Below are positions 1 to 64,000 of a stretch of DNA of 64,000 nt, in pieces (the first letter of the stretch is position 1; each line of letters opens with the position of its first letter). The notes under the pieces are model-generated. The model saw nothing but the letters and a program-made list of their open reading frames with translations, searched no databases and had not been told where the DNA came from. Where the stretch lies: NCBI RefSeq assembly GCF_014174275.1, contig NZ_JABEQK010000001.1, forward strand, positions 310,001 through 374,000, given 5' to 3'. The position numbers and the translations under genes are program-made. The stretch comes from Gluconacetobacter takamatsuzukensis (lineage in GTDB: Bacteria; Pseudomonadota; Alphaproteobacteria; Acetobacterales; Acetobacteraceae).

Positions 1-1160
1 ATCAGCATGCCGCCCTTGCGCACCCAGTCGGTGACGGCGCGGCGCGTATCCGGGCTGCCCAGCGCGCCGTCGGGCGCGATCAGGATCGAGAGCGGGCGGG
101 CCAGCAGGTTGGCGGCCGGGCCCTCGCGCAGTTCGGCGGTGGGGGAGAGGGCGCGGCGGAGATAGAACAGCGTGCCGACCAGCGGGGTGTCGGTGCCCGC
201 GACGCCGATCAGCCCCACCGGGCGGCGGCGGTCGCCCTCGTCGAGCAGGCGCACGCCCGCCGGGCCGGGCATGTCGCGCAGGACCAGCCGGCCGATCCGG
301 TTGCGCAGTTCGGCAGGCAGGGTCACGGCGGCCGTTCCCTGGCGGGCGTCGGCCGCCACGGGTACCGGCACCAGCGAGAGCACGCCGCCATCGGTGGCTT
401 CGGCCCGTACCGTGAACTGGCGCGGATGGGGGGTGGGCAGCGTGCCGACGGCGACGTGGAGCTGCTGGTCGCCGGTGGGGGGAGCGGGCGTGAGGGCCGC
501 GACCGTTGCCTCGCGGTCGATGAGGGTCCGGACCGGGCCGAGCGTGGCCAGCGCGGCGGCGAAGGCCGGGTCGTCGGAGGCTGCCAGCCCGTCGGAGACA
601 TAGGCGATTTGCCCGTGCCATCCGCTGGAGGCCAGGTCGCGCAGGGCCTGTGCGGCGGCGGCGCGGTCGGTCGGCCAGGGCATGGGGCGGGTGGAATCCA
701 GCATGCCGCGCAGCAGGGAGGGTGGGGTCGGGGCGCCCACGGACGGGGCCTCGCCGGCCGGTCCGGGCGCGGTCGTCAGCAGGCGCACCGGATGGGTCGT
801 GCGGTCCAGCAGGGCATCGACGGCCGCCAGCCGGCGCGACCAGTCGGGCACGGCGGCCCAGCCATTGTCGAGGACCACCGTCAGCTCGGCATCCTGGCCG
901 GGCGTGGATTGGCCCGTGCGGTCCTGTCGCAGCACCGGGCCGGCCAGGCCGACGATCAGCGCCCCCAGGGCCGCGCAGCGCAGCAGCAGCAGCCAGAGCG
1001 GGGCGGTGGCGGCCTGCGTGACCCGGGCCCGCAGGCCGCGCAGCAGCATGATGGCGGGAAAGGCGCGGCGCTGGGGCGGCGGCGGCAGGGTGCGCAGCAG
1101 CAGCCACAGCACCGGCAGGATGGCCAGCGCCGCCAGCAGCCAGGGAAGCTGGAAGATCAT
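1..1160 (-). CDS. BatA-like membrane protein (aerotolerance-regulator type), 3' end outside window
   Basis: Partial gene: it reads leftward and leaves the window after about 386 residues. The visible part opens with two hydrophobic segments (about residues 2-21, containing WLLAALAILPVLWLL, and about 55-75, containing LALLRCAALGALIVGLAG-like sequence). That is the layout of BatA-type N-terminal double-membrane proteins, which often carry a C-terminal DUF4159 domain. A von Willebrand A-like strand follows (LTVVLDNG), but the metal-site DxSxS is not conserved. The start overlaps the DUF58 stop by four bases (ATGA), so it is the third gene of a moxR-DUF58-batA cluster. Members are thought to act with MoxR ATPases in envelope stress or protein maturation. 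The exact role is unknown and the C-terminal domain cannot be seen. Confidence 0.82.
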   Translation of the reverse strand, partial: MIFQLPWLLAALAILPVLWLLLRTLPPPPQRRAFPAIMLLRGLRARVTQAATAPLWLLLLRCAALGALIVGLAGPVLRQDRTGQSTPGQDAELTVVLDNGWAAVPDWSRRLAAVDALLDRTTHPVRLLTTAPGPAGEAPSVGAPTPPSLLRGMLDSTRPMPWPTDRAAAAQALRDLASSGWHGQIAYVSDGLAASDDPAFAAALATLGPVRTLIDREATVAALTPAPPTGDQQLHVAVGTLPTPHPRQFTVRAEATDGGVLSLVPVPVAADARQGTAAVTLPAELRNRIGRLVLRDMPGPAGVRLLDEGDRRRPVGLIGVAGTDTPLVGTLFYLRRALSPTAELREGPAANLLARPLSILIAPDGALGSPDTRRAVTDWVRKGGML

Positions 1161-2155
1161 GGGCGCTCTCCCCGCCCCGACAGGGCGGCGTGCAGGGCCA
1201 GCAGGGCTTCTTCCGGCCGCTGGTCGGTCGCGTGGCGGAGCAGGAGGTGGCCGTTGGCGCGGCACAGATCGGCCAGGTCTGCCTGGTGGCCGGCATAGGC
1301 CGCCCGATAGGCGCCGCGTATCTGCTCGACCCCGGAGAGGGTCAGCGGGTCCTCGCCTTCCAGGCCCGCGAAGCGGACATGGCCTTCATAGGGCAGTTCG
1401 GCCTCCGCCGGGTCGTTGACCAGCAGGAGCATGGCGTGGGCCGGGCGGGCGGTCAGGCCGCGCAGCAGCGCCGCCATGGCGGGCAGGCCGCACAGCCCGT
1501 CGCCGATCAGGACCACCCGCGCGTGGCGGGGCACCTGCTGGGGGTGCGGCAGGCCGGTATCTTCCGGGTCCTGCGCCATGCTGCGCATCAGCGCAACGGC
1601 CAGCCGGTCCAGCGCCGCGCGGCCGCCGGGGGGGATGTCGACCGGTTCGTCCGGGGTGAGCAGGCGCACCCGTTCGCCCTGGCGCAGCAGCAGGGCGCCC
1701 AGGGCCAGGGTCAGGAGGAGGGCGCAATCCGATTTCAGCGGCAGGGCCTGGGTGGAGCGCCAGCGCATCGATGCGCTGGGGTCGCACCACAGGCAGACAG
1801 TCTGCGCGGCCTCGGCCTCGGTCTCGCGGACATAGGCGCGGCTGCTGCGGGCGGATTGGCGCCAGTCGATGCGCGTGACCGGCTCGCCGGGCTGGGCGGG
1901 GCGGAACTGCCAGAAATCCTCGCCCGGGCCGGCCTGGCGGCGCCCATGGTGGCCGGCGGCGACCGTCGCGGCGATGCGCTGGGCCGACAGGATCAGCGAC
2001 GGCATGCGCGCGGCTAGGTTTTCCGCCGCCGCCAGGGGGATGGCGGCCGGGTTCATGCCCGAATCGGGTGTATCCGCCGACGAGGGGACGTGCCGCGCCA
2101 GCGCGCGGCGCAGGAACGCGGCCGCGCGGCCGGGCAGGGAGGGAGACCGCGTCAT
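1157..2155 (-). CDS. DUF58 domain protein (vWA-like partner of MoxR)
   Basis: 332 residues. It carries the DUF58 hallmark around residues 78-100 (PGEPVTRIDWRQSARS) followed by a von Willebrand A-like strand with an intact metal-site pattern (CDPSASM, DxSxS). DUF58 proteins are almost always encoded beside MoxR AAA+ ATPases and are taken to be their substrate adaptors. Here the gene lies 8 bases downstream of moxR and overlaps the next gene by 4 bases, so all three are probably co-translated. It has no signal peptide and no clear membrane span, which suggests a cytoplasmic protein. The family assignment is secure; the cellular process is not known from sequence. Confidence 0.9.
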   Translation of the reverse strand: MTRSPSLPGRAAAFLRRALARHVPSSADTPDSGMNPAAIPLAAAENLAARMPSLILSAQRIAATVAAGHHGRRQAGPGEDFWQFRPAQPGEPVTRIDWRQSARSSRAYVRETEAEAAQTVCLWCDPSASMRWRSTQALPLKSDCALLLTLALGALLLRQGERVRLLTPDEPVDIPPGGRAALDRLAVALMRSMAQDPEDTGLPHPQQVPRHARVVLIGDGLCGLPAMAALLRGLTARPAHAMLLLVNDPAEAELPYEGHVRFAGLEGEDPLTLSGVEQIRGAYRAAYAGHQADLADLCRANGHLLLRHATDQRPEEALLALHAALSGRGERP

Positions 2156-2163
2156 CGCGACGG

Positions 2164-3213
<1,050 letters not shown>

Positions 3214-3277
3214 GCGCTCAATCTGACAGGTCTGGGGGTTTCATCAAGTCGGGGATGATCCCTATATCGGGGGTCGG

Positions 3278-3910
3278 ATGATTCAACAGGCGTGGGTTAT
3301 GCAGTTGGCTGACGATCTGAACAGGAACGCCGTCTCGGCTTTCGACGGCGCCCAATGCTCCTCCCGGCCTGCCATGCCTTCCGCGTCGTCGTCATGCGGG
3401 GCGTTGCCGTTCCGCATCCAGCGCGACGGGACGTGGCTTTATCGCGGCACGCCGATCCGTCGCAAGCCGATGGTCTGCCTGTTCGCGTCGGTGCTGACGC
3501 GGGATGCCGAGGGGACGTACTGGCTGCAGACGCCGACCGAGCGCGGCACGATCGAGGTCGAGGACGCGCCGTTCGTGGCGATGGAGCTGCATTGGAGCGG
3601 CTGCGGGCGCGATCAGGTCCTGTCCTTTCGCACGAATGTGGATCTGGTGGTGTGCGCGGGGCCGGACCATGCGATCCAGGCCGAATGGGATGTTCCCTGC
3701 GAGGAATGCGGCACCGGCCCTGTTCCCTATCTGCATGTGCGCGACGGCGCCGGGGCGTATCCGATCCAGGCCCGGATTGCCCGTGCGGTCTATTACGAAC
3801 TGGCGGCCCTTGCGGTTCCCGGCACTTGTCGCGGGGTGCCGTGCCTGGGCGTGTGGAGCCAGAACGTCTTTTTCCCGCTCTCGTGCCTGCCGGCGGGGGA
3901 CGGGCGCTGA
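3278..3910 (+). CDS. DUF1285 domain protein
   Basis: 210 residues matching the DUF1285 pattern: after a low-complexity leader of about 45 residues comes PFRIQRDGTWLYRGTPIRRK, then a beta-rich body with TYWLQTPTERGTIEVEDAPF and VDLVVCAGPDHAI. The family has no established biochemical function. In alphaproteobacteria it commonly sits next to the CCA-adding enzyme and the MoxR cluster, as it does here. The chosen ATG may be early, because a second ATG lies 7 codons in. The downstream cca gene overlaps its 3' end. A short palindrome (GGGATGATCCC, 3252-3262) precedes the start and might belong to a promoter. Confidence 0.85.
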   Translation: MIQQAWVMQLADDLNRNAVSAFDGAQCSSRPAMPSASSSCGALPFRIQRDGTWLYRGTPIRRKPMVCLFASVLTRDAEGTYWLQTPTERGTIEVEDAPFVAMELHWSGCGRDQVLSFRTNVDLVVCAGPDHAIQAEWDVPCEECGTGPVPYLHVRDGAGAYPIQARIARAVYYELAALAVPGTCRGVPCLGVWSQNVFFPLSCLPAGDGR

Positions 3911-5142
3911 ATCCGGGCGACGGCCCGGCCGGCGAACTGGCGGACCGGCTGGCGGCGCTGCCGCCGGATGTGCGGTGTGGGCTGGCGCGGCTGTGGGCGC
4001 TGCTGCCGGATGCGCGGCTGGTCGGCGGGGTGGTGCGCGACCTGCTGGCCGGACGGGCGGTGGCCGACATCGACATGGCCACGCCGGAACCGCCCGAGCG
4101 CGTGCAGGCGATTCTGGCGGCGGCCGGGGTCAAGGTCGTGGCCACGGGGCTGGCCCACGGCACGGTGACGGCGGTGATCGACGGCCGCCCCTACGAGATC
4201 ACGACCCTGCGGCGGGACGAGCGGACCGACGGGCGGCATGCGGTGGTGGCCTGGACCGCCGACTGGCAAGAGGATGCGGCGCGACGGGATTTCACGATCA
4301 ACGCAATGTCCTGCGACCGGGACGGGGTAGTGCACGATTATTTCGGCGGCCGGGTGGATCTGGCGGCCGGACGGGTGCGCTTTGTCGGCGACGCGTCGGC
4401 GCGCATTCGCGAGGATGCGCTGCGGGTGCTGCGTTTCTTCCGCTTCCATGCCCGCTATGGGCGGGGCGTGCCCGATGCGGCGGCGATGGCGGCGATCGGG
4501 GCGTGTCGGGACGGGCTGGCCCGGCTTTCGGCCGAGCGGGTGTGGTCGGAATTGCGGCGCATCCTCGCCGGGCCGGCGGTGGTGGCGACGCTGGCGCTGA
4601 TGGACGAATCCGGGGTGCTGGCCTGTCTGCTGCCGGAGGGCTGCGACCTGCCGGCGCTGGAGCGGCTGATCGCGACCGGGGCGCCGGACGATCCGGTGCT
4701 GCGTCTGGCGGTGCTGGCGCGGGCGGCGCCGGACATGCTGGCGGGCCGGCTGCGGCTGTCGCGGGCCGAGACGGCGGCGCTGGCGGCGGTCCGGTCGGGG
4801 GCGCCGCCCGATCCGGCGATGGATGAGGACGGGCGCCGGCGCCTGCTGGCGGACGAGCCGGCGCAGGCCCTGGTCGGGCGGAGCTGGCGGCTTCAGGCGG
4901 AGCGGCTGGGGGCGCGGTCGGCGGCATGGGACGCGTTGCGGGCCGACCTGCTGGCGCGGGCGCGGCCGGTGTTTCCGCTTGCCGGGCGGGACCTGGTGGA
5001 GGCCGGGATGACGCCCGGCCCGCAGGTGGGGCAGGTGCTGGCGCAGGTGCGCGGCTGGTGGCACGCGGGCGGGTGCCGGGCCGGGCGGCGGGAGTGCCTG
5101 GCGTATCTGGAGCGGCTGGTGGCCGCCGGGCCTGCTGCCTGA
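3883..5142 (+). CDS. cca: CCA tRNA nucleotidyltransferase / poly(A) polymerase family
   Basis: About 419 residues. The nucleotidyltransferase core is clear: LVGGVVRDLLAG then ADIDMATPEPPERV (metal-binding DxD), and RRDFTINAMSCD, followed by the RNA-binding region with RIREDALRVLRFFRFHARYG. It adds or repairs the 3' CCA of tRNAs. The start is uncertain. GTG at 3883 lies inside the DUF1285 gene and lacks a ribosome site, whereas a non-standard CTG at 3907 overlaps the DUF1285 stop (CTGA) and has GGGGGA seven bases upstream. GTG at 3970 is a third option but would trim the N-terminus. Only about one lysine is encoded, in keeping with the extreme GC pressure of the region. Confidence 0.9.
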   Translation: MPAGGGRALNPGDGPAGELADRLAALPPDVRCGLARLWALLPDARLVGGVVRDLLAGRAVADIDMATPEPPERVQAILAAAGVKVVATGLAHGTVTAVIDGRPYEITTLRRDERTDGRHAVVAWTADWQEDAARRDFTINAMSCDRDGVVHDYFGGRVDLAAGRVRFVGDASARIREDALRVLRFFRFHARYGRGVPDAAAMAAIGACRDGLARLSAERVWSELRRILAGPAVVATLALMDESGVLACLLPEGCDLPALERLIATGAPDDPVLRLAVLARAAPDMLAGRLRLSRAETAALAAVRSGAPPDPAMDEDGRRRLLADEPAQALVGRSWRLQAERLGARSAAWDALRADLLARARPVFPLAGRDLVEAGMTPGPQVGQVLAQVRGWWHAGGCRAGRRECLAYLERLVAAGPAA

Positions 5143-5189
5143 CGGGCGGCGTTGCTTTCCTTGTTAACCCCGGCTTGTTAAAGGGCTGC

Positions 5190-7001
<1,812 letters not shown>

Positions 7002-7086
7002 GTCGTCCCTGATGGGGTTGGCGTAGGCTTTTCCGCACGGTCGTCGGGCAGGGCGGTTGATGGATCGGGTTCTTCGTGCCATGGAT

Positions 7087-7105
7087 TGACCGACCGGTTC
7101 GGTCA
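7087..7105. promoter_or_regulatory. 19-bp inverted repeat, candidate TetR-type operator of emrAB
   Basis: TGACCGACCGGTTCGGTCA has 7-base arms (TGACCGA / TCGGTCA) around a 5-base centre. It includes a -35-like TTGACC at 7086-7091 and ends 44 bases before the emrA start. Spacing and shape are those of TetR-family operators that repress efflux genes by covering the promoter. No TetR gene lies within the window, so the regulator would be encoded elsewhere. The -10 is not obvious. Confidence 0.55.
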
Positions 7106-7149
7106 TTCGATCGGGCCGGCGCCATGAGCTGGAAGTCAAGAGGAACCGT

Positions 7150-8241
7150 ATGGCCGAGCAAGACGGCGCAGGGTCGGGCGACAAGCCGGAAGAATCGCGC
7201 AAGAAGAAACCCAACCCGCTGGTCCGTGTCGGCCTGATCCTGTTCGTGGTCGGCCTGGCCGTAGGGGCCGGGCTCTACTGGTTCCTGACCCGGCACGATG
7301 TCGAGACGGACGATGCGTTCACCGCCGGGCGGGCCGTGACCATCGCGCCGCATGTGCGCGGCTATGTCACGGAACTGCTGGTGAACGACAACCAGTTCGT
7401 CCATGCCGGGCAGCTTCTGGCGCGGATCGACGACCGCGACTATCGCGCGGCGCGCGACAATGCGGCGGCGACGTTGCAGATCGCGGAGGCCCAGGCGGCC
7501 GGGGCGCAGTTCGGCCTGGCGGTCGCGCAGAAGGATTTCCCCGGTCGCCTGCTGATGGCGCAGGGGCAGTTGCAGGCCGCGCAGGCGCAGCAGTTCCGCG
7601 CCGAGACCGATTATCGCCGCCAGCATGCCGTGGCGCGTGCCGCGACCACGCAGCAGGATATCGATTACGCCACCGCGGCGCTCCAGGCCGCCAAGGCGCA
7701 GGTGACGCAGGCCGAGGGCAATCTGCGGATCGCCGAGCCGGTGCAGGCCAATATCTCGAACACCCAGACGCGGATCAGCCAGTATGACGCGCAGATCGCG
7801 CAGGCGCGGGCGCAACTGGCGCAGGCCGAGCTGAACCTGGGCTGGACGGAAATCCGTGCCCCGCATGATGGCTGGATTTCGCAGCGCAATATCGAGCGCG
7901 GCAGCTTCGTCAGCGAGGGGCAGTCGATTTTTGCGGTCGTCGAGCCGGAAGTCTGGGTGATCGCGAATTACAAGGAAACCCAGATGGCCCATATGCGGCC
8001 GGGGCAGAAGGTGGATATCGCGGTCGATGCCTATCCGTTCCTGAACCTGAAGGGGCATGTGGATTCGGTGCAACTTGGGACGGGGGCCACCTTCAGCGCC
8101 TTCCCGCCCGAGAACGCGACGGGCAACTATGTGAAGATCGTGCAGCGCGTGCCGGTGAAGATCCTGATCGACCAGGGCATGCGGCCCGACCTGCCGCTGA
8201 CGCTGGGCCTGTCGGTCGTGCCGACGGTGCACACGGAATGA
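7150..8241 (+). CDS. emrA: EmrA-type membrane-fusion protein of a drug efflux pump
   Basis: 363 residues. A short basic cytoplasmic N-terminus leads into one membrane span at about residues 27-48 (GLILFVVGLAVGAGLYWFL). Then comes the HlyD/biotinyl-lipoyl-like region (VTIAPHVRGYVTELLVNDNQ), an alanine/glutamine-rich coiled-coil hairpin (about 95-215), and the closing lipoyl half with LGWTEIRAPHDGWISQRNIE. This periplasmic adaptor links an inner-membrane EmrB pump to an outer-membrane TolC-like channel. It overlaps emrB by four bases (ATGA). A palindromic operator candidate sits just upstream. No outer-membrane component is encoded nearby. Confidence 0.93.
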   Translation: MAEQDGAGSGDKPEESRKKKPNPLVRVGLILFVVGLAVGAGLYWFLTRHDVETDDAFTAGRAVTIAPHVRGYVTELLVNDNQFVHAGQLLARIDDRDYRAARDNAAATLQIAEAQAAGAQFGLAVAQKDFPGRLLMAQGQLQAAQAQQFRAETDYRRQHAVARAATTQQDIDYATAALQAAKAQVTQAEGNLRIAEPVQANISNTQTRISQYDAQIAQARAQLAQAELNLGWTEIRAPHDGWISQRNIERGSFVSEGQSIFAVVEPEVWVIANYKETQMAHMRPGQKVDIAVDAYPFLNLKGHVDSVQLGTGATFSAFPPENATGNYVKIVQRVPVKILIDQGMRPDLPLTLGLSVVPTVHTE

Positions 8242-9848
8242 GCGACAGCCCGGTGGCCGGTGCGTCCGCTCCGGCGGGGCAGCCCCCGGCGGAAAAGCCG
8301 TGGAAGCCCCGGGCGAATCCATGGCTGATCGCGGTCGTCGTGACGGTGGCCGCGTTCATGGAAATCCTGGACACGACCATCGTCAATGTCTCGCTGCCGC
8401 ATATCGCGGGCAGCCTGTCCTCGACCTACGACGATGCGACCTGGACCCTGACATCGTACCTGGTGGCCAACGGCATCGTGCTGACCATTTCGGGATGGTT
8501 GGGAAAGCTGCTGGGCCGGAAACGCTATTTCCTGATCTGTATCTTCATGTTCACCGTGTCGTCGTTCCTGTGCGGCATGGCGACCAGCCTGCCGGAACTG
8601 ATCGTGTTCCGGCTGATGCAGGGGTTCTTCGGCGGGGGGCTGCAGCCCAACCAGCAATCGATCATCCTCGATACGTTCCCGCCTGAGCGGCGGGCGGCGG
8701 CGTTCGGGCTGACGGCGATCGCGACCATCGTCGCACCCGTCATCGGGCCGGCGCTGGGGGGGTGGATCACCGACAATTATTCCTGGCGCTGGATCTTCTT
8801 CATCAACGTGCCGGTGGGGCTGGCGGCGACGTTTGCCGTGTCGATGATCGTCGAGGACCCGCCGTGGGCGGGCAAGCAGAAGGCGCCGCTGGACATTGTG
8901 GGGATCGGGCTGATCGCCATCGGGTTCGGCTGCCTGGAAGTCGCGGTCGATCGTGGCGAGGACGAGGACTGGTTCGGGTCGTCGATGATCCGCACCATGG
9001 CGGTGCTGGCGGTGCTGGGGATCGGCGGCGCGGTGGTCTGGCTGCTGCGGACCAAAAGGCCGGCGGTGGACCTGCGCGTGTTCAAGGACCGCAATTTCGC
9101 GACCGGCACGCTGCTGATCGGGGCCGTGGGTGCGCTGCTCTATGCCGCCGCGATCATCGTGCCGCAATATGCGCAGCAGGTGATGGGCTATACCGCCACG
9201 CTGTCGGGGCTGATCCTTTCGCCCGGTGGAATCGCGGTCATCATCCTGATCCCGCTGGTCGGGCGGTCGATGAAATATCTGAGCCTGCGGACGCTGATCG
9301 CGATGGGCTTCTTCTTCATGGGGGTGTCGCTGTTCTGGTCGGCGCATCTGGTGCCGTTGCTGGATTTCCGGCATCTGGTGTTCTTCCGCATGACCCAGAC
9401 GGCCAGCCTGGCCTTTCTGTTCGTGCCGATTTCGACCATCACCTTCGCCACCCTGCCGCGCGAGCTGAACGGGGATGCCTCCGCACTGTTCAGCATGGCG
9501 CGCAATGTGCTGGGGTCGATCGCGATTTCGGGCTCGACTGCCATGCTGACGGAGATCCGCCAGGCGCATCAGACGCAGATGGTGCATTGGATGACGCCGT
9601 TCCATCAGCCCTATAACGATTATCTGGCGCATGCGCGGCAGGCCGCCGCCGGGCGCGGTGTGGCGCAGGGGGCGCTGGACGCCGTGGCGCAGCATCGGCT
9701 GTTCGTCGAGTTCACGCGGCAGATTGCGATCCTGGCCTATAATGAGGTGTTCATGATCCTCGGCATCGGGGCGTTTCTGGTCGTGCCATTCTGCTTCCTG
9801 CTGTCGCCCATCAAGGGAGGCGGCAAGAAGCCGTCGGCCGGGCATTGA
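8238..9848 (+). CDS. emrB: EmrB/QacA-family multidrug MFS transporter (14-TM type)
   Basis: 536 residues, mostly hydrophobic, with the DHA2-family start EILDTTIVNVSLPHIAGSL (motif D1) near residues 37-55, WLGKLLGRKRYFL (motif A) and VIGPALGGWITDNYSWRWIF (motif C and following loop). The length fits a 14-helix H+-antiporter that exports drugs through EmrA. The ATG overlaps the emrA stop, and the stop in turn overlaps the TTG start of the next gene. The order emrA-emrB with a shared upstream palindrome argues for one regulated operon. Substrates cannot be predicted. Confidence 0.94.
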   Translation: MSDSPVAGASAPAGQPPAEKPWKPRANPWLIAVVVTVAAFMEILDTTIVNVSLPHIAGSLSSTYDDATWTLTSYLVANGIVLTISGWLGKLLGRKRYFLICIFMFTVSSFLCGMATSLPELIVFRLMQGFFGGGLQPNQQSIILDTFPPERRAAAFGLTAIATIVAPVIGPALGGWITDNYSWRWIFFINVPVGLAATFAVSMIVEDPPWAGKQKAPLDIVGIGLIAIGFGCLEVAVDRGEDEDWFGSSMIRTMAVLAVLGIGGAVVWLLRTKRPAVDLRVFKDRNFATGTLLIGAVGALLYAAAIIVPQYAQQVMGYTATLSGLILSPGGIAVIILIPLVGRSMKYLSLRTLIAMGFFFMGVSLFWSAHLVPLLDFRHLVFFRMTQTASLAFLFVPISTITFATLPRELNGDASALFSMARNVLGSIAISGSTAMLTEIRQAHQTQMVHWMTPFHQPYNDYLAHARQAAAGRGVAQGALDAVAQHRLFVEFTRQIAILAYNEVFMILGIGAFLVVPFCFLLSPIKGGGKKPSAGH

Positions 9849-10273
9849 GCGCCCGCCGGAAAGCCGCCGGGCGCGTGATCTGCGTCGTTGCGGCCGCGAT
9901 CGTGCGGGATGGGGCGTTGCTGGTGGTGCGCAAGCGCGGCACCGCCAGCTTCATGCTGCCGGGCGGCAAGGGCGAGCCGGAGGAGAGCGAGGCCGAGACC
10001 CTGCAACGGGAGTTGCATGAGGAACTGGGCTGCCGGCTGCGCCCGGAGGGGCTGGTGCTGCTGGGGCGCTTCGAGGCGCCGGCGGCCAATGAGCCGGGGT
10101 GTGTCGTGCGGGCGGCGATCTATTGCGGCGATCTGGATGGCGTGCCCGTTATCGCGGCGGAGATCGCGGAGATGCTGTGGCTGGATGTGGCGGGCACGGA
10201 CGACCCGCCGATCCGGCTGGCCCCGCTGCTGAGCCGGCATGTTCTGCCGGCATTGTGCCGCGAGGCTTCGTAG
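9845..10273 (+). CDS. Nudix hydrolase (MutT-like)
   Basis: 142 residues starting at TTG 9845, which overlaps the emrB stop (TTGA). It has a complete Nudix box near residues 38-60 (G-x5-E-x7-RELHEELG). The opening strand VICVVAAAIVRDGALLVVRKRG and the loop PGGK support a (d)NTP- or nucleotide-sugar-type substrate. The neighbours give no hint to the substrate. The gene ends 6 bases from the convergent rppH, so two Nudix genes meet tail to tail. Translational coupling to the efflux operon may simply be fortuitous packing. Confidence 0.85.
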   Translation: MSARRKAAGRVICVVAAAIVRDGALLVVRKRGTASFMLPGGKGEPEESEAETLQRELHEELGCRLRPEGLVLLGRFEAPAANEPGCVVRAAIYCGDLDGVPVIAAEIAEMLWLDVAGTDDPPIRLAPLLSRHVLPALCREAS

Positions 10274-10279
10274 CCTGCG

Positions 10280-10786
10280 TTAAGGTCGTGGCTGCGCGCA
10301 GGCGGCGAAGTCGCGTGCCAGGGTGAGGTAGATGTCGCGCTTGAAGCCGACATTGCGCTGGGGCAGCGTGGCCAGGTCGATCCATTGCCAAGCGTCGAAT
10401 TCGGCCGGCTGGTGGGCGTCGAGGCGGATGTCGGTGTCGGTGCCGGTGAAGCGCAGGGCGAACCATTTCTGGGTCTGGCCGCGATAGCGGCCGCCGAGCA
10501 CCTTGCCCACCAGTGCCGCCGGCAGATCGTAGGTCAGCCATTGGGGGTGGGTGGCGATGATTTCGGCGCGATCCGTCCCGATTTCCTCGTGCAGTTCGCG
10601 CAGGACGGCCTGCTCGGGGGCTTCGCCCTCGTCGATGCCGCCCTGGGGGCATTGCCACACGCCCTCTTCCAGCGGGCCGCCCGCGCCGGGCATGTCGGTG
10701 CGCCGCCCGATCAGGATCTGCCCCCGGTCGTTGAACAGCAGGGCCCCGACATTGCGGCGATAGGGCAGGGACGCCGCGTCAGTCAT
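10280..10786 (-). CDS. rppH: RNA pyrophosphohydrolase RppH (Nudix)
   Basis: 168 residues. After MTDAASLPYRRNVGALLFN comes a Nudix box with GGIDEGEAP, then AVLRELHEEIGT, and WLTYDLP further on, which is the RppH/IalA pattern. It converts 5'-triphosphate mRNA ends to monophosphate and so starts RNase E-dependent decay. I chose the ATG at 10786 because it starts the conserved part; nine further in-frame codons upstream would overlap ctpA more. With this start the gene overlaps the ctpA stop by 8 bases, and a ctpA-rppH pair is common in alphaproteobacteria. No strong ribosome site is visible, so translation may be coupled to ctpA. Confidence 0.92.
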   Translation of the reverse strand: MTDAASLPYRRNVGALLFNDRGQILIGRRTDMPGAGGPLEEGVWQCPQGGIDEGEAPEQAVLRELHEEIGTDRAEIIATHPQWLTYDLPAALVGKVLGGRYRGQTQKWFALRFTGTDTDIRLDAHQPAEFDAWQWIDLATLPQRNVGFKRDIYLTLARDFAACAQPRP

Positions 10787-12203
10787 GACGCGGCAGGTTG
10801 GCCGGTGCGGCATCCGCCGTATGGGGGCCGGCCGCCATGGCGCGGACGATCTTGAGCCCCTGCTGCAACTGGAAGTCGGTGGCGGGCTTGGTCAGGTCGA
10901 AGGCGGGCCAGTTGGCCGGCGGTTCGCCGGGGATGGACGAGACGATCGGCGGCAGGTCGACGCGCGCCGGCGGCTTGGCGGTGTTGCCGCCCTGGTTCTT
11001 GATGATGTGGCTGAGATCGGCCTCGCGGATGCTGTAGCCGGGGTCTTCGCGGGTTTCGCGCACCGCCACGTCGGGGACGATGCCCAGGCCCTGGATGGAG
11101 CGGCCCGACGGGGTGTAGTAGCGCGCCGTGGTCAGGCGCAGCGCGCCGTCGCCGGGGATCGGCAGGATGGTCTGCACCGATCCCTTGCCGAAGGATTTCT
11201 CGCCCACCAGCACGGCGCGCTGATGGTCCTGCAGGGCGCCGGCGACGATTTCGCTGGCCGAGGCCGAGCCGCCGTTGATGAGGACCACCATCGGCAGGCC
11301 GTCGGTGATGTCGGTGCCGTGCGCGTCCCAGCGCTGGCTTTCCTGCGCGTGGCGGGCGCGGGTCGAGACGATTTCGCCATTGCGGATGAAATCGGAGCTG
11401 ACCGCGATCGCCTGGTTCAGCAATCCGCCCGGGTCGGAGCGCAGGTCCAGCACCAGGCCGGTCAGGTGGCCGTGGGCATCTGCCTTGAGCTTGCGGTAGG
11501 CGGCTTCCAGCCCCGGCGAGGTTTCCTCGTTGAATTCCGAGACCCGGATATAGCCGGTCGAATCGTACAGGGCCGACTTGATGACCTGGATATGGATGAT
11601 CGCCCGCGTCATCGTCACGATGATCGGCTTGGGCGTCTTCTCGCGGATCAGGGTCAGGGAGATCTTGGTGTCGGGCTTGCCGCGCATGCGCTGCACGGCG
11701 TCATCGAGCGGGAGGCCGTCGATATTCTTGCCGTCGATGGCGACGATATAGTCGCCGGGCTTGATGCCGGCCTTGGCGGCGGGGGTGTCGTCGATGGGGG
11801 AGACGACGCGGATGTGGCTGTCCTCGGCCTGGACTTCCAGCCCCAGGCCGCCGAACTCGCCCTTCGTGCGGGTCTGGAGGTCGGCGTACTGTTTCTCGGT
11901 CATGTAGGAACTGTGCGGGTCGAGGCCGCTCAGCATGCCGTTCAGCGCGTTGATGATCAGTTCGCGGTTCGACACCTGGTCGACGTAATTCGTCTTCACC
12001 TGTTCCAGCACATGGCCGAACAGGGACAGAAGGCGAAAATTCTCGGCCGGCGAATCCGAATCGCCGTCCTTGGACAGGCTGGCGGCGAGGGCGTTGGAGG
12101 TCAGGCTGTTCCCGCCCGGAAGCGAGAGGTGGGCGATCTGTGGCCCCGCCGCGATGCCTGCCAGAAAGGCGCAGCCAAGCAGCAGGCCGGTGCGGAACGT
12201 CAT
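10779..12203 (-). CDS. ctpA: Carboxy-terminal processing protease, S41 family
   Basis: 474 residues. An N-terminal signal or anchor (LLLGCAFLAGIAAGP) is followed by a PDZ domain at about 95-185 (GGLGLEVQAEDSHIRVVSPI, KPGDYIVAIDGKNIDGL). The S41 protease domain follows, with the serine in LINGGSASASEIVAGALQDH and the catalytic lysine in GEKSFGKGSVQ. These periplasmic proteases trim C-termini of envelope proteins. Upstream lies an EnvC-like murein hydrolase factor, a standing alphaproteobacterial neighbour pair, and downstream is rppH. A weak promoter may lie between envC and ctpA. Confidence 0.93.
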   Translation of the reverse strand: MTFRTGLLLGCAFLAGIAAGPQIAHLSLPGGNSLTSNALAASLSKDGDSDSPAENFRLLSLFGHVLEQVKTNYVDQVSNRELIINALNGMLSGLDPHSSYMTEKQYADLQTRTKGEFGGLGLEVQAEDSHIRVVSPIDDTPAAKAGIKPGDYIVAIDGKNIDGLPLDDAVQRMRGKPDTKISLTLIREKTPKPIIVTMTRAIIHIQVIKSALYDSTGYIRVSEFNEETSPGLEAAYRKLKADAHGHLTGLVLDLRSDPGGLLNQAIAVSSDFIRNGEIVSTRARHAQESQRWDAHGTDITDGLPMVVLINGGSASASEIVAGALQDHQRAVLVGEKSFGKGSVQTILPIPGDGALRLTTARYYTPSGRSIQGLGIVPDVAVRETREDPGYSIREADLSHIIKNQGGNTAKPPARVDLPPIVSSIPGEPPANWPAFDLTKPATDFQLQQGLKIVRAMAAGPHTADAAPANLPRHD

Positions 12204-12295
12204 ACCATGCGTCTCCTGAGTGAAACCGCCCCTGCCGTGGACGGTGGGGGCCCCGCGCCGTCCGGAACGGTGCGGACCATCGTCATTTCCACGAT

Positions 12296-12324
12296 CTTAT
12301 ACCGAACTCGCGCCGGGCGGAAAC
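12296..12324 (-). promoter_or_regulatory. Possible ctpA promoter
   Basis: On the minus strand TATAAG (12301-12296) stands about 17 bases downstream of a poor -35 (TTTCCG/GTTTCC, about 12319-12324), roughly 90 bases before the ctpA ATG. This is the only AT-rich step in the 148-base gap between envC and ctpA. The call rests on the -10 alone. Confidence 0.3.
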
Positions 12325-12351
12325 TGCCCAGAGGGGGAGTCCGCGCCGGGA

Positions 12352-13791
12352 CTACAGAAACGGGGCGGGATCGACCGTGCCGCCGCCGTGCCGCAATTGC
12401 ACGAACAGGGTGGGGCGGGTGCCCTGGCCGGCCCAGTCGGGCATGCGGCCCACGGGGGCGCCGTGGGCCAGCGCCTGGCCTGTCGTGACGGCGAGGCCCC
12501 CCAGTCCGGCCAGGACGAAGCGATACTGGCGCCCGCAATTGAGGATGACCATCTGGCCGTAGGAACGGAACGCGCCGGCGAAATCGACCTGCCCCGCGCA
12601 GGGGGTACGCACGGTGGCGCCCGAGGGCGGGGCGTAGGTGATGCCGGTGGCCGGGCCGGCCTCGGTCGCCGCGCCCCAGCCGGTGACGATCGTGCCCGCC
12701 ACCGGGGCCCCCCGGCCGGCCGGCCGGCCGGGGGGCGCGGCGCTGAGCCCCGGGCCGGGGCCCTGGGCGATGGCGGCGGCGCGGGCGCGGGCGGATGCGG
12801 CCTCGTCGGCGCGGTGGGCCCTTGCTGCGGCTTCGGCGGCCTGTTCCAGCTGGTCTTCGGCGGCTTTTTCCAGGGCCTCGATGCGGTTGACGGCGTCCTG
12901 GAGGCTGCTGGCCTTGCGGGTGGCGTCCTCGACCTGCCGGGCGGCCTGGGTGGCGGCGCTGTTCGACCGCTGCTGGGCCTGGCGCGCGGCCTCGGCGGCG
13001 CGGGCGACGCTGTCGCGCTGCGCTGTCTGCCGCTGTTGCAGATCCGCCAATCGGGCGCCCTCGCGCGCCAGGTCGGCGTCCAGCCCCGCCAGCACGGCGC
13101 GGCGGGCGCGGATGGCGCCGGCCTGTCGTTCGAGCTGCGCGGACAGGCCCTGGATGACCAGCAGCCCCGCGATCGCCCGGTCGGGCGGGACCGGGGCGGC
13201 CAGCAGCGTGTCGGCGGGGTAGTGCGCCAGCCGCGCCGCCAGCGGCAGCAGCGGGGTGACGGCGGCCGAGTCGCGGTCCAGTTCCGTGCGCAGCCGGGTC
13301 TGCTCCGCCCGAAGGACGGCGACGCGGTCGGTGAGTTCGGCGGTCTGCTGTTCGGTCTGCTGCAATTGCGTGGTGGCGTCGACGGTCGCTTCGGACAGCG
13401 CGGCAGCGCGGGCGGTGTCCTGGCGGGCCTGGGCGCGGGCGGCGTCGCGGGCGGCTGTGCGGGCCGCCAGGTCGCGGGCCTGGAGCTGCTGGCGGGCGAC
13501 CAGTGCCTGCTGGACGGCGCGGGCTTGTGCGACCGCGCGGCGGGCAGCGGCCGCCTGGTTGTCGGCTGCCGTGCCCTGGCTGGTGTGCCGCGTGGGATGG
13601 TGGTGCGGACTGGCGTGGGATGTGTGTGCCGGGGCGGCAGTGGATGGGCCGGGGACGGCGAGGGCGGCGGCCAGGCTGATGGCTGCCAGCGCGCTTTGGC
13701 GAAATGATGGGGATTGTCTGTCCGGAAACGTGGGCTGGTGAGCGAGAATGTCGCGAAGCGGCACGGCCGGCGCGCGTTTCCGGACAGACAT
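12352..13791 (-). CDS. EnvC-like murein hydrolase activator (coiled coil + degenerate LytM domain)
   Basis: 479 residues. A signal-like hydrophobic stretch (ALAAISLAAALAVPGPSTA, about 34-52) comes after an unusually long polar start. A long alanine/glutamine/arginine-rich coiled coil follows (about 75-335), then a glycine/proline linker and a C-terminal M23/LytM-type domain. In that domain the first zinc histidine region reads GITYAPPSGATV with no HxxxD, while LFVQLRHGG keeps only a later histidine. It is therefore probably non-catalytic, as in EnvC, which activates amidases at division. It starts one base after the gpmI stop and precedes ctpA, the usual gpmI-envC-ctpA order. The true start may be downstream if a shorter signal peptide is used. 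Confidence 0.85.
   Translation of the reverse strand: MSVRKRAPAVPLRDILAHQPTFPDRQSPSFRQSALAAISLAAALAVPGPSTAAPAHTSHASPHHHPTRHTSQGTAADNQAAAARRAVAQARAVQQALVARQQLQARDLAARTAARDAARAQARQDTARAAALSEATVDATTQLQQTEQQTAELTDRVAVLRAEQTRLRTELDRDSAAVTPLLPLAARLAHYPADTLLAAPVPPDRAIAGLLVIQGLSAQLERQAGAIRARRAVLAGLDADLAREGARLADLQQRQTAQRDSVARAAEAARQAQQRSNSAATQAARQVEDATRKASSLQDAVNRIEALEKAAEDQLEQAAEAAARAHRADEAASARARAAAIAQGPGPGLSAAPPGRPAGRGAPVAGTIVTGWGAATEAGPATGITYAPPSGATVRTPCAGQVDFAGAFRSYGQMVILNCGRQYRFVLAGLGGLAVTTGQALAHGAPVGRMPDWAGQGTRPTLFVQLRHGGGTVDPAPFL
12708..12735. repeat. 28-bp perfect GC palindrome inside the envC-like gene
   Basis: Six C, then four tandem GGCC units, then six G form a perfect self-complementary 28-mer with no spacer. 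It falls in the Gly/Pro/Arg linker between the coiled coil and the LytM domain. It could extrude as a cruciform or slip in units of GGCC. Confidence 0.8.
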
Positions 13792-13792
13792 T

Positions 13793-15343
13793 TCAGAAGC
13801 CGTGTTTGGGGGCCAGCAGGGAATTGCCGGTCATCGCGGCGGGTTTGGGCAGGCCCATCAGGGCCAGCAGGGTGGGGGCAAGGTCGGCCAGGCGGCCGTC
13901 GTGCAGTCCGACCTCCCGCACGCCGGACAGGACCACGGGCACCACGTTGAGCGTGTGGGCGGTGTGCGGGCCGCCGGTTTCGGGGTCGAACATGGTTTCG
14001 GCGTTGCCGTGGTCGGCGGTGACGAGGATGGCGCCGCGCTGGCGGTGGATGGCCTCGACCAGTTGCTTGAGGCCACGGTCCACGGCCTCGATCGCCTTGA
14101 CCGCCGCGGTGAAGACGCCGGTATGCCCGACCATGTCGGGGTTGGCGTAATTGAGGATGATCAGGTCGTAGGTGCCGCTGTTGATGGCCTGGACGGCTTT
14201 TTCGGTCAGTTCGGGGGCGGACATTTCCGGCTTGAGGTCGTAGGTCGCGACCTTGGGGGAGGGGACCATGATCCGGTCCTCGCCGGGCAGTTCGCCTTCC
14301 TTGCCGCCGTTGAGGAAGTAGGTGACGTGGGGGTATTTCTCGGTCTCGGCCATGCGCAGCTGGCGCAGGCCGGCCCGGGAGACCACCTCGCCCAGCAGGT
14401 CGTCGAGCGATTGGGGGGGGAACAGCACGCCGATGAGCGCGGCCAGGCGGTCGCTGTAGCGCGTCATGCCCACGGCGGCCGCGACATGGACCACGCGCGC
14501 GCGCGGGAAGCCCTGGAAATCCTTCTCCAGCACCGCGTCCAGCAGCTGGCGGATGCGGTCGGCGCGGAAATTGAAGGACAGGATGGCGTCGCCGTCCTTC
14601 ATGCCCGCATAGGCGCCCAGGACGGTCGGGGGGAGGAATTCGTCGGTGGTGCCGGCCTTGTAGGCGGCATCGAGCACCGTCAGCGGGTCGTCGCCGTGCG
14701 GGCCCTGGGCGGCGACGATGGCGTCGTAGGCCTTCTCCACCCGGTCCCAGCGGCGGTCGCGGTCCATGGCGAAATAGCGGCCGGAGATGGTGGCGATGGT
14801 GACGGCGGGCGGCAGGTCGCGGAGGAGGCGGGCGACGAAGTCGCGCCCCGAATGGGGCGGGGTATCGCGCCCGTCGGTGAAGACATGGAAGGCGACCGGT
14901 ACGCCGTTATCGACCAGGATTCGGGCCAGCGCCACCGCGTGGTCCTGGTGGGAATGGACGCCGCCGGCCGAGACCAGGCCCATCAGGTGGCAGGTGCCGC
15001 CGGTTTTCTTCACCGCGGCGATCAGTTCGGCCAGGGCCGGGTTGGCGGCCAGGCTGCCGTCGCGGATGGCGGCGAAGATGCGCGGCAGTTCCTGCATGAC
15101 GACGCGGCCGGCGCCGATATTGAGATGCCCGACCTCGGAATTGCCCATCTGGCCTTCCGGAAGGCCGACATCCTCGCCACATGTCTTGAGGAAGGCGCGC
15201 GGGCCCTCCTGCCACAGGCGGTCGAAGGTGGGGGTGTAGGCCGCGCGCACGGCATTGTCCGCCACGTCCTCGCGCCAGCCGAACCCGTCGAGGATGACGA
15301 GCATGACGGGACGGCGGGGGTGGAGCTGGGTCTGGTCGGTCAT
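13793..15343 (-). CDS. gpmI: 2,3-bisphosphoglycerate-independent phosphoglycerate mutase
   Basis: 516 residues, the usual size of the family. It opens with [14 protein letters not shown] (first metal-binding aspartate) and has the phosphoserine loop [19 protein letters not shown] near residues 60-80. Other conserved parts are [23 protein letters not shown], and the late metal site [13 protein letters not shown] with [15 protein letters not shown]. It interconverts 3- and 2-phosphoglycerate with Mn2+ in glycolysis/gluconeogenesis. It is the first gene of a gpmI-envC-ctpA-rppH series and is divergent from msrB, with about 115 bases between the two starts. Confidence 0.96.
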
Positions 15344-15458
15344 GGGTATTCTCTCCCGTTATTTTGTCGTCCATGATGGCACCGATTGCCGGGATTGCGA
15401 ATGGCCCGGGAGGGGCGGTGCCCCGGTGATGTCGGCGCCCCCGGATGGAGGAAGCGTG

Positions 15459-15878
15459 ATGACATCGAACGAAGCGGACCCGACGGACGGGCCGGCCTGC
15501 GGCAGCGGCTCTGGATGTGGCCCGCTGACGCCCGAGCAGATCCGCGTGATGCGCGACCACGGGACGGAGCGTCCGGGATCGAGCCCCCTGAACCATGAAA
15601 AGCGGGCGGGGCTGTATCGTTGCGCGGCCTGCGGGACGCCGCTGTTTCGCTCCGAGACCAAATATGACAGCGGCAGCGGCTGGCCGTCCTATTATGACGT
15701 GCTGCCCCATGCGGTGGAAAGCCGGACCGATTCCACGCACGGGATGGTCAGGACCGAAATCCATTGCGCGTCATGCCAGGGGCATCTGGGGCATGTCTTC
15801 CCCGACGGGCCCCGGCCGACGGGGCTGCGCTACTGCATCAACGGGCTTGCGTTGAATTTTGTGCCCGATGCCGCCTGA
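15459..15878 (+). CDS. msrB: Peptide-methionine (R)-S-oxide reductase MsrB
   Basis: 139 residues. I chose ATG 15459 because GGAGGAAG lies directly upstream; an ATG at 15429 would add ten residues. The zinc site is two CxxC pairs ([11 protein letters not shown] and [13 protein letters not shown]), and the catalytic cysteine is in [12 protein letters not shown] near the C-terminus. It reduces methionine-R-sulfoxide in oxidised proteins. The N-terminal tail holds an extra cysteine pair (ACGSGSGCG) before the conserved LTPEQ, which might act in recycling. There is no signal peptide, so it is probably cytoplasmic. Confidence 0.95.
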
Positions 15879-15929
15879 GAGGGCGGGTAGCCCTTTCGAT
15901 TCCGCCACGATCTGCCGTAAAAGGGGTGC

Positions 15930-16586
15930 ATGAGCGAGAATGTGATAACCCCCCCCGCCGCGCCCGTGGTGGTGCTGGATCATCCGCTGGTCCAGCACAA
16001 GCTGACGCGGCTGCGCCAGGCGAGTACGTCCACCGCCGGTTTCCGCCGGCTGACGCGCGAGATCAGCCTGCTGATGGCTTATGAGGCGACGCGCGACCTG
16101 CCGCTGGAAGCGGTGGAGATCGAGACGCCGCTGGAGCACATGGAAGGGCGCCTGCTGTCGGGCAAGAAGCTGTGCCTGGTGTCGATCCTGCGGGCCGGCA
16201 ACGGCATCCTGGACGGGATGCTGGACCTGCTGCCGGCGGCGCGGGTGGGGCATATCGGCCTGTTCCGCGACCCCGAGACGCTGGAGCCGGTCGAGTATTA
16301 CATGAAGTTGCCCGAGGATATCGACGCGCGCTTCTGCATCGTCGTCGACCCGATGCTGGCCACCGGGCACAGCGCGTCGGCGGCGATCGACCGGCTGAAG
16401 CGCGCGGGGGTGCGGCAGCTTGTCTTCGTCTGCCTGCTGGCGGCGCCGGAAGGGGTGGCGTTTCTGTCGGCGGCGCATCCCGATGTGAAGGTCATTACCT
16501 GCTCGATCGACCGGGAGCTGGATTCGCACGGTTATATCCGGCCCGGGCTGGGCGACGCGGGGGACCGGCTGTTCGGCACCAAGTAG
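15930..16586 (+). CDS. upp: Uracil phosphoribosyltransferase
   Basis: 218 residues. Family marks are [15 protein letters not shown] at the start, [18 protein letters not shown] in the middle and the PRPP loop [17 protein letters not shown] near residues 132-148, ending with the uracil-binding [11 protein letters not shown]. It makes UMP from uracil and PRPP in pyrimidine salvage. It stands alone between msrB and dodecin, with no permease nearby. Interestingly, the de novo pyrimidine genes carA and carB are a few kilobases away on the other strand. Confidence 0.96.
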
Positions 16587-16647
16587 GCCGGCCGGAACCC
16601 CTGTCGGCGGGGCCCGTTGTTCCTCCACCAGGACAGGGAGGAACATC

Positions 16648-16860
16648 ATGTCCGAGCATGTCTATAAAGTGGTGGAGCTGGTCGGGTCGTCGCCGGATTC
16701 GATCGAGGCCGCGATCGGCAGCGCGCTTTCGCGCGCGGCCGACAGCGTGCATGCCATCCGCTGGTTCGAGGTGGTGAGCACGCGCGGCCATGTCGTCAAC
16801 GGCCAGGTCGGGCATTACCAGGTGACGCTGAAGGTCGGCTTTACCATCGACGAGACGTAG
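16648..16860 (+). CDS. Dodecin (flavin-binding dodecamer)
   Basis: 70 residues, the normal dodecin length. It begins with HVYKVVELVGSSPDSIEAAI and contains AIRWFEVVSTRGHVVNG, in which the tryptophan stacks on flavin, then HYQVTLKVGFTID. Dodecins form hollow 12-mers that store or buffer riboflavin or FMN. A strong GGGAGGAA ribosome site precedes the ATG. Its stop codon lies inside a stem-loop shared with the convergent ilvA gene. Confidence 0.95.
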   Translation: MSEHVYKVVELVGSSPDSIEAAIGSALSRAADSVHAIRWFEVVSTRGHVVNGQVGHYQVTLKVGFTIDET

Positions 16861-16877
16861 GGGCCCGCGCCCCTACG
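16856..16877. terminator. Symmetric stem-loop shared by dodecin and ilvA
   Basis: Nine-base arms (CGTAGGGGC / GCCCCTACG) with a CCGC loop pair perfectly. Both stop codons sit inside the stem: dodecin TAG at 16858-16860 and ilvA TAG at 16875-16873 on the other strand. No T-run follows on either side, so a classic intrinsic terminator is not certain, but position and symmetry suggest a bidirectional one. Confidence 0.6.
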
Positions 16878-18069
16878 CGCGGCGGACGATGTAGGTCTTG
16901 GCCAGTTCGTCCATGATTTGCTGGGCGTGGGCCGGGTCGCGGGCCTCGATCATCACTTCCAGTTCGGCGGCCTGGACGCTGGCGGCGGTGAAGAGGCGCT
17001 GGTGCGAGACCTCGATGATATTGCCGCCGGCATCGCCGATCTTGCGCGAGATGTCGGCCAGGATGCCCGGGCGGTCGGGGATGTCCATCTTGAGGCACAG
17101 CAGCCGGCCGTCGCGCAGGAGCGTGCGCAGCAGGGTGTTGGCCAGGATGCGGCTGTCGATATTGCCGCCCGTGACCGGCAGCGCGACGCGCTTGCCGCGA
17201 AACAGCTCGGGATAGGTGATGACCGCCGCGAGGGCGGCGGCGCCCGCGCCCTCGCTGACCTGCTTGGCGCCCTCGGCCATCAGGGTGATCGCGTCCTCGA
17301 CCGCGCGTTCGGGCACCACCAGCACGCGTGAGACATGATCGCGGATCACGTCCAGCGGCTGGCGGCCGATGCGCATGACCGCGATGCCTTCGGCGATGGT
17401 GGCCCCACCCGGCGGGGTCAGTTCCTCGCCCGGGAAATCGGAGAGGGAGGAATAGGCCTCGACCTGCACGCCGACGATGTCCATGCCGGGGCGCAGGGCG
17501 GCGGCGGCGACGGCGCAGCCCGAGAGCAGGCCGCCGCCGCCGATGGGGCCGACGAAGACGTCGAGCGGGCCGGCGTCCTGGAACAGTTCGAGCGCGAAGG
17601 TGCCCTGGCCGGCCATGACCGCCGGGTCGTCGTACGGGTGGACGAAGACGCGGCCTTCCTGCGCGCACAGCGCATCGGCATGGGCGGTGGCTTCGGCGAA
17701 ATTGTCGCCGTACAGCACCACGCGCGCGCCCCATGCGGCGGTGCGCGTGACCTTGGCGGCGGGGGTGAAGCGGGGCATGACGATGACCGCGTCGATCCCC
17801 AGCAGCGACGCATGACGGGCGACGCCCTGCGCGTGGTTGCCGGCCGAGACGGTGATGACGCCGCGGCTGCGTTCCTCTTGCGTCAGCAGCGCCAGCTTGT
17901 TGGCGGCGCCACGCTCCTTGAACGACCCCACGGCCTGGAGATTGTCCAGTTTCAGCACGATCTCGGCCCCCGTCGCCTTGGAAAGGGCGTGCGAGGGTAC
18001 CGTGGGGGTGCGCAGGACGCGCCCCTCGATCCGGGCGGCGGCGGCCTGGATGTCGTCGAGCGTGATCAT
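16873..18069 (-). CDS. ilvA: Threonine ammonia-lyase with C-terminal ACT domain
   Basis: 398 residues from ATG 18069, which has GAGG from the greA stop region at good spacing; an upstream in-frame GTG would add two residues. The PLP lysine is in QAVGSFKERGAANKL, the phosphate-binding loop is PIGGGGLLSG, and SAGNHAQGVA is conserved. A short ACT domain (about 325-398, VMIEARDPAHAQQIMDELAK) suggests the compact form related to IlvA/TdcB. It deaminates threonine (or serine) to the 2-oxoacid, feeding isoleucine synthesis or catabolism. It follows greA by 10 bases, so it is probably read with it. Confidence 0.92.
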   Translation of the reverse strand: MITLDDIQAAAARIEGRVLRTPTVPSHALSKATGAEIVLKLDNLQAVGSFKERGAANKLALLTQEERSRGVITVSAGNHAQGVARHASLLGIDAVIVMPRFTPAAKVTRTAAWGARVVLYGDNFAEATAHADALCAQEGRVFVHPYDDPAVMAGQGTFALELFQDAGPLDVFVGPIGGGGLLSGCAVAAAALRPGMDIVGVQVEAYSSLSDFPGEELTPPGGATIAEGIAVMRIGRQPLDVIRDHVSRVLVVPERAVEDAITLMAEGAKQVSEGAGAAALAAVITYPELFRGKRVALPVTGGNIDSRILANTLLRTLLRDGRLLCLKMDIPDRPGILADISRKIGDAGGNIIEVSHQRLFTAASVQAAELEVMIEARDPAHAQQIMDELAKTYIVRRA

Positions 18070-18079
18070 CGCCACGGCC

Positions 18080-18553
18080 TCAGCCGTAGGTGACGGCCAG
18101 GATTTCGTAGGTCCGGTCGCCGCCGGGGGCGGGGACCGAGACGGAATCGCCGATCTTCTTGCCGATCAGCGACTTGGCCAGCGGCGAGGAAATGGACAGC
18201 AGCCCCTGCTTGATGTCGGCCTCGTGCACGCCGACGATCTGGTAGGTGGCTTCCTTGTCGGTTTCCTCGTCCACCAGGCTGACCTGGGCGCCGAATTTCA
18301 CCTGGTCGCCGGACAGGGTCGAGGGATCGATGACCTCGGCCGAGGAGACGATTTCTTCCAGTTCCAGAATCCGGCCCTCGATGAAGGACTGGCGTTCGCG
18401 GGCGGCGTGGTATTCGGCATTTTCCGACAGGTCGCCATGGCTGCGAGCCTCGGCGATCGCGCGGATCACGGCGGGGCGTTCTTCACTCTTGAGTTTGCGA
18501 AGTTCATCTTCCAGCCGTTGCAGGCCCTTGCCTGTCATCGGAAATTTCTGCAA
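18080..18553 (-). CDS. greA: Transcription elongation factor GreA
   Basis: 157 residues from a TTG start at 18553, giving the family-typical MQKFPMTGKGLQRLEDEL beginning and the normal length; an ATG at 18538 would remove five conserved residues. The N-terminal coiled coil includes ERPAVIRAIAEARSHGDLSE (its acidic tip DLSEN reaches the polymerase secondary channel), and the C-terminal FKBP-like domain includes SPLAKSLIGKKIGDSVSVPA. It rescues backtracked RNA polymerase. It lies downstream of carB, separated by a long imperfect hairpin, and just upstream of ilvA. Confidence 0.94.
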   Translation of the reverse strand: MQKFPMTGKGLQRLEDELRKLKSEERPAVIRAIAEARSHGDLSENAEYHAARERQSFIEGRILELEEIVSSAEVIDPSTLSGDQVKFGAQVSLVDEETDKEATYQIVGVHEADIKQGLLSISSPLAKSLIGKKIGDSVSVPAPGGDRTYEILAVTYG

Positions 18554-18622
18554 GGCGCGTCCCCAGGGTGAAGGTCGGTCAGGTGGCCGACATGACAAAT
18601 TGCAACAAGAGCATCCCACAAG

Positions 18623-18676
18623 ACCGACAGCGCCGGAAACGGGGCCGGCTGAGCCTGCCCTGTTCCCGGCGTCGGT
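18623..18676 (-). other. Long imperfect stem-loop between carB and greA
   Basis: ACCGACAGCGCCGGAAAC (18623-18640) pairs with GTTCCCGGCGTCGGT (18662-18676), with small bulges. The bases between can continue the stem (GGGC..GGC / GCC..GCCC) around a TGA loop. In transcript direction it comes just after the carB stop and about 70 bases before greA. A true U-run is lacking, so it could be a weak terminator, an mRNA stabiliser or part of a greA leader. Confidence 0.5.
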
Positions 18677-18685
18677 GTGGTACGC

Positions 18686-21940
<3,255 letters not shown>

Positions 21941-21953
21941 GGGGGCGCGACTT

Positions 21954-23378
21954 TCAGGCGGGCTGATTGGTACGGTCGATCAGGGCGACGAAACGGTCGA
22001 ACAGGTAATGGCTGTCCGACGGGCCGGGGCTGGCCTCGGGGTGGTACTGGACCGAGAAGGCCGGGTAGCGCGTGGAGGCGATGCCCTCGTTCGAGCCGTC
22101 GAACAGGCTGCTGTGGGTGACGCGCACATCGTCGGGCAGGCTGGATTCGTCCACCGCGAAGCCGTGATTCTGGCTGGTGATCTCGACCTTGCCGGTGCCG
22201 AGGTCCTTGACCGGCTGGTTGGCGCCGCGATGGCCGCGCGCCAGCTTGTAGGTGCGCGCGCCCAGTGCCTGGGCCAGCAGCTGGTGACCCAGGCAGATGC
22301 CGAAGACCGGCTTGCCGGCCGCCAGCACGCCCTGGATCGCCGGCACCGCGTATTCGGCGGTGGCCGACGGGTCGCCGGGGCCGTTCGACAGGAACACGCC
22401 GGCCGGGTCGAGGGCCAGGATCTCTTCCGCCGTGGCAGTGGCGGGGACGACGGTGACGTCGCAGCCGGCATTGGCCAGGCAGCGCAGGATGTTGCGCTTG
22501 GCGCCGTAATCGACGGCGACGACGCGGCGGTGCTTCGCGGGCAGGGGCAGGGTGCCGTCGGGCCACGCCCACACGCCCTGGTCCCAGCCATAGGGTTCGG
22601 CGCAGGTGACGTCGCGCGCCAGGTCCATGCCTTCCAGCCCCGGCCATGCGGCGGCCTGCGCGCGCAGGGCGTCGAGGTCGAAGGCGCCGTCGGCGGGATA
22701 GGAGAGGATGGCTGTCTGTGCGCCGCCGTTGCGGATGCGCAGCGTGATCGCGCGGGTATCGACGCCGCAGATGCCCGGGACGCCGCGCGCCTGCAACCAG
22801 CTGTCCAGGCCCTGGGTGGCGCGCCAGTTGGCGGGCTCGGTCAGGTCCTGCTTGACGACCAGGCCGCGGGCCGCGACGCGCGCGGCTTCGTCATCCGCCG
22901 CGTTGGTGCCGACATTGCCGATATGGGGGAAGGTGAAGGTGATAATCTGCCCGGCGAAGGACGGGTCGGTCAGCGTTTCCTGATAGCCGGTCATGCCGGT
23001 GGAGAAGCAGAGCTCGCCGATGGCGGTGCCGGCGGCTTGCGTGTGCGCGCCGAAGCCGCGCCCCCACAGGATTGTGCCGTCGGCCAGCACCAGGGCGGCC
23101 GTGGCGCCCGGGGGAATGGCGGCGGGGGGGGCGGCAGGAACCTGGCGCTCGGGCATCGGGGTCTCCGGTCCATCATACGCTTTGTCGGGGGACGCGCTGT
23201 CGGGTTGCAGGTCGGAAAGGCTGAGGCCGGTATGGCGCAGGATCACCGTCCAGTGCTTGGGCGGAATCGCGCCGGCCTGACGCCATTTGCGGATGGCCTC
23301 GGTCCCGACGCCGGTCAGGCGGGCGGCATTGTCGGCCCCGCCCAGACGTTCGATGATATGGTCGATCGATGACGGCAT
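21954..23378 (-). CDS. carA: Carbamoyl-phosphate synthase small chain with an N-terminal helix-turn-helix domain
   Basis: 474 residues, about 75 longer than usual. Residues 1-60 ([20 protein letters not shown] then [20 protein letters not shown]) read as a Cro/YdaS-like HTH. A 25-residue Pro/Ala linker leads to the CPSase small-chain domain ([37 protein letters not shown]). The glutamine amidotransferase domain has nucleophile Cys362 in [10 protein letters not shown] and the His/Glu pair in VQYHPEAS. The ATG at 23378 has GGAAGGAAG upstream. A second ATG at 23156 (residue 75) also has a GGAGA site and would give a standard CarA, so two products are possible. Palindromic repeats lie just upstream. 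Confidence 0.93.
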
Positions 23379-23409
23379 GGAGAATTCTTCCTTCCGGGGT
23401 TATCTCCTA

Positions 23410-23429
23410 CCAGCCTCCCGCGAGGCTGG
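23410..23429 (-). promoter_or_regulatory. Hairpin in the carA leader
   Basis: CCAGCCTC / GAGGCTGG arms of eight bases with a CCGC loop pair perfectly. On the carA strand the hairpin ends about 30 bases before the start codon and a few bases before the ribosome-binding region, so it could affect translation or act as an attenuator. It partly overlaps the first TGGGAA operator-like repeat. Confidence 0.5.
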
Positions 23430-23479
23430 GAAGAAAATTCCCACCCTGATTGTCTTTTGTCGGGTGGGAAAAAACTTCC
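23427..23479. promoter_or_regulatory. Two operator-like palindromes between carA and yqeY
   Basis: TGGGAAGAAAATTCCCA (23427-23443) is a palindrome with 6-base arms and a 5-base centre. A near copy, TGGGAAAAAACTTCC, occurs in the same direction at 23465-23479 (13 of 15 bases identical). In addition TTCCCACCC (23438-23446) and GGGTGGGAA (23462-23470) form a perfect 9-base inverted repeat. The arrangement looks like a pair of binding sites for a dimeric HTH protein, placed to control carA, yqeY-dnaG or both. Confidence 0.5.
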
Positions 23480-23537
23480 GGATATTGACCGGAGGGGTCC
23501 TGCCCGGTGGGGCCCTTCACATCAGGAGTACAGCATC

Positions 23538-23993
23538 ATGAGCCTGCGCGCGCGTTTCATGGAAGACCTCAAGGCCGCGATGAAGGCCGGGCAGAGCGGG
23601 CAGGTCGCGACCCTGCGCATGGTCAATGCGAAGCTGAAGGACGCCGATATCGTGGCCCGCGCGCGGGGCGCGGAGGTGTCGGAAGACGAGATCGTGTCGA
23701 TGCTGCGCGGGATGATCAAGTCGCGGACCGAGTCGGCCGCGATGTACCAGCAGGGCGGCCGCCCCGAGCTGGCCGAGAAGGAAGAGGCGGAGATTGCGAT
23801 CATCCGCGCCTATCTGCCCGCCGAGCTGGATGCGGCGACGCTGGAGGCGGCGGCGCGCGAGGCGATCGGCGCGCTGGGTGCGGCCTCGATGAAGGATATG
23901 GGCAAGGTGATGGGGGCGCTGAAGGCGCGCTTCGGCGCGGCGCTGGATGCCGGCCAGGCCAGCGCCGTGGTCAAGTCGCTGCTGTCCGCCTGA
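23538..23993 (+). CDS. yqeY: GatB/YqeY domain protein
   Basis: 151 residues matching the YqeY family: SLRARFMEDLKAAMKAGQSG, LRMVNAKLKDADIVARARG, and the helical tail with MKDMGKVMGALKARFGAALD. The fold matches the tRNA-binding tail of GatB amidotransferase; the free-standing protein may help tRNA-dependent amidation, but its role is unproven. AGGAG lies nine bases before the ATG. It sits immediately before dnaG (3-base gap) and rpoD, a conserved alphaproteobacterial order, and is divergent from carA. Confidence 0.93.
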   Translation: MSLRARFMEDLKAAMKAGQSGQVATLRMVNAKLKDADIVARARGAEVSEDEIVSMLRGMIKSRTESAAMYQQGGRPELAEKEEAEIAIIRAYLPAELDAATLEAAAREAIGALGAASMKDMGKVMGALKARFGAALDAGQASAVVKSLLSA

Positions 23994-23996
23994 CGC

Positions 23997-25826
<1,830 letters not shown>

Positions 25827-25927
25827 ACTCGTGCGGCCCGGAGCATGCCGGGCCTTGACTTTGGCGGGTGAATCGACCACCTGCACACCACTTGTAATTT
25901 GTCAGATGCGATAGAATGGCCGTTTCG

Positions 25928-25969
25928 TATCCGGAGTTTGTATCCCACTTGCAATGGTGGGACCGGATA
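25928..25969 (+). promoter_or_regulatory. Nested inverted repeat in the rpoD upstream region
   Basis: Outer arms TATCCGG (25928-25934) and CCGGATA (25963-25969) enclose inner arms TCCCAC (25943-25948) and GTGGGA (25957-25962), separated by TTGCAATG. The inner loop repeats an upstream sequence: CCACTTGTAAT at 25888-25898 and CCACTTGCAAT at 25945-25955. A possible -10 (TAGAAT, 25912-25917) lies between the copies. The 216-base gap between dnaG and rpoD holds no gene, so this is a candidate rpoD control region. Confidence 0.45.
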
Positions 25970-26042
25970 TGAGGCAGGGCCGGCGATGCCGTGGCGCGGC
26001 GAAAGCGTGACGGCGGGTTAGCGCTTAGGGATAGGGCAGGCG

Positions 26043-27980
<1,938 letters not shown>

Positions 27981-27992
27981 GGATTCGGGTCA

Positions 27993-28568
27993 ATGGGTGC
28001 GATGCCGGGGGCCGGCCCGACGACCCGGATCGTCGTCGACGTGACATTCCTGTGCATGGACGCGCCGCCCGCCGGCGTGGCGTCGACGCTGCCCGGTGGC
28101 TACCGGATCGTGCATCATCCGGCGCCGGATGCCGCGTTCTACCGGCTTCTGTATGACGGGGTGGGACAGGATTATTGCTGGTGGATGCGCCGGGTCATGC
28201 CCGAGCGGGAACTGGCCGCCCTGCTGCGCGATCCGCGCGTCGAGGTGCATGTGCTGTGGCGGGGCGAGGAGATCTGCGGGTTCTTCGAGCTGGACCGGCA
28301 GGTGCCCGGCGAGGTCAACCTGGCCTATTTCGGCCTGATGCCGGGGCAGATCGGGCACGGGATCGGCCGGACGTTCCTGCGTGCCGCGCTGGACGCCGCC
28401 TGGGCGTCGGGGCCGGAGAGCGTGCGGGTCAATACCTGTTCGGCGGATCATCCGCGGGCGCTGGAGACCTATCTGCAGGCGGGATTCCGCAAGGTGCGGG
28501 TCGTGCGGGAGGTCTGGGACATTCCCGACCGGCTGGGGATGGGTGTGCCGGCTTGGCTGCGCGTGTAG
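27993..28568 (+). CDS. GNAT-family N-acetyltransferase
   Basis: 191 residues. The acetyl-CoA-binding motif A is [20 protein letters not shown] (about 113-132), preceded by the strand CGFFELDRQ. Motif B is [20 protein letters not shown]. These give a single GNAT domain with a roughly 30-residue leader. The substrate is unknown; nothing suggests the ribosomal-protein (RimI) class specifically. It is 12 bases after rpoD and could be read with it. A 154-base gap separates it from rpsF. Confidence 0.86.
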
Positions 28569-28722
28569 TTTTTGCTTGTGATGGGGTGGGGTTCTGTGCT
28601 TCACACCCCTCCTTCCCTGCTTGGGCGCGGCATCGCCCCGGCTATACCCATGCCCCCCGGGAGGGGCGCCGTGCGGACCGTGTCCGATGCGGCCGGGTTG
28701 ACCTTATCCGAAGGGAGTTCCC

Positions 28723-29199
28723 ATGCCGTTATACGAGACCGTGTTCATCGCACGGAATGATGTGTCGCAGCAGCAGGTCGAGGCCGTCGCCGACGGAATC
28801 GCCACCCTGCTGGAGACTGACGGCGGCGCCGTCAGGAAGCGCGAATATTGGGGCCTGCGCAGCCTGGCCTATCGCATCAAGAAGAACCGCAAGGGGCATT
28901 ACATGCTCCTGGGCCTGGATGCGAAGCCGGAGACGATCAAGGAGATCGAGCGCCAGCTGAGCCTGAACGAGGACGTCATGCGCGTCCTGACCCTGCGCGT
29001 CGAAGAGATCGACGAGGCGCCGTCCGTGATCCTGTCCCGCAAGGGCGACGAGCGCGAGCGCGGTTTCCGTGGTCCGAAGCCGGCCGGCCGGTTCGAGAGC
29101 GGCCGCGGCGGTCCCCGTCGCGCCTATGACGACCGCGAGGAATTCCGTGCCCGCAACGAACGGGACGAGCCGCGCGACACCGACGGCGAAGCGGAGTAA
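28723..29199 (+). CDS. rpsF: 30S ribosomal protein S6
   Basis: 158 residues. The S6 fold covers about residues 1-95 (PLYETVFIARNDVSQQQVEA, YWGLRSLAYRIKKNRKGHYM). A basic, Gly/Arg/Glu-rich tail of some 55 residues follows (FRGPKPAGRFESGRGG), which is typical of alphaproteobacterial S6 and longer than in enterics. It binds S18 in the platform of the small subunit. It is the first gene of rpsF-rpsR-rplI, with a GGGAG site upstream. Confidence 0.97.
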   Translation: MPLYETVFIARNDVSQQQVEAVADGIATLLETDGGAVRKREYWGLRSLAYRIKKNRKGHYMLLGLDAKPETIKEIERQLSLNEDVMRVLTLRVEEIDEAPSVILSRKGDERERGFRGPKPAGRFESGRGGPRRAYDDREEFRARNERDEPRDTDGEAE

Positions 29200-29205
29200 G
29201 AATCC

Positions 29206-29481
29206 ATGTCCGACACCACCGAAATCAACCCCGCCGCCCGTCGCACGGCCGTGGGCGCCCGTCGGCCGTTCTATCGCCGCCGCAAGTCCTGCCCGTTCTC
29301 CGGCCCCAACGCGCCGAAGATCGACTACAAGGACGTGCGCCTGCTCAGCCGCTTCCTGTCCGAGCGCGGCAAGATCGTGCCGAGCCGCATCACCGCCGTT
29401 TCGGCGAAGAAGCAGCGCGAGCTGGCCCAGGCGATCAAGCGGGCCCGCTTCCTGGCCCTGCTGCCCTACATCGTCGGTTGA
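29206..29481 (+). CDS. rpsR: 30S ribosomal protein S18
   Basis: 91 residues. It has a short variable start, then [20 protein letters not shown] with a cysteine retained, [20 protein letters not shown] and [20 protein letters not shown]. This is a small basic protein that pairs with S6. It sits 6 bases after rpsF and 12 before rplI in the conserved ribosomal order. Confidence 0.97.
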
Positions 29482-29493
29482 GGGAGGCAGATC

Positions 29494-30060
29494 ATGTCCG
29501 CAGTAGAACTGATTCTGCTCCAGCGCGTCGAGAATCTGGGGCAGATGGGCGATATCGTGAAGGTGAAGCCGGGCTATGCCCGTAACTTCCTTCTGCCCCA
29601 GGGCAAGGCGATCCGCGCCAACGGCATGAACCGCGAGCGCTTCGAGCGCGAGCGCGTGCAGCTGGAAGCGCTGAACCTGAAGCGTCGCGAGGAGGCCGAG
29701 CGCCTGTCCGAGCGCATGCATGGCCTGTCCGTCATCCTGATCCGTCAGGCCGGCGACAGCGGCAGCCTGTACGGTTCGGTCACCACCCGCGACGTGGCGG
29801 ACGCCACGACGGCGGCCGGCCTGACGATCTCGCGCACCCAGGTTGTCCTGGAGCACCCGATCAAGCAGCTGGGCCTGTACACCGTGCGCGTTGCCCTGCA
29901 CCCGGAAGTCTCGATCCCCGTCACGGTCAACGTGGCGCGTTCGGAGGAAGAAGCCGAGCGCCAGGCACGCGGCGAAGCGATCGGCGTCGAGGACGAGCCT
30001 GCCGGCTTCGTCGAGGAATCGCTGATCGAAGAGACGGAAGAGGCTCCGGCCGAAGCCTGA
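29494..30060 (+). CDS. rplI: 50S ribosomal protein L9
   Basis: 188 residues. The N-domain is [20 protein letters not shown] then [16 protein letters not shown] long helix rich in Arg/Glu joins it to the C-domain ([34 protein letters not shown]), and an acidic tail of about 35 residues extends beyond the usual length, as in other alphaproteobacteria. It closes the rpsF-rpsR-rplI operon; a strong terminator starts 34 bases after its stop. Confidence 0.97.
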
Positions 30061-30093
30061 TCCGACCCGCGGCGCAGACGCGCCAGAGCTGCG

Positions 30094-30128
30094 AAAGGCC
30101 CGGAAGAGTTCGCTCTTCCGGGCCTTTT
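30094..30128 (+). terminator. Intrinsic terminator after rplI
   Basis: A 15-base perfect stem (AAAGGCCCGGAAGAG / CTCTTCCGGGCCTTT) is closed by a TTCG tetraloop, and its 3' arm runs into TTTT. It is the clearest intrinsic terminator in the window and ends the ribosomal operon before cfa. Confidence 0.92.
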
Positions 30129-30218
30129 GTCGTTGAAAAACCATCGAAACCCCTTTCGCCCGTTCTTTACGGATGGCGCCGCAGACTCCATTCTGTCCGC
30201 CTGATCAGGGGGAGCTGA

Positions 30219-31481
30219 ATGATGACGCCGGTGATCGACAGGATCTTTCGCAGCTTCATCACGCAGGGGCGGCTGGATGTCGTGTTTTCGAACGGGGTGC
30301 GGCGGACCTATGTCGGTGCGCCGGGGCCGGTGGCGGCGATGCGGATCCTGGCGCCGTCGGTGGAGCGGCGGCTGATCGCCAATCCGGGGCTGGCCTTCGG
30401 CGAGGCCTATATGGACGGGCTGGTCGAGCCCGTGGGCTGCACGCTGTACGACCTGCTGGACCTGCTGATGACCAACAGCATGGGGGCCGGACATATCGGC
30501 GAGGCGGTGGCGGCGGTTATCCGCTACGGCAAGCGGACCTGGACCCAGTTCAACCCCGCATCGCGGTCGCGGCGGAATGTCGCGCATCATTACGACCTGA
30601 ACGGTGCGCTGTACGACCTGTTCCTGGACAGCGACCGGCAATATTCCTGTGCCTATTTTCCGCGCGGGGACGAGACTCTGGAAGAGGCGCAGGTGGCCAA
30701 GAAGCGGCATATCGCCGCCAAGCTGCGCCTGGATCGCCCGGACCTGGAGGTACTGGATATCGGCAGCGGCTGGGGGGGCATGGCGCTGACGCTGGCGCGC
30801 GAGTACGGCGCGCGGGTCACGGGCATTACCCTGTCGGAAGAGCAGCTTGCCGTTTCGCGCCGCCGGGCGGTGGAGGAGGGGCTGGCGGACAGGGTGCGCT
30901 TCGAGCTGGTGGATTATCGGGACGTGACGCGCCGCTTCGACCGGATCGTGTCGGTCGGGATGTTCGAGCATGTCGGGGTGGGGCATTACCGGCAGTTCTT
31001 CGACAAGGTGCGTACGATCCTGGCGCCGGACGGGGTGATGCTGCTGCATTCCATCGGTCGCAATGACGGGCCGGGTTCGACCAATCCGTGGATCGACCGC
31101 TATATCTTCCCCGGCGGCTATTCTCCGGCGCTGAGCGAGACCTTCGCCGCGATCGAGAAGGCGGGGCTGTGGGTGACGGATTGCGAGATCCTGCGCCTGC
31201 ATTATGCGCAGACCATCGCCCATTGGCGCGCGCGCTTCGCGGCCAATCGCGACCGGGTGGCGGCGCTGTACGACGAGCGGTTCTGCCGGATGTTCGAATT
31301 CTATCTGGCCGGGGCGGAACTGTCGTTCCGCGTCCAGGGCCATCTGAATTTCCAGTTGCAGATCACCCGCTCGATCGATGCCGTGCCGCTGACGCGCGAT
31401 TACATGGTCGAGGCCGAGCGGGCCGCGACGCCCGCGCCGGCCCCCAAGAGGCGCGCCCGCAAGGCAAAGATATCGGAGTAG
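30219..31481 (+). CDS. cfa: Cyclopropane-fatty-acyl-phospholipid synthase
   Basis: 420 residues. The N-terminal lipid-binding part (LIANPGLAFGEAYMDGLVE) is followed by the SAM-dependent methyltransferase core (LEVLDIGSGWGGMALTLARE). Family motifs are QYSCAYFPRGDETLEEAQVA, VSVGMFEHVGVGHYRQFF and WIDRYIFPGGYSPALSE. It methylenates unsaturated phospholipid acyl chains, a stress response useful in acid. A possible promoter lies between the rplI terminator and the ATG, with GGGGGAGC upstream. It converges on rsmA, 19 bases away. Ring-forming activity is inferred from family. Confidence 0.95.
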   Translation: MMTPVIDRIFRSFITQGRLDVVFSNGVRRTYVGAPGPVAAMRILAPSVERRLIANPGLAFGEAYMDGLVEPVGCTLYDLLDLLMTNSMGAGHIGEAVAAVIRYGKRTWTQFNPASRSRRNVAHHYDLNGALYDLFLDSDRQYSCAYFPRGDETLEEAQVAKKRHIAAKLRLDRPDLEVLDIGSGWGGMALTLAREYGARVTGITLSEEQLAVSRRRAVEEGLADRVRFELVDYRDVTRRFDRIVSVGMFEHVGVGHYRQFFDKVRTILAPDGVMLLHSIGRNDGPGSTNPWIDRYIFPGGYSPALSETFAAIEKAGLWVTDCEILRLHYAQTIAHWRARFAANRDRVAALYDERFCRMFEFYLAGAELSFRVQGHLNFQLQITRSIDAVPLTRDYMVEAERAATPAPAPKRRARKAKISE

Positions 31482-31500
31482 GGGTGGGAGCCCGGGCCCG

Positions 31501-32361
31501 TCAGGCGGTCCGGGCGGCGTGGCAGCGGGCCAGCCGGTCGAATTCGGGGATCGACAGCGTTTCCGCCCGGCGGTCGCCGGCGATTCCGGCTTCGGCCAGC
31601 AGGATTTCGCCGCCGATGCCGCGCAGCGACCCGCGCAGCATCTTGCGCCGCTGGCCGAAGGCGGCCGCCGTGACCTGTTCCATGGCCCGGAACAGGGCGG
31701 GCTCGGGCTGGGTCGGGTGCGGGATCAGGCTCACGACCGCCGAATGGACCTTGGGCGGGGGGGAGAAGGCGCCGGGCGGGATGCGCATGACCAGGGCGGC
31801 CTGGCAGGTCCATTGGGCGAGCACGGCCAGCCGGCCGTAATGGCTGGTGTCCGGCGCGGCGCAGATCCGCTCCGCCACTTCCATCTGGAACATCAGGGTC
31901 AGCCGTTCCCACGATGCGGCCTGGCGCAGCCAGCCGACCAGCAGCGGCGTGCCGACATTATAGGGCAGGTTGGCGACGATCTGGCGCGGCGGGGGGCAGA
32001 GTTCCGTCAGGTCGTGCCGGGTCGCGTCGGCTTCCACCAGCCGCAGCCGGCCGGGGAAATGGGCGACCAGTTCCTCGATGACCGCGACGGCCCGGCGGTC
32101 GATTTCCACCGCCGTCACGCTCGCAGCCGTGGTGGCCAGCAGGGAGCGGGTCAGGCCGCCGGGGCCCGGACCGACCTCGACCACATGCCGGCCGGCGAGG
32201 TCGCCGGCCAGGGCGGCGATGCGTGCGGTGATGCCGGGATCGAGCAGGAAATGCTGACCCAGCGCCTTGCGGGCGTCCAGCCCGTGGCGGGCGATGACGT
32301 CGCGCAGGGGCTCCTGGACCGGATCGGAGACGGGCATGGCCGGGGTGTCGGCGCCGGTCAC
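31501..32361 (-). CDS. rsmA: 16S rRNA dimethyladenosine transferase
   Basis: 286 residues. Motif X/I region: RKALGQHFLLDPGITARIAA then HVVEVGPGPGGLTRSLLATT. The catalytic NLPY is in IVANLPYNVGTPLLVGWL, and FQMEVAERICAAPDTSHYGR is typical. It dimethylates two adjacent adenines near the 3' end of 16S rRNA during 30S assembly. The start overlaps the surA stop by four bases, making it the last gene of the lptF-lptG-lptD-surA-rsmA series. pdxA, often between surA and rsmA, is absent here. Confidence 0.96.
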   Translation of the reverse strand: MTGADTPAMPVSDPVQEPLRDVIARHGLDARKALGQHFLLDPGITARIAALAGDLAGRHVVEVGPGPGGLTRSLLATTAASVTAVEIDRRAVAVIEELVAHFPGRLRLVEADATRHDLTELCPPPRQIVANLPYNVGTPLLVGWLRQAASWERLTLMFQMEVAERICAAPDTSHYGRLAVLAQWTCQAALVMRIPPGAFSPPPKVHSAVVSLIPHPTQPEPALFRAMEQVTAAAFGQRRKMLRGSLRGIGGEILLAEAGIAGDRRAETLSIPEFDRLARCHAARTA

Positions 32362-33716
32362 ACTTTCGACCGGATGTCGATGACCGCGCGGCGGCGCAGG
32401 TCGCGGTTCAGCTGCCGCGAGGTCTGCTCCACCCGTTCGTTCATGAGCTGGTCGGCGATTTCGCTGGGGGTCTGCTGGGCGAAGTTCTTCTGCTGGCGCG
32501 CGCAGACCATCAGCACGGCGATGCCCTCGCCGGAGACCAGGGGATGGCTGGCCTTGCCGGGGGGCAGGTCGGCCAGGATCTGCTGCATCTGCGGGTTGAT
32601 GCGCTCCAGTTGCAGGTCGCCCGGGTTGGCGGGGCGCTTGTCGCCGTAACGGTGGTTCGCGGCCTCGAGATCCGGGCAGGAATGCACGCTGGCGGCAAGC
32701 TGCTGGGCCTGCTGGAGCATGTCGCGCTGCTGCTCGGACGGGGCCTGCGGGTTGAGCGGGGTGGTGAAGGGCAGGAAGGCCTGCCGCAGCGTCAGCATCG
32801 TGCCCATCTGGTGCCCGATGGTGCGGCGGCCGTTGAGCGTGGCGATGACATAGCCGCCGGCGACGCGGATCGGGTTGGAAATGGCGCCGTCCGGCATGGC
32901 GCGGGCGACGGCGACCACTTGCGGATCGAGGCTGTCTTCCTGCACCCAGCCCATCATGCCGCCTTCCAGGGCCGTCTGGCTCTGCGAGAACTGGGCGGCG
33001 ACGATGGGGAAGGGGGCGCCGTTGCGCAGTTCCTGGATGATCGTCTGGGTGAATTTGAGCTCATCGTCGGAATGACGGGCGTCGTCGACCGGGATGAAGA
33101 TCTCGCTCATCAGATATTGCGGCTTGCCGTCCTCGCGGCGCAGCGCTTCCTCGCGCTGGGCGATCTCGGCGGCGGTGGTGCGGCCGCGCGAGCCCATTTC
33201 CTCGCGCAGTACCTGGGTCCAGCCGAGCTGCACCCGGATCTGGTCGATCATGGTGGTCAGGGAAATGCCGTCCGCCGCCAGATGGTCGCGCAGGGCGTTG
33301 TGGGGCATGTTGTTGCGGCGCTCGATATCCGCGATCGTGGCGGCGATCTGTTCGGGCGGCACGTTGATGTGGCGCGAGAGCATCTCCTGCTGGCGCAGGC
33401 GTTCGTCGATCAGCTGGCGGAGGATCTGCGGGCGCAGGCGGGCCATCAGGTCGTCGGTCAGGTCCAGGCCCGCGGACAGGGCGAACAGCCGGCCGCGATT
33501 GTCGACGTCGCGCCGTGTCAGCACCGTGCCGTTGATGACGGCAACGATGGAATCCTGGGGGATCGAGCCGTCGGAATCCTCGGCGGCGGCCGGTTTGGGT
33601 GCCGGGGCGGCGTCGGCCGGGAGGACCGTGCCGGCCGTCCAGGCCGCCAGCCCGGCGGCGGCGATACGGGCCAGGAGGTGCGAGGGAAGTCCGGTCGGGG
33701 AAAGGCGGCGTCGCAT
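32358..33716 (-). CDS. surA: Periplasmic peptidyl-prolyl isomerase / chaperone SurA
   Basis: About 452 residues from ATG 33716, where a signal peptide starts (arginines, then ARIAAAGLAAWTAGTVLPAD). Upstream in-frame ATGs at 33752 and 33761 would place the start inside lptD. The SurA N-domain reads DSIVAVINGTVLTRRDVDNR and QLIDERLRQQEMLSRHINV. Parvulin regions follow (LMSEIFIPVDDARHSDDELK, AQFSQSQTALEGGMMGWVQE). It chaperones outer-membrane proteins such as LptD, encoded just upstream. Proline isomerase activity of each parvulin repeat is not certain. Confidence 0.92.
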   Translation of the reverse strand: MRRRLSPTGLPSHLLARIAAAGLAAWTAGTVLPADAAPAPKPAAAEDSDGSIPQDSIVAVINGTVLTRRDVDNRGRLFALSAGLDLTDDLMARLRPQILRQLIDERLRQQEMLSRHINVPPEQIAATIADIERRNNMPHNALRDHLAADGISLTTMIDQIRVQLGWTQVLREEMGSRGRTTAAEIAQREEALRREDGKPQYLMSEIFIPVDDARHSDDELKFTQTIIQELRNGAPFPIVAAQFSQSQTALEGGMMGWVQEDSLDPQVVAVARAMPDGAISNPIRVAGGYVIATLNGRRTIGHQMGTMLTLRQAFLPFTTPLNPQAPSEQQRDMLQQAQQLAASVHSCPDLEAANHRYGDKRPANPGDLQLERINPQMQQILADLPPGKASHPLVSGEGIAVLMVCARQQKNFAQQTPSEIADQLMNERVEQTSRQLNRDLRRRAVIDIRSKV

Positions 33717-33744
33717 TCTGTTCGGTCTCTCGCGCGTCGTCGGG

Positions 33745-36096
33745 TCAGCCATGGATACCAAAGGCCCCGATGGTCTTGAAGGTCAGGGTGAACATGACGG
33801 TCGAATTGCGCTGTTCGCCGCCGATCGAGGTATATTGCTTTATATACATGACGTTGAAGGCAAAACAGTCATTCTGGTACCCCGCATTGCCGCCCATGCT
33901 GACGAATTCCTGGCGGGACAGGCTGCGTCGGACGAAGCCCGAGAGACTGTAGCCGTTCCAGTTCGTCGTCGCACCGAGCGTCAGTTCGTTGGTGCGGACA
34001 TAATAGGCGGAGGTCGGGCTGCCTGTCTGGAGGTTGGTGGCGTAGTAATAATAGGGCGTCACCGGCTCGTAGACATAGCCCCCGGTGACGCGGAAATGCT
34101 CGACGCCGGTGGAAAACAGCGCGTCGCCGAAATCGATGCGGCCCGCATAGGGATCGACGCGGGCCCGGCCGGTGAAATCGACATAGCGGTTGGGGGCGAT
34201 GCGGGCCCGGGCGACCACGTCGGACAAATGATGGTTCAGCCCCGAATAGGGGATGCGGTTATGGTCGATATGTTCCTGGACGCTTTCGCCCACCAGCGTG
34301 TCGATTTCATGTCCGTCCCAGGTCCAGTTGGCATGGACGCCGAAATTGCCGCGCAGGCCGCCGTCGAGCCTGTCGGTGCCCGGATAGCGGTTGAGCGCGA
34401 ACAGGGTCGAGTCGGTGAATTCGTAGGACAGGCTGTCTTCGTTGGGCATGTTGCGGGTGACGCTGTTGCCCGTGTTGGGGGCCGCGATGACCTGGGCGAT
34501 CGGCTCCAGGATCTGGGTGCCGCCGCCATGTTCGAAGCTGCGCAGGAACGGCCAGTTCATCTTGAGCGCCACCGTCGGCAGCACCTGGCCGGTGACGACG
34601 GCGCGGTGGCTGCTGGTAAGGGCGTAGAGCGGCTGCTGGTTGAGGCTGGTGGCGCGGTGGAGCGTCGATTCCAGGTGCAGCGTCAGCTTCCACAACTGGC
34701 CCAGCCGGTTGTGGAAGGGGCGGTCCCAGTTGGCGGAGAGCTGCGCGCGCTGGTCGGACACGCCGTCATTGCGATAGACGTAGAAATCGTTGGTATCGAG
34801 CGACAGGCGGCCGCCCCAGGCATCGGGCTGGCCGAAATAGCTGAACGTGTAGCGCGGCAGTACCCAGGGCAGGTCGTTGTTGCGGATGACGCCCTGGTTC
34901 AGGCCCTGATAGGCCTGCGCGTCCACGCGCGAATAGGAGCCGGTGCCGAACCCTTCGAGGAAGACGTTCGACGTCAGCATTTCCTGCCCGTAGCCGGTGA
35001 CGCGATAGTCGCGCATGTAGTTGGCGGAGGTGGCGAGGTTGATGTTCATCCCCGCCCGCCATTCGCGCGTGATCGAGGCCTGCCCCTGGGCGAAGATGTA
35101 GCCTTGGACCCCGTGCTCGCTGCCCGAGCTGGTGGTGTTGCCGAACGTGTTGACGTACGAGCCCTGGTGATTGGTATCGTACGCCAGCCCGCCGAGGATG
35201 TTGAGCGTGCCCCAGTTGAAGATGTTGCGGTACTGGGTGCTGATCTGCGGCCCGGTGCGGGTGGAGAACAGTCCCTGGACGGTCAGGTCGGACTGGCCGT
35301 CGATCACCCAGTAATAGGGGATCGTGGCATAGGCGCCCAGATAGCGGTCGTGGGGCGTGATGCCCGGGGTCAGGAAGCCGCTCTGCCGGCGGACCGAGGG
35401 GTCCGACATCGAGAAGACCGGCAGGTACATGATCGGAATCCCGAACATGTCGAGATAGGCGTCGCGGAATTCGATGCGCTTGTGTTCGGTATCGTCGATC
35501 GCGTCGTAGGCCCGGAGCTGCCAGAAGGGCGGGCGAGCGGGGTTCTTGGCGCAGATCTCGCAGGCGGTGTAGACCGCGCGGGTCATGTCGTTGATGTGCG
35601 CGCCCGTCCGGCGCATGCCGTTGGCGGCGAGCTTGGCATTGTCGGCCATCAGCGCGTGCAGGCGCGTCATGATGCCGTCGCGCATGCCGTTGCTGAGTTC
35701 GGCATAGTCGCTGAACAGCACGGTGCCGTCGGCCTCGACGATCGCGACGTTGCCGCGGGCCGCCGCGATGCCGGTATTGCGGTCGTAGGTGACCGTATCG
35801 GCCCGCAGCACGTGGTCGTTCTGCCAGATCTGGACATTGCCCGACCAGGTGACGATGCCCTGGGCGTTGTCGTACGACACCTTGTCGGCCTGGAACGTCA
35901 CCGGGTCCTTCTGCGAGGCCGGCGAGCCCGTGTCGACATGCAGCGGACGGACCTGGGCATGGGCGCGATGGATCTGGACGGCGGCGCCCAGCAGGGTGCC
36001 CCCCAGCATGCTGGCAGCCAGCAGCGTGCCGCGTGCCTGCGCGGATTTGCCCCGGACGGGGCGGAACAGGCAACGAGGCAGGAGGAATGGCATCAT
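33745..36096 (-). CDS. lptD: LPS-assembly protein LptD
   Basis: 783 residues starting at the ATG overlapping the lptG stop by four bases. A signal peptide (ASMLGGTLLGAAVQIHRAHA) precedes an OstA-like N-domain (VTFQADKVSYDNAQGIVTWS, VLRADTVTYDRNTGIAAARG) and a beta-barrel of many alternating strands. Cysteines in VYTACEICAK could serve the LptD disulfides, with a further one near the C-terminus (NDCFAFNVMYIKQY). It inserts LPS into the outer leaflet. Placement directly after lptG and before its chaperone surA is the alphaproteobacterial order. LptE is not present here. Confidence 0.95.
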   Translation of the reverse strand: MMPFLLPRCLFRPVRGKSAQARGTLLAASMLGGTLLGAAVQIHRAHAQVRPLHVDTGSPASQKDPVTFQADKVSYDNAQGIVTWSGNVQIWQNDHVLRADTVTYDRNTGIAAARGNVAIVEADGTVLFSDYAELSNGMRDGIMTRLHALMADNAKLAANGMRRTGAHINDMTRAVYTACEICAKNPARPPFWQLRAYDAIDDTEHKRIEFRDAYLDMFGIPIMYLPVFSMSDPSVRRQSGFLTPGITPHDRYLGAYATIPYYWVIDGQSDLTVQGLFSTRTGPQISTQYRNIFNWGTLNILGGLAYDTNHQGSYVNTFGNTTSSGSEHGVQGYIFAQGQASITREWRAGMNINLATSANYMRDYRVTGYGQEMLTSNVFLEGFGTGSYSRVDAQAYQGLNQGVIRNNDLPWVLPRYTFSYFGQPDAWGGRLSLDTNDFYVYRNDGVSDQRAQLSANWDRPFHNRLGQLWKLTLHLESTLHRATSLNQQPLYALTSSHRAVVTGQVLPTVALKMNWPFLRSFEHGGGTQILEPIAQVIAAPNTGNSVTRNMPNEDSLSYEFTDSTLFALNRYPGTDRLDGGLRGNFGVHANWTWDGHEIDTLVGESVQEHIDHNRIPYSGLNHHLSDVVARARIAPNRYVDFTGRARVDPYAGRIDFGDALFSTGVEHFRVTGGYVYEPVTPYYYYATNLQTGSPTSAYYVRTNELTLGATTNWNGYSLSGFVRRSLSRQEFVSMGGNAGYQNDCFAFNVMYIKQYTSIGGEQRNSTVMFTLTFKTIGAFGIHG

Positions 36097-37202
36097 CCGT
36101 CTTCTAGATGAAGCAATAGAGAAACTGCAAGGCAGAGACCCGCTCCGGTCGGGGCCCAGGCGGCCAGAATCGGGGGCATGGCGCCGGATTCGCCGAATTG
36201 TGCCGCGACCTTGGACACCGTGAACAGCGCGAAGCCCGCCGCCACGCCGCCGCCGAGCATGCGCGCCACCCCGCCGCGCCGGCTCGGGCGCATGGAGAAC
36301 CCCGCCGCGACCAGCGCCATGGTGCCCGCCAGGATGGGCAGGGTCAGCAGCGACTGGAAATGCAGCCGGTGCCGGATGGACGAAAAGCCCGAGCGTTCGA
36401 GAAGCGCGATGAAGCCGGGGAGGGCCCAGACCGACAATGTGTCGGGCGACGCGAAGCTTTCCTGCACGCGCGAGAGCGTCAGGTCGGTCGGCAGGGTGAA
36501 GCGTCCCACCTGGATGGGCAGGCGGTCCGGGCGGATGGTGTGGGTGTCGTCGAGCACCCATTCGCCCTGGCCCAGATGGCCGCTGGAGGCTTCGACGCGG
36601 ACGATCATGCGGTCGGCCTCGTCCAGCCGGAACAGGCTGACGCCGCTGATCTGCAGCACGCCGTCCTGCAGGTGCACGCTGCGGGCATGCAGGATCGCCA
36701 CCCCGTGGGGGGCCAGCGCGTTGTCGGCCTGGCGGATCCACAGCGCGCCGTCGGCGAGGTTCAGCGGGCCGCCGCTGCGCAGGTAGACATGATCCAGCGT
36801 CTCGGCCCGGCGGTACATGAGCGAGGACAGGGGGGAGAGCACCCCCGTGGCCAGGGCGCCGATCAGCAGGGCGCAGGCCAGCGGGCCGGTGAGGAACTGC
36901 CAGGCCGAAATGCCGGCGGCGCGCGCCACGATCAGCTCCGACGAGCGGGTCAGGCGCCAGAAGCAGACGATACCGCCCAGAAGCACGCCGAAGGGCAGGA
37001 TCTCGATCATGAAATAGGGGATGTGGAGGAGCGCGATCTCGCTGACCAGCCGTGTGGGGACGTTGGGGCGCGTCGCGACCCGCCGCAGGAGGTCGATGAA
37101 GTCGAACAGCGAGACCAGGCCGGTCAGCGACAGGATCATCGCCAGGACCGCCAGCGTGAACTGCCGCGCGATGTAGAAGGAGAGCGTGACCGATACGGTC
37201 AT
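36093..37202 (-). CDS. lptG: LPS export permease LptG
   Basis: 369 residues. YjgP/YjgQ family: an N-terminal span (FTLAVLAMILSLTGLVSLFD), TM2-3 around ELIVARAAGISAWQFLTGPL, a periplasmic beta-jellyroll (about 130-270), then three C-terminal spans (LLTLPILAGTMALVAAGFSM, GGGVAAGFALFTVSKVAAQF). With LptF and the ATPase LptB it pulls LPS from the inner membrane. The ATG overlaps the lptF stop (ATGA) and the stop overlaps the lptD start, so the three are translationally coupled. Confidence 0.95.
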   Translation of the reverse strand: MTVSVTLSFYIARQFTLAVLAMILSLTGLVSLFDFIDLLRRVATRPNVPTRLVSEIALLHIPYFMIEILPFGVLLGGIVCFWRLTRSSELIVARAAGISAWQFLTGPLACALLIGALATGVLSPLSSLMYRRAETLDHVYLRSGGPLNLADGALWIRQADNALAPHGVAILHARSVHLQDGVLQISGVSLFRLDEADRMIVRVEASSGHLGQGEWVLDDTHTIRPDRLPIQVGRFTLPTDLTLSRVQESFASPDTLSVWALPGFIALLERSGFSSIRHRLHFQSLLTLPILAGTMALVAAGFSMRPSRRGGVARMLGGGVAAGFALFTVSKVAAQFGESGAMPPILAAWAPTGAGLCLAVSLLLHLEDG

Positions 37203-38335
37203 GGCCGGGGTGCCGGCTGGCCGGAGGCGAGGAGCGACCCGGCCACGGCCTGGTGCCGCTGGCGCCATTCGGGCAGGAAGAGGGCCACCGCGCAGACGGC
37301 GCCGGGCAGGATCGCCTCGATCCACATCAGGGGCATCAGGCCCGGGTTGCGGCCGGCCAGGTTCTGCACCATCAGGCTGAGGGCAAGCAGACACACCACC
37401 GTCATGATCGCGGTGAAGGGGCGCAGGATGTTGCCGTGCCGCGAGAACGTGCCGCCCAGAACGCTGACCAGCCCGATCATCGCGAAGGAGAAGGCCGTGA
37501 ACGGCGAGGTCAGGCGCCGCCAGGCCTCGACCGCGAACTTGCCGCGGTCGCGGGCGGAGACCTCGTGCGGGTCGGGGTGCAGCAATTCGTGCAGCGAGAG
37601 TTCGCTGGCGTCGCGATAGCGGATCTGCTCGCCCCTTGGTGTGGTGAGGTCGATGGTGTTGCGGGCGAAGGCCAGGACGTTCAGCCGGCCGGTGCGGCGG
37701 TCGATCTCCTGCCGGGAGCCGTCGAACAGGACCACCCGGGGCTGGTCGTTGACGATCAGCATCGTGCCGCGCTCGGCCAGGATGGTCGAGGGATTGTCGG
37801 GCTGGCGGCCGTCCTCGACCATGATGCCGTGCAGGGTGCCGTCGTGATCGCGGGAGCGGACATAGACGGTCATGGTGCTGGACAGGGGGGTGAAGACGCC
37901 GTCTTGCAGCATGAAGGCCGCGATGCGGTTGCGGATCTGGAATTCGTACTGTTTGAACGCGTGGAAGGCCTGCGGGACGATCCACACATTGAGCAGCAGG
38001 CACAGCACCACCGAGGCGCCGGCGCAGAGCAGGCCGGGCCGTGCGACGTGAAGCGGCGAGAGGCCGGCCGCGCGCATGACCGTCAGTTCGCGATCGGTGG
38101 CCAGGCGCTGGTAGACGAACTGCACCACCACGAAGGTCGTAATGGGCAGGATGATGGCGACGAAGGAGGGCACCAGCAGGCTGGTCAGCCCGATGAAGAC
38201 CCGCAGGGACAGGCCGCGTTCGACCACCAGGGAGACGAAGCGCAGGGACTGGGTGAGCCAGATCAGGGCCGCCAGGCCGCCCGTGGTTGCCGCCAGCGCC
38301 ACGAGAAGCTGCCGCAGCACGTAGCGGTCGAGCAT
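37199..38335 (-). CDS. lptF: LPS export permease LptF
   Basis: About 378 residues from ATG 38335, giving MLDRYVLRQLLVALAATTGG, a typical LptF beginning. An ATG at 38386 would add 17 polar residues and has GGGGAG upstream, so it cannot be excluded. TM segments flank a periplasmic jellyroll (about 125-260), and the coupling-helix region DRELTVMRAAGLSPLHVARP is conserved. It partners LptG. This is the first gene of the LPS-export operon; an apparently geneless stretch of about 280 bases separates it from the FAD-linked dehydrogenase upstream. Confidence 0.94.
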   Translation of the reverse strand: MLDRYVLRQLLVALAATTGGLAALIWLTQSLRFVSLVVERGLSLRVFIGLTSLLVPSFVAIILPITTFVVVQFVYQRLATDRELTVMRAAGLSPLHVARPGLLCAGASVVLCLLLNVWIVPQAFHAFKQYEFQIRNRIAAFMLQDGVFTPLSSTMTVYVRSRDHDGTLHGIMVEDGRQPDNPSTILAERGTMLIVNDQPRVVLFDGSRQEIDRRTGRLNVLAFARNTIDLTTPRGEQIRYRDASELSLHELLHPDPHEVSARDRGKFAVEAWRRLTSPFTAFSFAMIGLVSVLGGTFSRHGNILRPFTAIMTVVCLLALSLMVQNLAGRNPGLMPLMWIEAILPGAVCAVALFLPEWRQRHQAVAGSLLASGQPAPRP

Positions 38336-38613
38336 CGGCAGGTGCGCCCTTGACGGGCGTCGTGTTGCGGATCGGGCGAACGACATATGCCTGTGTAGCT
38401 CCCCGGAGGATATGGTGAAAAGCCCTGCGTCCCAGGGGTGGTGCGACCCTTACGGCCGGCCGCCCAGCCGGTTCCGGGCCGTCCCGGCGCGGTGGCCGGT
38501 TGAAGCAGGGTCCGCCCCTGTCATGTCATCCGAATGGGCGAAGATGCTTGTGGAAAATTAAGGAACCGGAAATGCGCCGGCGCGCCGCCGGGGACGGGCA
38601 TCCGGGCGGGAGA
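38336..38613. other. Intergenic region upstream of lptF
   Basis: No gene is supported here. The stretch carries GC-rich inverted blocks (GGCCGGCCGCCC / GGGCGGCCGGCC-like) and would hold both the end of the FAD-dehydrogenase transcript and the lptF promoter. I could not pick a convincing -35/-10 pair. Confidence 0.5.
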
Positions 38614-40062
38614 CTAGCCTGCCGGGGGGAAGAGCGCGCCGGGATTCATCAGCCCGTGCGGGTCGATCGCGTCCTTGATCCGGCGCATGGTGGCCAGTTC
38701 GGCGCCCCCGCGCCAGCCCGGCATCATGTAGGGTTTCAGGCGGCCTATCCCGTGCTCGGCCGAGAAGGAGCCGTCCAGATCGCGCACGATGGCGGCGACC
38801 GTGTCCATGATCCGGTGATCCTGCGCCAGGAAGGCGGCCGGGTCCATGCCTTCGGGCTGGACCAGGTTGAAATGGATGTTGCCGTCGCCGATATGGCCGA
38901 ACGGCGCGGGGCGGATGCCCGGGATCAGCGCCGTGCAGGCGGCGCTGGCGCGCGCGATCAGCTCCGGCACGCGCGAGACGGGGACCGAGACGTCGTTCTT
39001 GACGCTGGCGCCCGCGCGGCGCTGGGCCTCGGCATGTTCCTCGCGCAGTTTCCACAGGGCCAGGCGCTGGCCCTCGCTTTCCGCGATCACGGCGTCGCTG
39101 ACCGTGCCGGACTCGAACATGGCGGCCAGGACGTCTTCCAGCACCGTGCGCAGGTCGGCGTCGCGGCGCGGGGTGGCCAGTTCGACCAGCACATAGGCCG
39201 GGGCGGGCTCGGCCAGGGGCAGGCTGGTGCCGGGCACCAGCCGCGTGACCAGGTCCATGCCGGCGCCCGACATATATTCGAAGGCCTGGATCAGGGCCGG
39301 GTCCTGCGCGCGGAAGGCGGAGAACAGGGCCAGCGCCGCGCCGGCGTCGGCCACCGCGCACAAGGCGGCCTCGACCGCGCGCGGCTGGGGCTGCAATTGC
39401 AGGATGGCGGAGGTGATGAAGCCCAGCGTGCCCTCGGACCCCACGAAGAGCTGGCGCAGCGCGTAGCCCGTATTGTCCTTGCGCAGGCGGCGCAGCCCGT
39501 TGAAGACGCTGCCGTCGGGCAGTACGACCTCCAGCCCCAGCACCAGTTCCCGCGCGTTGCCGTAGCGCACGGTGTTGTTGCCGCCGGCGTTGGTGGCCAG
39601 CACGCCGCCGATCTGGGCCGAGCCTTCCGACGAGATCGAGAGCGGCAGCATCAGCCCGGCCGCGCGTGCCGCGTCCTGTGCCGCCTTCAGCGTGACCCCG
39701 GCCTCGATGTCCATCGTGTGGTCCAGCGGGTCGATCTGCCGAACGCGGTTCATCCGGGACAGGCAGACCACGATGTCGCGTCCGCTCTCGTCCGGCGTGG
39801 CACCGCCGACCATGCTGGTATTGCCGCCCTGGGGGACCATCGCGACCCCGGCGCCGGCGCACAGCGCGACGGCCCGGGCCAGTTCGGCGGTGGTGGCCGG
39901 GCGCAGGACGGCTGCCGCGCGGCCGTGATAGAGCGAGCGCCAGTCGGTGCAGTAGGGGGCTGTGTCCGTGGTCTCGGTCAGGATGCCCGACGGCCCCAGC
40001 AGGTCCGCCAGACGAGCCAGCAGATCGGCGGTCGGCGGGGCGGAGGAGGGGGTGGCGGTCAT
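38614..40062 (-). CDS. FAD-linked oxidase, D-2-hydroxyacid dehydrogenase type (D-2-hydroxyglutarate/lactate/glycolate class)
   Basis: 482 residues. The FAD-binding PCMH domain contains VPQGGNTSMVGGATP and ISSEGSAQIGGVLATNAGGN. The linker has DNTGYALRQLFVGSEGTLGF, and the C-terminal FAD-linked oxidase domain ends with SFSAEHGIGRLKPYMMPGWR. These are marks of the family that oxidises D-2-hydroxyglutarate, D-lactate or glycolate. I favour D-2-hydroxyglutarate-type because of length and GGNTS, but substrate cannot be fixed by reading. It stands alone, with no glcE/glcF partners. Confidence 0.9.
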   Translation of the reverse strand: MTATPSSAPPTADLLARLADLLGPSGILTETTDTAPYCTDWRSLYHGRAAAVLRPATTAELARAVALCAGAGVAMVPQGGNTSMVGGATPDESGRDIVVCLSRMNRVRQIDPLDHTMDIEAGVTLKAAQDAARAAGLMLPLSISSEGSAQIGGVLATNAGGNNTVRYGNARELVLGLEVVLPDGSVFNGLRRLRKDNTGYALRQLFVGSEGTLGFITSAILQLQPQPRAVEAALCAVADAGAALALFSAFRAQDPALIQAFEYMSGAGMDLVTRLVPGTSLPLAEPAPAYVLVELATPRRDADLRTVLEDVLAAMFESGTVSDAVIAESEGQRLALWKLREEHAEAQRRAGASVKNDVSVPVSRVPELIARASAACTALIPGIRPAPFGHIGDGNIHFNLVQPEGMDPAAFLAQDHRIMDTVAAIVRDLDGSFSAEHGIGRLKPYMMPGWRGGAELATMRRIKDAIDPHGLMNPGALFPPAG

Positions 40063-40165
40063 GACGGGGTTCCCGTGGGGGTGGATGCGCGGCGCGGGCG
40101 AGGGTGCCGCCTGTCTTGGGACAGAATGGCGGGCATGGCAATGTCTCGCCTCTGCCCGCCGTCGA

Positions 40166-40711
40166 TCAGTTCAGGGCGGTTGTCCTGAACGGGGCGGCCG
40201 GCACGTCCATCGCGCGCACCATGCCCATGCCGATCGCGCCCACCAGGGCGCCGACGGCGACGGCCAGGGCGACGACCGAGCGGCGGCGCGGGGTGGGGCG
40301 CGCGCGCATCACGGACAGGGCGGCCTGGGTCTCGGCCCTGGCCTGCTGGGTCAGGTAGAGCTGGGACCGCAGTTCCTCATTGCGGGCCCGGGCGCTGCGC
40401 AGGTCGAGGTCGAGCCGGTTGACGCTTTCGGTCAACTGCACGATCCGGGTGCGCGCGGCCTGCATTTCCTCGGTCGCGGCGGTGCCGGATGCGGCGCGCG
40501 AGGCGCGCGGGCGGGGCGGCGGACGCGGCGGCGGGTTGGGCGCGAGGGCGGTGAACAGGTTTTTCAGCGCCCCGCCGGTCATGCCGTTGCGGCGGGCGCG
40601 GCTGCGGATGGCGTCCAGCGCATTGGCGGACTGGCCCGGATGGTCCTCGAGGACCAGGGCCAGGATATCCGCCAGGATCTTCAGTTCCTTGGGATCGAGT
40701 TTGTCGCTCAT
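40166..40711 (-). CDS. Hypothetical coiled-coil membrane protein
   Basis: 181 residues, function not recognised. Residues 5-50 form a helical unit (KLDPKELKILADILALVLED, ALDAIRSRARRNGMTGGALK) that recalls the N-terminal module of DUF2786-like proteins. A Pro/Arg-rich hinge ([16 protein letters not shown]), a coiled coil of about 45 residues (IVQLTESVNRLDLDLRSARA) and one C-terminal membrane span (SVVALAVAVGALVGAIGMGM) follow. It probably sits in the inner membrane with its N-terminus in the cytoplasm. The neighbours (FAD dehydrogenase, threonylcarbamoyl-AMP synthase) give no functional clue. Confidence 0.75.
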   Translation of the reverse strand: MSDKLDPKELKILADILALVLEDHPGQSANALDAIRSRARRNGMTGGALKNLFTALAPNPPPRPPPRPRASRAASGTAATEEMQAARTRIVQLTESVNRLDLDLRSARARNEELRSQLYLTQQARAETQAALSVMRARPTPRRRSVVALAVAVGALVGAIGMGMVRAMDVPAAPFRTTALN

Positions 40712-40760
40712 GGCGGCGGATCACGATGGTTGGGGCAGGCGGTTGTGGACGGGTGCGGCA

Positions 40761-41732
40761 TCATGCGGGTCGGGGCGAGGCGGCGCGGCGCAGGCGGTCG
40801 CGGATGGCCAGGCCCAGGCCGGCGCGCGGGATCGGCATGGCGGCGATGCGGGTCAGGCCGCGTCGCGCGCCCTCGCTGTCGAGAAAGCGCAGGCCCGCGA
40901 ACAGGCGAGCCGCGGCTTCGTCCACCGTGCCGGAGGGGCTGAGATTCCACACCAGCCCGGCCCCCGGCAGTTCCGGCCCGAAGGCCAGCAGGGCCTCGTC
41001 GGCGCCGACTTCCTGCGCATCCAGCCGGACCGGGAGGGAGGGGGCGTAGTGCGATTCCATCCGGCCCGGGGAGACCGGCAGCGTGTCGGCGTAATCGTCG
41101 GGGTGGGAGATCGGGCCGCAGATCTCGGCCAGGGCCTCGATCGTGACGCCGCCGGGGCGCAGCAGCATCGGCGCGGTGCCCGTGAGGTCGAGGACCGTGC
41201 TTTCCACCCCGACCTGGCAGGGGCCGGAATCCAGCACCGCGTCGATGCGGCCGGTCAGGCCGCGCAGGACGTGATAGGCGTCGGACGGGCTGACCTTGCC
41301 GGACAGGTTGGCCGAGGGGGCGGCGACCGGGCGGCCGGTGGCGCGCAGCAGGGCGGCCGTGACCGCCCCGCGCGGCACGCGGACGGCCACCGACGGCAGG
41401 CCGGCGGCGGCGAGGTCGGAGATCGTGCCGCCCGGCTGGCGCGGCAGGACCAGCGTCAGCGGGCCGGGCCAGAACCGGTCGGCCAGGCGCCGGGCCAGAT
41501 CGTTGGGCACGGCCTCGGCGAACGCGGCCTCGGCATCGGGGAAATGGCTGATCAGCGGGTTGAAGCGCGGACGCTCCTTGGCGGCGAAGATGTGGGCCAC
41601 GGCGGTATCGTTGGTCGCGTCGGCGCCAAGCCCGTAGACGGTCTCGGTCCCGAATGCCACCAGGCCGCCCGCCCGCAGCAGGTCGGCCGCGCGGGCGATG
41701 CCCGCGTCGCTTGCTTCCAGACGTTCCGTCAT
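40761..41732 (-). CDS. L-threonylcarbamoyladenylate synthase (Sua5/YrdC family)
   Basis: 323 residues, the longer Sua5-type rather than the short TsaC. The YrdC domain is LLRAGGLVAFGTETVYGLGA, then AAKERPRFNPLISHF and APSANLSGKVSPSDAYHVLR. A C-terminal Sua5 domain begins near residue 210 and includes GRMESHYAPSLPVRLDA. It makes threonylcarbamoyl-AMP for the t6A37 modification of tRNAs. A 10-base sequence, CTCTACCCGT, is repeated 14 bases apart (41738 and 41752) just upstream, so the ribosome-binding region appears duplicated. Confidence 0.94.
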   Translation of the reverse strand: MTERLEASDAGIARAADLLRAGGLVAFGTETVYGLGADATNDTAVAHIFAAKERPRFNPLISHFPDAEAAFAEAVPNDLARRLADRFWPGPLTLVLPRQPGGTISDLAAAGLPSVAVRVPRGAVTAALLRATGRPVAAPSANLSGKVSPSDAYHVLRGLTGRIDAVLDSGPCQVGVESTVLDLTGTAPMLLRPGGVTIEALAEICGPISHPDDYADTLPVSPGRMESHYAPSLPVRLDAQEVGADEALLAFGPELPGAGLVWNLSPSGTVDEAAARLFAGLRFLDSEGARRGLTRIAAMPIPRAGLGLAIRDRLRRAASPRPA

Positions 41733-41798
41733 CTCCCCTCTACCCGTTCCTCTCTACCCGTCCGTTTCGTCGCCATTGCCGGCATGGATCATAACGCG

Positions 41799-42599
41799 TC
41801 ACGCGCCCGATTGCTCCCGCTTTCCGGCGCAGACGAAGTGCGGGTTGCGCCAGTCGGGCTTGCCGTAGCGCAGCATTGCGCCGTCCATCGTGGTGACGGT
41901 GCCGCCGGCGGCCTCGACGATGACCTGCGGGGCGGCGGTGTCCCATTCCATCGTCGTGCCCAGGCGCGGGTACAGGTCGGCCGCGCCCTCGGCCACGCGG
42001 ATGAATTTGGCGGCGGAGCCGATATTGCCCAGGTGGGCGATCCGCCGGCCGCCCAGGAACGATGCCAGGCGCGGGTCGTCGGCATAATGGCGCGAGGCCA
42101 GCACCGTCAGCCCCTCGGGCGGGACCGTGCGGGCGTGGATGGGGTGGGTGCCGGTTGCGTCCGTGCGGTAGGCGCCGGTGGCGACATGGCCCGCGTAGAG
42201 CTGGTGGTAGGCCGGCAGGGCGACCGCGCCCAGGACGGCGCGGCCGTCGCGGACCAGGCCGATATTGACGGTGAAATCGTCCCGCCCCGCCGCGAATTCG
42301 CGCGTGCCGTCCAGCGGGTCGACCAGCCAGAACATGTTGCCGGCCTCGATGCGCACGCCGGCGGCGGCTTCTTCCTCGGCGATCACGGGGATGGTGGGGG
42401 CGAGGGCGCGCAGGCCGGCCAGGATATGGGCCTCGGCGGCGTGATCGGCCTCGGTCACCGGGGACGAATCGGACTTGGTCACGGTTTCGAACCCGCGCGC
42501 ACGGATCTGGCGGATCAGTTCGGCGGCCTCGGCGGCCAGCCGGGTCGCGAGGTCCAGCAGCGTGTCGTCACCGGGAAGAAGCAGGGAGGAACGGTTCAT
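41799..42599 (-). CDS. cysQ: 3'(2'),5'-bisphosphate nucleotidase CysQ (inositol monophosphatase family)
   Basis: 266 residues. Metal-site motifs: DSSPVTEADHAAEAHIL, VIAEEEAAAGV, then FWLVDPLDGTREFAAGRDDF (WxDPxDGT-like), and the late EWDTAAPQVIVEAAGG. It removes the 3' phosphate from PAP formed in sulfate assimilation. The substrate choice (PAP versus inositol phosphate) rests on the FAAGRDDFTVNIG variant, which fits CysQ. Directly upstream, ATGAACC is duplicated, giving a three-codon frame (ATG AAC CCA TGA) that overlaps the cysQ ATG. It is divergent from pepA. Confidence 0.92.
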   Translation of the reverse strand: MNRSSLLLPGDDTLLDLATRLAAEAAELIRQIRARGFETVTKSDSSPVTEADHAAEAHILAGLRALAPTIPVIAEEEAAAGVRIEAGNMFWLVDPLDGTREFAAGRDDFTVNIGLVRDGRAVLGAVALPAYHQLYAGHVATGAYRTDATGTHPIHARTVPPEGLTVLASRHYADDPRLASFLGGRRIAHLGNIGSAAKFIRVAEGAADLYPRLGTTMEWDTAAPQVIVEAAGGTVTTMDGAMLRYGKPDWRNPHFVCAGKREQSGA

Positions 42600-42784
42600 G
42601 GGTTCATGGGATTAGCTTACTCGCGGCCGCGCGTCATGCGCCTTTTCTCGTGTTCCCGCCCTTTCGGGCGCCATGCGCCGGAGGGGGCTTTGGACAGACG
42701 CGCCCGCATGGGGCATGCTGCGGCACCTGTTCCAGGGTCCGGGGCGCGACCCTGTCCGACCGATCGTTGCGGAGTATCAGCGCC

Positions 42785-44254
42785 ATGTTGCAGACCGGCT
42801 TTTCCGATGCCGCCCTTCCCGTCGATGGTGTCCTGGCCATCCTGGTGCCCGAGGATGGGCCGCGCCCGGCTTCGTACCTCGCTGCCGACCGGGCGACCGG
42901 CGGGGCGCTGGAGCGCGCGGTGGGCGCCGCGTCGTTCACGTTCAGCGCCGGCCGGACCTGCATGCTGCTGGCGCCGGGGGGCGGATTCGACCGTATCCTG
43001 CTGGTCGGGCTGGGCAAGGCGGCCGAGATCGGCGCCAGTGCCGTCGAGAATGCGGCGGGTGCCGCCGTCACGGCGCTGGGCAAGCTGACGGGCGCGGCGC
43101 GGATCGCGGCCGATGGCGTGGAGCCCGCGCTGGTGGCCCATGTCGCGCAGGGGGCGACGCTGGCGGCCTTTCGCTTCGACAGCTACCACACCCGGCTGCC
43201 CGAGGATGCGCGCTGGCGCCTGACCGAGGTCACGATCCTGACCCCGGACGCCGCCGGGGCCGAGGCGGCGTGGGTGGATCTTTCCGCCGTGGCGCGGGGT
43301 GTCTGCCTGGCCCGCGACCTGGTGAGCGAGCCCGCGAACGTGCTGCGGCCGCCCGAATTCGCGACCCGGATCGAGGCGCTGCGCGAGCTGGGGGTGGAGG
43401 TCGAGATCCTGGACCGGGATGCGATGGCCGAACTGGGCTTCGGCGCGCTGCTGGGGGTCGCGCAGGCCAGCGACGCGCCGCCGCGCACGGTGCTGATGCG
43501 CTGGAACGGGGCCGGGGACGATTCGGCGCCGCTGGCCTTTGTCGGCAAGGGCGTGACCTTCGATTCCGGCGGGATCTCGATCAAGCCGGCGGGCGGCATG
43601 GAGGAGATGAAGACCGACATGGCCGGCGCCGCCGCGGTGGTGGGGCTGATCGCGGCGCTGGCCGGGCGCAAGGCGAAGGTCAATGTCGTCGGTGCGGTCG
43701 GGCTGGTGGAGAACATGCTGGCCGGCAATGCCCAGCGCCCCGGCGACGTGGTGCGGACCTATTCGGGCCAGACGGTCGAGGTGATCAATACCGATGCCGA
43801 GGGGCGGCTCGTGCTCGCCGACGTGCTGTGGTACGTGCAGGAGCGCTTCAAGCCGCGCCTGATGGTCGACCTGGCCACGCTGACCGGGGCGATCGTCGTC
43901 GGGCTGGGGCATGAATATGCCGGCCTGTTCTCGAACGACGACGCGTTGGCCGGGCGGCTGGCGGCGGCGGGCGAGGAGACGGGCGAGCTGCTGTGGCGCA
44001 TGCCCTTGTCCGATGCCTATCGCGAGGCCCTGCGCTCCGACATCGCGGATTTCAAGAATGTCGGGGGCCGGCCGGGCGGGTCGATCACGGCGGCGAAGTT
44101 CCTGGAGCATTTCGTCAACCAGGTGCCGTGGGCGCATCTGGACATCGCGGGAACGGCCTGGGCCCGGAAGACCGTGAACTGCACGCCCAAGGGGGCGACG
44201 GGTTTCGGCGTGCGCCTGCTGGAGCGCTTCGTGCGGGAAAATCACGAGGGCTGA
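42785..44254 (+). CDS. pepA: Leucyl aminopeptidase (M17)
   Basis: 489 residues. The N-terminal macro-like domain is variable. The catalytic domain has LAFVGKGVTFDSGGISIKPA, then MEEMKTDMAGAAAVVGLI, and the signature INTDAEGRLVLADVLWY; these carry the lysine and acidic ligands for the two metals. Downstream are GRPGGSITAAKFLEHFV and WAHLDIAGTAW. It trims N-terminal residues from peptides. holC follows 19 bases later, the standard pepA-holC pair that usually lies divergent from lptF; here three kilobases of other genes intervene. Confidence 0.96.
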   Translation: MLQTGFSDAALPVDGVLAILVPEDGPRPASYLAADRATGGALERAVGAASFTFSAGRTCMLLAPGGGFDRILLVGLGKAAEIGASAVENAAGAAVTALGKLTGAARIAADGVEPALVAHVAQGATLAAFRFDSYHTRLPEDARWRLTEVTILTPDAAGAEAAWVDLSAVARGVCLARDLVSEPANVLRPPEFATRIEALRELGVEVEILDRDAMAELGFGALLGVAQASDAPPRTVLMRWNGAGDDSAPLAFVGKGVTFDSGGISIKPAGGMEEMKTDMAGAAAVVGLIAALAGRKAKVNVVGAVGLVENMLAGNAQRPGDVVRTYSGQTVEVINTDAEGRLVLADVLWYVQERFKPRLMVDLATLTGAIVVGLGHEYAGLFSNDDALAGRLAAAGEETGELLWRMPLSDAYREALRSDIADFKNVGGRPGGSITAAKFLEHFVNQVPWAHLDIAGTAWARKTVNCTPKGATGFGVRLLERFVRENHEG

Positions 44255-44273
44255 TTCGGGGTCGCGGCGCGCC

Positions 44274-44723
44274 ATGGCGGAGATCGGATTCTATCACCTG
44301 ACGCGGACGGGCGTGGAGCAGGCGCTGCCGGCCCTGCTGGGCCGGACGCTGGAGGCCGGGCGGCGTGCCGTGCTGCGCTGTGGCGACGCGCAGCGGGTGA
44401 AGGCGGTGGACGAGGCGCTGTGGCGCGCCACCGATCCGGTCTGGCTGCCGCATGGCAGCGCGGCGATGGGGCATGGGCCGTTGCAGCCCATCTGGCTGAC
44501 GGCGGGAGAGGACGTGCCGAACGGGGCGACCTACCTGTTCCTGATCGATGGGGTGAACTGCCCCGACGCCGGTGCGTTCGAGCGGGTGTTCGACCTGTTC
44601 GACGGGGGAGACCCGGAGGCCGTGGAAGCGGCCCGCCGGCGGTGGACCAGTGCCCGGGAGGCCGGGCACGCGCTTGTCTACTGGCGGCAGCAGGCGAAGG
44701 GATGGACCCGGGGGGGACGCTAG
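44274..44723 (+). CDS. holC: DNA polymerase III chi subunit
   Basis: 149 residues. The HolC fold is recognised from EIGFYHLTRTGVEQALPALL, LEAGRRAVLRCGDAQRVKAV and DEALWRATDPVWLPHG, ending with EAGHALVYWRQQAKGWTRGG. Chi links the clamp loader to single-stranded DNA-binding protein. It follows pepA as in most proteobacteria. The psi partner (holD) is not seen, as usual outside gammaproteobacteria. Confidence 0.93.
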   Translation: MAEIGFYHLTRTGVEQALPALLGRTLEAGRRAVLRCGDAQRVKAVDEALWRATDPVWLPHGSAAMGHGPLQPIWLTAGEDVPNGATYLFLIDGVNCPDAGAFERVFDLFDGGDPEAVEAARRRWTSAREAGHALVYWRQQAKGWTRGGR

Positions 44724-44760
44724 GGCCGGCCCCGGGCGCTTGCGAGGAGAACCACGCGGC

Positions 44761-45627
44761 ATGATCGATGGCATGATCGATTCCGTCACGTTTCCGGACG
44801 GCACGCGCCTGCCGGCGCTGGGCATGGGGACTTGGGCGCTGGGCGACAGTGCCGAGCGCCGGGCGCAGGAGATCGCGAGCCTGCGGCTGGGCCTGGACCT
44901 GGGATTGCGGGTGGTCGACACCGCCGAGATGTATGGGGCCGGGCGGTCGGAAAAGCTGGTGGGCGAGGCGATCGCGGGCCGGCGGGACGAGGTCTTTCTC
45001 GTCACCAAGGTTCTGCCGTCCAATGCCTCGCGCGCCGGGGTGGCGAGCAGTTGCCGGGCATCGCTGAAGCGGCTGGGGACCGACCGGATCGACCTGTACC
45101 TGTTGCACTGGCGGGGGGCGGTGCCGCTGGAGGAGACGATCGGGGCCTTCGAGCTGCTGAAGCGGGAGGGGCTGATCGGCGCGTGGGGGGTGTCGAATTT
45201 CGATGTCGGGGATCTGGACGATCTGGCGCGCGTCGCCTCGCCCGGGCCCTGTGCGGCGAACCAGGTCCTCTACAGCCTCGATTATCGGGGGGTGGAGTTC
45301 GACCTGCTGGAGGCGGACCGGCGCCGGTCCATCGTGACCATGGCCTATTCGCCGCTGGGGCAGGGCGGCGACCTGCTGCACCAGCCGGTGCTGGGGCGGA
45401 TCGCGGCGCGGCACGAGACCAGCCTGGGGCCGGCGACCCCGGCGCAGGTGGCGCTGGCCTGGGTGCTGCGGCAGCCGGGCATGCTGGCGATCCCCAAGGC
45501 GGGGAGCGTGCAGCATCAGCGCGAGAACGTGGCGGCGACCGAACTGGTGCTGACGCCGGAGGATCTGGAGGCGATCGACCGGTCGATCCCGCCGCCGCGC
45601 CGCAAGGTGCCTCTCGCCATGATCTGA
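44761..45627 (+). CDS. Aldo/keto reductase
   Basis: 288 residues. The conserved start LPALGMGTWALGDSAERRAQ leads to VVDTAEMYGAG (catalytic Asp and Tyr), FLVTKVLPSNAS (Lys) and LYLLHWRGAVPLEE (His), completing the tetrad. The NADPH end IPKAGSVQHQRENVAA is also present. It reduces aldehydes or ketones; the substrate is unknown. GAGGAG precedes ATG 44761, and a second ATG four codons in is possible. A 70-base gap separates it from the hydrogenase-like operon, so co-transcription is possible but not shown. Confidence 0.92.
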   Translation: MIDGMIDSVTFPDGTRLPALGMGTWALGDSAERRAQEIASLRLGLDLGLRVVDTAEMYGAGRSEKLVGEAIAGRRDEVFLVTKVLPSNASRAGVASSCRASLKRLGTDRIDLYLLHWRGAVPLEETIGAFELLKREGLIGAWGVSNFDVGDLDDLARVASPGPCAANQVLYSLDYRGVEFDLLEADRRRSIVTMAYSPLGQGGDLLHQPVLGRIAARHETSLGPATPAQVALAWVLRQPGMLAIPKAGSVQHQRENVAATELVLTPEDLEAIDRSIPPPRRKVPLAMI

Positions 45628-45697
45628 GCGGCGTGGTTTGATGGGGGCTCGATCGGACCCGTGATTCGGGGATGGGGCCATCCTGCCGCTGATTCTC

Positions 45698-47455
45698 ATG
45701 CTTGTGTTGTCGGTGCTGCTGCTGGACGGCCTGATGCCCCGGTTCGCGGCGCCCCAGGTGGCCCGGGCGGGGTGGGGGCTGGCCCTTGCGCTGGCCCTGG
45801 CGATGGCCTGCCTGCCTGCGGCGGCGGGTTCCCTGGCCGGCCCGGCTGCCCTGTTGCGTGTCGATGCGCTTTCGCTGCCCTTCGTGCTGATCCTGTCGGT
45901 GGCCGGCCTGGCCTCGGGCGCGCGGACGCCGGTGCTGGCCGGTGCGGCGCTGACCGTTGGTACCGGCAATCCTGTCCTGTTCTGTATCGGTGCGGCGGCC
46001 CTGCTGCCCCTGTTGCGCGCGCGTGCGGTCGTGCCGCGCGCGATGGTGGGGTGGGAGAGTGTCGGGGTGGCGGTGGCGACGGCTCTGCTGTCGGGCCCGC
46101 GGGACTGGCGGCTGGTCGTGTTGCCGGTTCCGGCGCTGGTGGCGGCTGCCGCATTGATGGGGCTGTCGGTGCGGCCGCTTGCCGGCGCGCGGCATGGCGC
46201 GCCCGTGGGGGTTGCGCATCTGGCCGGGTGGGTAGCGGGGCTCTGCCTGGCCCTGCGGATGCTGGTCGACTGGCCCCGGGTGCCCGTGGCGGCGCTGTGG
46301 GGTGGTGGGCTGGTCGTTGTGGGGCTGGTGCTGGCCCTGGCGGGATGCGGGCGGGCGCTGAACGCGCGCGATGCCGGGCGTGTGGCAGCCGGCATGCTGG
46401 GAGGCTGGGGTGGTCTGGCGCTGCTGCTGGTGGGGCTGGTGGTGACGGGGCGGGCGGATGATCTGCCGCTGCTGGCGCTGGGAGCGTTTCGTGCCCTGAT
46501 GCTTCTGGCGGGTGGGGTCGGGATGGCGTTTCTGGCCGCGATCCTGATCCTGGCGGAGATTGCCGAAGCCGCGGGCTCGCTGCGGCTGACGCGGGCCGGC
46601 GGGCTGGCGGCGCTGATGCCGAAAGCGTCGTGCCTGCTGGTCATGGCGCTGGCCGGGGCCTGTGCGCTGCCGCCCTCCGGCGGGTTTGCGGTCACTTGGC
46701 TGCTGGTCCAGTCGCTGCTGGCGCTGCCGCGTGCCGAGGGGCTGGTGGGGGCGATGCCGTTGCTGGCGGCACTGGCCGGGGTGGGGCTGGTGTGCGGGCT
46801 GTTGATCCTCGCGGCGGTGCGCCTGCTGTCCGGCCTGGTGCTGGGGCGGCCGCGTACGCCGCGCGCGGCCGGGGCGACCGACCCGGTGGCGGGGCGGCTG
46901 GCGGTGCCGGCGGCGTGCCTGGGTGGGTCCATGGTCATGGTGCTGGTGCCCGGCCTGTGGCTGTGGCTGACGCGGGGTGCGGGATGGGATGCCGCCGGCC
47001 TGCGGGGTGCGATTCCGCTGGGTGCGCGTCCGGACTGGCTGGCCTTGGCGGCGCCGGGGGGCGGCGGGGCGGTGTATCCGGTCGGTATCGCCGTGCTGCT
47101 GGCGCTGGCGGGGGGGCTGGTGCTGGCACTCTCGCGCCTGGCCGGCACCGTGCCGTCGCGCCCGGTAGCGGCCTGGACCGAGGGGGCGCCGCCGTCGCCG
47201 CCCTGGATGCCGTTCGGCGAGCCGGCGGCGCAGGTCGGGCCGGCGCAGTTGACCGGGGCGCTGGGCTGGAGCGTGGCGGGGGCGCGGCCTGCCCGGCATG
47301 GCGTGCGGCGCGTGGCGCGGCGGACGCGGGTGGTGGCCCGCCGGGTTTTGACGGGGGCGGAGGCAGGGGTGGGCTGGGTGTCGCGCCATGCCATGGGGCT
47401 GGTGCTGCTGTGGCTGGCCGTGGCGGCGCTGGTCCGGATGTGGGGCCGTTCGTGA
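45698..47455 (+). CDS. hyfB: HyfB-like antiporter-type subunit of a hydrogenase-4/complex-I-like complex
   Basis: 585 residues, shorter than the usual HyfB (about 670), with roughly 14 hydrophobic spans. The proton_antipo_M signature region is recognisable: LPPSGGFAVTWLLVQSLLAL after GGLAALMPKASCLLVMALAG. The helix-5 glutamate is retained (Glu120 in GWESVGVAV). At the helix-7 position where relatives have lysine there is Arg265 (GAFRALMLLAGG), and the usual histidines are missing. Only one lysine occurs in the whole protein. It would form part of the ion-translocating arm. Its stop shares a base with the hyfC ATG. Confidence 0.78.
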   Translation: MLVLSVLLLDGLMPRFAAPQVARAGWGLALALALAMACLPAAAGSLAGPAALLRVDALSLPFVLILSVAGLASGARTPVLAGAALTVGTGNPVLFCIGAAALLPLLRARAVVPRAMVGWESVGVAVATALLSGPRDWRLVVLPVPALVAAAALMGLSVRPLAGARHGAPVGVAHLAGWVAGLCLALRMLVDWPRVPVAALWGGGLVVVGLVLALAGCGRALNARDAGRVAAGMLGGWGGLALLLVGLVVTGRADDLPLLALGAFRALMLLAGGVGMAFLAAILILAEIAEAAGSLRLTRAGGLAALMPKASCLLVMALAGACALPPSGGFAVTWLLVQSLLALPRAEGLVGAMPLLAALAGVGLVCGLLILAAVRLLSGLVLGRPRTPRAAGATDPVAGRLAVPAACLGGSMVMVLVPGLWLWLTRGAGWDAAGLRGAIPLGARPDWLALAAPGGGGAVYPVGIAVLLALAGGLVLALSRLAGTVPSRPVAAWTEGAPPSPPWMPFGEPAAQVGPAQLTGALGWSVAGARPARHGVRRVARRTRVVARRVLTGAEAGVGWVSRHAMGLVLLWLAVAALVRMWGRS

Positions 47456-48408
47456 TGGTGTCGTGGGCGATGGTCTCGGCGGCGGTGGCGGGGTGCGTGC
47501 TGCTGCTGGTGCATCTTGTGCTGATGGTGGCCTGTGCGCCCCTTGCGCGGGGGCTGCTGGCGGCGGGGATGGCGCGGGCGGGGGGTGCGGAGCGGGTGCC
47601 GGTGCTGGGGCGGTGGCGGTTGATCCTGTCCTGCGCGCGCCGGCATGGGGTGCGGGCCGCCGGCGGGGCCGAGATCGTGCCCGGGGCGGCGCTGGCGGTC
47701 GCGCTGGCGGCCTGCGTGCTGGTGCCGTCCTTCGCGCTCGGCCTGCCGGGGGGTGGGCTTTCGGATTTGCTGACGGTTTCGGGCCTGCTGGTGCTGGCGC
47801 GCCTGCTGCCGCTGCTGGCGGCGCTGGAGCCGGGCGGGGCGCGGGCCGGGCTGGCGGCGGCGGGGGACGTGACGGCGCTGGCGGCGATGCAGGCGGTCTT
47901 TCCGCTGGCGGTGGCGGCGGCGGTGATGGCGAGCGGGCATGGCGGGATCGATGCCCTGCTGGTGCGCCTGCGCGACCCGGATATGGGGGGCGGGCGGGTG
48001 TCGGCGATGCTGCTGGCCCTTGCCCTGCTGCTGGCCGGGCCGGATGTGGGGCCGGGGGATGACGTGCGCGCGGCGGACATGATGGTCGATCTGGGCGGGC
48101 GCGGCCGGGCCGCGATGGAACTGGCGCGGGACCTGGTGCTGATGGGCTGGATCACGCTGGCGGGCGACCTGGCTTGGCCCGGTGGGCTGGCGGTGCCGCA
48201 GGCCGATGCCCTGTTGCCGCCCGCGATCTCGCTGCCGGGCGCCGTGGCGGCGTGGCTGGCGCGGACGGGGGTGATCTGTGCCGGGATCGTCGCGGCGCGG
48301 GTGGTGGTGATGGGCTCGGCGCGCGGGACGCGGGGACGGCTGGTGCTGGCGCTGCTGTTTGCGACGCTGGCGGTCGTGGTGCTGTTCGCGGATCAGGAGG
48401 TGGCATGA
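47455..48408 (+). CDS. hyfC: HyfC-like (NuoH-type) membrane subunit
   Basis: 317 residues with about eight hydrophobic spans and no lysine at all. Like HyfC/HycD/NuoH it has an N-terminal span, a basic loop (VPVLGRWRLILSCARRHGVR) and several later spans. The charged interface is much altered. Where relatives read a PVDDPxTHLELTM-like loop, this protein has GPGDDVRAADMMVDL, and the usual REM/AEP glutamates appear as Asp and Gln. NuoH-type subunits anchor the catalytic arm to the membrane arm and line the quinone or proton entry. It overlaps hyfB by one base and hyfE by four. Confidence 0.75.
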   Translation: MVSWAMVSAAVAGCVLLLVHLVLMVACAPLARGLLAAGMARAGGAERVPVLGRWRLILSCARRHGVRAAGGAEIVPGAALAVALAACVLVPSFALGLPGGGLSDLLTVSGLLVLARLLPLLAALEPGGARAGLAAAGDVTALAAMQAVFPLAVAAAVMASGHGGIDALLVRLRDPDMGGGRVSAMLLALALLLAGPDVGPGDDVRAADMMVDLGGRGRAAMELARDLVLMGWITLAGDLAWPGGLAVPQADALLPPAISLPGAVAAWLARTGVICAGIVAARVVVMGSARGTRGRLVLALLFATLAVVVLFADQEVA

Positions 48409-48962
48409 TGGCCTCGCCGCTGCCCGGGCTGCTGATTGCGGCGTCTGTCGTGTTGTCGGGCCTGCGGGGGGCGTTGCCCTGGCAGGCCGGGCTGGTGGTG
48501 CTGACGCTGCTGGCGGCGGCACTGGACGGTGGCGCGCTGGTGCGCCCCTGTCTGGCTTCCCTGTTCGTGGTGGCGGGGACGGTGCCGCTGGTCTGGGGGC
48601 TGGGGCGGCTGGAGGACCGGCCGCCGGTGCCGGGGGAGCGGATATCGGGGGTGGGTGGCGGATTGATGCTGACGATCCTGGCCGTGCTGGCGGTGCCGCG
48701 CGGCCTGGTCGATGCCGTGGCGCGGCCGGACCTGATTGCGGCGCTGGTGGCCATTCTGTGCGGTGTGCTGGCGGCCGCCGTCCGGCGGTCCGTCGTGGGG
48801 CAATGCGCGGGGCTGGCGGCGGCGGTGAATGGATTGATGCTGCTGGCCGGCCTGGCCGGGCGGGATGCGGTGCTGGCGGGCGCCATTGCCTTGCAGGTGG
48901 CGCTGCTGCTGGTGGCCTTTGTATGCCTGCGGCGCATTGCCTGGGGGCGGGAGGCGACGTGA
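48405..48962 (+). CDS. hyfE: HyfE-like membrane subunit
   Basis: 185 residues with six or so hydrophobic spans and no lysine. Size and position match HyfE, the NuoK-like piece of hydrogenase-4 (ISGVGGGLMLTILAVLAVPR; NGLMLLAGLAGRDAVLAGAI). It carries few acidic residues inside membrane spans. AGGAGG precedes the double ATG at 48405/48408, and the first overlaps the hyfC stop. On its own it would be hard to assign; the call leans on gene order. Confidence 0.68.
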   Translation: MMASPLPGLLIAASVVLSGLRGALPWQAGLVVLTLLAAALDGGALVRPCLASLFVVAGTVPLVWGLGRLEDRPPVPGERISGVGGGLMLTILAVLAVPRGLVDAVARPDLIAALVAILCGVLAAAVRRSVVGQCAGLAAAVNGLMLLAGLAGRDAVLAGAIALQVALLLVAFVCLRRIAWGREAT

Positions 48963-50110
48963 GCATGGCTGTCGTTTCGTCGCCGCTGCTCTCGCTGCCG
49001 GTGCTGATGCCGCTGGCCCTGTGCTGGCCGTTTCTGTCGATGGGCGTGCTGGCCGCGTGTTCGCCGGCCTCGGCGCGGGCGGCGGCGACAGGCCTTTCGG
49101 GGATCGGGCTGGTGCTGGCCGTGCTGGCGGTGGCGTCGCGCAGCGTGTGGCCGGCGACGCCGTTTGCCGTGCCGCCCGGTCCGCTGGGGCTTCTGCTGCC
49201 GCTGCCGCTGGTGGCGCTGTTTCTGTCCAGCCTGGCGGCCGATGCGGCACCGGCGCGGCAGGGCGCGCGCGTGCTGACCCATGGGCTGGCCGGTGGCGCG
49301 GTCGTCGCGACCGCCTGCGCCGATCCGCTGTCGGGCGCCGTCGCGGTCGGAGGCGTGGCGATGCTGGTGGCGCTGGCGACCGCCGTGACGCGCGGGGCGG
49401 CGCGGGCGGGGTGGGACCTGTTTCGCCTGAGCCTGTCGGGCATCCTGCTGGCGGTGCCCGGTGCGGCGCTGCTGGCGGCATCGGACGCGGCGGGGCGGCT
49501 GGAGGGGCTGGGTGGCCTGTTGCTGACGGTCGGGCTGGGGACCGTGGCCGGGCTGGGGCCGGCGGCCCCGGTCGTGCTGGCGGCCGGCGAGGCGGCGGCG
49601 CCCATGGCCCTGGCGCCGGTCATGACGGCGATTCCGGTGCTGCGTCATCTGGCGGAGGGGCCTGACCCGATGGGGGTGATGGCGCTGGGGCTGGTGACGC
49701 TGTGGCTGATGGCGCTGTCGATCCGCGTGGCCCCCGAGGCGCGGCGTGGCCGCCTGTCGGTGGGGCTGGCGATCGGGCTGGCCGCGGTGGCGGCCGGGGC
49801 TGGCGGCGGGGCCGGGCAGGCTGGGCTGGTGGCGCTGCTGCTGTCGGTCGCGCTGCTGGGGCCTCTGGCGCGGGAGGGAGCGGTGGTGGCCCTGGTGCAT
49901 GCGCCGCTGCTGCCGTTCGGGGGGCTGGTGCTGACGCTGGTTGCCCTGTGCGAGACGGCGCCGCTGCTGGTGCTGCCCGTCGCGGTCGGGGTTGCGGTCG
50001 GCAGCCCGCTGCCGGTGAAGGGTGTGTTCGGGACCGGCTGGCTGGGGCGGGGGGTAGCCGCGCTGTTGCTGGCTGGTCTTGTGATGCTGGTGCTGCGGGG
50101 GTGGCGATGA
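48959..50110 (+). CDS. hyfF: HyfF-like antiporter-type subunit
   Basis: 383 residues from GTG 48959 (overlapping the hyfE stop); ATG 48965 is an alternative, with GGGAGG upstream of both. This is smaller than typical HyfF (about 525). Around 11 hydrophobic spans are visible. The segment VAGLGPAAPVVLAAGEAAAP aligns with the LxxWLPxAHxxAP region of antiporter-like subunits but lacks the histidine, and the following lysine is replaced. One lysine occurs in the protein (LPVKGVFG). Its stop overlaps the hyfG ATG. Confidence 0.7.
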   Translation: MSMAVVSSPLLSLPVLMPLALCWPFLSMGVLAACSPASARAAATGLSGIGLVLAVLAVASRSVWPATPFAVPPGPLGLLLPLPLVALFLSSLAADAAPARQGARVLTHGLAGGAVVATACADPLSGAVAVGGVAMLVALATAVTRGAARAGWDLFRLSLSGILLAVPGAALLAASDAAGRLEGLGGLLLTVGLGTVAGLGPAAPVVLAAGEAAAPMALAPVMTAIPVLRHLAEGPDPMGVMALGLVTLWLMALSIRVAPEARRGRLSVGLAIGLAAVAAGAGGGAGQAGLVALLLSVALLGPLAREGAVVALVHAPLLPFGGLVLTLVALCETAPLLVLPVAVGVAVGSPLPVKGVFGTGWLGRGVAALLLAGLVMLVLRGWR

Positions 50111-51618
50111 TGATCCGGGCCGAACCCGATGCGGCGCCGCGCACCGCCGCCGCGCTGATCCGGCGGGGGGAGGCCGAGGCGGGGGCATGGCGCTTTCGGC
50201 TGGATGAGGAAGGCTGGCACGAACTGGCGGGGGCGCTGGGGCACGATCCGCTGCCGTTCGCGACCCTGTGGGCCGATGGGCGGGATGTGCATGCGCTGTT
50301 TCTGGATGGCGGGGAGCGGCCGCTGGTGGCGAGTGTCGAACCGTATGGCGGCCGCTATCTGGGCCTGTCCCCCGTGCGGCCGGCGGCGGGGCCGTTCGAG
50401 CGCTGCGTGCAGGATCTGTGGGGATGGTCGGCGATGGATGCGCGGGATTCGCGCCCGTGGCTGGACCAGGGGCTGTGGACGGCGACCTGGCCGCTGAGCG
50501 CGCGGCCGGGCCCCGCCGCGTGGCCGCCCGATCCGCCGGATTTTCGGCGGGTGCCGGCGGACCACATGATCCGGGGGAGCGGGCCGGCCGATGGCGGCCA
50601 CCGCACGCCGGCCCATCTGCGCCTGGCGCTGGATGGGCTGGGCATGGTCGGGCAGGCCGAGTGGCGGCTGGGCTATGCGCATCGGGGGATCGTGGCGCGG
50701 CTGGTGGGGCTGGAGGCGGAAGGTGCCGTGCGTCTGGCCGGGCGGGCAGCGGCCGGGGCGTCGGTCGCGCATCAATCGGCGCTGTGCCGGGCGATCGAGG
50801 ATGCGACGGGGCAGGCCGCCGATGCAGGGACCGTGCGGACGCGCGTATTGCTGGCGGAAATCGAGCGGGCGGCGACGCATCTGCATGATGTGTCGCGCGT
50901 GGCGCGGGCGGCCGGGGGGACGGCGCTGGCGGCGGAATGCGAGCGGCTGCGCGAGGCGATCCTGGAGCCGTGCGGCCGGATCGGCGGCCATCGGCTGCTG
51001 ATGGACCGGGTGAGCCCCGGCGGGGCGGGGGACCCGGCGATGGATGACGCGGCGGCGGCCCTCGGCGCCCGGGTGGCGGAGTTGCTGGAGGCTGGGCGGG
51101 ACGGGCTGGTGCGCTGCCGGGCCTGGCCGGGGCTGGAGGCGCGCATTGCCGGCATCGGCGTGCTGGGGCAGTCGGCGGCACGGACGCTGGGGGTGGGCGG
51201 CGTTGCCGGCCGGGCGTCGGCGCGGGAGGAGGATCTGCGGCGGCTGGTGCCGGGCTATCGGCGCGAGTGGCTGGATAGCGGCGTGCGGCGCGGGGGCGAC
51301 GTGGCGGCGCGCATCGATCTGCGGCTGGCGGAACTGGGCGGCGTTGCGCGGCTGCTGCGGGCCGCCCTGGACAGTGCGCCGGTCGTTGGGCGGGTGGCGC
51401 CTGGTGCCGGCGAGGGTGTGGGGTTTGCCGAGGGGCCGCGCGGGGCGGTGTGGTATTGGGTACGCATGGCCGGGGACCGGGTTGTGGCGGCGCATGCCTG
51501 CGACCCGGCGCTGGCCCAGGCCTGTGCTCTGGAGCATGTGCTGGCGGGGGCGCGGGCCGAGGATGTGGAGATGATCGTGCGCTCGTTCGGCCTGTCGGCC
51601 GCCGGGGCGGATCTTTAG
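50107..51618 (+). CDS. hyfG: HyfG-like large subunit (NuoC-NuoD fusion) lacking the NiFe cysteines
   Basis: 503 residues: a NuoC-like part (about 1-125) joined to a NuoD/hydrogenase-large part (about 165-503). The region equivalent to the first CxxC motif reads GRAAAGASVAHQ (212-223), with alanines at both cysteine positions (215 and 218), while His222 is kept. The C-terminus, SFGLSAAGADL, has Ser497 and Gly500 where DPCxxC should be. A NiFe centre therefore cannot form by the usual ligands. There is no lysine and no asparagine. It overlaps hyfF by four bases. It resembles large subunits of energy-converting hydrogenase-related (Ehr) complexes. Confidence 0.82.
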   Translation: MMIRAEPDAAPRTAAALIRRGEAEAGAWRFRLDEEGWHELAGALGHDPLPFATLWADGRDVHALFLDGGERPLVASVEPYGGRYLGLSPVRPAAGPFERCVQDLWGWSAMDARDSRPWLDQGLWTATWPLSARPGPAAWPPDPPDFRRVPADHMIRGSGPADGGHRTPAHLRLALDGLGMVGQAEWRLGYAHRGIVARLVGLEAEGAVRLAGRAAAGASVAHQSALCRAIEDATGQAADAGTVRTRVLLAEIERAATHLHDVSRVARAAGGTALAAECERLREAILEPCGRIGGHRLLMDRVSPGGAGDPAMDDAAAALGARVAELLEAGRDGLVRCRAWPGLEARIAGIGVLGQSAARTLGVGGVAGRASAREEDLRRLVPGYRREWLDSGVRRGGDVAARIDLRLAELGGVARLLRAALDSAPVVGRVAPGAGEGVGFAEGPRGAVWYWVRMAGDRVVAAHACDPALAQACALEHVLAGARAEDVEMIVRSFGLSAAGADL

Positions 51619-51632
51619 GCGGGGGACGAGGC

Positions 51633-52100
51633 TTGGCGCTGCTGCGGGCGATTCTGACGCGGGGATTCCGGCCCGCCATCCGTCTGCCTTCCGTGGGGCC
51701 GATGGCAGTGTTTCACGTGGATACAGGGGGATGCGAGGGCTGCGCGATGGAGGTCGCGGCGCTGGATGGCGCGGCCTATGCGCTGTCGGCGACGGGGCTG
51801 CGCTTCGTGACCACGCCGCGCCTGGCCGACGTGCTGCTGGTGACCGGGCCGCTGACCCGCGCCATGGCCCCGGTGCTGGAGACGGCATGGCATGCCATGC
51901 CCGACCCCAGGGCGCTGGTCGCCGTGGGGGCCTGCGCGATCGATGGCGGGCCGTTCGGGGAAAATTATGCGGTTCTGGGCGGGCTTGAGGGGCGGGCGCC
52001 GCTGGATGCGTCGATCCCCGGCTGCCCGCCTTCGCCGGCGTCCATCGTGGCCGGGCTGGCGGGGCTGCTGGGGGTGTCGGGATTGTCTTCCTCGGCCTGA
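51633..52100 (+). CDS. hyfI: HyfI-like small subunit (NuoB/hydrogenase small type) with intact cluster cysteines
   Basis: 155 residues from TTG 51633 with GACGAGG upstream. All four ligands of the proximal [4Fe-4S] cluster are present: Cys34 and Cys37 in TGGCEGCAMEVAAL, Cys101 in VGACAIDGGPF and Cys131 in PGCPPSPASIVAGL. The CxxC spacing is that of hydrogenase small subunits rather than the CC of NuoB. No lysine occurs. It is the last gene of the operon. No HyfA/HyfH ferredoxin-like gene follows; instead its final 136 bases overlap the 3' end of the convergent pssA, including the Cys131 codon. Confidence 0.82.
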   Translation: MALLRAILTRGFRPAIRLPSVGPMAVFHVDTGGCEGCAMEVAALDGAAYALSATGLRFVTTPRLADVLLVTGPLTRAMAPVLETAWHAMPDPRALVAVGACAIDGGPFGENYAVLGGLEGRAPLDASIPGCPPSPASIVAGLAGLLGVSGLSSSA

Positions 52101-52939
52101 AGGGCCAGGGCCTCCTGCTTCAGGCGGTGGAAGCTGCGGCGGCTGAGGGGGAGCAGGGCGATGTAGATCACGCCGGCGGCGGCGAGCGCGCCCCACGGAT
52201 CGGCGACCAGTACGGCGGCGTAGGCGCCGGTGCCCAGCATCAGCGGCAGCACATAGGCCGACGGGACCTTGAAATTCTTGAACGACCAGACGGGCAGCGT
52301 GCACACCAGAAGGAACGCGGTGCCGCTGAGCGTCAGCGCCGGCAGGATGGGCAGGCGCGTGAGGTCGTAGAGCTGGTTCCAGCCCAGCTTGTGCGCCTCC
52401 AGCCCCAGGAACAGCGGAAACAGCGCCAGCCCGGCGCCGGCGGGTGCCGGGACGCCGGTGAAGAAATTGCTGGCGTATTTGGGCTTGTCGGTATCGTCCA
52501 GGCTGGCGTTGAAGCGCGCCAGGCGCAGCGCCATGCACACCGTGAACATGATGCAGGGCAGGTAGCCGTAGCGCCCGGCATCGCGCAGGGCCCACAGATA
52601 CAGGACGAAGCCCGGCGCCACGCCGAAGCACAGGAAATCGGACAGGCTGTCGAATTCCGCGCCGAAGCGGCTGGTGCCGCGCAGCAGGCGGGCGATCCGG
52701 CCGTCCAGCCCGTCGATGCACGCGGCGATCAGCAGCGCCACCGCCGCGTCGCCGAACCGGCCGTCGAGCGCGAAGCGCATGCCCGTCAGCCCCGCGCACA
52801 GGCCCAGCATCGTCATGATGTTGGGGATCAGCCGGTTGAAGGACGGACCGCGGACGCGGGGCCGTCGCCTGCGGATCAGCCGGCGGCGGCGACGGGGCGG
52901 GACGGGAGTGGAGGCCGGGGGGATGTCGGGCAGCGCCAT
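51965..52939 (-). CDS. pssA: CDP-diacylglycerol-serine O-phosphatidyltransferase
   Basis: 324 residues. After an arginine-rich start (RRRRRLIRRRRPRVRGP) come several spans and the CDP-alcohol phosphotransferase motif DGLDGRIARLLRG..G..FDSLSD. It makes phosphatidylserine, which Psd (just upstream) decarboxylates to phosphatidylethanolamine. The last 45 or so residues are a low-complexity tail (PDTPSSPASPATMDAGEGGQ) that is antisense to hyfI, so the stop lies 136 bases inside that gene. The core ends well before the overlap, which means the tail is probably dispensable. It starts 5 bases after psd. Confidence 0.94.
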   Translation of the reverse strand: MALPDIPPASTPVPPRRRRRLIRRRRPRVRGPSFNRLIPNIMTMLGLCAGLTGMRFALDGRFGDAAVALLIAACIDGLDGRIARLLRGTSRFGAEFDSLSDFLCFGVAPGFVLYLWALRDAGRYGYLPCIMFTVCMALRLARFNASLDDTDKPKYASNFFTGVPAPAGAGLALFPLFLGLEAHKLGWNQLYDLTRLPILPALTLSGTAFLLVCTLPVWSFKNFKVPSAYVLPLMLGTGAYAAVLVADPWGALAAAGVIYIALLPLSRRSFHRLKQEALALQAEEDNPDTPSSPASPATMDAGEGGQPGIDASSGARPSSPPRTA

Positions 52940-52944
52940 CGGGA

Positions 52945-53622
52945 TCAGAGACGCGCCATGACCGTTTCGCCGCCAATCATGGTCTGCCCGGCCGTGACGA
53001 GCGGTTCCACGCCCGGCGGCAGGTACAGGTCGGTGCGCGACCCGAAGCGGATGAGGCCGAAACGCTCGCCGGCCTCGTAGGTCATGCCTTCCTCGGCGTC
53101 GCACAGGATGCGGCGGGCGATCAGGCCCGCGATCTGGACCACCGCGAGGTTGCGCCCGTCTTCCAGCGTCAGGCGCAGGGCGTTGCGCTCGTTCAGGTCG
53201 GACGCCTTGTCGAGGCTGGCGTTGAGGAACTGGCCGGGATGGTAGGCGACGCGGGTGACGGTTCCGGCGGCGGGCATGCGGTTGACGTGCACGTCCAGCA
53301 CCGAGAGGAAGGTGGCGATGCGCCACACGGGGGCGTCGCCCATGTCCAGCGACGCCGGGGGGGCGATCTTTTCCACCGACACCACGCGGCCGTCGGCGGG
53401 GGCGACCGCCAGGTGCGGGTCGGCCGGCGGCACGCGCTGGGGGTCGCGGAAGAAATAGAGGCAGAAGCCGAAGAACAGCCCCGCCGCGTGGCTGACCCAG
53501 CGGGCCGGGCGCCAGGGCAGGAGCCGGGCCGCCAGGGCGGTGGCACCCGACGCCAGAAGAAAGGGACGGGCGGCCGGATGCGGCCGCGCGAGGACGAGCT
53601 TGATGGACTGGATCAGGGACAT
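52945..53622 (-). CDS. psd: Phosphatidylserine decarboxylase proenzyme
   Basis: 225 residues, the short alphaproteobacterial form. One N-terminal hydrophobic region ([38 protein letters not shown]) precedes the decarboxylase body ([34 protein letters not shown]). The self-cleavage site is the GS of [17 protein letters not shown], where Ser becomes the pyruvoyl group. The ATG at 53622 matches the family start [16 protein letters not shown]. It is the first gene of psd-pssA; a methyltransferase gene lies 74 bases upstream on the same strand. Confidence 0.96.
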
Positions 53623-53696
53623 GGACCGAGCTTCATGGAGTTTGCGGGGGATGGGGTCAAGCGTTGCGGCCAGTGTGGCATGGATCGGGGAGCCGG

Positions 53697-54422
53697 TCAG
53701 CCGGGTTCGTAGATCCGTCGCGGCGCGCGGATCAGGGCCGGCGCGGTGGCCGCCGGGACGCCGGAATAGACGTCCTTGACCGCCTCGATGACGAAGACGC
53801 CGCCCAGCTGGGGCAGCAGCATGTGGCCGGCATTTTCGGCCAGCGTGCCGGCGCGCCGGTAGCCGGCGCCCGGCGGCGGCATGAACAGCGCGCCGTCGTG
53901 GCGTTCGGCGCAGAGGAGGGCCTGCGACAGGCGGCGCGCGATCTGGCGGGCGGAAAAGGGTTCGCCCTGGCCGAAGGGCGTGCCGTCGGAATGGGCCCAC
54001 CAGCCGGCGCGGTTGGGGACCACCAGCAGCAGGCGGCCGTGATCCTTCATGACCTTCCACACCGAGCGGATCAGCGCGTCGGGCCGGTCGGTGATTTCCA
54101 GCGCGTGGACCAGCAGCACGCGGTCGAAGGACAAGTCGGGGAAGGGCAGGCGGTCTTCGGCCACCACGCAGTCGCGCACGCCCTCGGGCGCCGTGGCGGG
54201 TGCTTCACGCGTGACGGGCGTGTTCATGCGGGCCGAGATACAGGGCGTGCCGTCGGGCTGGGCCCAGAGCGGCAGGAAGGGCTGGGTGTAGCCCAGGCCC
54301 AGGATCCGGTCGTTGCCGGTGCGGGGCCAGAAGGCCTGCATGCGATGCCGCAGCAGCCGGGCGGTGTTCTCGCCCGCGCGGGTGGCATAGAAACGGGCCG
54401 CGGTGCAGATATCGTCTTGCAT
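53697..54422 (-). CDS. Class I SAM-dependent methyltransferase
   Basis: 241 residues from ATG 54422; a GTG one codon earlier is possible. The recognisable core is [16 protein letters not shown] (a weak motif I), [20 protein letters not shown] (motif II region) and [20 protein letters not shown]. The alphaproteobacterial proteins of this kind are usually found near gloB, as here (divergent, starts 72 bases apart). The substrate is unknown. The C-terminal domain [20 protein letters not shown] is typical of this subgroup. Confidence 0.85.
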
Positions 54423-54494
54423 CACGCCGGATTAGCACAAACTGTTGGACGATGCCGGGGCGCCCTGGCGCCGCGTACGAGACGGAGACAGATC

Positions 54495-55223
54495 ATGGTG
54501 CTTGCCATTCGCCCGGTCCCGATCCTGGCCGACAATTACGCCTGGCTGCTGCGCGACGAGGAAAGCGGTGCCACCGCGCTGGTCGACCCCGCCGAGGAGG
54601 CGCCCCTGGTCGCGGCGGTGGACGCGGCCGGCGGGCGGCTGGACCAGATTTTCCTGACGCATCATCATGCCGATCATGTGGCGGCGACCGATGCCCTGCG
54701 CAAGCGCTACGGGGCAATTGTGACCGGGGCGGCGGCCGATGCCTACCGCCTGCCGATGCTGGACCAGGCGGTGAATGACGGCGACGGGGTGACGCTGGGG
54801 GGGGCCATCGGCACCGTGATGGAGACGCCGGGCCATACGCGCGGGCACATCGCCTATTATTTTCCGCTGACGCCGGCGCTGTTCTGCGGCGACACGCTGT
54901 TCAGCCTGGGGTGCGGGCGGCTGTTCGAGGGCACGGCGGAGGAGATGTTCCATTCGCTGCGGCGGATCGCCGCCCTGCCGGATGCGACGCTGGTCTGCTG
55001 CGGGCATGAATATACCCAGTCCAACGCGCGCTTCGCGCAGGCGGTCGACCCCGGCAACGACGCGCTGCGCGAGCGTGTGGCCGAGATCGACCGCCTGCGG
55101 GCCGAGGGCCGGCCGACCGTGCCGGTGCGGCTGGGGGTGGAGAAACGGACCAACCCGTTTCTGCGCGCGCCCGACGTGGCGACGTTCGCGCGGCTGCGGC
55201 GGGAGAAGGACGGGTTCCGGTAA
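54495..55223 (+). CDS. gloB: Hydroxyacylglutathione hydrolase (glyoxalase II)
   Basis: 242 residues. The metallo-beta-lactamase site is FLTHHHADHVAATDALRKR (HxHxDH), with further ligands in METPGHTRGHIAYYF and FCGDTLFSLGCGRLFEGTAE. The C-terminal HAGH domain includes VCCGHEYTQSNARFAQAVDP and VEKRTNPFLRAPD. It hydrolyses S-lactoylglutathione in methylglyoxal detoxification. GGAG precedes the ATG. It is divergent from the methyltransferase gene and convergent with the short-chain dehydrogenase gene. Confidence 0.95.
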   Translation: MVLAIRPVPILADNYAWLLRDEESGATALVDPAEEAPLVAAVDAAGGRLDQIFLTHHHADHVAATDALRKRYGAIVTGAAADAYRLPMLDQAVNDGDGVTLGGAIGTVMETPGHTRGHIAYYFPLTPALFCGDTLFSLGCGRLFEGTAEEMFHSLRRIAALPDATLVCCGHEYTQSNARFAQAVDPGNDALRERVAEIDRLRAEGRPTVPVRLGVEKRTNPFLRAPDVATFARLRREKDGFR

Positions 55224-55259
55224 GAGGGGGCTGCAAGGCCACCCTCCCCGGCCGGCCTG

Positions 55260-56015
55260 TCAGCGGATCGTGTAGCCGCCGTCGACGACGAGGTTTTCGC
55301 CGTTGACCATCGCGGCGGCGTCGCTGACGAGGTAGGTGACGGCGCAGGCGATTTCATCGGGTTGGGCGAAGCGGCCGGTGGGGACCTGGGCGCGGAAGGC
55401 GTCGCCCACGGGGCCGGACCAGACCTGCTTGCCGAGTTCGGTCTCGACGACCGTGGGCGAGATGGCGTTGGTGGTGACGCCGCGCGGGCCCCATTCGAAG
55501 GCCAGGGTCTTTGTCAGGCCGATGATGCCGGCCTTGCTGGCGGTATAGGCCGCATGGCCTTCGAGCGCGACCAGGGCCGCCTGGGAGGCGATGTTGACGA
55601 TCCGGCCATAGCCGTTGGCGCACATGAGCGGGCCGAGGGCGCGCGCGAAGAGGAACGGTGCGCGCAGGTTGATGGACAGCGTGGTGTCCCAGGCCTGGGT
55701 GCTGAGTTCGGCGGCCGGGGCGATCAGCGCGATTCCGGCATTGTTGACGAGGATGTCGATCTTTCCGGCGTGTGCCGTGGCCTCGGCGCAGGCCCGGGCG
55801 ATCGCGGCTTCGTCGGTCACGTCGGCCTCGATGCCGACATGGCCGGTGCCGAGGCGGGATGCGGCGTCCCTGACGCCGGGGCTGCGGTCGACCAGGCAGA
55901 GGCGGGCGCCCTGTTCGGCCAGGCGTTGCGCGATGGCGAAGCCGATGCCCGAGGCGCCGCCCGTGACCAGGGCGGTGCGGCTGCACAGGGAGAACAGGTC
56001 GGAGAACGGTTTCAT
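55260..56015 (-). CDS. Short-chain dehydrogenase/reductase, probable polyol dehydrogenase
   Basis: 251 residues from ATG 56015 with AAGGA upstream. SDR marks: TGGASGIGFAIAQRLAEQGA (cofactor), an acidic residue at the end of beta-2 (CLVDRS) that favours NAD+, NNAGIALIAP, the serine in VNIASQAALVALEG, and YTASKAGIIGL for Tyr/Lys. It is last in a dhaK-like kinase, polyol permease, dehydrogenase series (58 bases after the permease). The natural role is probably oxidation of an imported sugar alcohol to its ketose, or the reverse. The exact polyol is inferred only from context. Confidence 0.9.
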   Translation of the reverse strand: MKPFSDLFSLCSRTALVTGGASGIGFAIAQRLAEQGARLCLVDRSPGVRDAASRLGTGHVGIEADVTDEAAIARACAEATAHAGKIDILVNNAGIALIAPAAELSTQAWDTTLSINLRAPFLFARALGPLMCANGYGRIVNIASQAALVALEGHAAYTASKAGIIGLTKTLAFEWGPRGVTTNAISPTVVETELGKQVWSGPVGDAFRAQVPTGRFAQPDEIACAVTYLVSDAAAMVNGENLVVDGGYTIR

Positions 56016-56073
56016 TCTGGATCGTCCTTGATGGATCTTGTCGATGGATCTTGCGCGTTTTCGATCGGACCGG

Positions 56074-57450
56074 TCACTCGGCGAGGCTGGCATGGGGCAG
56101 GGGGCGGACCGCCGGTGCCCGGGATCGTCTTGCGCGGTCGAGTTCGGCCTGGAGGTCGGGCTCCAGCGTCAGGAACCAGGTCAGGATGGCGCTGAGCACG
56201 TAGATCGCGGCGTAGACCACCATGACGCCGAAGATTCCGAACGAGGGCTCGACCAGGTAGACCACGGCCGGGCCGATCCAGACGCTGGCGCCGGCGCCGA
56301 GATTGAGCAGCGACATGGCGGCGGGTTTGTCGTCTGGCGCGAGATAGGGCATCAGCGCGGAGAGCGGGACATAGGCGGCCAGCGTCATGCCGTAGAGCGC
56401 GCCGGCGAACAGGGTGGGCATGATATGCTCCGGGCCGAACCAGGTCGGGCACCAGTAGAGCAGCATGGTGCTGACGGCCGAGCCGATGCCGCCGCCGATC
56501 ATTACCGTGCCGCGCCAGCTCAGCCAGTCGCTGAGGATGCCGAACAGCAGGTTCCAGATCACGTTCGAGACGAAGATCGCCTGCAGGACCAGCAGCCACT
56601 GGCTGAGGCTGAAATGCAGGTCGTGCATGAAATAGATCGGCAGGCACACGAGGAATCCGAATTCGGCGGAGGTGTCGATGGCGCGGACGATGCAGCCGAG
56701 GCCGACTTTCGGCCGGGTCCAGGCAATGGAGAGCGAGGCGAGCAGGGTGCGCAGCGGGTGTTTTTCGGCGCCCGGCGCGTGCCGGTTGCCGTGGGCCTCG
56801 CGGATGCCGACCAGCGCCATTGCGCCGCCCAGCAGGACCAGCAGCAGGGCGCTCCACAGCGTGTAGATCGAGCCGATCCATGGAATGGCTGCCCGCGCGA
56901 ACATCGAGCCGAGTGTGGGCATGCCGCCGGTGAAGCAGAACCAGAACCAGCCGACGGCGGAGCCGAGGCGGCGGGGATGGACCGACGTGACGACCCAGAC
57001 CAGGAAGCCGAAGGCGAAGAGCGGATAGCCGAATCCCCTGATGCCGTAAAAAAGGATCATCAGCGGGTAGGAATGGGACGGTAGCGCGAAGGCCAGGAAT
57101 CCGACCTGGAAGACGACCCAGATGGCCAGCCCCGTCATCATGACGCGGCGGGCGCCCCAGAGGTCGGACAAGGCACCGGACAGCCAGGCGGAGATGGCGG
57201 CGCTGAGCCCGTAGATGGTGAAGAGCAGGGCGACGTCATGTTCCGTCAGGCCTGTGCCGACGAGATAGGAGGAGAGATAGCCGCTTTCCACGCCGTCGCC
57301 GGACATGAAGATCAGCAGGCCGATGAAGCCCCATGCCAGCGACGGCGGCATGCCGATGCCGATGAGAAGTCGCCCGATCGCGGTGCGCGGGCGCTCCTCG
57401 GCGGGGATTTCGTCCTCGGGACGGACGGGATGTGTGATGGTTCCAGCCAT
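56074..57450 (-). CDS. MFS transporter of the polyol permease (RbtT/DalT/CsbX-like) family
   Basis: 458 residues with 12 predicted spans. The start PSLAWGFIGLLIFMSGDGVE leads to GALSDLWGARRVMMTGLAIW (motif A), YPLFAFGFLVWVVTSVHPRR, and a characteristic AVGWFWFCFTGGMPTLGSMF. These match the ribitol/arabinitol permease group. The middle loop and the second half (GMTLAAYVPLSALMPYLAPD) agree. It lies between the kinase and dehydrogenase genes on the minus strand, pointing to sugar-alcohol uptake. A 16-base palindrome precedes its ATG. Confidence 0.9.
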   Translation of the reverse strand: MAGTITHPVRPEDEIPAEERPRTAIGRLLIGIGMPPSLAWGFIGLLIFMSGDGVESGYLSSYLVGTGLTEHDVALLFTIYGLSAAISAWLSGALSDLWGARRVMMTGLAIWVVFQVGFLAFALPSHSYPLMILFYGIRGFGYPLFAFGFLVWVVTSVHPRRLGSAVGWFWFCFTGGMPTLGSMFARAAIPWIGSIYTLWSALLLVLLGGAMALVGIREAHGNRHAPGAEKHPLRTLLASLSIAWTRPKVGLGCIVRAIDTSAEFGFLVCLPIYFMHDLHFSLSQWLLVLQAIFVSNVIWNLLFGILSDWLSWRGTVMIGGGIGSAVSTMLLYWCPTWFGPEHIMPTLFAGALYGMTLAAYVPLSALMPYLAPDDKPAAMSLLNLGAGASVWIGPAVVYLVEPSFGIFGVMVVYAAIYVLSAILTWFLTLEPDLQAELDRARRSRAPAVRPLPHASLAE

Positions 57451-57476
57451 TTTTCTTGCCCCGGTTCTATGGCCCG

Positions 57477-57492
57477 CATGCGTGGACGCATG
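57477..57492. promoter_or_regulatory. Palindrome upstream of the polyol permease
   Basis: CATGCGTGGACGCATG has perfect 7-base arms around GG. It lies 27-42 bases before the permease ATG, in the 124-base gap after the kinase gene, close to an AT-rich run (57508-57520). It may be an operator or an mRNA hairpin that sets expression of the two downstream genes. Confidence 0.45.
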
Positions 57493-57574
57493 GCGAGCCG
57501 TGAAGGCATTTTTTTTATTTATGGTGACTGTATCGTTGGTGTTTCCTGCCGGGCGTTTTTCCTGGAGACGCCGG

Positions 57575-59347
57575 TCAGGCCGCGTCGATCCTTGCCAGGG
57601 CCTCGGCCAGCGTTTGCAGGATCAGGCAGCAGGAGGTGGCGCCGGCATCGAGGACGCCGCGCGAGCGCTCGCCCAGGCGGCTGGCGCGGCCGATGCGGGC
57701 GACGAGGTCGATGGTGGAATCGCGGCCTTTTTCGGCAGCGGCCGAGGTGGCGGCCAGCGCGGCCTTCAGGCCCTGGGCCTCGGCAGCGTGGCAGGCTCGG
57801 ACGGCGGGGACGAGGGTGTCCATGAGCGTCTTGTCGCCCACATCGGCGTTGCCCAGCGAGCGGATGCCCGCTTCGGCGCCGTCGAGCATGAGGCCGAAGA
57901 CCCGGGCGTCGATATAATCGGTGTTGGCGAGCGGCAGGGCCATGCCGGCGAAGAAGCGCCCGTAGAGCGGGCCCATGGAGCCGCCGATTCCGGCCAGGAG
58001 GGAGTCGGAGAGGATTTGCAGCGCTTCCTGGAGCGGCGGCGGGTTGGCGCCGAGCGCCTGGCCGCAGCGTTCGAAGCCCTTGGCCATGTTGATGCCGTGA
58101 TCGCCGTCGCCGATCTTGCCGTCGATTTCGCTCAGCCAGTCGCGGGCGCCGACGATCGCATCGACCAGGGCGGGGATGACCGTGCTTGTATCGCCCACGG
58201 GAATACCGTGGGCAGCACTGTATTTTTCGGCGGCGAAGACGTTTTCGACATCGGCCTGCGTCGCGGCGGCGATGGCGGGGGCTTCGACCGGCGGGGCGGT
58301 GTAGAAGGTGCCGATGCGGGTGAGGCCGATCGAGTGCGTGGGGTGGGACATCAGCCGGTCCAGCTCGGCATCGAGCTTCATGACCGTGAGGGTTGCGCCC
58401 TTCATTTCCAGGGACGTGAAGAAATTGCCCACGAAACTGTGGCGGATTTCGATCCCGCGCTCTTTCATGATGTCCGCCACGTCGGCGAAGAGCACATAGA
58501 GTTCGATGATCGGGGTGGCGCCGAGGCCGGAGAGCAGGACGACGACATCGTCGCCGGCCGCGAACGGCAGGTCGGCCAGCACATGGTCGCACATCATGCG
58601 CGCGATCTCGCGCGAGCGTTCCAGCGGGCGGACTTCGACGCCCGGCTCGCCATGATGGCCGATGCCGACTTCCATGGTCCCGGCATCGATGGTGAAGTTC
58701 GGGTGGCCGTTGGCGACGATCGTGCACGGGGAGAGGCCCACGCCGATGGAGCGCGTGTTGTCGATGGCCTTCTGCGCGGCGGCCAGGACGTCTTCGAGCG
58801 AGCCGCCTTCTTCCGCGCGGGCGCCGCCGGCCTTCCACATCAGGATTTCGCCGGCGACGCCGCGCCTGCGGGCGGCATCCTGCCTGGGCGCGGAGGCGAC
58901 GTCGTCATTCGCCACCACCGATCCGACGGTGATGCCTTCGCGTGCCGCGTCGCTCATGGCCAGGCGGACGTTCATGGTGTCGCCGGCATAATTGCCGAAC
59001 AGGCAGGCGACACCCGCCCCCATGTCGGCCACGCGCATCGCGTCGAGGAAGCTTGCGGCGGTGGGGGAGGAGAAGATCTCGCCGATGGCGGCGGCATCGA
59101 GCATGCCGGTGCCGACATAGCCGAGGAAGGCGGGCTCGTGACCCGAGCCGCCGCCCGTGATGACGCCGACCTTGCGCACCGGGCTGCCCTCGCGCCGGCG
59201 GACGACGCGCGGATTGTCGGTCGCGGCCAGGATGTTGGGGTGGGCCAGGAGATAACCCCGGACGGCATCTTCGACGATATGGTCGGGACTGTTGAAGATG
59301 CGGTCCAGCTTGGGAATGGAGCGGGACTTGGGATCGATGGTGTTCAT
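57575..59347 (-). CDS. Dihydroxyacetone/erythrulose-type kinase, fused DhaK and DhaL domains
   Basis: 590 residues. The DhaK part (about 1-340) starts with PKLDRIFNSPDHIVEDAVRG and has VGVITGGGSGHEPAFLGYVG. The substrate-binding histidine lies in EVGIGHHGEPGVEVRPLE. The DhaL part (about 375-590) has the ATP-Mg site DGKIGDGDHGINMAKGFERC and LLAGIGGSMGPLYGRFFAGM. This single-chain layout uses ATP rather than the PTS. Proteins of this form phosphorylate dihydroxyacetone or the four-carbon ketose erythrulose. With an RpiB-type isomerase and polyol permease next to it I prefer erythrulose or a similar ketose. ATG 59347 is followed by the conserved region. Confidence 0.9.
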   Translation of the reverse strand: MNTIDPKSRSIPKLDRIFNSPDHIVEDAVRGYLLAHPNILAATDNPRVVRRREGSPVRKVGVITGGGSGHEPAFLGYVGTGMLDAAAIGEIFSSPTAASFLDAMRVADMGAGVACLFGNYAGDTMNVRLAMSDAAREGITVGSVVANDDVASAPRQDAARRRGVAGEILMWKAGGARAEEGGSLEDVLAAAQKAIDNTRSIGVGLSPCTIVANGHPNFTIDAGTMEVGIGHHGEPGVEVRPLERSREIARMMCDHVLADLPFAAGDDVVVLLSGLGATPIIELYVLFADVADIMKERGIEIRHSFVGNFFTSLEMKGATLTVMKLDAELDRLMSHPTHSIGLTRIGTFYTAPPVEAPAIAAATQADVENVFAAEKYSAAHGIPVGDTSTVIPALVDAIVGARDWLSEIDGKIGDGDHGINMAKGFERCGQALGANPPPLQEALQILSDSLLAGIGGSMGPLYGRFFAGMALPLANTDYIDARVFGLMLDGAEAGIRSLGNADVGDKTLMDTLVPAVRACHAAEAQGLKAALAATSAAAEKGRDSTIDLVARIGRASRLGERSRGVLDAGATSCCLILQTLAEALARIDAA

Positions 59348-59486
59348 GGGATTTCCCCGATGCTCGCGGACGGTATGGGCCGGCCCGTCGTTATTTTGAG
59401 ATCCTGTCTGCACGGCAATCCGCCCGGCAGGTCGCCTGGTCAGGCAGGCTCTTACTCAGATGGTTCTGAACGAAAAATTACGATAA

Positions 59487-59499
59487 GGAACATTTGTGC
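59487..59499 (+). repeat. GGAACATTTGTGC, copy 1
   Basis: This 13-base direct repeat lies nearer the kinase gene, in an AT-rich surround (AAAAATTACGATAAGG just before). It is identical to the copy at 59628-59640. Confidence 0.85.
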
Positions 59500-59627
59500 T
59501 CTTGTGGATTGGGGTCTTTTAGCGGGCCCGATCGGCGTTCAGGCGATTAACGCACAGTTTCTGGCCGAAACGGTATCACTAATCTGTGAAATCATTCATG
59601 TCGGCGCTGACATTGGGCTTAACGGCT

Positions 59628-59640
59628 GGAACATTTGTGC
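59628..59640 (+). repeat. GGAACATTTGTGC, copy 2
   Basis: Identical 13-base copy nearer rpiB. A partial third copy (GCATTTGTGTG) follows 11 bases later, so two closely spaced sites stand about 75-105 bases before the rpiB ATG. Confidence 0.85.
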
Positions 59641-59732
59641 GTTTTGATTTGCATTTGTGTGGTGGCCCACGCAAGAGTGGCGGGACGCGATCCCCGGGTC
59701 GGTACCGGCGGGACAGCGGTAGGGAGGACGGG

Positions 59733-60182
59733 ATGAGAATCGCCATCGGCTGCGATGAGGCGGCCACTACACTCAAGGACATCATCAGGGACGCGGTGAG
59801 GGAGGAGGGGCACGAGGTCACGGATTACGGGACGTTCGGCGACCAGCCTGTGCTTTATCCCGATATCGCGGTCACGGTCGCGAAGGCGATCATGGCGGGG
59901 CAGCACGAGCGGGGCATCCTGCTGTGCGGGACCGGCATCGGGGTTGCCATCAGCGCCAACAAGGTGCCGGGGATGCGGGCCGCGCAGGCCCATGACACCT
60001 ATTCCGCCGAGCGGGCGATGAAGAGCAATAACGCGCAGATCATCACGCTCGGCGCCCGGGTCGTCGGGCCCGAACTTGCCAAGTGCATCGTGCGTGCGTA
60101 CCTGCTATCCGAGTTCGGCAATGGGGCGTCGGCGCAGAAGGTCGACCGCATTGCGCATTATGAGGGCCTTCTTTCCGCATGA
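59733..60182 (+). CDS. rpiB: RpiB/LacAB-family sugar-phosphate isomerase
   Basis: 149 residues from ATG 59733 behind GGGAGGACGGG. The phosphate loop and active-site cysteine are in LLCGTGIGVAISANKVPGMR, with AQAHDTYSAERAMKSNNAQI and LGARVVGPELAKCIVRAYLL typical of the family. The N-terminal motif reads IGCDEAATTLKD, with Glu where most RpiB proteins have His (SDHAG). This may reflect a substrate other than ribose 5-phosphate, for example erythrulose 4-phosphate. It begins the rightward arm of the polyol locus, followed by the regulator gene. Confidence 0.9.
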   Translation: MRIAIGCDEAATTLKDIIRDAVREEGHEVTDYGTFGDQPVLYPDIAVTVAKAIMAGQHERGILLCGTGIGVAISANKVPGMRAAQAHDTYSAERAMKSNNAQIITLGARVVGPELAKCIVRAYLLSEFGNGASAQKVDRIAHYEGLLSA

Positions 60183-60186
60183 ACGC

Positions 60187-61257
60187 ATGAAGGACGAGAC
60201 TGACCGCCCGGCCGGTGCCTTGCCGCCCCCGGCCCCGGCCCCCGACGAGGGGGCGCGGGGCAGCGGGGAGGCGCGCAGGGGCGCGCGCGTGGAGATCTCG
60301 CCCGATCAGCTTACGGAAATCGCGGCGCTTTATTACCTCGAGCAGGTGACGCAGGAGGATCTGTCGCGGCGTTTCGCGCTGTCGCGGCCCACGATCAGCA
60401 AGTTGCTGAAGCGGGCGCGGGAGGAAGGGATCGTCGAGATCCGCGTGCGGACGCGGCCGGCCGCGTCGGCCGAGCTGGAGCAGGAATTCCGCCGGCGCTT
60501 CAGGCTCGAGCGGCTGCTGACGGCCGTGGACCAGCGCGACCAGGAGGCGCAGCGCGACGGGGTTGCCGCCCTGCTGGCATCGTATCTGGAAAGCATCCTG
60601 CGGGACGAGATGATCGTGGCGGTGGGCATGGGGCGCAATGTGGCGGCGATTGCCGACCAGGTGGGGACCCCGGTGGCGCGCGAGATCATGTTCGTCTCGG
60701 CGATCGGCGGGTCGACGCGGGCGGGCGAATATATGAGCTCGGACCATATTTGCCGGCGGCTGGCGGCCCGGTTCGGCGGCGAGAGCGAGACGTTGTATGC
60801 GCCGGCGCTGGTGGCGGACCCCGGGATCCGGCGGGCGCTGATGCAGAACGACGTGGTGCGGCGCACGCTGCACCGGGCGCAGCGGGCCGATGTGGCGCTG
60901 ATCGGGATCGGCGATGTCAGCGAGGAGAGCAACATGGTCCGGATGGGCTGGTTCTCGCCCCAGGAGGTGGCCGCGGCCAAGCTGGCGGGCACGGTCGGCG
61001 ACATGATGGGCTACGATTTCATCACCATCGACGGGCAGGCGGCCGATGTGCCGATGCAGGGGCGGGTGATCGGCCTGTCGCTGGAGGATCTGCGGCGGAT
61101 TCCCAATGTCGTCGCGATTGCAAGCGAGAGTTCGAAGCTGGTGGCCATCATGGCCGCGTTGCGCACCGGGACGATCACCACGCTGGCGACGACGGAGACG
61201 ATTGCCCGGAACATTCTCAGCCTTGATGGGGAGGGGGAGCCCGATCGGGCGCATTGA
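60187..61257 (+). CDS. SorC/DeoR-type sugar-binding transcriptional regulator
   Basis: About 356 residues from ATG 60187, 4 bases after rpiB; an ATG at 60160 would overlap rpiB. A Pro/Ala/Gly-rich leader (about 1-35) precedes an HTH near residues 45-80 (YYLEQVTQEDLSRRFALSRP, TISKLLKRAREEGIVEIRVR). The SorC effector domain has VAVGMGRNVAAIADQVG, FVSAIGGSTRAGEYMSSDHI and IGIGDVSEESNMVRMGWFSP. These sense phosphorylated sugars or ketoses. It probably controls the divergent polyol genes through the CATTTGTG repeats. Confidence 0.9.
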   Translation: MKDETDRPAGALPPPAPAPDEGARGSGEARRGARVEISPDQLTEIAALYYLEQVTQEDLSRRFALSRPTISKLLKRAREEGIVEIRVRTRPAASAELEQEFRRRFRLERLLTAVDQRDQEAQRDGVAALLASYLESILRDEMIVAVGMGRNVAAIADQVGTPVAREIMFVSAIGGSTRAGEYMSSDHICRRLAARFGGESETLYAPALVADPGIRRALMQNDVVRRTLHRAQRADVALIGIGDVSEESNMVRMGWFSPQEVAAAKLAGTVGDMMGYDFITIDGQAADVPMQGRVIGLSLEDLRRIPNVVAIASESSKLVAIMAALRTGTITTLATTETIARNILSLDGEGEPDRAH

Positions 61258-61341
61258 TGCGCGTCGCCGATATTGGGGCGCCGTAACGGGCGATGTATGG
61301 TGGGGTCGGTTCGCGAGAGAGTGCCGGAGGATATCGCCCTG

Positions 61342-61935
61342 ATGAAGCTCTACCATGCTCCGCTCAGCCCCTATGCGCGCAAGGTCCGGGCTGCCGCCAT
61401 CCTGCTGGGCCTGGAGGCCCGGCTGACCGAGATCGTGGTGCGGGTTTCGGACTCGCCGCCCGAGGTGCTGGCGGCGAACCCGCTGTGCAAGATCCCGACG
61501 CTGGAACTGCCGGACGGCGAGGGGCTGTACGACAGCCGGGTGATCGTGGATTACCTGGACGGGCTGGCCGGTGGCGGGCGGCTGGTGCCCGCCGGGGGTG
61601 CTGCGCGCCGCCGGGCGCTGCGGATGCAGGCGCTGGGCGATGGGCTGGCCGATGCCGCGATCCTGGTCCGGACGCTGATCCCGGCCGGGCTGGCGCATGA
61701 CCATCCGCTGGTCCAGCGCCAGCTTGCGGCGGTCGGGCGCAGCCTGGACCGGCTGGAAAGCGCGCCGCCCGCGCTGGAGCCGATCGATATCGGCGGGCTG
61801 TCGGTGGCCTGTGCGCTGGGGTATCTGGATGTGCGCTTTGCCGACGATCCGTGGCGGCGCGACCGGCCGGCGCTGGCGGCGTGGTACGAGGCGGCCCGTG
61901 TGCTGCCCTGTCTGGCGCGGACCGCCGTTTCGTAA
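61342..61935 (+). CDS. Glutathione S-transferase family protein
   Basis: 197 residues. The thioredoxin-like N-domain starts KLYHAPLSPYARKVRAAAIL, with the active-site serine region SPYARKVR, then NPLCKIPTLELPDGEGLYDS with the cis-Pro and the DS pair that binds glutathione. An all-helical C-domain of about 110 residues follows. ATG 61342 has GGAGG about 12 bases upstream. It lies 84 bases after the SorC gene and is probably independent of it. The substrate is unknown. Confidence 0.92.
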   Translation: MKLYHAPLSPYARKVRAAAILLGLEARLTEIVVRVSDSPPEVLAANPLCKIPTLELPDGEGLYDSRVIVDYLDGLAGGGRLVPAGGAARRRALRMQALGDGLADAAILVRTLIPAGLAHDHPLVQRQLAAVGRSLDRLESAPPALEPIDIGGLSVACALGYLDVRFADDPWRRDRPALAAWYEAARVLPCLARTAVS

Positions 61936-62216
61936 GGCCCGGCGGTGTGCGGGGCGCCGCGCGCTTTGGGGCGATCATAATCCTTTCGGACCGTGGCACC
62001 GGACGGGCCCGCGCGCGTTAGGCGGGCGGGGCCGTGCGGGTTGGGCGCGGTCTGTGCATCGGACGGCCGGTCATGCTAGGCTTTCCGACCCCGGTACCCA
62101 TATCCGGGGGATCGCCGTGCGGTTGCCGCGGGGGGATGGTCGTTTTCGTGTTGTTTCGCCGGCGCTTGCCCGGCGGTTGGTTTCATGCCCCGGCCACCTG
62201 CCGGCCCAGCCCGTTG
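61936..62216. other. Intergenic region before phaR
   Basis: I see no gene supported here, though a GC-rich frame stays open upstream of phaR and could extend it by up to 61 residues. Those residues (for example CGCRGGMVVFVLFRRRLPGG) are not like the PhaR family, so I leave them out. No clear promoter or terminator was found. Confidence 0.45.
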
Positions 62217-62834
62217 ATGGAGGGTATATTGCCGGATGCCAGTCGCCCGTGCGCCCCGATCGTCATCAAGAAATACGCAAACAGACGTTTGTACGACACG
62301 GAACGCTCGATCTATATCACGCTCGACACGCTGGCGGATATGGTTCGTTCTGGCAAGGATTTCGTGATTTTCGATGCCCGTACGGGCGACGACATCACCC
62401 GTGCCGTCCTGACCCAGATCATCATGGAGGAAGAGACCAAGGGGCGGGCCATGCTGCCCGCGAGCTTCCTGCGGCAGATCATCCGCTTCTACGGCGACAG
62501 CATGCAGGGGCTGGTCCCGGAATATCTGGACCAGATGATGGAGCAGTTTACCGCCAACCATCACCAGATCCGCACCACCATGCAGCGGACCATGGAGGCG
62601 TTCCTGCCCCCCGGGATGGAGCAGCTCGGCCGGCATGACATCGAGATGATGGACCGGGCGATGTCGATGTTCGCCTCGCTCTACGGGCCCGGGGCGGCGC
62701 CCGGGATGGTGGGGCTGGCGGGCGAGGCCGCGCCCGAGGGGGGCGAGAGCGTGGAAGAGGAAGTGCTGCGCCTGCGCCGCGAGGTGGCCGACCTGCGGGC
62801 CGCGCTGGCCGCGCCGCCCGCCGTGGGGGGGTGA
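62217..62834 (+). CDS. phaR: Polyhydroxyalkanoate synthesis repressor PhaR
   Basis: 205 residues from ATG 62217. The DNA-binding PHB_acc_N domain is IKKYANRRLYDTERSIYITL, LADMVRSGKDFVIFDARTGD and ITRAVLTQIIMEEETKGRAM. PHB_acc repeats follow (LPASFLRQIIRFYGDSMQGL, VPEYLDQMMEQFTANHHQIR), then a Glu/Arg-rich coiled-coil tail. PhaR binds polyhydroxybutyrate and DNA and represses phasin and related genes. No PHA synthase or phasin gene is in the window, but a wider carbon-control role is known in alphaproteobacteria. It converges on the DUF2125 gene. Confidence 0.94.
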   Translation: MEGILPDASRPCAPIVIKKYANRRLYDTERSIYITLDTLADMVRSGKDFVIFDARTGDDITRAVLTQIIMEEETKGRAMLPASFLRQIIRFYGDSMQGLVPEYLDQMMEQFTANHHQIRTTMQRTMEAFLPPGMEQLGRHDIEMMDRAMSMFASLYGPGAAPGMVGLAGEAAPEGGESVEEEVLRLRREVADLRAALAAPPAVGG

Positions 62835-62859
62835 GGGCCGCTTTTTCGGAAACGGCGTT

Positions 62860-63942
62860 CTACCGGATCCAGTCCATGGGGTGGCCTAGCGGCAGGGCGC
62901 CGATATAGAACATGCCTGCGCTGAGATGCAGGGGCAGGCTCAGCGGCTGGTCGGTGAGGGCGGGGGTGTCGGGCTGGGCTGGGGCGGTTGCCGGATAGCC
63001 CGCGGCCAGCCGGTCGAGCGCCGTGACCGCGCGGGCGAGGTCCGGGGACAGCGTGCCGGCCTGGTCCAGCGTCCGGACGGTGTGGCCGATGCCCGCGACG
63101 GAGAGGGTGAACGTGCCCTCGGGGCCGCCGGCCGGCGAGAGGTGGGCGTTGCCCGTGACCGACAGCGACAGATGCGTCCATCGCGCGTGCAGGGCCTGCA
63201 CCAGCACGGGGGTGTCCGCGCCGCCGGGGAGGGAGAGGGTCAGGCCGGCATCGGACAGGCGGTGGGCATCGGTCGGGGCCGGGGGCAGGGGCCATGTGGG
63301 GGGCAGGTCGATCGCGGTGGCGCTGGCGGTCAGGGCCAGGCGGCTGGCGTCGGGGCCGGCATGGTCGTTCCATAATCCGTGGCCGTGCAGGTCGTGCAGT
63401 GTCAGGTCGGTCGTGCGGCCATCGGATTGCAGGATCTGGAGGGCGAGCGTGCGGGCGGCCCAGGCCGCGCGGCCTGTTGCCGCGCCGGGCGGCAGGCCGA
63501 GGGGGATGAAGAGGCGGGCGTTTTCGCTCTGGATCCGGACTGCCTGGGCGGTATAGGGGCCGGTGAGACGCGCGGCCTGAGTGCCGTCGAGGCCGATCCG
63601 GACCGTCAGCGGATGGAGCAGGGAGAGCGACAGCGTGAGGCTGGTGGCGCCCCAGGCGATGGTCCGGTTGCCGACCGGGCCATCGAGGCGCGGGTCCTGC
63701 AGGGTGAGGCGGGCCGTCAGCGGGGAGCCGCCGCGCGTGGGTTGGCCGGGGCGTATAGTCCAGCCCTGGTGGCGTAACTGCGTGCTCCAGTGCGCCAGCA
63801 TCCGGTCCAGTTCGCCTTGTGCCGCCTGCCAGGCGAGGCCGTCGACGACCGCGAGGCCGAGCAGGGCGAGGGCGGCCCGGCGTGGCCATCTGCGCCGGCC
63901 GGAAGGGCGTCGGCGTGCGGGCTGGGGGGAGGGCGGTGGCAT
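62860..63942 (-). CDS. DUF2125 domain protein
   Basis: 360 residues. A basic start (RRRPSGRRRWPRR) and one membrane span (AALALLGLAVVDGLAWQAAQ) precede a long beta-rich domain. DUF2125 marks include GELDRMLAHWSTQLRHQGWT, GNRTIAWGATSLTLSLSLLH and a C-terminal AGMFYIGALPLGHPMDWIR. It is probably an inner-membrane protein with a periplasmic body, distantly like AsmA or LPS-transport beta-barrel-like folds. Its function is not established. It converges on phaR, 25 bases apart. The 58 bases to the right edge hold no gene I can see. Confidence 0.85.
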   Translation of the reverse strand: MPPPSPQPARRRPSGRRRWPRRAALALLGLAVVDGLAWQAAQGELDRMLAHWSTQLRHQGWTIRPGQPTRGGSPLTARLTLQDPRLDGPVGNRTIAWGATSLTLSLSLLHPLTVRIGLDGTQAARLTGPYTAQAVRIQSENARLFIPLGLPPGAATGRAAWAARTLALQILQSDGRTTDLTLHDLHGHGLWNDHAGPDASRLALTASATAIDLPPTWPLPPAPTDAHRLSDAGLTLSLPGGADTPVLVQALHARWTHLSLSVTGNAHLSPAGGPEGTFTLSVAGIGHTVRTLDQAGTLSPDLARAVTALDRLAAGYPATAPAQPDTPALTDQPLSLPLHLSAGMFYIGALPLGHPMDWIR

Positions 63943-64000
63943 GTCGATCCTGATAAGGCACTTTCCGGACGGCCGGGAACAGATTGATTCACAAATCTTT

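Follow-up and report, generated by a model that had tools for sequence, protein, structure and literature searches.

The window, a 64,000-nucleotide stretch from Gluconacetobacter takamatsuzukensis, contains six abutting genes on the forward strand in the order hyfB-C-E-F-G-I. These encode a HyfB/HyqB-like, antiporter-like membrane subunit (45698-47455; 585 amino acids), a partly worn HyfC/HyqC-like subunit of the NuoH family (47455-48408; 317 amino acids), a HyfE/HyqE-like subunit (48405-48962, starting at 48405 or 48408), a second antiporter-like subunit resembling HyfF/HyqF (48965-50110; 381 amino acids), a HyfG/HyqG-like large subunit (50107-51618), and a HyfI/HyqI-like small subunit (51633-52100). 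There is no space in the operon for HyfA-, HyfD-, or HyfH-like genes, and it includes no electron-input subunit. Neighborhood clustering of 105 loci, many of them shortened by contig ends, indicated that the same set of six recurs among relatives. The set is the same as the structural genes of hyqRBCEFGI of Azorhizobium caulinodans, whose product was interpreted as a NiFe endo-hydrogenase (PMC2650096); that system is likewise reported to have the six structural genes B-C-E-F-G-I and no hyfA or hyfD, a HyqG without CxxC motifs, and a HyqI with a CxxC-C-C pattern (PMC2650096, PMC3357923). No hyqR lies directly upstream of hyfB; that place is occupied instead by an aldo/keto reductase gene on the same strand (44761-45627; PF00248, E = 2.9e-53), a homolog of which occurs in the stretches retrieved for 28 of the 105 loci, the window's own included.

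The hyfG frame is uninterrupted, and its 503-residue product matches PF00346 (E = 5.7e-15). Among solved structures, the nearest in sequence is HycE of the Escherichia coli FHL complex (7z0s_E; E = 2.3e-18), which is also the best structural match (query TM, 0.80) to the AlphaFold model of HyfG (pLDDT, 81.8). The initial annotation had read the first NiFe motif as GRAAAGASVAH, and this segment does pair without gaps with DRVCGICGFAH of HycE. In an alignment of 108 rows (the 105 loci plus E. coli references), HycE cysteines 241, 244, 531, and 534 fall on A215, A218, S497, and G500, exactly as had been proposed by eye, and H222 is retained, again in agreement with the earlier reading. HyfG ends at GADL where HycE runs on, and the C-terminal extension is absent; we take the maturation cleavage site of HycE to lie just past this point. 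We did not find hypD in the window's genome, which is 99.98% complete and carries two other NuoD-type genes. Without NiFe ligands, a C-terminal extension, or hypD, the complex is not a NiFe hydrogenase. The alignment supports its initial placement among Ehr-kind relatives of group-4 hydrogenases, unable to hold NiFe by the known ligands, Ehr being a general name for group-4 relatives without Ni and Fe ligands (PMC6349859, PMC10284858).

A survey across Acetobacteraceae, suggested along with that annotation, placed this loss in a wider setting. When 100 genomes, the window's own among them, were searched at the protein level, 51 proved to encode HyfG homologs scoring at least 100 bits; 48 of the 51 are from the window's family, and 13 of the 14 genomes of its genus are included. 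A scan of named genomes confirmed at least 555 relatives, 80 of which were kept, and those listed include Roseomonas and its allies, Belnapia, Xanthobacter, Methylocapsa, Azospirillum, and a Rhodocyclaceae MAG. Across the 104 family rows (window included), the four NiFe positions hold a single cysteine in L042 and none in any other row. A sequence from the same family's genomes (L073) served as a positive control, with all four cysteines, the C-terminal extension, and hypD within the same 20-kb stretch. Because the 104 rows lack the cysteine pairs, the loss is, on the aligned sequences, ancestral to the sampled family. The feature singled out by the initial annotation is therefore real in HyfG but not peculiar to it, as the whole sampled Hyq/Ehr family is without these ligands. 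Consistent with this, HyqG proteins of eight genera were reported in 2012 to lack both CxxC motifs, and a NiFe site was called uncertain if not unlikely (PMC3357923). Our comparison with Azorhizobium Hyq follows its published description; the Xanthobacter orthologs that we read (L144 and L147) have Ser, Ser, Ser, and Gly at the NiFe positions.

In the HyfG tree, for which, as for a later recount, the partial row L061 was omitted, 16 of 17 window-type rows form one clade (support, 0.996), and the remaining row, L046, falls outside it on a long branch. The family node has a support of only 0.286, leaving the rooting open. Three other cysteines singled out in HyqG (C258, C491, and C497 of A. caulinodans) correspond to A266, I490, and L496 in the window. 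They are kept in none of the 18 rows of the window's clade and in 73, 60, and 60 of 86 relatives outside it; being missing in 13, 26, and 26 of those relatives, they are not a defining trait of the sampled family. These counts bear on the proposal, made for Azorhizobium Hyq, of an endo-hydrogenase with a non-NiFe site. Genetic phenotypes of H2 uptake and release in hyq mutants speak for such an enzyme (PMC2650096, PMC3357923), but for the window we consider it very improbable: the three cysteines are gone from the entire clade, nifH does not exceed the cut-off in the window's genome, and the Azorhizobium work had no cell-free uptake assay at its disposal (PMC3357923).

The distribution of accessory genes further informs the question of H2 metabolism. 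We detected hypD in 12 of the 100 genomes, 8 of them among the 51 with the family, and nifH over the cut-off in 5, all among the 51. Hence, of the genomes with the large subunit, some of which are incomplete, 46 lack nifH over the cut-off and 43 lack hypD. These numbers make H2 recycling unlikely as a general function of the family, and they do not fit the published statement that hyq is generally absent from non-diazotrophs (PMC2930871). Deletion of hyq in Azorhizobium is described as changing H2 release (PMC3357923), an effect that an electron-transfer reading of the complex must call indirect or lineage specific.

The membrane subunits have diverged strongly. A Pfam search at a threshold as loose as E ≤ 1 matched none of HyfB, HyfC, HyfE, and HyfF. 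Profiles built from relatives outside the window's clade recovered HyfC (E = 2.4e-22), HyfE (E = 1.1e-5, an assignment to which its place in the operon also contributes), and HyfI (E = 1.5e-49), as well as HyfB (E = 7.5e-36), the last over residues 181 to 523 only; HyfB additionally matched the NCBIfam model for hydrogenase 4 subunit B below the family cut-off (E = 3.3e-12). HyfF was not recovered by the corresponding profile. The assignment of HyfF is based on its place in the operon, on an iterated profile started from the window's own sequence, and, weakly, on a low-confidence structural model (pLDDT, 60) whose best matches are to NuoL at E > 0.01, with none at E = 0.001 or better. The protein is also short, at 381 amino acids versus 526 in E. 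coli.

Both antiporter-like subunits have lost the residues expected of a proton channel. The positions of NuoL E144, K229, H338, and K399 correspond in HyfB to a gap, L, V, and T, the N-terminal half of the protein having no confident alignment, and those of NuoM E144, K234, and E407 correspond in HyfF to G, V, and L. HyfF K234 and E407 are present in 78 of 80 rows outside the clade versus 0 of 17 within it, and E144 occurs in 1 of the 17. A side-by-side reading of 29 chosen loci gave the same picture, with E, K, and E kept in 14 of 14 outside relatives, K234 and E407 in none of 15 clade rows, and E144 in one (L042). For HyfB, an initial comparison covered 18 chosen loci and the later counts cover all rows available: E144 and K229 are found in 80 of 83 outside rows and H338 and E399 in 81 of 83, versus 0 of 11 clade rows in both cases, where the 83 include L128, actually a mis-picked HyfF, and the exceptions include L088, which is cut by its contig. 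Because the channel glutamates and lysines are gone from both subunits, we infer that the complex of this lineage has probably lost the ability to pump protons. In most Hyq-type relatives, by contrast, the pump residues are still in place, and in many so are the three HyqG cysteines; the window's complex retains neither. The absence of NiFe cysteines was already known for the family; the pump-stripped form is new as far as our literature search goes, which, with queries not worded for pump loss, returned no published account of a Hyq-type complex that has lost its pump.

Two loci outside the clade show related changes. Both L056 and L062 have lost the HyfB pump residues, and L062 has lost the HyfF lysine and glutamate as well, yet the four HyfI cysteines are kept in each. 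As these two branch beside the weakly placed root, they may join the window's clade in a single pump-less group.

Ehr complexes are suspected of coupling redox chemistry to ion transport, and the window's complex might do so by pumping ions through a different set of residues. Most relatives keep the full pump, the C-terminal half of HyfB is recognizable, and 6 of 11 acidic positions conserved in HyfC of relatives are still acidic in the window (several with Asp for Glu; the other five are not acidic), so that by sequence the membrane arm is not wholly inert. Nonetheless, a functional, energy-coupled Ehr complex of this kind appears improbable, as no channel lysine or glutamate position is kept in the window, lysines are nearly absent from the membrane subunits (one each in HyfB and HyfF and none in HyfC and HyfE), and the Ehr-like large subunit is accompanied by antiporter-like subunits without channel residues and by no input module in the operon. 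The initial designation as a Hyf-type complex stands with respect to subunit homology, including a HyfG model closest to HycE, but does not extend to the E. coli Hyf/Hyc features of NiFe ligands, C-terminal extension, operon-encoded HyfA, HyfD, HyfH, and HyfJ, and HyfB/HyfF channel residues; in particular, there is no room for a HyfA/HyfH-type gene.

The small subunit is better preserved. HyfI matches PF01058 over 51702-52097 (E = 3.5e-27), with a probable TTG start at 51633 and a possible ATG start at 51702. Numbered from the TTG, its four [4Fe-4S] cysteines are at residues 34, 37, 101, and 131, the positions given originally (32, 35, 99, and 129 if counted from 51639). They are kept in 98 of 98 aligned loci, hyfI being absent within the position filter from 7 of the 105 stretches. 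In a separate search of 16 genomes, a Hyf-type hyfI was present in all 14 that have the complex, far from hyfG in five of them (G014, G021, G035, G050, and G058); 13 of the 14 encode all four cysteines, G014 being without the first. Another genome, G042, carries a NiFe-type small subunit.

Estimates of dN/dS, obtained with a simple counting method on the aligned parts of these high-GC genes, stayed under 1 for all genes and all pairs examined. Between the window and seven loci of its genus, hyfI had the lowest values (0.08 to 0.16), with pepA at 0.10 to 0.29, the aldo/keto reductase at 0.19 to 0.30, hyfE at 0.17 to 0.39, hyfG at 0.23 to 0.43, hyfF at 0.26 to 0.51, hyfB at 0.27 to 0.61, and hyfC at 0.25 to 0.66. 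Median values in the window's genus versus four other genera were 0.58 versus 0.15 to 0.30 for hyfC, 0.46 versus 0.24 to 0.47 for hyfB, and 0.21 versus 0.18 to 0.37 for hyfI, so that the membrane arm is relaxed, most clearly in hyfC, and the Fe-S subunit is not.

These patterns bear most directly on the main rival explanation, that the operon is the remnant of a pumping Hyq complex, decaying stepwise under relaxed selection and leaving HyfI with a residual role at most. The lost pump residues, the short HyfF, and the raised dN/dS of hyfB and hyfC are in line with such decay, as is the faster evolution of HyfG in the window's group (mean distance from the family node, 2.04 versus 1.40). One genome of the genus, G013 (87% complete), yielded neither hyfG nor a Hyf-type hyfI, and the cysteine missing from HyfI of G014 counts against electron transfer. 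Still, dN/dS values below 1 throughout, the strong constraint on hyfI, and its retention after relocation incline us to regard slow decay as the less likely explanation, though not a remote one. Moreover, 13 genomes of the genus (own included) carry hyfG, and in 12 of them the frame gave a single unbroken match. The exception, G012, differs in hyfG by small indels from G003, to which it is 98.6% identical. These two are perhaps, by our assumption, the two PAl 5 assemblies. Differences of this type between PAl 5 assemblies are on record (PMC3035290).

Because HyfI is still under selection, the complex probably performs another electron-handling job. The reading that we favor, at slightly short of an even chance, is a non-hydrogenase and probably non-pumping Hyq/Ehr derivative in which a single membrane-anchored Fe-S cluster still transfers electrons. 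The preserved parts are HyfI, as the protein of the proximal [4Fe-4S] cluster, and the surrounding scaffold of HyfG, and the membrane subunits would serve mainly as an anchor. As the operon encodes no HyfA/HyfH-type relay, a soluble reductant would donate electrons straight to the HyfI cluster, from which they could pass to a small acceptor or a quinone in a pocket between HyfG, HyfI, and HyfC. The position of the quinone-binding tyrosine of complex I is Ala in HyfG of the window and Gly in 84 of 86 relatives, making quinone a tentative choice of acceptor. Complex I (NuoB, NuoD, NuoH, NuoL, and NuoM) shares homologous subunits with the window's complex (PF00346 and PF01058) but has this tyrosine, an NADH module, and a CC motif in the small subunit, whereas the window has no such tyrosine, no NADH module in the operon, and CxxC.

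Catalysis at the proximal cluster itself has a precedent in the archaeal sulfane reductase MBS of Pyrococcus furiosus, described as a group-4 relative without a NiFe site (PMC7684303). According to the same description, two of the four cysteines survive in MBS, which has three clusters and a membrane arm resembling Mrp; its proximal-cluster motif is altered, being shortened so that one iron is left free. In HyfI, the CxxC spacing is instead of the hydrogenase type, equal to that of a NiFe control (L169), and leads us to expect ligation by four cysteines. As the operon also has no ferredoxin-binding subunit, an MBS-like activity is the least probable of the functions considered, with hardly any weight in our assessment.

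The broader evolutionary account, in which a member of the complex I superfamily gave up its metal site as well as its pumps and persists as a membrane-anchored redox device with a single cluster, is possible, though we hold it with more doubt than confidence. If true, the membrane arm of the family can lose its coupling and become a scaffold while the N2-type cluster stays under selection, and the loss of channel residues under continued selection on that cluster would constitute a natural separation of electron transfer from pumping.

The neighborhood of relocated hyfI genes offers a hint about the partner. In G035, G021, and G058, hyfI lies on the same strand just upstream of an nrtR-type regulator gene followed by nadA, nadB, and nadC, the frames of hyfI and nrtR overlapping in G058. 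The hyfI of G038 is still near hyfG and is likewise followed by nrtR, and in G045, nadB and nadC are about 2.4 kb from hyfI. All five genomes belong to one branch of the HyfG tree, so the association of hyfI with nrtR may be a single event; nrtR and hyfI are not neighbors in the window's genome. The placement of hyfI beside nrtR-nadA-nadB-nadC in one sublineage hints at a partner in NAD metabolism.

Control by NifA and sigma-54 was tried as a candidate and rejected: with what we take to be the sigma-54-type consensus, the window has 17 near-matches versus 24 expected by shuffling, which is no excess. Nitrogen fixation was also rejected for the window's genome, in which the nifH matches are weak (best, 22.6 bits versus a cut-off of 394). 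In both respects the system differs from Azorhizobium hyq, which is described as being under NifA control (PMC2650096). A small open reading frame that reads like a regulator clusters in 7 of the 105 loci, lying upstream in 6. The neighbors of the 105 loci were also searched for an electron partner, and no gene with an evident link was found among them. The neighbors do include a protein that we presume to be TRAP-permease-like, near 31 of the 105 loci.

Besides hyfG, the organism's own genome encodes two NuoD-type genes (G000:C6:46050-46862 and G000:C11:37004-37816), one of which sits in a 595-codon frame, suggesting a NuoCD fusion. The organism possibly possesses two complex I enzymes in addition to its Hyf-type complex. 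In M. tuberculosis, rv0082-rv0087 has been described as an operon whose subunit list, HycE included, resembles that of this complex (PMC6901956). In contrast to the NiFe-free type, the hydrogenase-4-like large subunit at locus L073 (G042:C1:743500-763400) is of the NiFe type and has hypD close by; its host, with a genome of 1.9 Mb, belongs to the same family as the source of the window.

We also observed that HyfB pump residues are missing, with the HyfI cysteines retained, at two loci outside the window's clade, L056 (genome G046) and L062 (G019), and the pump-less form may extend beyond that clade. An additional gene separates hyfG from hyfI in 11 of the 105 loci, including L079 (L079:2924-3391), and it occupies the same position in the ten others; we presume that it encodes a glyoxalase/VOC-type protein. 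At four loci, each from a different genus (L189, L191, L193, and L070), nrtR lies immediately downstream of hyfI, and three of these genera share the order hyfI-nrtR-nadA-nadB-nadC. A link between the Fe-S protein HyfI and NAD synthesis is possible.

Three metagenome-assembled genomes labeled Asaia bogorensis (L084, L086, and L109) encode a Roseomonas-type HyfG with 69 to 72% identity to the Roseicella protein, and their labels may therefore be wrong. Small indels divide hyfG between frames at L041 (G012), perhaps an assembly error; the frame is open at L036, in the 98.6% identical G003.
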